Assembly: GCA_937930235.1 (NCBI GenBank)
Contig: CALGLJ010000068.1
Coordinates: 1 to 32,896, forward strand
Source: an uncultured Verrucomicrobiales bacterium
GTDB lineage: Bacteria > Verrucomicrobiota > Verrucomicrobiia > Verrucomicrobiales > Akkermansiaceae
DNA length: 32,896 bases
Direction of reading: 5' to 3'
Position 1 is the stretch's first letter, and every line of letters starts with the position of its first letter. The notes under the pieces were generated by a model that saw only the letters and a program-made list of their open reading frames with translations, had not been told where the DNA came from and searched no databases. Made by a program: the position numbers and the translations under genes. This document shows positions 1 through 32,896 of the stretch, one piece after another.

Positions 1-1
1 C

Positions 2-139
2 TTGAGTGAGTTACGTCTAGTGAGAGTGCACTTTGAAATCGATGGCGAATTTGTTGTTGGTTATGGATTAGACTTTGATGGTAAATATTTCAATCTCCCC
101 TATGGTTGGGGGCTGAAACCTTTAGTGATTCAAATATGA
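2..139 (+). CDS. hpt: Hypoxanthine phosphoribosyltransferase, C-terminal end (partial)
   Basis: The frame is open from the window edge to TGA at 137-139, so only the last 45 codons are present. The residues include EFVVGYGLDFDGKYFNLPY, the closing stretch of HPRT-family enzymes, where the conserved form is roughly VGYGLDY...RNLPYIG. HPRT condenses hypoxanthine or guanine with PRPP to give IMP or GMP (purine salvage, cytoplasm). The catalytic PRPP loop lies upstream of the window, so the call rests on the C-terminal motif alone. Its stop codon overlaps the ATG of the next gene (ATGA, 136-139), so the two are probably translationally coupled. It could belong to a close phosphoribosyltransferase relative, but the GYGLDF...NLPY signature is quite specific. 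Confidence 0.75.
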   Translation: MSELRLVRVHFEIDGEFVVGYGLDFDGKYFNLPYGWGLKPLVIQI

Positions 140-1263
140 AATGCTCCATTGTGCGTGAACTCGATAATTTAGAAGCTCTCTCCCGAACGGGAGGAAATCT
201 CAACTGTACGGTTCTTCAGGGACTTGATTTACGCGAGACCAAATTAGATTGGGAAAATCTGGAGTGTGATGGGGCGATTTTTCTCGGATGTCATTTCCCA
301 AATGGTCGCTCAATTTGTGATCTTCAAGAGAAAGGTGCGCTGGTTTTTCCTGAGTTTAAGGGCCTTCCTTATCATTCTTATCGTCCGGAGCTATACACTC
401 GTGAAGAACTCATGGAAGGATGGACCGAAGAGGAAGATCTGAGTCTGGATAAGAGAATTTATGATCACTTTGTCAAATACGGGAAAAAAAATCCAGACAT
501 CGTAGAGGCTCTTGCTGAGCGTCTGCATGACCATGCCATTGATGATGCTCTCACAGATCTTCTTGAGGGTCGGGTTGAGAAAGACGGTCAGAAGAAAGTC
601 GTGGCCGTCATGGGGGGACATGGGACTCGGCGTGATGATGAATCGTATCGCCAAGTGACGCATCTGACTCGTCGCCTCACTGCGGAAGGATACTTTGTTG
701 CGAGTGGGGGAGGGCCTGGTACGATGGAAGCAGCAAACCTTGGTGCTTATTTGGCGGATTTGACCACCGCGCAGGTCGATGAGGTGCTTGATGCTCTCGC
801 AAAGGCTCCTCATTACACCAGCTCAGGCTATATTGAAGCAGCGCAAAAGGTGATCGATCAGTATCCGACTGGGCACACAAGTCTTGCGATCCCGACATGG
901 TTTTATGGTCATGAACCGACGAACATGTTTTCTGCTCATGTTGCGAAATATTTTTCGAATAGTATTCGAGAAGATGGGCTCCTTACCATTGCGACTCATG
1001 GCATTGTCTTTGCTCCGGGGAGTGCTGGCACGACGCAAGAGATCTTCCAGGATGCCGCGCAAAATCACTATGCAACTTCTGGCGAAATTAGTCCGATGGT
1101 CTTTCTGGGGACGAAGCGCTATTGTGAAGAGACCCAACTCTGGCCCTGTATTCAACAGTTAGCAGAAGGGCGAGATTATGCCAAATATCTCTGCCTGAGT
1201 GATGAGGTGGAAGAGGTGATTGCCTTTATCAAGGAACATCCCCCCATGAAAAGTTCCGGTTAA
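136..1263 (+). CDS. LOG-like Rossmann-fold nucleotide-binding protein (possible nucleotide hydrolase)
   Basis: This 375-residue protein starts at the ATG that overlaps the hpt stop codon; a TTG 30 bases upstream is also in frame but less likely. The Rossmann-like core covers about residues 153-330. It has a glycine-rich start (VVAVMGGHGT, 155-164), GGGPGTMEAANLGAYLAD (191-208) and PGSAGTTQE (294-302). The last two match the GGGxGxMxA and PGGxGTxxE motifs of the LOG/'lysine decarboxylase' superfamily, which binds or hydrolyses nucleoside monophosphates (cytokinin-activating LOG, PpnN). The second glycine of PGGxGT is serine here. Residues 1-150 are a separate domain that begins with a pentapeptide-repeat-like stretch (near 24-52). 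Coupling to a purine salvage gene suggests nucleotide or nucleobase recycling, which is inference. It has no signal peptide. Confidence 0.7.
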   Translation: MKCSIVRELDNLEALSRTGGNLNCTVLQGLDLRETKLDWENLECDGAIFLGCHFPNGRSICDLQEKGALVFPEFKGLPYHSYRPELYTREELMEGWTEEEDLSLDKRIYDHFVKYGKKNPDIVEALAERLHDHAIDDALTDLLEGRVEKDGQKKVVAVMGGHGTRRDDESYRQVTHLTRRLTAEGYFVASGGGPGTMEAANLGAYLADLTTAQVDEVLDALAKAPHYTSSGYIEAAQKVIDQYPTGHTSLAIPTWFYGHEPTNMFSAHVAKYFSNSIREDGLLTIATHGIVFAPGSAGTTQEIFQDAAQNHYATSGEISPMVFLGTKRYCEETQLWPCIQQLAEGRDYAKYLCLSDEVEEVIAFIKEHPPMKSSG

Positions 1264-1273
1264 ATGAAGAACG

Positions 1274-1305
1274 AAAAGGCTGCGATTCGTTGAAGAATCG
1301 CAACC
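1274..1305 (-). terminator. Rho-independent terminator of the small heat-shock gene pair
   Basis: Read on the minus strand, an 11-bp stem with one G-T pair (arms at 1295-1305 and 1278-1288) closes a 6-nt loop. It is followed by TTTTCGTT. It lies 37 bases past the stop codon of the second sHSP gene, in the gap between convergent genes. It may also slow transcription from the left-hand gene, but there is no T-tract on the plus strand. Confidence 0.65.
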
Positions 1306-1341
1306 TGATCGCACGCATCAATATGAGGTGTCGGATTTTGT

Positions 1342-1743
1342 TCAGTTGGCCAGAATGTCGATGGTGCGCTTGGCCATCTCGGGTCGTTTTTGTAATCCCA
1401 GATTGAGAATCCCGTCTTTCAATGTGGCGGAGATTTTAGAGGTGTCATAATCAGCGTGGACATTGACTTTGAGTTGATATTCCCGCGCTTCATCTTCTTG
1501 TTCGCCATAGTGTTCATGAGCGGGGCGATTCCGCGTTCCATGTATGGTGAGAAGCCGGTCTTCCAGATCGATCTTGAGGTCTTCTTTCGAGACGCCGGGG
1601 AGAAGGACTGATAATTGCAGGCCAGCTTCGGTGGTTTGTGTTTTGAAGCGTGGTCGTTCTTGGCGCAGAGGGTCGTTCACAGTGGGAGTTTCCGCTTCGG
1701 GAGAGGGAGCGGCGATTTCGTTTGGATGAGATTGTTCAGACAT
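1342..1743 (-). CDS. Small heat-shock protein (Hsp20/alpha-crystallin), distal copy
   Basis: A 133-residue Hsp20-family chaperone that would hold unfolding proteins in the cytoplasm until DnaK/ClpB refold them. Residues 1-32 are a polar arm rich in Pro and Glu. The alpha-crystallin domain runs from about 33 to 125, including LPGVSKEDLKIDLEDRLLTI and the A-x-x-x-x-G-I-L motif (ATLKDGILNLGL). The C-terminus carries an I-x-I oligomerisation motif (TIDIL). The N-terminal arm lacks the hydrophobic patch usual in sHSPs. It is 32 bases downstream of another sHSP gene in the same orientation, so the pair is probably one operon ending at the hairpin near 1290. The two proteins are clearly diverged, which suggests co-assembly or different roles rather than a recent copy. 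Confidence 0.9.
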   Translation of the reverse strand: MSEQSHPNEIAAPSPEAETPTVNDPLRQERPRFKTQTTEAGLQLSVLLPGVSKEDLKIDLEDRLLTIHGTRNRPAHEHYGEQEDEAREYQLKVNVHADYDTSKISATLKDGILNLGLQKRPEMAKRTIDILAN

Positions 1744-1775
1744 TATTCTATAGATTAGTGGTTTAAAGGGAGGGT

Positions 1776-2177
1776 TTATTGGATTTTGATTGTTTGAGTA
1801 GTGGGTTCGATCACTTCTTTTTTGGGAAGAGTGAGTTCTAAAATTCCATTTTCGAGTTTTGCGCTGATGGCATCCATTTGGATATCGTCTGGATATGAGA
1901 ATGTTTCTTCAAAGGACTCTTGGAAGGGGTGATTCTCGTCTCCCGCTTGAGCGGAAATTTTAATTTCGTCATCTTCGAGCGAGAGATGAATTTCTTCTTT
2001 TGTGAAACCTGGAATCTCGATTCTGAGCACATAGCTTTGATCAGATTCGTAGTCGTAGACTGACGCTGGTTGCGGCTGAGCGACGGATTCCAGACCTCGA
2101 ACCGCTTGATTGAGAAGGCGGTCGAAGTTTTCAATAAATCCAAGTGAATGAGGAGTAAGTCGATTTGTTAAGATCAT
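1776..2177 (-). CDS. Small heat-shock protein (Hsp20/alpha-crystallin), promoter-proximal copy
   Basis: A 133-residue Hsp20-family holdase. A short hydrophobic/aromatic N-terminal arm (LGFIENFDRLLNQAV, near 12-26) precedes the alpha-crystallin domain (about 42-126), with IPGFTKEEIHLSLEDDEIKI and the conserved AKLENGILELTLPK. The C-terminal tail has the I-x-I motif (TIKIQ). It is the first gene of the sHSP pair. The ATG at 2177 has no Shine-Dalgarno sequence. The region in front of it (2178-2229) contains no CIRCE-type inverted repeat (TTAGCACTC-N9-GAGTGCTAA), so HrcA control is not supported; I see no convincing sigma-32-type promoter either. Confidence 0.92.
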   Translation of the reverse strand: MILTNRLTPHSLGFIENFDRLLNQAVRGLESVAQPQPASVYDYESDQSYVLRIEIPGFTKEEIHLSLEDDEIKISAQAGDENHPFQESFEETFSYPDDIQMDAISAKLENGILELTLPKKEVIEPTTQTIKIQ

Positions 2178-2229
2178 ATTTTAGTATTATTTTTGGGTTA
2201 ACACCTCTTTCTATGGCAGGAAGCGAACC

Positions 2230-2264
2230 AAAAAACGCGATCCCTGTATCTATAAGGAATCGCG
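2230..2264 (-). terminator. Rho-independent terminator downstream of fumarase
   Basis: On the minus strand, CGCGATTCC (2264-2256) pairs with GGGATCGCG (2244-2236): 9 bp with one T-G pair around an 11-nt loop, followed directly by TTTTTT. It lies about 95 bases past the fumarase stop codon and about 53 bases before the start of the next minus-strand gene (sHSP). It therefore insulates the heat-shock pair from fumarase transcription. Confidence 0.75.
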
Positions 2265-2359
2265 GAGATTGGAGTCGTCGGAATTGGGTCAAATTGACAC
2301 ACAAAATGACTCGCCTTGGACAAAATGTCGGGTCGTTTGGGCTGCCGTGCCGTGGTGAT

Positions 2360-3985
2360 TTAGGTCACGGGGCACTGACTAATTTGTTTGAAGAAATCGT
2401 TCCCTTTATCATCAACGAGGATGAAAGCGGGGAAGTTTTCTACTTTGATCTTCCAGACGGCTTCCATGCCGAGTTCAGGGAAATCGACGACCTCTTGGGA
2501 GCGAATGTGTTCCTTGGCCAGTAGTGCGGCGGGGCCGCCAGCGGAGCCGAGATAGAAGCCGCCATGTTTCTGGCAGGCATCTGTGACCATCTGTGAGCGA
2601 TTTCCTTTTGCGAGCATCACCATGGAGGCTCCTTTGGATTGGAACAGGTCGACATATGGATCCATGCGGCCGGCTGTGGTGGGGCCGAAGGAGCCGGATG
2701 CCATACCGGCTGGAGTTTTGGCGGGGCCTGCGTAGTAGACGGGGTATTCTTTAAAGTAGTCAGGGATCTCACCGTCTTTCTCTAGGATTTCCTTGAGCTT
2801 TGCATGCGCGATATCACGGGCGACAATGATGGTGCCGGTGAGTGAGATGGCGGTTGTGACAGGATATTTTGAGAGAGTGGCTCGAGTGGCCTCCATGCCT
2901 TGATCAAGATCGATTTCGACGCCTTTGAATTTCCAGTCACGGTATTCTTCGGGAATGAAGCGGCCGGGATTGTTTTCTAATTTTTCTAAAAATATCCCTT
3001 CTTTGGTAATTTTTGCTTTGGCCTGTCGGTCGGCAGAGCAGGACACTCCGAGTCCAACGGGGCAGGATGCTCCATGACGGGGGAGGCGAATGACCCGGAT
3101 ATCGTGCGCAAAGTATTTCCCTCCAAATTGAGCGCCGATTCCGATCTTGCGGGTGGCTTCCAGAAGTTCAGCTTCCAGTTCATGATCGCGGAATGCTTGG
3201 CCATGTTCATTTCCCTTTTCGGGAAGTCCGTCGAGATATCGGGCAGATGCGAGTTTGACGGTTTTAAGGCACGTTTCTGCCGAGGTTCCTCCAATGACAA
3301 AGGCGAGATGGTATGGAGGGCAGGCCGAGGTTCCGATGGTGCGCATTTTTTCGATGCAGAATTCGCGCAGGCGTTTGGGGTTCAGCAGTGCTTTGGTTTC
3401 TTGGTAGAGGAAGGTCTTGTTGGCAGATCCGCCCCCTTTTGTCATGAAGAGGAAGTGGTATTCACTGCCGGAGGTGGCGTAGAGATCGATCTGGGCAGGG
3501 AGATTGGTCTTGGTATTGATTTCCTCAAACATGTTGAGGGGAGACACTTGTGAATAGCGCAGGTTTTCCTCTTGGTATGTTTTGTGGATGCCTTGAGAGA
3601 GCGCTTGGGCGTCGTCACCAGTAGTCCAGACGCTTTGTCCTTTTTTTCCCATGACGATGGCGGTTCCGGTGTCCTGACATCCTGGGAGAATTCCGTGAGA
3701 GGCGATTTCTGCATTCTTCAAGAGCATGAGCGCAACCATACGGTCGTTTTCAGTCGCTTCCGGATCAGCAAGAATGGAGGCTACTTGTTCTAAGTGGGAC
3801 GTGCGCAGTTTGAAAGAGATGGCTTTGATCGCTTCATTCGCAAGTAAAGTCAGTGCTTCGGGAGCGATTTCGAGAATCTCGCGTTCCCCGAGTTGGCTGA
3901 CTGAAATGTGCTCCGAGGTGAGAAGCTCGTATTCAGTCTGGTCCGGGGCGAGTGGGAAGGGCGGTTGGTAGTAAAATTCGGACAT
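2360..3985 (-). CDS. fumA: Class I (iron-sulfur) fumarate hydratase
   Basis: This 541-residue enzyme interconverts fumarate and L-malate in the TCA cycle (cytoplasm) and has the usual length for the FumA/FumB single-chain class. The three cysteines expected to hold the catalytic [4Fe-4S] cluster are all present: C103 in [10 protein letters not shown]222 in TSACPPYH and C316 in LGVSCSAD. These match the spacing of E. coli FumA (C105, C224, C318). The C-terminal domain has the conserved [16 protein letters not shown]. Class I enzymes are oxygen-sensitive; no class II fumC is seen in this window. The ATG lies 17 bases downstream of the DUF5069 gene, so the two are probably cotranscribed, and a strong terminator follows. 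Confidence 0.95.
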
Positions 3986-4002
3986 GGCGATAGTGATGAA
4001 TG

Positions 4003-4431
4003 TTAGAGTTCTCTTCCTTCATCGACTTCGATGTAGTCGAAGAAGGTGAGAATATCACTGCGGTCAGTGTGGGGAGCTTCTTTTTTTCGTTCCTCAAGCC
4101 GTTCGCTCATGTGATCACGAAAGCCGAAATTCTTGAGATAGCTGACAAACCAGTCTTTTTCAAAATCAGAACGAGTGATCCCATTTTCATGGGCCCAGGT
4201 GAGTGCTTCGGCATCGCTCGCTCCTTTCGAGATTTCTGCCTTGAGGTCATCATACTGGACGCCGAGAAATTGGCAGGTCCATTGATCCATGGCTTTTCCT
4301 AAATTGGCATGAAAATCAGGATGGAGAGATCCTGCTTCCATTAAGCGGACTTTATCACATAGGCGCGGGAAATAGAGGAGACCTTCGATTTCATCGAGAG
4401 GTGAACGTGGAATGGTAGAAGAATCTGACAT
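4003..4431 (-). CDS. DUF5069 domain protein
   Basis: A 142-residue cytoplasmic protein matching the DUF5069 family, which I associate mainly with Verrucomicrobia and Planctomycetes. Typical elements are the N-terminal [22 protein letters not shown], followed by a conserved acidic helical region and a W-x-x-E (ALTWAHENG) segment. The family has no established biochemical role that I know of. I chose the ATG at 4431; an in-frame TTG four codons upstream is less likely. It sits 17 bases before fumarase in the same orientation. Cotranscription is inferred, but no functional link is established. Confidence 0.8.
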
Positions 4432-4451
4432 GCTGTAAATCAAGCCGTGAA

Positions 4452-4467
4452 CTCGCTCTTGAGCGAG
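4452..4467. repeat. 16-nt inverted repeat in the divergent hupE/DUF5069 promoter region
   Basis: CTCGCTC-TT-GAGCGAG is a perfect 7-bp inverted repeat with a 2-nt centre. It lies 21 bases upstream of the DUF5069 start and 136 bases upstream of the HupE-like gene. The 2-nt centre is too tight for an RNA hairpin loop without opening the top pair, so a dimeric repressor site is a reasonable alternative. Confidence 0.35.
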
Positions 4468-4541
4468 AGTAAATGTTGGCTAGATTAGCCAAATGAAATG
4501 CTGCACGACGATTTTTCTCTTTCTAGGGGGAGCTTTTTGCT

Positions 4542-4568
4542 CACTTGGCGCACTTGACTCACTTGCGG
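4542..4568 (+). promoter_or_regulatory. Three tandem 9-nt direct repeats (CACTTG-N3) upstream of the HupE-like gene
   Basis: CACTTG begins at 4542, 4551 and 4560, exactly 9 bases apart (CACTTGGCG, CACTTGACT, CACTTGCGG). The array ends 34 bases before the ATG of the HupE-like gene. Regularly phased short direct repeats in a promoter region are typical of transcription-factor arrays. Which factor is unknown. Confidence 0.4.
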
Positions 4569-4602
4569 TAAATTAGCGATTGGAGCATCACTTTTTTAAG
4601 TC

Positions 4603-5667
4603 ATGAGATTCTTCTTCTTTTTTTTTCTGATATTGGAGCCGCTGTTTGGTCATGCGGTGAAGCAGACTTACGCAAAATTTACGAATGATGAGGATGGGTG
4701 GACTCTTCTGATCACTCATGACATTGGCTTAAATGGTGAAGATGCGGGTGATCCTGATGTGCCACAAAAACCACGGGATTATCTCTTTACGCTGAGCCCG
4801 GAGGAGCACGCTGAGCTGCGTGAACAATCACAAGAAACCCTACGTCGTGCCCTCAAGATTCAGCCTTCGAATTATAAAGTGAGTTTTCCCGATTACGATC
4901 AGACGCCCTTTGATTTTCCTGATCTCCGGATCGGAGGGGCGTATCTCCATGTGAAGCTGCAGGGCCCACATCCGAAAGATCAGGCTCTGACGCTCGAGCC
5001 TCTTCCGGGGCCGTGTCCTCTTTATGTAATTCATGAAGGGGAGACATTTCAAAATGTAAAAGTGGGAGAGAAGTATGCCCTCATACCGACAGGGCAAGGG
5101 GTAGGGGGAGGAGAGGGGAGAACTTCTTTTGATTTCAGCGGATTTTTAACAGTGGGCTTCCTCCATGTCCTTCCTGCAGGCTGGGATCATGTCCTCTTTA
5201 TTGTGGGTTTGTGTTTGCTCCAGCTGAAGTTACGCCCCGTTCTTTGGCAGAGTCTCGTGTTCACGGTGGCTCATTCCATCACCCTGGCCTTGGCGGCGCA
5301 TGGCGTTCTCCCAGCGGGTGGGAAGTGGGTCGAAGTGATCATCGCAGCGAGTATTGCGGCGGTGGGATTTTCTTCGATGAAAGAAGCGCCCTTGAATCCC
5401 TGGCGCATCGTGTTGGTATTTGGGTTTGGGTTAATCCACGGGATGGGGTTTGCCGGTGCGCTCGCTGAACCTCTCCAAGAAAGCTCCCAATTTTTACCAG
5501 CTCTCGCGAGTATGAACCTGGGCGTGGAGCTGGCGCAAGTGATTGTGGTATTTCTCGTCTTTGGAGTATTTGCGGTGATTTCGCGAGATCGTCCGCGCCG
5601 TTACCTCGCGCTGTTCGTAGGTTTGATTGGAGTGTTTCTCACCTTGAGCCGTATTTTTGAATGGTAG
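4603..5667 (+). CDS. HupE/UreJ-family membrane protein with exported N-terminal domain
   Basis: A 354-residue integral membrane protein. A phenylalanine-rich signal segment (MRFFFFFFLILEPLFGHA) is followed by about 155 extracytoplasmic residues. The membrane domain has about six to seven segments from residue 178 to the end. The first carries H188-x6-D195-H196 (HVLPAGWDH), the H-x(n)-D-H metal-binding signature of HupE/UreJ nickel or cobalt permeases. Further conserved sites are H224 (FTVAHSITL), GLIHGMGFAG (H279) and NLGVELAQ (305-312). The likely role is metal ion transport, but no hydrogenase or urease genes are nearby, so the substrate is open. Codons 5-8 contain a run of nine T residues (4618-4626). 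It converges on trmD with only 8 bases between them. Confidence 0.8.
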   Translation: MRFFFFFFLILEPLFGHAVKQTYAKFTNDEDGWTLLITHDIGLNGEDAGDPDVPQKPRDYLFTLSPEEHAELREQSQETLRRALKIQPSNYKVSFPDYDQTPFDFPDLRIGGAYLHVKLQGPHPKDQALTLEPLPGPCPLYVIHEGETFQNVKVGEKYALIPTGQGVGGGEGRTSFDFSGFLTVGFLHVLPAGWDHVLFIVGLCLLQLKLRPVLWQSLVFTVAHSITLALAAHGVLPAGGKWVEVIIAASIAAVGFSSMKEAPLNPWRIVLVFGFGLIHGMGFAGALAEPLQESSQFLPALASMNLGVELAQVIVVFLVFGVFAVISRDRPRRYLALFVGLIGVFLTLSRIFEW

Positions 5668-5675
5668 ATGCTCGA

Positions 5676-6353
5676 TCAAGAATCTGACAAAAGATCAGGT
5701 CGGTTTTCTTTCGTACGACGAATGGCTTGTTCTTTTTTCCAAGCCTCGATTTTGGCGTGATGGCCGGAGAGAAATACCTCGGGGACTTTCAGACCACGAA
5801 AGTCGATGGGCTTGGTGTAAGCGGGAGCTTCGAGAAGGGTGGGGTCTGAGAATGATTCATCCTCCGGTGAGCGAGCATCACCGAGAGCTCCTGGGATGAG
5901 TCGGATGAGAGCGTCTGAAACGACGGCAGCGGCCAGAGCTCCATTGGTGAGAACGTAGTCTCCGATGGAGAGTTCGAGGTCGACAAGTTCATCGATGACA
6001 CGTTGATCTACCCCTTCATAATGGCCGCAGAGCATAATGAGGTGGGCTTCGGTAGAGAGGTCACGGGCAAGTGCCTGTTTGAATACCTTTCCTTGTGGTG
6101 TGAGTAAAATGACGATGGTGTCATCACGTTTTAGCTCTGCAATCGCGGCAAAGATGGGCTCCGGTTTGAGGAGCATTCCCTGACCGCCTCCGCAGAGGTA
6201 GTCGTCTGTTTTACGGTGTTTATCAGTGGCCCAATCCCGGAGATTGTGTGCGTGGATTTCCACGAGTCCGGCCTGTTGAGCTCGCTTAATAATGCTTTCA
6301 TTCAGGGGGGAGAGAGCGATCTCAGGAAAGAGAGTGAGAATGTCAATGCGCAC
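5676..6353 (-). CDS. trmD: tRNA (guanine37-N1)-methyltransferase
   Basis: This SPOUT-class enzyme uses SAM to methylate G37 next to the anticodon and so prevents +1 frameshifting; it is normally essential. The protein (225 residues) starts at GTG 6353, giving the standard MRIDILTLFPE. Family landmarks are GGGQGMLLKPEP (55-66), the knot segment LCGHYEGVDQRVID (108-121) and SIGDYVLT (129-136). The segment after that, normally GGELPAM, is NGALAAAV here. Asp147 in SDALIRLIPG, corresponding to the catalytic Asp, is kept. It is slightly shorter than typical TrmD (240-255). It is the last gene of aroK-queG-trmD, unusual in lying away from rplS/rimM/rpsP. Confidence 0.95.
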   Translation of the reverse strand: MRIDILTLFPEIALSPLNESIIKRAQQAGLVEIHAHNLRDWATDKHRKTDDYLCGGGQGMLLKPEPIFAAIAELKRDDTIVILLTPQGKVFKQALARDLSTEAHLIMLCGHYEGVDQRVIDELVDLELSIGDYVLTNGALAAAVVSDALIRLIPGALGDARSPEDESFSDPTLLEAPAYTKPIDFRGLKVPEVFLSGHHAKIEAWKKEQAIRRTKENRPDLLSDS

Positions 6354-6413
6354 GCAAGAAATTTAGCAGGCTCCTTCATTTTTAGCGATGACAAAGCGTT
6401 ATGGGGAGGGGGG

Positions 6414-7442
6414 CTACTTTTTAGCGCGTTCTTTGATCTGTTCGATGGCCCAGCGCGCATGTTCCGCGACGAGGGCGCTCTCTCTTTCGGCAGTGCGCTC
6501 AAGTGGAGCGAAGTCGTCGTCGTTCCCAGTATTACCGAGAGCGACACAGACATTGCGGAGGAAGCGATCTCGCTTGATTCGCTTGATGGGGGATTTCGCG
6601 AAGAGGGTGCGAAAGCGATCGATATCGAGAGTTAAAAAATCACGCAAACGATGGTTGAAAATTTCAGGGCGGGCATGGAGACGGGCTTCGCGTGAGACCT
6701 GAGCAAATTTATTCCAAGGACAGGCCTCTAGGCAATCGTCACAGCCGTAGATGCGGTCTCCCATGGCTTTCCTAAATTCGAGAGGAATGGCTCCCTTATG
6801 CTCGATCGTCAGATAGGAAATGCAGCGGGTTGCTTCCATTTTTTGCGGCCCGGTGATGGCTTGAGTGGGGCAGGCATCGATACAGGCGGTACACTTTCCG
6901 CAGTGATTCTTCGCGGGGGAATCAGGAGCGAGTTCTAGCGTCGTGAGCAGTTCGCAGAGGAAAAACCAAGTGCCGAGGCGTTTGTGAATCTGCACCGTGG
7001 ATTTCCCATTCCAGCCAAGACCAGCAGCGGAGGCGAAGTCACGTTCGAGAATTGGTCCGGTATCGACATAGTAGCGTTGGGAGCCTCCCATGTCTTGGAG
7101 GGCGAGATCGAAGTCTTTCAGTTTTTCCTCAATGATTTCGTGGTAGTCGTCGTTCCAAGAGTAACGTGCGATACGGTAATCCGTTGGGGTATTTTCTTTA
7201 GATGGAAGATAGTTGAGTGCTAGGGAAATGACTGATTTACAGCCTGCTAAGACCTTGCGAGGATCACATCGGCGTTCTTGGTTTCGTTCGAGCCAATGCA
7301 TATCGCCGGCAGATCCATTTTTGACCCATTCTAAATAGTCGTGAGCATGAGGAGCGCGGGTGGCAGGGGCGATGCGGCAGTCATCAAAGCCGAGCTGTCT
7401 GGCAACGAACTGAATGTTGGATTTCTTGATTTCGGGAGACAA
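6414..7442 (-). CDS. queG: Epoxyqueuosine reductase
   Basis: QueG carries out the last step of queuosine synthesis, reducing epoxyqueuosine to Q at position 34 of GUN tRNAs (Asp, Asn, His, Tyr) with a cobalamin cofactor. The protein has 342 residues. The substrate-binding motif YVDTGPILERDFA is at 125-137, with the conserved Asp127. A ferredoxin-like domain follows, with two clusters of cysteines: CGKCTACIDACP (181-192), and CDDCLEACPWNKFA (234-247) together with C207. This is the arrangement expected for two [4Fe-4S] centres. The C-terminus has a HEAT-like helical repeat region, as in QueG. The start is TTG 7442 (no earlier ATG fits). It lies 27 bases after aroK and 60 before trmD, so the three are probably cotranscribed. 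Confidence 0.95.
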   Translation of the reverse strand: MSPEIKKSNIQFVARQLGFDDCRIAPATRAPHAHDYLEWVKNGSAGDMHWLERNQERRCDPRKVLAGCKSVISLALNYLPSKENTPTDYRIARYSWNDDYHEIIEEKLKDFDLALQDMGGSQRYYVDTGPILERDFASAAGLGWNGKSTVQIHKRLGTWFFLCELLTTLELAPDSPAKNHCGKCTACIDACPTQAITGPQKMEATRCISYLTIEHKGAIPLEFRKAMGDRIYGCDDCLEACPWNKFAQVSREARLHARPEIFNHRLRDFLTLDIDRFRTLFAKSPIKRIKRDRFLRNVCVALGNTGNDDDFAPLERTAERESALVAEHARWAIEQIKERAKK

Positions 7443-7469
7443 GATTCGGGAAAAAGGGGTGAGGAGTTT

Positions 7470-8003
7470 TTAGGAGTCCTTCGTTTTTGAGAAATAGTAA
7501 CGTGCCGATTCTACAATTCCGGTGATCACCTCGTCGAAGTTGAGTTGATCGGTCTCAATCATCAAGTGAGATGTGGCCTGGTAGAGAGGGGTCCGTTGGG
7601 CGAGAAGGTTGCGAATGGTTTCGGCAGGGTTGGTATGATTCAGGAGAGGGCGGTTGGTGTTGCGGGACGTCCGGTTCAAAATCTCTTCAGGGGTGGCAAC
7701 CAGCCAGACGACGTAACCAAGAGCTCTAAGCAATTGGCGGTTTTCTTCTTTGCCAATGATTCCACCGCCGGTGGCGATGACATGGTGTTTTGATTCTGCG
7801 AGTGATGTGAGGACTTCCGTTTCGAGCTGGCGAAATGTTTCTTCTCCTTCGGTTTCAAAAATCTGAGGGATGCTTTTCCCGGTGCGTTCTTCGATCAGTT
7901 GATCGGTATCGACAAGGGGGTAGCCTAGAGACAAAGAAAGCTGTCGCCCGATGGTGGACTTTCCAGTCCCCATGAAGCCAATGAGGATAATGTTTTCGGG
8001 CAT
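7470..8003 (-). CDS. aroK: Shikimate kinase
   Basis: Shikimate kinase phosphorylates the 3-OH of shikimate with ATP on the path to chorismate and the aromatic amino acids. The 177-residue length fits the family. The Walker A loop is GFMGTGKST (9-17). Shikimate contacts are D32 and D34 (VDTDQLIEE), R58 and the GGG loop (79-81); the lid has RPLL (118-121) and R137. The ATG at 8003 has no Shine-Dalgarno sequence. It is the first gene of the aroK-queG-trmD run and is divergent from the Sua5-type gene, with 72 bases between the two starts. aroK usually pairs with aroB; that partner is absent here. Confidence 0.95.
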   Translation of the reverse strand: MPENIILIGFMGTGKSTIGRQLSLSLGYPLVDTDQLIEERTGKSIPQIFETEGEETFRQLETEVLTSLAESKHHVIATGGGIIGKEENRQLLRALGYVVWLVATPEEILNRTSRNTNRPLLNHTNPAETIRNLLAQRTPLYQATSHLMIETDQLNFDEVITGIVESARYYFSKTKDS

Positions 8004-8075
8004 GATCTTCGGAGGAATGAAAAAATTCTACCTAAGTCTGTCGAAAGACGAAGAGGTATTTGCTAAGAATTGCTC

Positions 8076-9098
8076 GTGGACACGAAACTAGTGGTAGCAG
8101 ATTTTGAAGATTGGCGTGAAACCGTTGCTGAAGCAGTCGTGCTTTTGAAAGCGGGCGAAATTGTCGGTTTGCCGACGGAGACCGTCTATGGGCTAGCGGC
8201 AGATGCTTTTAATGCGGAGGCAGTGGCCAAGGTGTTCGAGGTGAAGGAGCGCCCGAGTTTTGACCCTCTCATTGTGCATGTTGGAGTTAGGGCTCAAGTG
8301 GAGACTCTGGCTCAGATTCCGGAGGATCTCAAAGAATTGGTGCGTGATATGATGGAAGAATTTTGGCCTGGGCCACTCACCTTTGTGCTGCCGAAACACT
8401 CCGAGGTGCCGGATTTAGTGACCAGTGGCCTTTCTACCGTGGCGGTCAGAATGAGTGCGCATGAAGTCATGAGAGCGGTCGCGAAAGAATTGGGGCCAAT
8501 TGCTGCTCCGAGCGCAAATCGGTTCGGAAAGATCAGCCCGACATCGGCCGCGGCCGTGATGGAAGAACTCGGAGGGAAAATCCCCTTAGTGATCGACGGA
8601 GGAGCTTGTCGTGACGGTTTGGAAAGCACGATTATTGCTCCGGAAATGACTGAGAAAGGACCGGTATTAAGACTCTTGCGGCCGGGACCAATTTCCAAAG
8701 AAGAACTCCGCAAATTTGCGAAAGTGATCAAGCCGAAGCGCACAAAATCAGACCACATTGAAGCTCCCGGACAAGTGGAGAGTCATTACGCTCCAACGAC
8801 TCCCCTAGTCCTGATCGAAAAGGGGGAACAATTTGAAGCTGAGCCGGGAAAAAAGTATGGTCTTCTTAGCTATAAAGGAGAAGGAGCAACGTCATTGATC
8901 GAGGCCACAGATTGGGCTGCAACTGAGATTCTGACTCCTGGAAAGGGCAAGCTCAGCGAGGGCGCCGTCAGGCTCTTTTATTGTCTTCGTAAGCTGGATG
9001 CTGCTGGGGTGGATCTGATCGTAGCAGAGCCGATCAGTGAAACTGGCATTGGGGTCGCCATGATGGATCGGCTTCGAAGGGCGGCGGCAGCGCATTAG
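8076..9098 (+). CDS. sua5: L-threonylcarbamoyladenylate synthase, Sua5 type
   Basis: The enzyme makes threonylcarbamoyl-AMP from threonine, bicarbonate and ATP, the first step of t6A37 on ANN-decoding tRNAs. The YrdC/TsaC domain covers about residues 12-205, with LPTETVYGLA (32-41), KERPSFDPLIVHV (57-69), APSANRFGKISPTSA (144-158) and GLESTII (181-187). A linker with GQVESHYAPTTPL leads to the C-terminal Sua5 domain. At 340 residues it is the long Sua5 form rather than short TsaC. I chose GTG 8076; TTG 8070 would add two residues and cannot be excluded. It is divergent from aroK. Confidence 0.93.
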   Translation: MDTKLVVADFEDWRETVAEAVVLLKAGEIVGLPTETVYGLAADAFNAEAVAKVFEVKERPSFDPLIVHVGVRAQVETLAQIPEDLKELVRDMMEEFWPGPLTFVLPKHSEVPDLVTSGLSTVAVRMSAHEVMRAVAKELGPIAAPSANRFGKISPTSAAAVMEELGGKIPLVIDGGACRDGLESTIIAPEMTEKGPVLRLLRPGPISKEELRKFAKVIKPKRTKSDHIEAPGQVESHYAPTTPLVLIEKGEQFEAEPGKKYGLLSYKGEGATSLIEATDWAATEILTPGKGKLSEGAVRLFYCLRKLDAAGVDLIVAEPISETGIGVAMMDRLRRAAAAH

Positions 9099-9172
9099 TT
9101 AGAATAAAAAATATATCGAATGGAGTGATTCTTATTAGTCATCTTGGACGAGGTGTGTTAGCAAGCAGAGTC

Positions 9173-10444
9173 ATGATGATAATTCGATCAATCGCGCTGG
9201 CGGTAGTCTTCCAGCTAGCGCCCTCTCTTCAAGGAGCGGAAATTAGAATGTGGACCTCAACTTCAGGAACGACGATTGAGGCCAAGCTGAAGAAAATCGA
9301 TGGAGAGAAAGCGATCCTGATCACGCCAAAGGCAAAAACGATTCCGGTGAAGATCAAGGATCTCTCTCTGGCGGACCGTGCGCACTTGGTCGAGTTCGCG
9401 GAAGCAGATCCCAAAATTATCACCGAGGTGGAATTGGGAATTCCGGAAAAGAAATCGAAGATCAAGCGCGATAGCATCAAAAAGCACGAAAAGCTCATGG
9501 GCTTTGGTGAAATCACGGACCTCGCGTTTAATGTAACCGAGAGTGAGCATTTCCTCGTTGCTTCCACCGGTCGATTTCGTGCAAAGCCTTTGATTGAGAC
9601 CGCTGAGGCGCTTTGGCACGGGATGGCATTCCAGCATATGAATTTCCGCCAAGACTGGGGGGACAAGAAAAAGATCATCATCGTAACCACTGATGAGAAC
9701 GTCTACGCCCAATTAGGAGAATGGTATGTCAAATGGATCAAGGAGAACATGGTCGATAAAGAAAAAGCAGAAACGACGGCGGGCAAAATAGCTGCTGTCT
9801 GGGGGCAAGTTTCCGGCACATCCATTTCCATCCCAGAGGAACAGCAGGAAAGGTATCAGGCCTTTCCGAGAGCGAAAATTATCCGAGTAAGAGACGGTCA
9901 GGAGCGAAATTACAAAAAAGTCTTTAGTCCTTTTCCCACGCACTTGTTAGCTGAAATGCTCATCTCAGATCAGATGGGTGGGATCAGCGAAATTTCTCCA
10001 GTGGGTTATTTCACGCTCACGACTGGGCATGCCTTTTTTAAAGAAATCCAACTGGCAGGACGATCGGTCACGAAATTGATCGATGCCGACGAATATGATG
10101 ATGAAATTTCCTCTAGCGGGGGATTTGAAAGTGGTAAATCATGGGCGAAATCATTGCGAAAACTGGTGAAGAAAGGGAAAATAACCCCAGATTTGGAAAA
10201 ATTACTTTCGGTGAAATCTGCTAGTGAACTGAACCCTGAGCAGCTCGTGCTCATGTATTCTCTTGCATACTATATGCAGAGTAATTCCTCTCGGATCGCC
10301 TCCTACGCAAAGATGGTGCAGCGCATCGAATCCAATAATCAAGTTCCAGCAGTCATTGAGATGGCACGAATCTTTGGCTTCGAATCTGTGGAAGACTTCC
10401 AAGAGGACTGGAGCAAGTTCATTAAAAGTACGAGCTTTAAATAG
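9173..10444 (+). CDS. Exported protein with N-terminal SHD1-like domain
   Basis: A 423-residue protein with a signal peptide (MMIIRSIALAVVFQLAPSLQGA, likely cut after A22). I chose ATG 9173; the frame extends 48 bases further upstream, but that would spoil the signal peptide. Residues 23-76 resemble the SHD1 domain: R-x-W-T-S-x-S-G-T-x-I-E-A, a lysine-rich strand, then IPVKIKDLSLADRAHL. The remaining 340 residues are helical and mixed, without a motif I recognise. The layout loosely recalls exported peptidase-MA-like proteins, but there is no HExxH zinc site (the closest is PFPTHLLAEML), so no catalytic activity is claimed. It is followed after 13 bases by another SHD1-containing exported protein, so the two are probably an operon. 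Confidence 0.75.
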   Translation: MMIIRSIALAVVFQLAPSLQGAEIRMWTSTSGTTIEAKLKKIDGEKAILITPKAKTIPVKIKDLSLADRAHLVEFAEADPKIITEVELGIPEKKSKIKRDSIKKHEKLMGFGEITDLAFNVTESEHFLVASTGRFRAKPLIETAEALWHGMAFQHMNFRQDWGDKKKIIIVTTDENVYAQLGEWYVKWIKENMVDKEKAETTAGKIAAVWGQVSGTSISIPEEQQERYQAFPRAKIIRVRDGQERNYKKVFSPFPTHLLAEMLISDQMGGISEISPVGYFTLTTGHAFFKEIQLAGRSVTKLIDADEYDDEISSSGGFESGKSWAKSLRKLVKKGKITPDLEKLLSVKSASELNPEQLVLMYSLAYYMQSNSSRIASYAKMVQRIESNNQVPAVIEMARIFGFESVEDFQEDWSKFIKSTSFK

Positions 10445-10457
10445 ATCTTTTTAAACG

Positions 10458-11834
10458 ATGAAGTATTTCAAAAACCTGATCGCAGGAATTAGCATTGCAT
10501 TGTCATCCTCACTCTTCGCTCAGAAAGATGGAGTAGAGCATGAGTATCGCACCTTCAAGGGGAGCAATGGCAAAGAGATTCAAGCGGTGCTTGTGAACCG
10601 AGATGATGAAAAAAGCGTTGCAGTTCTGAGAGTGAAGAATAAGGGGACGATGAAAGTCCCCTTTGAGAAACTAAGCGAAGATGATCAAGCCTATGTGAAG
10701 GCTTGGAATAAAGAGAAATCGATCTTTCTGCAATCTTGCCGTGGCCTCACCGTGAAGCAGCTCCTCGAGTTGCGTGGCTATCAAGGAGTGCGTTACGAAC
10801 TCAGTGGTAATTCCATTTTGATCCCAGGAAAAATCAACGGGAATGGAGTCAAATTCTTGATCGACACCGGTGCAGGCACGTCTTTGTTGCATTTACCAAA
10901 AGCGCAGGAGACGAACTGCAATATCGGCCCGATGGATCAAGCGGTGTGGGGAGTCGCGGGGGAATATCCTGCTGCTTGGGCTGAGATTGAGACCTTAGAG
11001 TTCGGAGGATGTGTTTTTAAGGATGAGAAAATCTTGGCGGCTGATCGGAGGCAGGGCTTACCGCCCGAGATGAAGGTCAAGGATGCGATGCTTTTGGGAG
11101 CGGAATATCTCATCCAATTGGAAACAGTTATTTCTTACAAAGAGCGCACCATTTTCTTCCGTCCTGATCGCTCGGATGCCCCAGGTGAGACTGCAGAAGG
11201 AGATGACCCATTTGGCTTCCGTATCTTTCAAGATAAACAAGGTAAGAAATTTCGCGGGAAAGTGATTGGGAAGACTGAAACCGCGATTCGACTCAAGCAG
11301 ACCAACGGGAAGACACGTCTCATTCCATTTTATAGTCTCACGGAAAAAGATGAAGAATACGCCTACGGCTGGAGCGAATCGAAGGCGACCTTCATGCAGC
11401 ATTGCCGAGGTCTCACGGTGGAAGAACTCTTGGAGTTGCGGGCCTACCAGTCATTCACTTATGAACGTCGCCGAAATCACATTTTTGTCGATGGAACTCT
11501 CAATGATCACAAGGTGACATGGTTGATTGATACTGGTGCGGACAATAGCTTACTGCATTTGTTTTATGCGGAAAAGTATGGCTGTGAAGTCGGCCCGATG
11601 GATAAGAAGGTCTATGGCATTGGGGGATCTGCCCCGGCCGCAGCGACGAAGATTGATAAGATCACTCTCGGTGATGCGGTGTTAACGAATCGGGTCTTGC
11701 TTTCGACAGACTTACAGCGCCTCAGTGAAAATAAGGAGCAAGAATGGGTCGGTCTCTTCGGTGCCGATTACATGAGAGAGCTTGAGGCTGTCATCACTTA
11801 CCGAGAGAACAAAATGTTCCTAAAACAAAACTAA
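10458..11834 (+). CDS. Exported double SHD1-retropepsin-like protein
   Basis: A 458-residue protein with a signal peptide (MKYFKNLIAGISIALSSSLFAQ). It is built as two copies of one module, offset by 222 residues: an SHD1-like domain (about 29-80 and 253-303), the linker CRGLTV-x-x-LLELR-x-YQ (94-109 and 316-331) and a retropepsin-like aspartyl protease domain. Both protease copies keep the active-site motif (FLIDTGAGTS with D136; WLIDTGADNS with D358), the GPMD-x-x-V-x-G segment and the C-terminal hydrophobic-Gly motif (LLGAEYL; LFGADYM). Retropepsin domains normally dimerise, each giving one Asp, so this chain could form its own active site. The substrate is unknown; an exported proteolytic or peptide-binding role is inference. 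It is 13 bases behind another SHD1-like gene. Confidence 0.85.
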   Translation: MKYFKNLIAGISIALSSSLFAQKDGVEHEYRTFKGSNGKEIQAVLVNRDDEKSVAVLRVKNKGTMKVPFEKLSEDDQAYVKAWNKEKSIFLQSCRGLTVKQLLELRGYQGVRYELSGNSILIPGKINGNGVKFLIDTGAGTSLLHLPKAQETNCNIGPMDQAVWGVAGEYPAAWAEIETLEFGGCVFKDEKILAADRRQGLPPEMKVKDAMLLGAEYLIQLETVISYKERTIFFRPDRSDAPGETAEGDDPFGFRIFQDKQGKKFRGKVIGKTETAIRLKQTNGKTRLIPFYSLTEKDEEYAYGWSESKATFMQHCRGLTVEELLELRAYQSFTYERRRNHIFVDGTLNDHKVTWLIDTGADNSLLHLFYAEKYGCEVGPMDKKVYGIGGSAPAAATKIDKITLGDAVLTNRVLLSTDLQRLSENKEQEWVGLFGADYMRELEAVITYRENKMFLKQN

Positions 11835-11919
11835 GGGGATCTTCTCGCCATCATTGATCGATGACAATGACTGAGGAGCTAGCGCTGGACATGAGGGCGC
11901 CCCATTTTTTTTTAAATGT

Positions 11920-12345
11920 ATGAGCGAGCAGCGTTTATCCATTCCTGAATATGCCATGGCGCTAGCCGAGGTTGCGAGTCTTCGCTCAGAAGATCCATTT
12001 CGTAAAGTGGGGGCGGCAGCCCTGGATTGGGATAACCGAGTGATCGCAACCGCTTACAATGGCTTGGCACCAGGGTTTGAAGCACCGGCAGGCTTTTGGG
12101 ATGATCGTGCCAAGCGTCAAAAATTCATGCTCCATGCAGAGGTCAATCTCTGCAGTCTCTTTAAAAGGGGGGAGGCCAAGATCGTTGCGACCACCACCAT
12201 GCCTTGCACCTCCTGTATGCAGACTTTATGCGCTTACGGGATCAAAGAAATTTACTTCCAAGAAGTTTACAAGGAATCAGACGCGCCAGAGATTGCTCAA
12301 CTATACGGGATCCATTTGGAGCAGATCGTGAGTAATTCTTCGTGA
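11920..12345 (+). CDS. dCMP deaminase / cytidine deaminase superfamily protein
   Basis: A 141-residue zinc-dependent deaminase. Motifs are FRKVGAAAL (27-35), TAYNGLAPGF (44-53), the zinc and catalytic motif HAEVN (H72, E74) and PCTSCM (C96, C99). This order, with YNG-x-x-x-GF before the HAE site, fits the deoxycytidylate deaminase (ComEB-like) group, which converts dCMP to dUMP for dTMP synthesis. The substrate assignment is inferred; the protein could deaminate a related nucleotide. The ATG at 11920 has no Shine-Dalgarno sequence; an AT-rich leader with nine T residues precedes it. It stands alone on the plus strand, converging on the TPR gene. Confidence 0.85.
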   Translation: MSEQRLSIPEYAMALAEVASLRSEDPFRKVGAAALDWDNRVIATAYNGLAPGFEAPAGFWDDRAKRQKFMLHAEVNLCSLFKRGEAKIVATTTMPCTSCMQTLCAYGIKEIYFQEVYKESDAPEIAQLYGIHLEQIVSNSS

Positions 12346-12362
12346 AAATGAGCGCGAAAGAA

Positions 12363-13115
12363 CTATTCGTTCTCTTCAATTTCTAAGTCACCTCCGTAGA
12401 AACTTTTGATGTAGCCAAACTCGATCAAGGTATCTTGCCATGGGTTGATCAGAGCATTGTTCTTAAAGACGCGACGGCCCCGGGCGAGCCAGGTTTCAGC
12501 TTCACTGACCTGATCGGCATGGTATGCAAGGGCGGCATTTCCGTAGTAAAACAGCAGAGTGTCATCTTTGTAGCTCATCTGGTCGATCGTCGCTTTGGCT
12601 TGTTCGATCTGGTTGGTTTTGAGTTGGCAGAGGAAGATTTTGAACCCGATGAGATCTTTCATTCTCTGCTCATTCTTTTGGTCGAAGAGGGGTTTGATTT
12701 CCTTGAATTTTTCAAGAGCTTGAGCCCATTTTTGGGTGACGAAATCGATTTCGGCGATGTTGAACAGCATGCCTTTGCTGGAGGGGTCGATTTTTTTTGC
12801 TTTATCAAAGCTCTTTGAAGCTTTTTTGAAATCACGAAATTCCACGTAGCAGGCACCTTGCAGATTCAAAGTGACTGGGTTTCCATCATAGATGGCATGT
12901 AATTTACGGATCGTCTCCAAGCATTCGAAGATGCGTTTTTGGCCAAAAAGTTGGCTGCTTCTCAAGTAATATTCGACATACTTCTTTCGAACATCTTCCG
13001 GAAGATTTTCGATATCGATATCATACTGGGCCTTCTTGGTGGTTGTGGTGGTTGGATCCTCTTGTCCAAAGGTGAGTTGGGAGGTGAGAGCGAGGAAAAG
13101 GAGAATGCGCTTCAT
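12363..13115 (-). CDS. Exported tetratricopeptide-repeat protein
   Basis: A 250-residue protein with a signal peptide (MKRILLFLALTSQLTFGQ) and a run of five threonines just after it (TTTTTKK). Three or more helix-turn-helix repeats follow from about residue 60. The clearest TPR-like unit is LNLQGACYVEFRDFKKASKS with FDKAKKIDPSS. A second is MLFNIAEIDFVTQKWAQALE. TPR arrays are scaffolds for protein-protein contacts; no enzymatic domain is visible. It lies 57 bases downstream of nadD in the same orientation, and the gap holds a small hairpin (13149-13165) without a T-tract. It may be part of the scpA-nadD transcript. The function is unknown. Confidence 0.75.
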   Translation of the reverse strand: MKRILLFLALTSQLTFGQEDPTTTTTKKAQYDIDIENLPEDVRKKYVEYYLRSSQLFGQKRIFECLETIRKLHAIYDGNPVTLNLQGACYVEFRDFKKASKSFDKAKKIDPSSKGMLFNIAEIDFVTQKWAQALEKFKEIKPLFDQKNEQRMKDLIGFKIFLCQLKTNQIEQAKATIDQMSYKDDTLLFYYGNAALAYHADQVSEAETWLARGRRVFKNNALINPWQDTLIEFGYIKSFYGGDLEIEENE

Positions 13116-13172
13116 GGTTTACTTTGCGGAATGTAAGAGGTTCAAGGGCGGCTGGCAAGCAGCCGATTGAAG

Positions 13173-13751
13173 TCATTTTAGATAAGGTCGTTCCAGGAGG
13201 AGGTAATCGTGGACTGCTGGCGAGAGCCATGAGGCTGGTTGATTTTGTGCGAGAGCCTCTCTGATCGCAGAAGCGGATGCGGGGTGGTTTCCTTTGAGAA
13301 AATGTGCTCGGTATCCTTTTCGAGGAGAAGCCTCGCCATCTCTGCCAACGACGATGAATTCGACCATGGCGGCAATTTGATCTGGATTTTTCCAACGAGG
13401 AAGGGCGAGCCATTGATCATGGCCGATCAGGAGGAATAAGCGGGCAGATTTTGGAAGGGTCGGGGCAAGTTGATGAAGAGTATGCCAAGTGTATGAAGGC
13501 GGGGGAGAGGTGAGCTCAAAGTCGCTGACCCGAGCCCAGGTGAGGGGCGCTGTCACTAGGTGAAGCATGTGCAGCCGCTGTTCATTATTTGCTCCGGGAG
13601 CGGAGTCCTTGTGAGGAGACTGCTGGCAGGGGATAAAGATGATTTCATCGAGCTGAAGCGCGCAGCGTGCTTTTTGGGCGATTTCCAGATGCCCGAGGTG
13701 GATGGGATCAAAGGTCCCTCCAAAAAAAGCAATGCGCCTCTGCCGATTCAT
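13173..13751 (-). CDS. nadD: Nicotinate-nucleotide adenylyltransferase
   Basis: NadD joins nicotinate mononucleotide and ATP to give deamido-NAD in NAD synthesis (cytoplasm). The protein has 192 residues. The nucleotidyltransferase signature GGTFDPIHLGH is at 11-21, with the HxGH-type histidines. The second ATP-binding motif, usually ISST-x-IR, is SASAIRE (159-165). FIPCQQSPHKD (39-49) is the conserved substrate loop. The ATG overlaps the last codons of scpA by four bases (13748-13751), indicating translational coupling. The common partners rsfS and obg are not adjacent here. Confidence 0.95.
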   Translation of the reverse strand: MNRQRRIAFFGGTFDPIHLGHLEIAQKARCALQLDEIIFIPCQQSPHKDSAPGANNEQRLHMLHLVTAPLTWARVSDFELTSPPPSYTWHTLHQLAPTLPKSARLFLLIGHDQWLALPRWKNPDQIAAMVEFIVVGRDGEASPRKGYRAHFLKGNHPASASAIREALAQNQPASWLSPAVHDYLLLERPYLK

Positions 13752-14503
13752 CGTTGATAGCCCTCGGGAACCCCCGCTTTGCGCTCGATTTCGATGGTGC
13801 CGAGAAGCTGGTCTTGGCGGGCGCAGAATTGGTTCATCTTCATGAGCTCCAAGAGTGCGAGAAATGTCACGATCACTTCGACTTTAGAAGTCGCTTTTTC
13901 AAAGAGAGATTGTAATTGAAGGGGGTGATCGGGTTTGATTCGATCGAGAAGATATTCGATCTTATCACTCACGGTGAAGCGATCATCGACAATGTCGCCA
14001 AAGTCGCTGGCTTCTTCAAAGCGTTTGAGGACATTCTGGAAGGCCCGAATGAGGTCGAAGATGGAAACATCCGCGAGGGGGGCTGGTGTTTCTACGTCAA
14101 CGGGTTGTTTTTTTTCAGGTGTATGAGCGAAGATTTGCTCTTGATCGATTTCACGTTGAGCAAGGAAGTTCGCGGCATCTTTGAACTTTTTGTATTCGAT
14201 GAGCTGCCGAATGAGTTCCCAGCGAGGATCATCCTCATCGGCTTCATCTTCGGGAGGTTGTTCTCGCTTCGGGAGAAGAGTGCGGCTCTTGATATACATC
14301 AGATTTGCCGCCATCGAGATGAATTCGGAAGCAAGGTCGATATTTAAGAGTTTAAAAGTTTCGATATAATCGAGGTATTGAGTTGTGACGCGTTCGAGCG
14401 AAATATCGTAAATATCGACTTCATCTCGCCGGATCAGGTAGAGAAGAAGGTCAAGAGGGCCTTCGAAGATCTCTAAATTGACTTTGTAATCCTCAGATTC
14501 CAC
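13748..14503 (-). CDS. scpA: Segregation and condensation protein A
   Basis: ScpA is the kleisin that bridges SMC heads with ScpB in the chromosome condensation complex. The 251-residue protein opens with the family hallmark FEGPLDLLLYLIRRDEVDIYD (split about residues 13-33). It continues with LNIDLASEFISMAANLMYIKSR and an acidic linker (EDEADEDD), and ends in the winged-helix region EVIVTFLALLELMKM (near 212-226). The start is GTG 14503. The gene overlaps nadD by four bases. No scpB is visible in the window, though the two are often neighbours. It is divergent from the AsmA-like gene, with 103 bases between starts in which I see no clear regulatory site. Confidence 0.93.
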   Translation of the reverse strand: MESEDYKVNLEIFEGPLDLLLYLIRRDEVDIYDISLERVTTQYLDYIETFKLLNIDLASEFISMAANLMYIKSRTLLPKREQPPEDEADEDDPRWELIRQLIEYKKFKDAANFLAQREIDQEQIFAHTPEKKQPVDVETPAPLADVSIFDLIRAFQNVLKRFEEASDFGDIVDDRFTVSDKIEYLLDRIKPDHPLQLQSLFEKATSKVEVIVTFLALLELMKMNQFCARQDQLLGTIEIERKAGVPEGYQR

Positions 14504-14606
14504 GTCCGAGGGGATATCGGAGCAAAGGTAGAAGGGCGAGGGAAATCGATCATCAAAATGTTGATTTCCAGTAGCAAATCTCAGAACCTCCTATACATTC
14601 GCGCCC

Positions 14607-16295
14607 GTGGAAGATTTGGTTCACCAACAAAGAATAAATGACTATCAGAATCGAGTCGCTGATTGGGTTGGTCGTCAGGGGCTTTTCTTTCAGTTACGCC
14701 ATGCCAGCTCTATCGGACGAGGGAGTTTGCTGCGCAAACTAGGTTCCTTTTTTCTCACCCTCACGATTATACTGATTTTAATCGGAGCGGTCAGCTATGT
14801 CATTCTTCTAAAATACTTCAAATCAGGATCTTACTCCAATTCTATGGCAAGCCAGTTGGAGCGTCATCTTTCTGCGGAAGAGCTAGAATTCAGCGGATTT
14901 GAGCGCAGTTCCGGGAGGGCGGCGTTTAAAGATATTGAAGTAGTGGGTGGGAATGAGAGTTTCTTTTTCGATGGAAAAATGTCCTTATTTACCGCTCCTG
15001 TTTCTTTCTTGTCTGGGCTGACCGTAGATTGGCTCCCTCCTTCCATTAAAATCCAGAAAGCAGATTTCGAAATCAAAGCAGGAGGAGGAGAGGAGGTCTC
15101 TCAGGCCTTTGATAAAGTCATTGCAAGCTTTGACCAAACAAATGGCTTGGAAAATATTGAAGTGGTCGAGGCGAGTTTTGATTGGGGATATTCCAAGCTC
15201 GCGTATGGTCGGGTGGAAGGTTCTCAATTGTCTGCCTTTTTGAATGAGGGCCGCTGGGATATTTCTCTAACAGGAGGAACGTTCCAACAAAATTGGCTCC
15301 AAAATTTCACGATCGAAAGTGCTGAGATCAGCCTCACTCGCACGGGTATCTTGATCGAGAGCTTAAAGCTAAAGCTCCAAGATGGGACCCTAGATTTGAA
15401 TGGTACGATTGCAGGAACTCCCCAAGTTCCTGAATTCGAACTTTTTGGGAAATTCGAACAGTTGCCGGTGGAAAAACTCATGCAGTTACCGGAGGTAAGG
15501 ATGCAGGATTATTTGTCAGGATTTGTGTCCGGAACTTTGAAAATCGAGGGGTCGACCGATCGTATCTTCACAACGACTGGAGAAGTGATTTTGCGAGAGG
15601 GAAATGTGATCACGGTCCGTGAAAAATGGGACATCTTCCGGACTCTCTCACTCCTTGATAAATATCGTGATTATCGTCGGGTCAATTTTACCTCCGGGAG
15701 TTTTAAATTTTCGACCGGTCATGGGGGGATGGAACTCTCTGAAATCGATCTTCATTCGACTGAAGACGACGAGAAATTCATGTCGATCAAGGGGAGCCTA
15801 AAAACGCATCTTCCTGATCAGCAAGAAGCGGCAGCTGCGTTGGGAATCACTCTCACGAACGGGTTTGGCGATGGATTCGAAGAAAATGCGACAGACCTGT
15901 CTTCAGGCTTCGCCTTGGAGAGCGAAAGGATCAGCCTCAAAAAAGCCACCGGGGGCGGGAAAAAGGTGAATGACTTCGGAGCATCGGTGATCGACAAAGG
16001 TGCAAAATCCAATGTGGGGGCTGCCAAAGAAGTCGTAACTTCTGAGGATCTTGATAGCAAAAGATTAAAAGCAGAAATGAATGTTCACCGGCTGAAGGGG
16101 GAATTTTCATTTGGAATCCAGCCAAATGCCTTTGAGAGTTATCCTGCGCTCGAATCAATTCATCGAGAGGTGGTGGATGGATTACGTATAGTCGATGTGA
16201 AGATCGATGGATCTTTTAAAGATGGATCGGTTCAGGCATCAGAACTGCTTCTTAAGCAAAGCAAGAAGGCGAGAACCAAGCTCCCTTCTCAATAG
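14607..16295 (+). CDS. AsmA-like membrane-anchored protein of unknown function
   Basis: A 562-residue protein with about 45 cytoplasmic residues, one transmembrane helix (about 47-68, FFLTLTIILILIGAVSYVIL) and a long extracytoplasmic part. That part is rich in beta-strand-like patterns with repeated G-x-(I/L)-x-(I/L) segments, such as LDLNGTIAGTPQVPEFELFG, FVSGTLKIEGS and MELSEIDLHST. This is typical of AsmA/DUF3971/TamB-type proteins involved in envelope lipid or outer-membrane biogenesis. The assignment is by overall character rather than a diagnostic motif. The last 120 residues are low in hydrophobic strands and end in basic residues. The start is GTG 14607. It converges on metF with 48 bases between them. 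Confidence 0.6.
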   Translation: MEDLVHQQRINDYQNRVADWVGRQGLFFQLRHASSIGRGSLLRKLGSFFLTLTIILILIGAVSYVILLKYFKSGSYSNSMASQLERHLSAEELEFSGFERSSGRAAFKDIEVVGGNESFFFDGKMSLFTAPVSFLSGLTVDWLPPSIKIQKADFEIKAGGGEEVSQAFDKVIASFDQTNGLENIEVVEASFDWGYSKLAYGRVEGSQLSAFLNEGRWDISLTGGTFQQNWLQNFTIESAEISLTRTGILIESLKLKLQDGTLDLNGTIAGTPQVPEFELFGKFEQLPVEKLMQLPEVRMQDYLSGFVSGTLKIEGSTDRIFTTTGEVILREGNVITVREKWDIFRTLSLLDKYRDYRRVNFTSGSFKFSTGHGGMELSEIDLHSTEDDEKFMSIKGSLKTHLPDQQEAAAALGITLTNGFGDGFEENATDLSSGFALESERISLKKATGGGKKVNDFGASVIDKGAKSNVGAAKEVVTSEDLDSKRLKAEMNVHRLKGEFSFGIQPNAFESYPALESIHREVVDGLRIVDVKIDGSFKDGSVQASELLLKQSKKARTKLPSQ

Positions 16296-16343
16296 ACCGA
16301 GTAACCGGCTCACCCCGTGGGGGCATGATGATTCCGCTCTTCT

Positions 16344-17213
16344 TTAGAAGTTGAGCGAGGTTGCAATCTGGCGAGTCGCTCGTGATTTATTGAGGGTATA
16401 AAGGTGAATTCCAGAAATATTTTGCTCAATCAGATCTTGGCACTGTTCGATGGAGTATTGGATCCCGGCTTCGCGTAGTTTCTTGGCATCATCTTGGACC
16501 GTCTGTAAAACGCGGAGTAACTTAGCTGGGAAACGACTCCCCGCTGCTAATTCAGCCATTCGTTTCATCCCGGAGATCGTGGTGAGCGGCATGACTCCAG
16601 CAACGATTGGGAGTTCAATGCCTGCAAGCTCACAGCGCTCGCGGTAGTCGTATAAGTCATGATTGTCGAAAAAGAGCTGCGTGCAGATGTAGTCCGCGCC
16701 AGCATCCACTTTTGCCTTAAAGTGATCCATTTCCACTAATCTATTGGGAGTGATGGGATGGCCTTCGGGAAAGCCTGCGACTCCAATGGTGAAGTCGTGA
16801 GGATGATCTTTGATGAAGGTCACGAGTTCTGCGGCGTATTGGAAGTCATCTTGACTGCGATCATAGTCTGGGCAATCTCGGGGAGGATCTCCTCGGAGTG
16901 CCAAGAGAGTTTTTACTCCATCTTCAGCGTATTCATTTAAAATCTCGGTCATTTCTTCCCTTGAATGCCCAATGCAGGTCAGATGAGGAATGGTAGGGAT
17001 TTTTGTCTCTTCGATGATGCGCTGGACCACGCGGCGGGTGCGCTCTCTCGTAGTGCCACCGGCGCCATATGTCACACTGACAAATGCAGGATGGAGTGCG
17101 CTCAGCTCGTTTACAGTTGTAAAAAGATCTTCAGAAGCGCCATCACTCGCGGGAGGAAAAAATTCGAAAGAGAGAGTAGTTCGATCCTCATTGAGGAGTG
17201 AAAGTATTTCCAT
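16344..17213 (-). CDS. metF: 5,10-Methylenetetrahydrofolate reductase
   Basis: MetF is a FAD enzyme reducing 5,10-methylene-THF to 5-methyl-THF, the methyl donor for methionine synthesis. The TIM-barrel protein has 289 residues. Landmarks are the opening SFEFFPP (15-21), VSVTYGAGGTTRERT (45-59), LALRGDPP, GVAGFPEGHP and the FAD/folate-site stretch FKAKVDAGADYICTQLFFD. I chose ATG 17213. An in-frame ATG 60 bases upstream would add a hydrophobic MKKSSFSLDLLISTILAIS leader, which a cytoplasmic enzyme should not have; E. coli MetF also begins shortly before the SFEFFPP motif. It is divergent from the EF-hand gene. I see no S-box/SAM riboswitch in the short upstream region. Confidence 0.95.
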   Translation of the reverse strand: MEILSLLNEDRTTLSFEFFPPASDGASEDLFTTVNELSALHPAFVSVTYGAGGTTRERTRRVVQRIIEETKIPTIPHLTCIGHSREEMTEILNEYAEDGVKTLLALRGDPPRDCPDYDRSQDDFQYAAELVTFIKDHPHDFTIGVAGFPEGHPITPNRLVEMDHFKAKVDAGADYICTQLFFDNHDLYDYRERCELAGIELPIVAGVMPLTTISGMKRMAELAAGSRFPAKLLRVLQTVQDDAKKLREAGIQYSIEQCQDLIEQNISGIHLYTLNKSRATRQIATSLNF

Positions 17214-17274
17214 CGTGGAGATAGCTAAGATGGTCGAAATGAGGAGGTCCAATGAAAAGGACGATTTTTTCATT

Positions 17275-17300
17275 AAAGTTGGAGCTTTATTTGCAACTTT
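17275..17300. repeat. Inverted repeat between metF and the EF-hand gene
   Basis: AAAGTTG (17275-17281) and CAACTTT (17294-17300) form a perfect 7-bp inverted repeat with a 12-nt spacer, in the 128-base gap between divergent genes. A weak plus-strand promoter-like pair overlaps it: TTGCAA at 17291-17296 and TTTAAA at 17315-17320, with an 18-nt spacer. A regulator dyad is possible, but the region is AT-rich and chance is not excluded. Confidence 0.3.
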
Positions 17301-17341
17301 GTTATTTTTACTTGTTTAAACCCGTATCTCCTCTCCTCCCT

Positions 17342-18091
17342 ATGATTTCTCGTTCTCTCTATTGTGCTGTTGCAGCCGTCTTTTTTTCGGTGGTAGGATA
17401 TGGGGAGGAAACAAAAGATACTTCACCTTCCCAAAAGGGTGAAAAAGATAAAAAAAAGCTCACTCCAGAGGAAATCATAGCAGCCTGGGATGCCGATCAG
17501 GACGGGAAATTGACGGAAGAGGAGTTTGCTAAAAGTAAAAGAGCTCGTCATCTTTCCCCCGCAAGACAAAGCCGGATTTTTTCTCAGCTAGACCGAGATC
17601 AAAATGACGCCCTAACGCTGGATGAGCTGAATAGAGCGTATGGTAAAGTCTTTCAAAAAGGAGAAAGATGGGTCTCGCCCCAACTCATTGATGAACTTGA
17701 TACGAATCAAGATGGAGTCATTACGCGTAAGGAATTTGACTCTGGAAAAAGGTTTTCTGGCATCTTGCTTCGACGGCGCGCGAAGATCTTTAATCGTCTT
17801 GATAAGAACGTTGACGGAGTTCTCACGACGGCTGACCGAGTGGAGAGAAATAAAGAAGCTGGGATTTATTTCAACCAACTCGATTCCAATCAAAATGGGT
17901 TCCTCTCCCTTGATGAATTCATGAAAAGTGAGCAGGCTCGCAAGCTCCTCCGAGATCGCTATCGATCCTTAGACGAAGATCAAGATGGTCGGCTTTCAGA
18001 GTACGAACTTTATCGTAAGGATGATGGGAAGTCTTCCCGCAAAAATTCTAAAAAGAAGAAGGCCGCAGAAAAAGAAGCGCCCAAGGAGTAG
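17342..18091 (+). CDS. Exported EF-hand calcium-binding repeat protein (six hands)
   Basis: A 249-residue protein. A signal peptide (MISRSLYCAVAAVFFSVVGYG) is followed by six EF-hand loops: DADQDGKLTEEE (50-61), DRDQNDALTLDE (84-95), DTNQDGVITRKE (120-131), DKNVDGVLTTAD (154-165), DSNQNGFLSLDE (181-192) and DEDQDGRLSEYE (211-222). Hand 2 has Asp instead of the central Gly, and hand 4 ends in Asp rather than Glu, so these two may bind calcium more weakly. The C-terminus is a lysine-rich tail. I chose ATG 17342; a longer reading frame would run into the metF promoter region and spoil the signal peptide. The likely role is calcium binding or a structural scaffold in the envelope; no enzymatic domain is seen. 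Confidence 0.88.
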   Translation: MISRSLYCAVAAVFFSVVGYGEETKDTSPSQKGEKDKKKLTPEEIIAAWDADQDGKLTEEEFAKSKRARHLSPARQSRIFSQLDRDQNDALTLDELNRAYGKVFQKGERWVSPQLIDELDTNQDGVITRKEFDSGKRFSGILLRRRAKIFNRLDKNVDGVLTTADRVERNKEAGIYFNQLDSNQNGFLSLDEFMKSEQARKLLRDRYRSLDEDQDGRLSEYELYRKDDGKSSRKNSKKKKAAEKEAPKE

Positions 18092-18131
18092 GGCGGAAGA
18101 TGGAGCGTGCGCGTCACCTCCACCTCTCCTT

Positions 18132-18172
18132 TAAAGGGCACCTCCGAAATGAGGTTTCCGAGCTGCCCTTTA
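18132..18172. terminator. Hairpin between convergent EF-hand gene and aspS
   Basis: TAAAGGGCA (18132-18140) pairs with TGCCCTTTA (18164-18172), and ACCTC/GAGGT (18140-18144 and 18151-18155) can form an inner stem. It lies between two convergent stop codons. There is no clean T-tract directly after the stem on either strand, so it may be an imperfect bidirectional terminator or a 3'-end stabiliser. Confidence 0.4.
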
Positions 18173-18193
18173 GAAATTTCCCCAAAAAAGGTT

Positions 18194-19993
18194 CTACTCC
18201 GTTTTGGGTTTCTCAACGTAAGTTGATTTGATCCGAAGATCGCGCAAGGCGATAGGAGTGGCCCCGGCCGGGCTAGATGTCATGAGTTCGGCACCCTTGT
18301 TGTTTTTCGGGAAAGCAATGACTTCACGTATCGACTCTTCGCGGCAGGCGAGCATCACGAGTCGGTCTAAACCAAGCGCGATTCCGCCGTGGGGAGGTGC
18401 TCCGAATTTAAAGGCATCTAAAATGTGAGCAAATTCCTCCGCGGCTTCTTCTTCAGAAATTCCCAGCGCTCGGAACATGGCACTTTGAAGCTCTGCTTCA
18501 TGGATACGGATCGAGCCCCCGCCAAGTTCATGTCCGTTGAGGACAACGTCGTACGCTTGGGCGCGGAGGCCATCATATTCACCCTTCTTGAGCTTTTCTT
18601 CATCTTCTTTCAGAGGGCGGGTGAATGGATGGTGCACTGCAACATGGCGTCCTGATTCCTCATCATAGGCCAGAAGGGGAAACTCAGTGACCCAGAGAAA
18701 ATCAAGCGCGTCATTGCCTTCCAGGAGATTTTTGAGAGCGCAAACTTCCATTCGGATTCGTCCCAGAACATCGCACGCTGGTTCCCACTGATCGGCGGCA
18801 AACAGAATGAGGTCTCCTGGTTCGATGTTGAGCTTGGTGCGGAGTGCTTCGATCTCGGCATCAGACATCCGTTTGACAAATGGAGAGCGCCAAGTCTTAC
18901 GATCTTCCTCGCGGGCTTGGATGTATGCGAGGCCTTTCGCTCCTGCTTCCTGCGCGAGTTTGGTGAGTTTATCGATTTGCCCAGTTGAGATGTCTGCAAA
19001 ACCTTTGGCGTTGATCGCCTTCACGACCCCACCATTAGCAATCACGCCCGAGAAGACTCGGAATTCGCAATCCTTGAGATCTTCACTGAGATCGATGAGT
19101 TCCATTCCGATCCGGCGTTCAGGTTTGTCAGAACCATAGCGATTCATCGCATCATGCCAGGTCAGGCGTTCGAAGGGGGTGGGAACTTCTACCTGGCGCA
19201 CCTTTGAGAACATGGTGGCGAGCATGTTTTCCACGATGCCGATGACATCATCTTGATCGACAAAAGAGAGTTCCATGTCGATTTGAGTGAATTCCGGTTG
19301 GCGGTCGGCACGGAGATCCTCATCACGGAAGCATTTTGCGATCTGGAAGTAACGTTCCACTCCTGCAACCATGAGCATCTGCTTATACTGTTGAGGTGCT
19401 TGGGGGAGAGCGTAGAATTTTCCGGGATTGATGCGAGATGGGACCAGAAAATCGCGCGCGCCTTCGGGAGTCGCTTTGGAAAGAATAGGGGTTTCAATTT
19501 CTAAGAAACCGGCATCAGAAAGGTAGTCGCGCGTCGCCTTGGTGAGGATATGACGTTGTTTCAGATTTGAGGCAAGGCGGGAGCGGCGGAGATCAAGGTA
19601 ACGATATTTTAAACGCAGATCTTCGTTGGACAGCTCCTTATCGAGTTGGAAAGGGAGAACCTCTGCCTTATTCACGATCTTGAGTTCCGAGGCCACGACT
19701 TCCACTTCTCCGGTCAAAAGATCCGAGTTCGTAGTGTCCACCTCATCAGTCTGTAAGCGCGCAGAGACTCTTCCGGTGATTTGCACCACATCTTCATCTC
19801 GGAGTGAGTGCGAGAGCTGAGCCGCTTCCGCAGAGTCATCTGGGCGAAAGACCACTTGGGTGAGGCCTTCACGATCTCGAAGATCGATGAAAATGACGCC
19901 GCCGTGATCGCGAGTGCTATTGACCCAGCCAATCAGGGTGACCGTGGTGTCGATGTGCTCGGAGCGGATTTCGTTACAATGGTGGGTTCTCAT
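18194..19993 (-). CDS. aspS: Aspartyl-tRNA synthetase, bacterial type (possibly non-discriminating)
   Basis: AspRS charges tRNA(Asp); the non-discriminating form also mischarges tRNA(Asn) with Asp for GatCAB to amidate. The protein has 599 residues, the bacterial length with an inserted GAD domain (about 285-420). The N-terminal OB anticodon domain has VNSTRDHGGVIFIDLRDREG (25-44). Class II motif 2 is FRDEDLRADRQPEFTQID (222-239) and motif 3 is GGIALGLDRLVML near the C-terminus. His30 in RDHGG matches the residue linked to relaxed tRNA recognition in Pseudomonas aeruginosa AspRS, whereas discriminating E. coli AspRS has Leu. It lies 20 bases behind hisS on the same strand, a common pairing. 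Confidence 0.96.
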   Translation of the reverse strand: MRTHHCNEIRSEHIDTTVTLIGWVNSTRDHGGVIFIDLRDREGLTQVVFRPDDSAEAAQLSHSLRDEDVVQITGRVSARLQTDEVDTTNSDLLTGEVEVVASELKIVNKAEVLPFQLDKELSNEDLRLKYRYLDLRRSRLASNLKQRHILTKATRDYLSDAGFLEIETPILSKATPEGARDFLVPSRINPGKFYALPQAPQQYKQMLMVAGVERYFQIAKCFRDEDLRADRQPEFTQIDMELSFVDQDDVIGIVENMLATMFSKVRQVEVPTPFERLTWHDAMNRYGSDKPERRIGMELIDLSEDLKDCEFRVFSGVIANGGVVKAINAKGFADISTGQIDKLTKLAQEAGAKGLAYIQAREEDRKTWRSPFVKRMSDAEIEALRTKLNIEPGDLILFAADQWEPACDVLGRIRMEVCALKNLLEGNDALDFLWVTEFPLLAYDEESGRHVAVHHPFTRPLKEDEEKLKKGEYDGLRAQAYDVVLNGHELGGGSIRIHEAELQSAMFRALGISEEEAAEEFAHILDAFKFGAPPHGGIALGLDRLVMLACREESIREVIAFPKNNKGAELMTSSPAGATPIALRDLRIKSTYVEKPKTE

Positions 19994-20013
19994 GTGATGG
20001 AAGCTAGGGGTAG

Positions 20014-21282
20014 TTAGATGATGATATCGACCAAGGTATCAAAAAGGTGTTTGTCTGCCTTGATGGTTTTCTCCGTGCGTTCACGAAGGTTTTTGACTGT
20101 GAGTTCGGGGTATTCAGAGCCGACAACGATGGTGACTTCTGCCCCGAGTTGCTCTGCTTGTTTAAACTGTTTGTTCACTTTTGCCGGAGCCAACGAAAAG
20201 ATGGTGGCAAAGCCCAGATCGCGTAATTCACTGACTAGGCTGAGGGTCTCGGCTCGTTTTTCCTGATCTGCCAGAACGACGTAAATTTCGCAAGATGTCG
20301 AGTTTTCCAGATACTCCTGAAGCTGGGCATGAGCGTGCGGCGTTTCTTCAATGAGATGGCGAATCACCACATCGCCAATCGCAAAGCCCACTGCGGGAAG
20401 ATCGACTTTTCCGTCTGAAAGTGCGGTGATCAGGGTGTCGTAGCGACCTCCTCCGGCAATCGCGCGCAATGATTTTTTTGCATCGAAGACCTCGAAAACG
20501 ATTCCGGTATAATACGCGAGACCTCGTACAATCGAGAGATCCACCTCGATGAAGTCTTTCATCCCACGTGCTTCCAGATCGGCCAGAACTGTTTCTAAGT
20601 TGTCTCCGAGAGATTCAGGCTGTGAAATGGCCTGCTGGATTTCAGATGTCGTGAGCTGGAGCTGGGAGAGTTTCTCTTCGGTGATTTCCGGTTTTTCTCG
20701 TTCCAGTTTATCGACGATTTGCAGCAGCTCAGCCGTTTGTTGTTCGGTGAGGTTTCGGGATTTTCCAAAGTTCTGCCAGTAGGTGCGATCTGAGAGGCGA
20801 ATGACAAAATCACCTTTCACAAAACCAAGCTCGGTCATGAGGTCGATGGAAAGAGCGATTAGCTCCGCGTCTGCGCTAGCTCCAGATTCGCCTATGAGAT
20901 CGACATTAAATTGATAAAATTCGCGCGTGCGTCCCTTCTGCGGTTTTTCATAGCGGAAGCATTGACCGATCTCAAACCAGCGGAGTGGCTTGGGGTAGTC
21001 TCGTTGTACTGCCGTCACCAGACGCCCCAGAGAAGCGGTGACTTCTGGACGCAGGGTGACATCTCGGCCACCCTGGTCTTCGAAACGGAAAAGCTGTGAG
21101 CTCAACTCACCGCCAGATTTTTTGAGATACAACTCGGTGCTTTCCAATAGAGGCGTCTCGTATTCCACAAAACCATAGCGCCGGGCCACATTCCGGAACA
21201 TTTCGAAGAGATAATTTCGTACGGCACAATCTTCGGGACGAAAATCCCGAAAACCAGTCAAAGTTTGAAATCCTTTAGCCAT
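20014..21282 (-). CDS. hisS: Histidyl-tRNA synthetase
   Basis: HisRS attaches histidine to tRNA(His). The class II protein has 422 residues from ATG 21282 (MAKGFQTLTGFRDF); an in-frame TTG upstream would add MQIFI and is unlikely. Motif 1 lies around YGFVEYETPLLEST. Motif 2 is FRYEKPQKGRTREFYQFN. The first histidine-specific motif is VRGLAYYTGIVFEVF and the second is AGGGRYDTLI. The C-terminal anticodon-binding domain starts near residue 325 (CEIYVVLADQ). Its stop is 20 bases before aspS, so a hisS-aspS transcript is likely. A promoter-like pair lies about 35-60 bases upstream of the start. Confidence 0.96.
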   Translation of the reverse strand: MAKGFQTLTGFRDFRPEDCAVRNYLFEMFRNVARRYGFVEYETPLLESTELYLKKSGGELSSQLFRFEDQGGRDVTLRPEVTASLGRLVTAVQRDYPKPLRWFEIGQCFRYEKPQKGRTREFYQFNVDLIGESGASADAELIALSIDLMTELGFVKGDFVIRLSDRTYWQNFGKSRNLTEQQTAELLQIVDKLEREKPEITEEKLSQLQLTTSEIQQAISQPESLGDNLETVLADLEARGMKDFIEVDLSIVRGLAYYTGIVFEVFDAKKSLRAIAGGGRYDTLITALSDGKVDLPAVGFAIGDVVIRHLIEETPHAHAQLQEYLENSTSCEIYVVLADQEKRAETLSLVSELRDLGFATIFSLAPAKVNKQFKQAEQLGAEVTIVVGSEYPELTVKNLRERTEKTIKADKHLFDTLVDIII

Positions 21283-21315
21283 AATGAAAATCTGCAAAAA
21301 TTGCGCAAGCGCGCG

Positions 21316-21343
21316 AGGATAGAAGGGGAATTCCGCTTGTCGA
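21316..21343 (-). promoter_or_regulatory. Candidate promoter for hisS-aspS
   Basis: On the minus strand, TCGACA (21343-21338) and TATCCT (21321-21316) are separated by 16 nt and end about 34 bases before the hisS ATG, a suitable distance for a short leader. The same CTCGACAA octamer occurs before the EF-G gene. Only a loose match to a sigma-70-type consensus. Confidence 0.3.
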
Positions 21344-21460
21344 GACGGGATTCATAAGCTGCATTTTGCCAGAATTCCCAAAGCTCATTAAAATGCCCAA
21401 AAAGGTGATGAATATAACGTCTTCGAGGTGCTTTAGGAAGCTTGGGTCGATCCTGTCGAA

Positions 21461-22237
21461 TTATTGAAAAGATTTGGCCAAATCTGCGAGATCATCGCCA
21501 CTTGCTTGATCTGCTGCTAAAATCGCTTCTTTCTGGAGCTCGACAAGTTGTGAAATGCCCGCTTTTGACAGCTCCAGCATCGCGGCCATCTCATCGGCCG
21601 TGAAGACATTCTCTTCTCCGCTTCCTTGGAGCTCTACGAATTCGCCGGACTCCGTCATGACGACATTGAAATCCACTGCCGCATCACGATCTTCCGGATA
21701 ATTGAGATCCAAGATGGGCTCTCCCTGGTAGATCCCCGCACTCACTGCGGCGATGAGTTTCTTCATGGGGAAGTCATTGAGTTTCCCTTCGCCCATGAGT
21801 TTATTGAGGGCAATCGCGACGGCGACACACCCTCCGGTGATCGAGGCAGTGCGCGTTCCGCCATCTGCCTGGAGGACATCACAATCGACCCAGATAGTCC
21901 GGGTGCCGAGGGCCTTGAGGTCAACGACCGCTCGCAGAGAGCGTCCAATCAGGCGTTGGATTTCTGAAGAACGACCATCGAGTTTTCCGCGAGAAATATC
22001 ACGAGATTTCCGCTCATGAGTCGAGTAGGGGAGCATGGAGTATTCTGCGGTCAGCCATCCTCCTTCGACTTTCTGGTATTTCATCCAACCTGGAACTTTG
22101 TCCTCGATTGTGGCTGCACAGATGACACGGGTTTTTCCAAAAGAAACTAAAACCGAGCCCGTTGCGTGAGGGGCAATATTTGGAGTAAAAGTGATTTCTC
22201 GAAGAGCTGCAGGAGTGCGTAAGTCGGGACGTTCCAT
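21461..22237 (-). CDS. rph: Ribonuclease PH
   Basis: RNase PH is a phosphorolytic 3'-5' exoribonuclease that trims tRNA 3' ends and works as a hexamer. The 258-residue protein starts at ATG 22237 (MERPDLRTPAALR); the frame continues 69 bases upstream with a hydrophobic stretch that has no counterpart in the family. Landmarks are ATGSVLVSFGKTRVICAAT, GWLTAEYSMLPYSTHERK, GRSSEIQRLIGRSLRAVVDL, DCDVLQADGGTRTASITGG and the phosphate-binding serine/threonine region within it. FNVVMTESGEFVELQGS closes the core. AGGGAG lies 13 bases before the ATG, the nearest thing to a Shine-Dalgarno sequence among the genes here. The gap to hisS (178 bases) is long, so the two may be separate units. Confidence 0.96.
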   Translation of the reverse strand: MERPDLRTPAALREITFTPNIAPHATGSVLVSFGKTRVICAATIEDKVPGWMKYQKVEGGWLTAEYSMLPYSTHERKSRDISRGKLDGRSSEIQRLIGRSLRAVVDLKALGTRTIWVDCDVLQADGGTRTASITGGCVAVAIALNKLMGEGKLNDFPMKKLIAAVSAGIYQGEPILDLNYPEDRDAAVDFNVVMTESGEFVELQGSGEENVFTADEMAAMLELSKAGISQLVELQKEAILAADQASGDDLADLAKSFQ

Positions 22238-22371
22238 GCCGCGTCGATAGCTCCCTGTGGCAAAAAGAAAACTCAAAATCTGAAATATTCCTTCGATCAG
22301 GCTCAATCAATCCCAGGGGGAGGAATGCTCTCTTTGTGAATGCGATTTCAAATTCATCCTGAATTTCAACA

Positions 22372-22398
22372 TTGTTTGGAGGGCGAAATTATTAGAAT
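22372..22398 (+). promoter_or_regulatory. Candidate promoter for the sensor kinase operon
   Basis: TTGTTT (22372-22377) and TAGAAT (22393-22398) are 15 nt apart, in an AT-rich stretch ending 47 bases before the kinase ATG. The spacing is short for a standard sigma-70 promoter, so this is tentative. Confidence 0.25.
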
Positions 22399-22445
22399 AA
22401 GATACGAGTGCGCTTAAATTTTCCGATCCAAATAATTCATTCAAT

Positions 22446-24497
22446 ATGATGCGAGATACAATGTGGTTGGCGATGGCTTTGTTTTTTATCTTGCCGTGTG
22501 TCATGTCGGCTGAGGAGCCATTGCGCTCCATTGCGGAGGTGCGAGAACTGTCTCCCGAGCGAGCAGCACAAAATCTCAAGGTTGATATCGAAGTTCAAAT
22601 TTTGAAAATCACGTCACCTGGATATGGCGGTTTTGTGACAGATGGGAAAATGGGAATCTACATGTCATTCAGACATGGATTTACCTCATCTGCGCTCTAC
22701 TCCGTGGGAGATCGGATTCGTTTGCTTGGGTATACGGTGCCTGGTCGTTTTATCCCACATATTGAATCTCGGAAGATTACAATTTTAGAGAATGCTCCTT
22801 TGCCCGATGCTCTTCAGATCGAGGAAAAGATATTCTTTGACCCCGAGTTGGACTGCCAATGGGTGACCTTCACCGGCATCGTTTTAGGAAGTATGGACGC
22901 TTGGCATCCTACGCAGATGGGGATTCAGCTAAAATACCATGAACATACCGTGAATCTGTTGGCGAATCGTCAGGATTTTTCTGAAAAGTTCATCGATAGT
23001 CTCGTTCACCGGAAGGTGAGAGTGCGGGCGATTGCGGCAACGAAGGTGAATCAGAAAAGGCAGATGATGGCGCGCTTTTTTCACGTCGCAAAGGAGTCTG
23101 ATCTGATCTTGCTCTCGAAGGAGGAGCCAAATTTTGTCTCGATTGATGAACTCCTCAGCCGGAAATCCGCGCATCAATCACAGCAGGTGAAGGTGAAAGG
23201 ACAGGTGACTCATGTGAGTGAGCGGGGAATTTATCTTCGAGGGGAAAAAGGATGTCTCTATTCGAAAACACGGCCAATTCAGGAAATTGAGTGTGGAGAT
23301 TTGGTGGAGATGGTGGGTCTGGTAGAGGCTGGACCAGTGACCCCCATTCTCTTTGCCAGTGATATTCGAAAGAAAACCGTTGATGATGTTGTCCCGCCGG
23401 TGCCGGTGGAAATTGAATTAAACGAAAAATATTCTCCTTCGCTCAACTATGAGCTGGTGACTCTGAAGTGTTGGTTACGCAAGTTACGTACGACTGAGGA
23501 TGGGCTTGTGTTTCAGTGTGAAAATTCGGGATATGATTTTGAAGTACGAATCAAAGGAGAGAAAGAGGCGATTGATCGTTTTGAAATCGGATCCGAGTTG
23601 TTATTGACTGGGATCGGGGAGCTTTCATCGACGAATTTTTTTCTTCCCTTCGGAAGTCAGGTAGATCGTTTTCAGCTTCAATTAAGAAACCTTCAGGATA
23701 TTAAGGTGTTGAGCGCTCCTCCTTGGTGGTCGATTAAAAAATTAGCAGTGATCCTAACGCTCATGGGCTTGATTGGGGGTGCTGCTTTTATCTGGGCCAT
23801 GACCTTGCGTTCTCGGATTGCGTATCAAACGGTTGTGATTAGTGAGCAGGTGCAGCGTGAGACGGTCATGGAAGAGCGACAGCGGCTTGCCAGAGATCTG
23901 CACGATACCTTACAGCAAAATATGACTGGCATTTCCATGCAGCTCGCACATGCGCAGCGGCATGTGGACGTGGATGATCATGACTTGACGAAAAGCGCCA
24001 TTAACCGAGCTCAAGAAATGTTAGATCAATGCCGGGATGAAACGCGAGAGTCGATTTCTCGCCTCCGGAATTCGACGACGACGCGTGGTTCCCTGGCCGT
24101 GCTCGTAGAAGATACCATGATTCATGATGCGAAGATTGCTGGAGTGACCTTGAAGATAAGGACTTCCGGAGAGCCTTATCCGTTGGATCCTTTTTATGTG
24201 AATCATGCTTTGAAAATTGTGCGCGAGGCATTTTCAAATGCTTTACATCATTCGGAATGTGAGCGGCTCGATGTCTCCTTTCAATATGGTGAGGACGATC
24301 TTGAGATCAGCGTGATTGATGATGGGAAAGGGTTTGATCCTAAGCTGGGTTCTCCCCAGGGGCATTACGGCCTAGTGGGAATGAATGAACGTGCGGAGCG
24401 CATCGATTCCGAACTCTCGATCGAATCAGAACCGAAAAAGGGAACGACGATTGTTTTGAAGATTCCGGTTTCACTTTCTCGCTCAAAGGATTTATAA
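22446..24497 (+). CDS. NarL-family sensor histidine kinase with OB-like exported sensor
   Basis: A 683-residue kinase with a signal peptide (MWLAMALFFILPCVMSA), a sensor region to about 425, one transmembrane helix (432-452) and a HisKA_3-type kinase core. The phosphorylated histidine is probably H486 in EERQRLARDLHDTLQQ (476-491). The ATPase domain has REAFSNALHHSE (593-604), DDGKGFD (625-631) and GHYGLVGMNERA (639-650). The sensor has four beta-rich, OB-like segments, apparently two types alternating: about 28-120, 131-223, 231-320 and 329-422. Segments 1 and 3 share (S)I-x-E-(V/L) and GD-x-(I/V)-x-x-x-G; segments 2 and 4 share a motif like L-x-x-x-x-V-T. The ligand is unknown. The regulator starts 8 bases downstream. 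Confidence 0.9.
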   Translation: MMRDTMWLAMALFFILPCVMSAEEPLRSIAEVRELSPERAAQNLKVDIEVQILKITSPGYGGFVTDGKMGIYMSFRHGFTSSALYSVGDRIRLLGYTVPGRFIPHIESRKITILENAPLPDALQIEEKIFFDPELDCQWVTFTGIVLGSMDAWHPTQMGIQLKYHEHTVNLLANRQDFSEKFIDSLVHRKVRVRAIAATKVNQKRQMMARFFHVAKESDLILLSKEEPNFVSIDELLSRKSAHQSQQVKVKGQVTHVSERGIYLRGEKGCLYSKTRPIQEIECGDLVEMVGLVEAGPVTPILFASDIRKKTVDDVVPPVPVEIELNEKYSPSLNYELVTLKCWLRKLRTTEDGLVFQCENSGYDFEVRIKGEKEAIDRFEIGSELLLTGIGELSSTNFFLPFGSQVDRFQLQLRNLQDIKVLSAPPWWSIKKLAVILTLMGLIGGAAFIWAMTLRSRIAYQTVVISEQVQRETVMEERQRLARDLHDTLQQNMTGISMQLAHAQRHVDVDDHDLTKSAINRAQEMLDQCRDETRESISRLRNSTTTRGSLAVLVEDTMIHDAKIAGVTLKIRTSGEPYPLDPFYVNHALKIVREAFSNALHHSECERLDVSFQYGEDDLEISVIDDGKGFDPKLGSPQGHYGLVGMNERAERIDSELSIESEPKKGTTIVLKIPVSLSRSKDL

Positions 24498-24504
24498 TCA
24501 TAGA

Positions 24505-25131
24505 ATGAAGAAGATTCGAGTTCTTATCGCTGACGATCACGAGATGGTATTGCGGGGATTAGCCGATGGGATTCAAACCCATCCGGACTTTGAACTCGCT
24601 GGCGAGGTTTCGACAGGTCCAGATGCGATTGAAGCTTATAAAGAGAAGATGCCGGATGTCGTCCTGCTTGATTTTAGAATGCCGGGTGCCAACGGAGATC
24701 ATGTGACTGAGGAAATCATCGCTTTCGATGCGGAGGCGAAGGTCATTATGCTGACGAGTTATGAGTGGGAAGAGGATATCTGGCGTGCGGTCATTGCAGG
24801 GGCGCTGGGTTACTTACCGAAATCTTGTCATATGGATGAGATTTACAAAGGGATCAGGGAAGTCGCGAAAGGGAATCGTTATTTTCCACCCAATATTCTT
24901 CAGAAAATCGAAGCACGAGAAAAACGGGAGACCCTGACGGCACGAGAGGAGCAGGTTCTCATGCTGCTGGCTGGGGGCTTTAGTAATAAGGAAATTATGG
25001 GGCATTTGAACTTGTCCACGGGGACGGTGCGGACTCATGTTTCGAGCATTTTAGTGAAATTAAATGCGAATGATCGTACTCACGCGGTGGTAAAAGCAGT
25101 GCGTCGCGGGATGGTTCACCTGGATGTTTAA
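24505..25131 (+). CDS. NarL/FixJ-family response regulator
   Basis: A 208-residue two-domain regulator. The receiver domain (1-120) has acidic residues D10-D11 (IADDHE), the phosphorylation site D56 (VVLLDFRMPG), T84 (MLTSYEW) and K106 (GYLPKS). The LuxR-type helix-turn-helix is at about 143-205: LTAREEQVLMLLAGGFSNKE (two overlapping parts), then LNLSTGTVRTHVSSILVKL. It is the cognate partner of the kinase just upstream (7-base gap). The next gene, 41 bases downstream, codes for a double retropepsin-like protein and may be in the same transcript or be a target. Confidence 0.95.
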   Translation: MKKIRVLIADDHEMVLRGLADGIQTHPDFELAGEVSTGPDAIEAYKEKMPDVVLLDFRMPGANGDHVTEEIIAFDAEAKVIMLTSYEWEEDIWRAVIAGALGYLPKSCHMDEIYKGIREVAKGNRYFPPNILQKIEAREKRETLTAREEQVLMLLAGGFSNKEIMGHLNLSTGTVRTHVSSILVKLNANDRTHAVVKAVRRGMVHLDV

Positions 25132-25172
25132 ACCTTGCTTGAAGATACGGGAAATTGACCTATCTTGAATCG

Positions 25173-26153
25173 GTGATTCGCCGTAGATTTAATCGCGCCC
25201 TTCTGGGGACGTTGGCATGTGCTTTCCTGACTCAATGTTCTTCGATTCAAAGGGAGCCAGGGAGAGCCGGAAAGCTGAAGTCGATCGGTTATATTCCACT
25301 CAAGCTTCAGAAAGTTTCAGGAGATTCTCGTTATTCTGGAACCTTTGGGGTCAATGGGCTGGACATGCGGTTCTTGATTGATTCGGGGGCAAATAGCACT
25401 GATGTGTCAGAGGACTACGCGGATCGTGCCAATTTAAAACGAGATCATTCCGTGTCCGTTGTGAGTCGAGGGGCTCTTGGTCGAGCCGTGAAAAGTGGCC
25501 TTGGTCGGGGAACGCTCCAGATGGGGCCGATCTATGCGAGAAATTTTCCATTTACCATCGGGCCTCGCCCACAAAGGAGGACGGCCACTAGTCGCTATGC
25601 GGGGCAGATCGGACTCGATGCGATGTCCGCAGCCGGTTCTTTGATCGATATCCCTCGTGGGACGATGTGGGTGCCGAGTCATCAAGCTCTTCAGAAAACG
25701 GGGGGGCGGCCCAGCCGTCTAGGAAGGCAGGCTGGACTGGGGTTGCATGCGCTGAGGCTCTATCCGGCTGGAAAATTTCCTCATCTCATCCTTCAGGGAC
25801 GAGTCGATGGAGACCGCATGACCTGGGTAGTGGATACGGGAGCAGAAGTTTCGGTCATGGCTGAGTCGAGTTTTCGAAAGCTCAATTTACCGAGTGAGGT
25901 CACCAACTCCCGGATGATTGATGCGGCTGGAGACAAGGTGAGAGTGCGTGCTGCGACTCTTTACAATGTGCAGTTCCCGGGCGTGTTGGTAAATCGTTTT
26001 GATCTCATTGTGGCTCCCTTAGCAGATGTCCAGAAGGTCTTTAAAGATTCTCAAGGCCGATCAGTCGATGGCATTTTGGGAATGGATTTTCTCACGCATT
26101 CGAAGGCGCTCCTAGATCCTGGATCCCGTATTCTCTATATGGGGAAACCATAA
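25173..26153 (+). CDS. Probable lipoprotein with two retropepsin-like aspartyl protease domains
   Basis: A 326-residue protein starting at GTG 25173, which gives a clean signal peptide (RRRFNRALLGTLACAFL) ending in LTQC, an imperfect lipobox. TTG 25155 is an alternative start. Two retropepsin-like domains follow. The first has FLIDSGANS (catalytic D70) and the later hydrophobic-Gly segment QIGLDAM. The second has WVVDTGAEVS (D221) and ILGMDFL. A roughly 40-residue basic linker joins them. Each D(T/S)G domain normally works as a dimer half, so the pair might fold as a single-chain protease in the envelope. Substrates are unknown. It lies 41 bases behind a two-component system. It resembles the duplicated protein at 10458-11834 in plan but has no SHD1-like domains. 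Confidence 0.8.
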   Translation: MIRRRFNRALLGTLACAFLTQCSSIQREPGRAGKLKSIGYIPLKLQKVSGDSRYSGTFGVNGLDMRFLIDSGANSTDVSEDYADRANLKRDHSVSVVSRGALGRAVKSGLGRGTLQMGPIYARNFPFTIGPRPQRRTATSRYAGQIGLDAMSAAGSLIDIPRGTMWVPSHQALQKTGGRPSRLGRQAGLGLHALRLYPAGKFPHLILQGRVDGDRMTWVVDTGAEVSVMAESSFRKLNLPSEVTNSRMIDAAGDKVRVRAATLYNVQFPGVLVNRFDLIVAPLADVQKVFKDSQGRSVDGILGMDFLTHSKALLDPGSRILYMGKP

Positions 26154-26190
26154 AAATAGGCTGCGGTCCCGTTTTCCAAATAGAAATCGA

Positions 26191-26979
26191 TCAGAGCGCT
26201 TTTTGACTAACGAGGCGCATTCGGACATTTCCGACCCACACCTTGGCCCGAACCTCAAGAGGGATTCTCCACTGATCGTCAGAGATCCAGACGGTGGATG
26301 ACTTGAGTTTTTTATAAGATTTGAGTTCGAGGTTTTCCTCAATGTGCTGCATGGAAATCGAAAGCTTGATTGCTTGCCGACCGAGGTGGTTTTCTCGTCC
26401 CAATACTTTCACGGTGGCCAGATAGGGTTTACCGACGGGGTGAAAAGGCATTTTGTAAGTCTGTCCGGCATCGAGCGGCATACTCCGAATCTGAAGAAGG
26501 CCACTAAAAAGATCCAAAGAGGATGGGTATTGAAATGCTCGTTGCTGGATTTTGTCCTTCTTGCCATTCTTGTAGACGGACTTTTTCGTTCCAGTGACGC
26601 CGGATTTTTTGAAGCGGAACTGATAGTTACTATTCTTCCGCTTACCGTTTTCATTCCCGATAAACATCACGGGGCGGAATGTTTTTGGGCTGAGGAAGCC
26701 AACATAGTTGAACTGAAAGGGATAGAGCACGCTTGCCCAGCCGGTGGAGCCTCCCCAACCTTGGGCTAAGAAATGCTTGGGATATTTGGGATCTTTTTTC
26801 CCAAAGGTCATGTCCACGGTCCCAGCCTTGAGTCTGCCATCCCATGATAGGTTATAGGAAAGGTGCACGGGCGGGATTTTTAAGAGCGCGCCAGATTTTG
26901 GCACGTTGACTTGCTTAGTCCATTCAGGAGCAGCCGCTAGAGGCAGTGCGAGAGAGAGCAGGAGTGGAATCAATTTCAT
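26191..26979 (-). CDS. DUF3108 exported protein
   Basis: A 262-residue protein with a signal peptide (MKLIPLLLSLALPLAAA); I chose ATG 26979 rather than the upstream in-frame start at 27003. The body fits DUF3108, a beta-rich envelope family. It shows a Y-x-L-S-W-x-G-x-x-x-G opening (LSYNLSWDGRLKAGTVDM), a central RAFQYPSSLDLFSGLLQIRS segment typical of the family, and the closing VWISDDQWRIPLEVRAKVWVG (two overlapping parts). DUF3108 proteins are usually exported and their function is not established. It is divergent from purM, with 103 bases between starts. Confidence 0.78.
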   Translation of the reverse strand: MKLIPLLLSLALPLAAAPEWTKQVNVPKSGALLKIPPVHLSYNLSWDGRLKAGTVDMTFGKKDPKYPKHFLAQGWGGSTGWASVLYPFQFNYVGFLSPKTFRPVMFIGNENGKRKNSNYQFRFKKSGVTGTKKSVYKNGKKDKIQQRAFQYPSSLDLFSGLLQIRSMPLDAGQTYKMPFHPVGKPYLATVKVLGRENHLGRQAIKLSISMQHIEENLELKSYKKLKSSTVWISDDQWRIPLEVRAKVWVGNVRMRLVSQKAL

Positions 26980-27082
26980 TAGGTAAGTATACCTTATGGA
27001 CAACTTAAAGGCCCGAAAAATTCAATTTCCCGGAAAAAGGCGTGACCGGGAGAGGGGATCTCGCCACTGTCAGTCCAAGTCG

Positions 27083-28075
27083 ATGGGCAAGCCAGTAACC
27101 TACCAGGAAGCAGGAGTTGATACACGAGCGGCCGCCGCTCTTGTCACTGAAATTAAGGGAGATGTTGCGCGCACTCAGAAACAGCGCCAGCTCTTCAATT
27201 CCTTTGGGTTGTTCGCAGCAGCCTTCGATCTCAGTGAGTACGATTCTCCGGTGATCGTCACGGGGTGCGATGGTGTGGGAACAAAGGTTGAGCTTCTGCT
27301 GGAATACGGGATGGAGAAAGAAGCGGGGAAGGATCTCATCGCCATGAGCGTGAATGATATTCTAACGACTGGAGGCGATCCGCTGATGTTTCTCGATTAC
27401 ATCGGAATTGCGAAGTTAAACCCGGATCGAATCAAAAAATTAATTTCTGGGATGGCAGACTATTTGGAGGACTGTGGCTGCATCCTCGCAGGTGGAGAGA
27501 CGGCTGAGATGCCCGGTATTGTGCCTCCTGATGTCGTCGAGCTTTCTGGCTTCTGTATCGGAGCGGTGGAGAAAGACGAAATCATCAAGCCTGAGACAGC
27601 CGAGGAAGGTGATGTCTTTGTCGGATATGGATCAAATGGTTTTCATGCCAATGGATGGAGTCTGATTCGTCGAATCCTGGAGACCGCACGAGGGGAGTTT
27701 TCAGAGGAGGAGATGCGGGTCATGTTAGCTCCCACGCGCCAATATCATGATGTGACCGAATCATTGAAAAAGGCTTCGGTCCGGCCGAAAGCCTATGCTC
27801 ACATCACTGGCGGGGGGCTTCCTGAAAATCTCGAACGTCTTTTCCGTGGCTTAGGGGGGGATTTGGAAATCCCATTCTGGGACAATGACGTGGCTCAAAA
27901 AATTCTCAAACATGCTGATTCGGAGGATCGTTTCCATACCTTTAATATGGGAATCGGTTGGGTGGCGATCGTGGATCCTGCGGATGTCGAGGCAGCTTGT
28001 GCCGCGGGGCCAGGGGGAACGGTGATTGGAACGGTCCGTAAAGGTGACGGCATCCAGGTTAAGGTGAGATCATAA
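27083..28075 (+). CDS. purM: Phosphoribosylformylglycinamidine cyclo-ligase (AIR synthetase)
   Basis: PurM uses ATP to close FGAM into 5-aminoimidazole ribonucleotide, step 5 of purine synthesis. The 330-residue protein starts at ATG 27083 (MGKPVTYQEAGVD). The frame runs 87 bases further upstream with an arginine- and lysine-rich stretch that is not part of the family. Landmarks are YQEAGVDTRAA, TGCDGVGTKVEL (the ATP/substrate loop), MSVNDILTTGGDPLMFLDY, CILAGGETAEMPG and HITGGGLPENLER. It is followed after 16 bases by purF in the same orientation, so this is a small purine operon. Confidence 0.96.
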   Translation: MGKPVTYQEAGVDTRAAAALVTEIKGDVARTQKQRQLFNSFGLFAAAFDLSEYDSPVIVTGCDGVGTKVELLLEYGMEKEAGKDLIAMSVNDILTTGGDPLMFLDYIGIAKLNPDRIKKLISGMADYLEDCGCILAGGETAEMPGIVPPDVVELSGFCIGAVEKDEIIKPETAEEGDVFVGYGSNGFHANGWSLIRRILETARGEFSEEEMRVMLAPTRQYHDVTESLKKASVRPKAYAHITGGGLPENLERLFRGLGGDLEIPFWDNDVAQKILKHADSEDRFHTFNMGIGWVAIVDPADVEAACAAGPGGTVIGTVRKGDGIQVKVRS

Positions 28076-28091
28076 CTTCTTTTGCTGGCCA

Positions 28092-30020
28092 ATGAGTGAT
28101 TTTCTAAAACACGAATGCGGGATTGCCGTGGTGCGCCTTAAGAAGCCCCTTGCATACTATCAGGATAAATACGGTTCCGCATTGTGGGGATTCAATAAGC
28201 TCTTTCTCCTGATGGAGAAACAGCACAATCGGGGGCAAGATGGCGTGGGGATTGGCTGTGCCAAGATCGGAATGCCAGCCGGTTCTCCGTATATTTTCCG
28301 GCGTCGTGACGCGAAGAAGGATTCGCTGGCAAAGCTCTTCCGTTCCGAGATGAAGGACCTGGAAAAGGCCGTGCGTAAGGGGCATATCAACGATGGAGAT
28401 CCTGAAGAACTGCGGAACAAATTCGATTTTGCCGGGGATATCTATGTCGGGCATCTGCGTTATGGCACCTCTGGTGAATTTGATGATGGTTCTTGCCATC
28501 CTTATTTACGCCGAAGTAACTGGCCTACCCGCACTCTGATGGTGATGGGGAATTTCAACATGACCAATGCAGGATTGTTGAATCAAAAGATGATGGACCG
28601 AGGACAACATCCGGTCTTCGGGACTGATACTCAAACTGTCCTCGAAGAGATAGGCTTCCACCTCGATGAAGCACATACGGCGATTTATCACGAACTCAAG
28701 GACGAGGGAATTCCCGGAGATAAGACCGCAGAATTGATCTCTGAGCGCCTCGAAGTGGATCGAATCGTCAAGGAGTCAGCGCAGGATTGGGATGGGGGAT
28801 TTACCATTACCGGGGTTGTGGGTAACGGGGACCTTTTTGTCATGCGTGATCCACATGGGATACGCCCCTGCCATTACATCGAGACAGATGAGTTCATCGC
28901 GTTTGCATCCGAGAGAGTGCCGCTCATGACTGTCTTTGAAGCGGAGAAGGAAGAGGTCAAAGCGCTTGAGCCAGGCACGGTGATTACCGTGAAAAACACC
29001 GGAGAGGTGAAACAAGTGAGCTATGCCGAGAAGGTCAAGCCATCACCTTGCTCGTTTGAGCGCATTTATTTTTCACGAGGAAATGATCCAGACATTTACG
29101 CGGAGCGGAAGGCAATGGGAGCCGCTTTGGTGAAGCAGGTTGTCGATTCCATTGATCATGATTTCGATCGTTCCGTGTTTTCGTTTGTCCCGAATACGGC
29201 GGAAACCGCCTATTACGGCTTAATGGATGGACTCCGCGCATATCGTAGGCAAGAGGTGAAAGAGGGCATTCTCAAAGCGATCTCGGAAGGGAATCTGACT
29301 GAGGAGAAACTCGACGAACTCATTCTCAATAATTGGCCCAAAGGAGAAAAAATTGCTCACAAAGACATCAAGCTGCGGACCTTTATTTCTCAGGAAAATA
29401 GCCGTAATACCCTCGTCTCACACGTCTACGATATCTCCTACGGAGTGGTGCGTGAAAATGATTCACTCGTGGTGTTGGATGATTCCATCGTCCGAGGGAC
29501 CACTCTCAAGAAATCGATTCTTAAGATCCTTGCTCGGACCAAGCCCAAGAAAATCGTGATCTGTTCCACCGCGCCGCAGATTCGCTATCCTGATTGCTAC
29601 GGGATTGACATGTCTGAAATGGGGAAATTCATCGCATTTCAAGCTGCGGTGAATCTTTTGGAAAAGAACGATCAGGCCGGATTACTGGAAGATGTCTACC
29701 AAGCGTGTATCGACGAACTCGCAAAGCCGCGTGAGAAACGGGTCAATGCGGTGAAGCGAATCTATGAATCATTTACGGATGAAGAAATTTCAGAGGAAAT
29801 TTCCCGCATCGTTTATCCCAAAGACATTAGCTGGCATGGCGAAGTCGAGGTGATTTATCAAACCGTTGAGAACCTCCATCGATCCATTCATGAGGAGTCG
29901 GGAGATTGGTATTTCACCGGAAACTATCCCACTCCGGGTGGGTATGCCGTGGTCAATCAGGCATATGTTGATTGGCGCGAAGGCAATACTGGACGGAGCT
30001 ATGACTTGCCATTGTCTTGA
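28092..30020 (+). CDS. purF: Amidophosphoribosyltransferase, long form
   Basis: PurF transfers the amide nitrogen of glutamine to PRPP, giving phosphoribosylamine, the committed step of purine synthesis. At 642 residues it is longer than the usual 450-510 and resembles the long form of Bacteroidetes and relatives. The glutamine-amidotransferase nucleophile is C9 (HECGIAVV), so eight residues must be removed to expose it. Next come HNRGQDGVGI (45-54; usually QHRGQD), GHLRYGTSG (120-128) and FGTDTQTV. The PRPP loop is VVLDDSIVRGTTLKK (460-474). The C-terminal extension (about 575-640) has GDWYFTGNYPTPGGYAVVN. It follows purM by 16 bases. Confidence 0.93.
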   Translation: MSDFLKHECGIAVVRLKKPLAYYQDKYGSALWGFNKLFLLMEKQHNRGQDGVGIGCAKIGMPAGSPYIFRRRDAKKDSLAKLFRSEMKDLEKAVRKGHINDGDPEELRNKFDFAGDIYVGHLRYGTSGEFDDGSCHPYLRRSNWPTRTLMVMGNFNMTNAGLLNQKMMDRGQHPVFGTDTQTVLEEIGFHLDEAHTAIYHELKDEGIPGDKTAELISERLEVDRIVKESAQDWDGGFTITGVVGNGDLFVMRDPHGIRPCHYIETDEFIAFASERVPLMTVFEAEKEEVKALEPGTVITVKNTGEVKQVSYAEKVKPSPCSFERIYFSRGNDPDIYAERKAMGAALVKQVVDSIDHDFDRSVFSFVPNTAETAYYGLMDGLRAYRRQEVKEGILKAISEGNLTEEKLDELILNNWPKGEKIAHKDIKLRTFISQENSRNTLVSHVYDISYGVVRENDSLVVLDDSIVRGTTLKKSILKILARTKPKKIVICSTAPQIRYPDCYGIDMSEMGKFIAFQAAVNLLEKNDQAGLLEDVYQACIDELAKPREKRVNAVKRIYESFTDEEISEEISRIVYPKDISWHGEVEVIYQTVENLHRSIHEESGDWYFTGNYPTPGGYAVVNQAYVDWREGNTGRSYDLPLS

Positions 30021-30101
30021 CCGAGCTGGGCTTAAATCTCGGCCAGAAGTAGGCTCGGAGTCTATATTTTGCATAAAAGCTTAAAAAAAATCTCTCTGGA
30101 C

Positions 30102-30131
30102 TCGACAAACAGGGTGATTGAAGCATACCAA
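30102..30131 (+). promoter_or_regulatory. Candidate promoter for the EF-G gene
   Basis: TCGACA (30102-30107) shares the CTCGACAA octamer with the hisS upstream region. A weak -10-like TACCAA lies 18 nt further on, and the ATG follows 25 bases later. The 136-base gap to purF also holds a nested hairpin (CCGAG...CTCGG, 30021-30057) that could mark the end of the purine operon. Both are tentative. Confidence 0.22.
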
Positions 30132-30156
30132 GCGCCCTCTTTTTGAGCGACGAATC

Positions 30157-32250
30157 ATGAAAGATCTCACCAAATACCGGAATATCGGCATCTTCGCCCA
30201 CGTGGATGCAGGCAAAACTACAACGACTGAGCGTATTCTCAAGTTGACTGGAAAAATCCACAAGACTGGTGAGGTGCACGATGGTGCTGCAACGACAGAC
30301 TTTATGGAGCAGGAGCAGGAGCGGGGAATTACCATTCAATCGGCTGCGACGACCTGTTTCTGGAACGACCATCGCCTAAACATCATTGATACTCCGGGTC
30401 ACGTTGATTTTACGATCGAAGTGTATCGTTCTCTGAAGGTCCTTGATGGTGGGGTCGGAGTATTCTGCGGATCTGGTGGAGTGGAGCCTCAGTCCGAGAC
30501 GAACTGGCGTTATGCCAACGAATCTGGAGTGGCACGGATCATCTACGTGAACAAGCTGGACCGTATGGGGGCTGATTTTTATCGCGTGGTCGATCAGGTG
30601 AAGAATGTGCTCGGAGCGAATCCTCTTGTGATGGCTCTTCCCATCGGGATTGAGGACGACTTCAAAGGCATCGTTGATGTCCTGGAGGAAAAAGCATACG
30701 TCTGGGATGACTCAGGTCAGCCCGAGAATTTTGAAGTGGTCGATATTCCCGCTGATTTGGTCGATAAAGCGGCTGAATACCGTGAAACACTCATCGAAAC
30801 TGCGGTTGAGCAGGATGATGAAGTGATGGAAGCATATCTTGAGGGGAATGTTCCTGACCTCGCAACCATTAAAAGATGCATCCGTAAAGGAACGATCGAT
30901 CTCGCATTTTTCCCAACCTTCTGTGGATCTGCATTTAAGAATAAGGGAGTGCAGAACGTCCTGAATGCCGTTGTCGATTACCTTCCAAATCCGACTGAGG
31001 TGAAGCCTCAGCCAGAAGTGGACGAAGAAGGAAAAGAGACCGGAGAATTTGCCCACGTGAAGACCGACGCTCCTTTCCGCGCACTCGCATTTAAGATCAT
31101 GGATGATCAATTTGGCGCTTTGACCTTTACTCGGATCTACTCTGGGGTTCTTAACAAAGGAGATACCATTCTTAATAGCTTCACTGGTAAGACCGAGCGT
31201 GTCGGACGCCTCGTTGAGATGCACGCAGATTCACGTGAAGAACTCGATTCCGCACAGGCTGGTGACATCATTGCCCTCGTGGGTCTGAAAAACGTTCAGA
31301 CAGGTCACACTCTCTGTGACCAGAAGAATCCAGCGACCCTCGAGCCGATGGTTTTCCCTGATCCCGTGATCTCGGTGGCAGTCGCGGCCAAAGATAAGGC
31401 CAATGCTGAAAAGCTGAGCCTCGCACTGGGTAAGATGATTCAGGAAGATCCGTCATTCCGGGTAGAAACGGACCAAGATTCTGGTGAAACCATTCTTCGT
31501 GGAATGGGTGAGCTGCACCTTGATATTAAAGTCGATATCCTCAAGCGGACCCATAATGTGGAAGTAGAAGTTGGTAAACCACAGGTTGCCTATCGTGAGT
31601 CCATTACCAAAACGATCGAAGACAGCTACACGCACAAGAAGCAGTCTGGTGGTTCTGGTCAGTTTGCTAAGATCGATTATACCATCGAGCCTCTTGAGCC
31701 TGGTTCCACGGAAAAAGGTTTTGAATTCGAATCAACTGTGGTTGGTGGTAACGTTCCCAAGGAATACTTCCCCGCAGTGGAAAAAGGATTCCGCCTTTCC
31801 AAAGAAAAGGGAGTGCTGGCAGGTTTCCCATGCTTGGATTTCAAGGTCACTCTCACCGATGGTGGATCACACGCGGTGGATTCCTCTGCCGTGGCCTTTG
31901 AGATTGCAGCTAAGGCTGCTTACCGGCAGTCCATGCCAAAAGCAGGAGCTCAAATCCTAGAGCCGATCATGAAGCTGGATGTCTTCACTCCCGAAGATCA
32001 TGTCGGAGACTGTATCGGTGACTTGAATCGCCGTCGCGGAATGATTCAGTCTCAGGACAGCACCCCAACGGGGATTCGGATTAAAGCGCAAGCTCCACTG
32101 GGCGAAATGTTCGGATACATTGGAGATCTCCGCACCATGACATCTGGTCGCGGCCAGTTCTCGATGGAATTCGATCACTATGCTCCATGTCCTAAGAATG
32201 TCTCTGAACAAGTGATTAAGGAAGTGCAGGAGCGCGAAGCGGGTAAGTAA
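30157..32250 (+). CDS. fusA: Elongation factor G, second-type (EF-G2-like) paralogue
   Basis: EF-G is the GTPase that drives translocation on the ribosome and helps recycle it. The 697-residue protein starts at ATG 30157 ([17 protein letters not shown]); a TTG 39 bases upstream is in frame but unlikely. G motifs are AHVDAGKT (14-21), RGITIQ (56-61), DTPGHVDF (78-85), NKLD (132-135) and GSAFKNKG. Domains II to V follow, with GMGELHLDI and the C-terminal [20 protein letters not shown] region. [28 protein letters not shown] and the overall pattern recall the separate EF-G 2 of Vibrio and Shewanella rather than the str-operon EF-G. No rpsL, rpsG or tuf is nearby. The role may be a paralogue or a replacement. 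Confidence 0.92.
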
Positions 32251-32273
32251 ACTCCGCTGTTACCTCTGATTTC

Positions 32274-32311
32274 AAAAAGGCGCTTCCGAGTGAATCGGAA
32301 GCGCCTTTTTT
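32274..32311. terminator. Strong bidirectional terminator between EF-G and msrA
   Basis: GGCGCTTCCGA (32279-32289) pairs perfectly with TCGGAAGCGCC (32295-32305) around GTGAA. Six T follow on the plus strand (32306-32311), and five A precede (32274-32278), giving a T-tract on the minus strand. It ends both the EF-G and msrA transcripts. It lies 24 bases after the EF-G stop. Confidence 0.9.
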
Positions 32312-32359
32312 CTGATCATCGATCACTGGCTGTGATCGAAAAACTGCTACGGGAACCGC

Positions 32360-32884
32360 TTACTTCTCGAGATTTAACTGATCGAGCTTGGGCGTGATAA
32401 CGGCACGACAGTAAGGATTCTTTTTCTTCATGCGGAAGTAATAATCCTGATGATCTTCCGGTGCTTTGTAGAATTCTTCTGCTTTTTCGATGACGGTTGC
32501 AATCGGCTTATCAAAGGCTTGTTGCGCAATTTTCTTCGATTCTTCTGCGAGCGCCTTTTGCTCGGGAGAATGGTAGAAGATTGTCGTGCGGTACTGAGGG
32601 CCTCGATCCGCGCCTTGTCCTCCTCCATCAGTGGGATCGTGCGCTTTCCAAAACCATTTCAGGATGGTCTTGGTTGAGATTTTCTCCGGATCATACACGA
32701 GCTGAATGACTTCCACGTGTCCGGTGGTTTTTGTGCTGACCTGCTCGTATGTCGGGTTCGCAATGAATCCGCCCATGAAGCCAGAAGTTGTGGTGAGAAC
32801 GCCATCGAGCTGTTGGAATACAGCTTCGACGCACCAGTAACAGCCGGCCCCGAGAGTGATCGTTTCAGTTTTTACCTCAGGCAT
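32360..32884 (-). CDS. msrA: Peptide methionine sulfoxide reductase A
   Basis: MsrA reduces the S epimer of methionine sulfoxide in oxidised proteins, using thioredoxin. The 174-residue protein has the catalytic motif GCYWCVE (14-20) with nucleophile C15. Further family elements are TSGFMGG, TGHVEVIQLVYDP, WFWKAHDPT, GADRGPQYRT and the conserved EDHQDYYF. A likely resolving cysteine is at NPYCRA near the C-terminus. The motif is the GC(F/Y)WC form with a second Cys (C18), which occurs in some MsrA. No signal peptide, so it is cytoplasmic. The start at ATG 32884 is 13 bases from the window edge, so its promoter lies outside. Confidence 0.95.
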   Translation of the reverse strand: MPEVKTETITLGAGCYWCVEAVFQQLDGVLTTTSGFMGGFIANPTYEQVSTKTTGHVEVIQLVYDPEKISTKTILKWFWKAHDPTDGGGQGADRGPQYRTTIFYHSPEQKALAEESKKIAQQAFDKPIATVIEKAEEFYKAPEDHQDYYFRMKKKNPYCRAVITPKLDQLNLEK

Positions 32885-32896
32885 CGGTTTTTGGTC

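Follow-up and report, generated by a model that had tools for sequence, protein, structure and literature searches.

Pepsins are widely proposed to have arisen by duplication and fusion. The window analysed here, a stretch of 32,896 nucleotides from an uncultured Verrucomicrobiales bacterium (contig CALGLJ010000068.1), carries a gene whose product contains two retropepsin-like domains, each preceded by an SHD1-like domain. This gene, called the double retropepsin below, raises the question of whether its two lobes pair within one chain or between chains, and of how such an arrangement came about.

Domain composition of the double retropepsin

The double retropepsin gene, defined by its reading frame, Pfam matches and orthologues, occupies 10458-11834 on the forward strand, starts with ATG and encodes 458 aa, in which an SHD1-like domain, a CRGLTVxxLLELR helix and a retropepsin-like domain follow one another twice. 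A hydrophobic stretch at about residues 8-22, ending in SSLFAQ and judged by eye only, marks a probable Sec signal (residues 1-22, 10458-10523), and its terminal AQ recurs in orthologues. SHD1-like domain 1 (residues 29-88, 10542-10721), modelled with strands and a helix, is followed by helical linker 1 with CRGLTVKQLLELR (residues 89-112, 10722-10793; modelled helices 85-94 and 99-105) and by retropepsin-like lobe 1 (residues 113-239, 10794-11174), which holds the active-site motif D136-T-G (10863-10871) and the psi-loop motif L212-L-G (LLG, residues 212-214, 11091-11099). The same order is repeated in SHD1-like domain 2 (residues 253-310, 11214-11387), helical linker 2 with CRGLTVEELLELR (residues 311-334, 11388-11459), likewise helical in the model, and lobe 2 (residues 335-456, 11460-11825), which holds D358-T-G (11529-11537) and L433-F-G (LFG, residues 433-435, 11754-11762). 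The two DTG motifs are offset by 222 residues, and each lobe has its own hydrophobic-hydrophobic-Gly psi-loop motif.

Alignment of one half with the other gave 79 identities over 207 aligned residues (38%), with a score of 385 versus 63 for the best among 1000 shuffles, which demonstrated the duplication computationally. The preliminary description had proposed such a duplication with both motifs intact, and all of its coordinates and motifs proved correct. It had also called for a check against retropepsin profiles, and PF13650 matched two stretches of the product (E 1.7e-21, 77.1 bits against a cut-off of 24.3) and passed the curated cut-off in each half taken alone; both lobes were assigned by PF13650/PF13975 and by predicted fold. 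The NCBIfam model TIGR02281 (clan_AA_DTGA) was narrowly missed (56.2 bits, cut-off 57.95), and PF00026 (Asp, A1) was absent among the Pfam matches up to E 1. The proposed SHD1 identity held for the whole protein (PF03983, 24.6 bits, cut-off 23.7) but not for the halves taken alone (15.0 and 11.8 bits), and on Pfam evidence the assignment is therefore marginal. A comparison by hhalign of the family profile with SHD1-DUF1570 proteins (97.7%, E 1.9e-12) backs it, and PF03983 was matched at E 0.01 in 8 of 14 orthologues. The SHD1 of SLA1 (2hbp), a yeast protein without a protease, showed a weak sequence relation to the SHD1-like part (E 0.1), and a single-sequence search of solved structures with the SHD1 fragment returned HtrA matches at chance level only. 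In yeast, the Sla1 SHD1 binds NPFxD-type peptides; our literature search found no paper on SHD1 in Verrucomicrobia.

Conservation of the two modules and of the partner gene

Matches to the double retropepsin at E 1e-20 were found in 60 of 289 genomes of the same order; 56 of these 60 genomes held an orthologue-like gene, and the other 4 a divergent or degenerate one. Since full-length matches in another sample, of 289 genomes from across the phylum, came solely from the window's own family inside that order, the gene family looks order-restricted. Complete orthologues all have exactly two modules, arranged SHD1-retropepsin-SHD1-retropepsin. Odd open-frame lengths had hinted at chains with at least three modules, and reading of the frames showed otherwise. 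Two loci (L076:860-2740 of G132 and L077 of G241) encode doubles some 625 residues long, in which an insertion of roughly 150 residues separates the modules and both DTG motifs are kept.

We compared 55 distinct two-module chains from the order, comprising 53 orthologue-like chains and 2 with a long insert between the modules. D[TS]GA was retained in both lobes of all 55 chains, and the Asp was kept at 110 of 110 motif sites, against a mean column identity of 53% in the family; the two motifs are thus co-conserved. Among the aligned orthologues D136-T-G did not vary, nor did the Asp of the D358 motif. The Ala after DTG is likewise invariant in both lobes, and an Ala at this position has been described as a hallmark of the retroviral type (PMC12239564). 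A degenerate half, with one dead lobe, was looked for and found in none of the 55 chains. Lobe-to-lobe identity within a chain ranged from 29 to 60% (median 44%), and SHD1 was retained at both positions in all chains. Among SHD1-retropepsins and related chains with one or two modules, four had lost the catalytic Asp motif and are possible pseudoproteases, and five single-module relatives had kept it. Motif loss in relatives indicates that the conservation of both motifs in the doubles is not owed to an inability to lose them.

Directly upstream of the double retropepsin lies a conserved partner gene at 9125-10444 (+; probable start ATG 9173, profile match 9185-10441), with 13 bases between its stop and the start of the protease gene. 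Its product looks exported and has an N-terminal SHD1 followed by a conserved body without a Pfam family. PF03983 was matched in 6 of 11 relatives of this protein, the SLA1 SHD1 (2hbp) matched it at E 0.0011, and hhalign of its profile against SHD1-DUF1570 proteins gave 97.6% across the SHD1 part. We do not claim the body as DUF1570, because the alignment did not extend beyond the SHD1 part and a few residues after it. Four SHD1-DUF1570 proteins from the same order have an intact HExxH and a downstream EGxAE, and SHD1 is thus attached to probable exported metallopeptidases in this order as well.

The partner gene was present in 54 of the 56 double-retropepsin genomes versus 8 of the 233 others (Fisher p 3e-47, uncorrected for kinship). 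Where both genes stood on one contig, they were no more than 350 bases apart in 46 of 50 genomes, with the partner upstream on the same strand in 30, convergent in 9 and divergent in 7. Because adjacency survived changes of orientation, a functional link is favoured over an operon retained by descent alone. The partner and the double retropepsin probably constitute a two-gene SHD1 system, in which the partner may be cleaved by the protease, regulate it or bind it.

Predicted fold and pairing of the lobes

The AlphaFold2 (AF2) model of the full chain, built from a 14-sequence alignment, had a mean pLDDT of 85.8 and a pTM of 0.78. When this model was compared with solved structures by Foldseek, 9iy9 ranked first, followed by plasmepsins and renins. 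VIA-align superposed both lobes together on 9iy9 (Z 16.4, 257 residues, model residues 104-456), on plasmepsin I (Z 13.7, 239 residues, 3.4 A) and on pepsinogen (Z 13.5, 240 residues). Since a lobe comprises about 120 residues, alignments of such length require that the two lobes be placed approximately as they are in pepsin. A second model, of a 37%-identical orthologue from another taxonomic family (pLDDT 79.9, pTM 0.73), is a replicate and not fully independent, as the input alignments of the two overlap in sequences; it gave a Z of 16.5 with 9iy9 and of 14-15 with pepsins, among them proplasmepsin (Z 14.9, 243 residues, 3.3 A). Across both models, about 240-259 residues spanning the two lobes superposed on pepsins with Z of 13-15 and on 9iy9 with Z of 16, values to be read with the bias of AF2 to known folds, as it was trained on many pepsins and may prefer pepsin-like packing. 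A two-lobed single-chain fold of the 9iy9 and pepsin types, with one Asp in each lobe, was thus found by computation, in predicted models only. A self-contained pseudo-dimer had been suggested in the preliminary description, and the models of two orthologues do predict a pepsin-like two-lobed monomer, so that pairing within the chain is well supported at the level of prediction.

We consider it likely that the double retropepsin is an exported aspartic endopeptidase of clan AA (PF13650) working as one chain, in which D136 and D358 share one site, an SHD1 serves as a tether and the whole arose by duplication of a module. Lobe 1 (113-239) and lobe 2 (335-456) would face each other as in pepsin, with the middle SHD1 and its helical linker forming a long tether that loops outside. 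From the models we infer that each lobe would contribute one Asp to a single, shared and catalytic active site. Duplication of the SHD1-retropepsin module would have produced the double gene, and the single form, presumably an obligate homodimer, would persist in the same order. More tentatively, the SHD1 domains might act to recruit the SHD1 protein encoded alongside (9125-10444), or else a shared exported target.

It is unlikely that the lobes pair between chains instead, giving a dimer with two active sites and no pairing within the chain. RloA, an exported bacterial retropepsin, is a homodimer of one-lobe chains (PMC12239564), single-module SHD1-retropepsins exist, and conservation of both motifs would fit such a dimer equally well. 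However, the two monomer predictions already pair both lobes within the chain, and the orthologues always have two modules, never one or three. The earlier suggestion that the middle SHD1 could force intermolecular pairing also became less likely, as the monomer models do not bear it out. Rather more room is left for a variant that keeps the fold of the single-chain protease and makes the middle SHD1 a lid, which would block the cleft as in a zymogen until the partner acts as a trigger, but this too is on the unlikely side. The retention of SHD1 at both positions, though other tandems of the phylum do without it, would suit a lid, as would a partner that also has SHD1 and tracks the protease across genomes; such a role is one that we infer purely from these patterns.

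The double retropepsin could also lack catalysis, by analogy with exported retropepsin-like folds, which can lose activity, and with the relatives that did. A two-lobe binding protein in which the protease fold is a non-proteolytic scaffold is nevertheless quite improbable. Plant 7S globulin and xylanase inhibitor folds, which are aspartic protease folds without catalysis, were among the structure matches, and related SHD1 chains lost the Asp, but a scaffold would sit poorly with an Asp kept at every motif site of the 55 chains in a family of such modest column identity.

Relation to other tandem retropepsins and origin of the duplication

The preliminary description had pointed to one motif per chain in intracellular bacterial retropepsin-like proteases (PerP, SpoIIGA, APRc type), but the premise that two motifs in one chain are unusual for bacteria had to be given up, given a solved tandem (9iy9), the chains sampled across the phylum and a second tandem in the window. 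Of 20 sampled PF13650 chains, 15 had two D[TS]G motifs, 2 had an altered second motif and 3 had one. The second tandem of the window, at 25155-26153 (+), is a single chain with DSG and DTG motifs and a lipobox-like FLTQC, without SHD1, and is the only PF13650 protein found in the genome besides the double retropepsin. A histidine kinase/response regulator pair (22446-25131) immediately precedes it. Double retropepsins on a single chain are thus already known, and they are common in the phylum. Three one-lobe PF13650 proteins with a long charged, coiled-coil-like N-terminal region may represent an obligate-dimer form in the phylum. What sets the double SHD1-retropepsin apart is the interleaved SHD1, the partner gene and, probably, a separate duplication of the whole module; since the repeated unit takes in SHD1, about 100 residues lie between its lobes.

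Among solved structures, the best sequence match was 9iy9 (E 2.4e-10), a putative endopeptidase and exported protein of Bacteroides fragilis, which is likewise a single chain with two retropepsin-like lobes and a DTG in each. Its lobes are adjacent, however (matching stretches 164-280 and 302-409), leaving no space for an intervening SHD1, and its second lobe matches the family profile weakly; our literature search found no paper naming it. The other tandem PF13650 proteins of the phylum, including that at 25155-26153, share the two D[TS]G motifs and are exported or lipoprotein-like, but no SHD1 was seen in them, their motifs are spaced by about 130-150 residues instead of 222, and the tree places their lobes apart from the cluster of SHD1 doubles. 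Family A1 pepsins, including the bacterial shewasins, have the fold that is predicted here, in which each of two lobes supplies one Asp. The bacterial pepsins known to us lack signal peptides. Pepsin lobes have only short motifs in common (PMC2761423), whereas those of the double retropepsins are 29-60% identical with DTGA in both, and no A1 Pfam match was found. RloA of Pseudomonas (PMC12239564) and APRc of Rickettsia (PMC4140852), both characterised enzymes, are also bacterial retropepsin-like aspartic proteases, but with one lobe per chain. A DTG motif is also present in Amuc_1434, an aspartic protease of Akkermansia (PMC6982040).

In a tree of the protease lobes, the two main taxonomic families were united lobe by lobe, their N lobes forming one group and their C lobes another (support 93/79 and 99/92), indicating that the duplication is older than the split of these families; the lobes of a third taxonomic family did not resolve. 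In a wider tree, which had moderate support and some long branches, the SHD1-double lobes clustered together (90/95), apart from the lobes of other tandems, and a topology constrained to unite the lobes of all SHD1 modules in a single clade was not rejected (p-AU 0.604). A further duplication and fusion of the SHD1-retropepsin module, separate from that of other tandems, is the simplest reading and would have moderate support from these trees, while it is possible that the single-module relatives are doubles reduced by loss. We give an even chance to the broader proposal that a homodimeric SHD1-retropepsin was duplicated and fused within this order, independently of the older tandems of the phylum and with single-module relatives surviving, in a second event like the one proposed for the origin of pepsins, and that the fused enzyme became half of a two-gene exported SHD1 system.

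In pepsins the intermediate stage of this process has been erased, the lobes being alike only in short motifs (PMC2761423). With lobes up to 60% identical, surviving one-module relatives and the tandems of the phylum, the step from dimer to single chain is open to study with natural proteins, and the almost fixed partner gene offers a testable handle on the role of an exported SHD1 protease.
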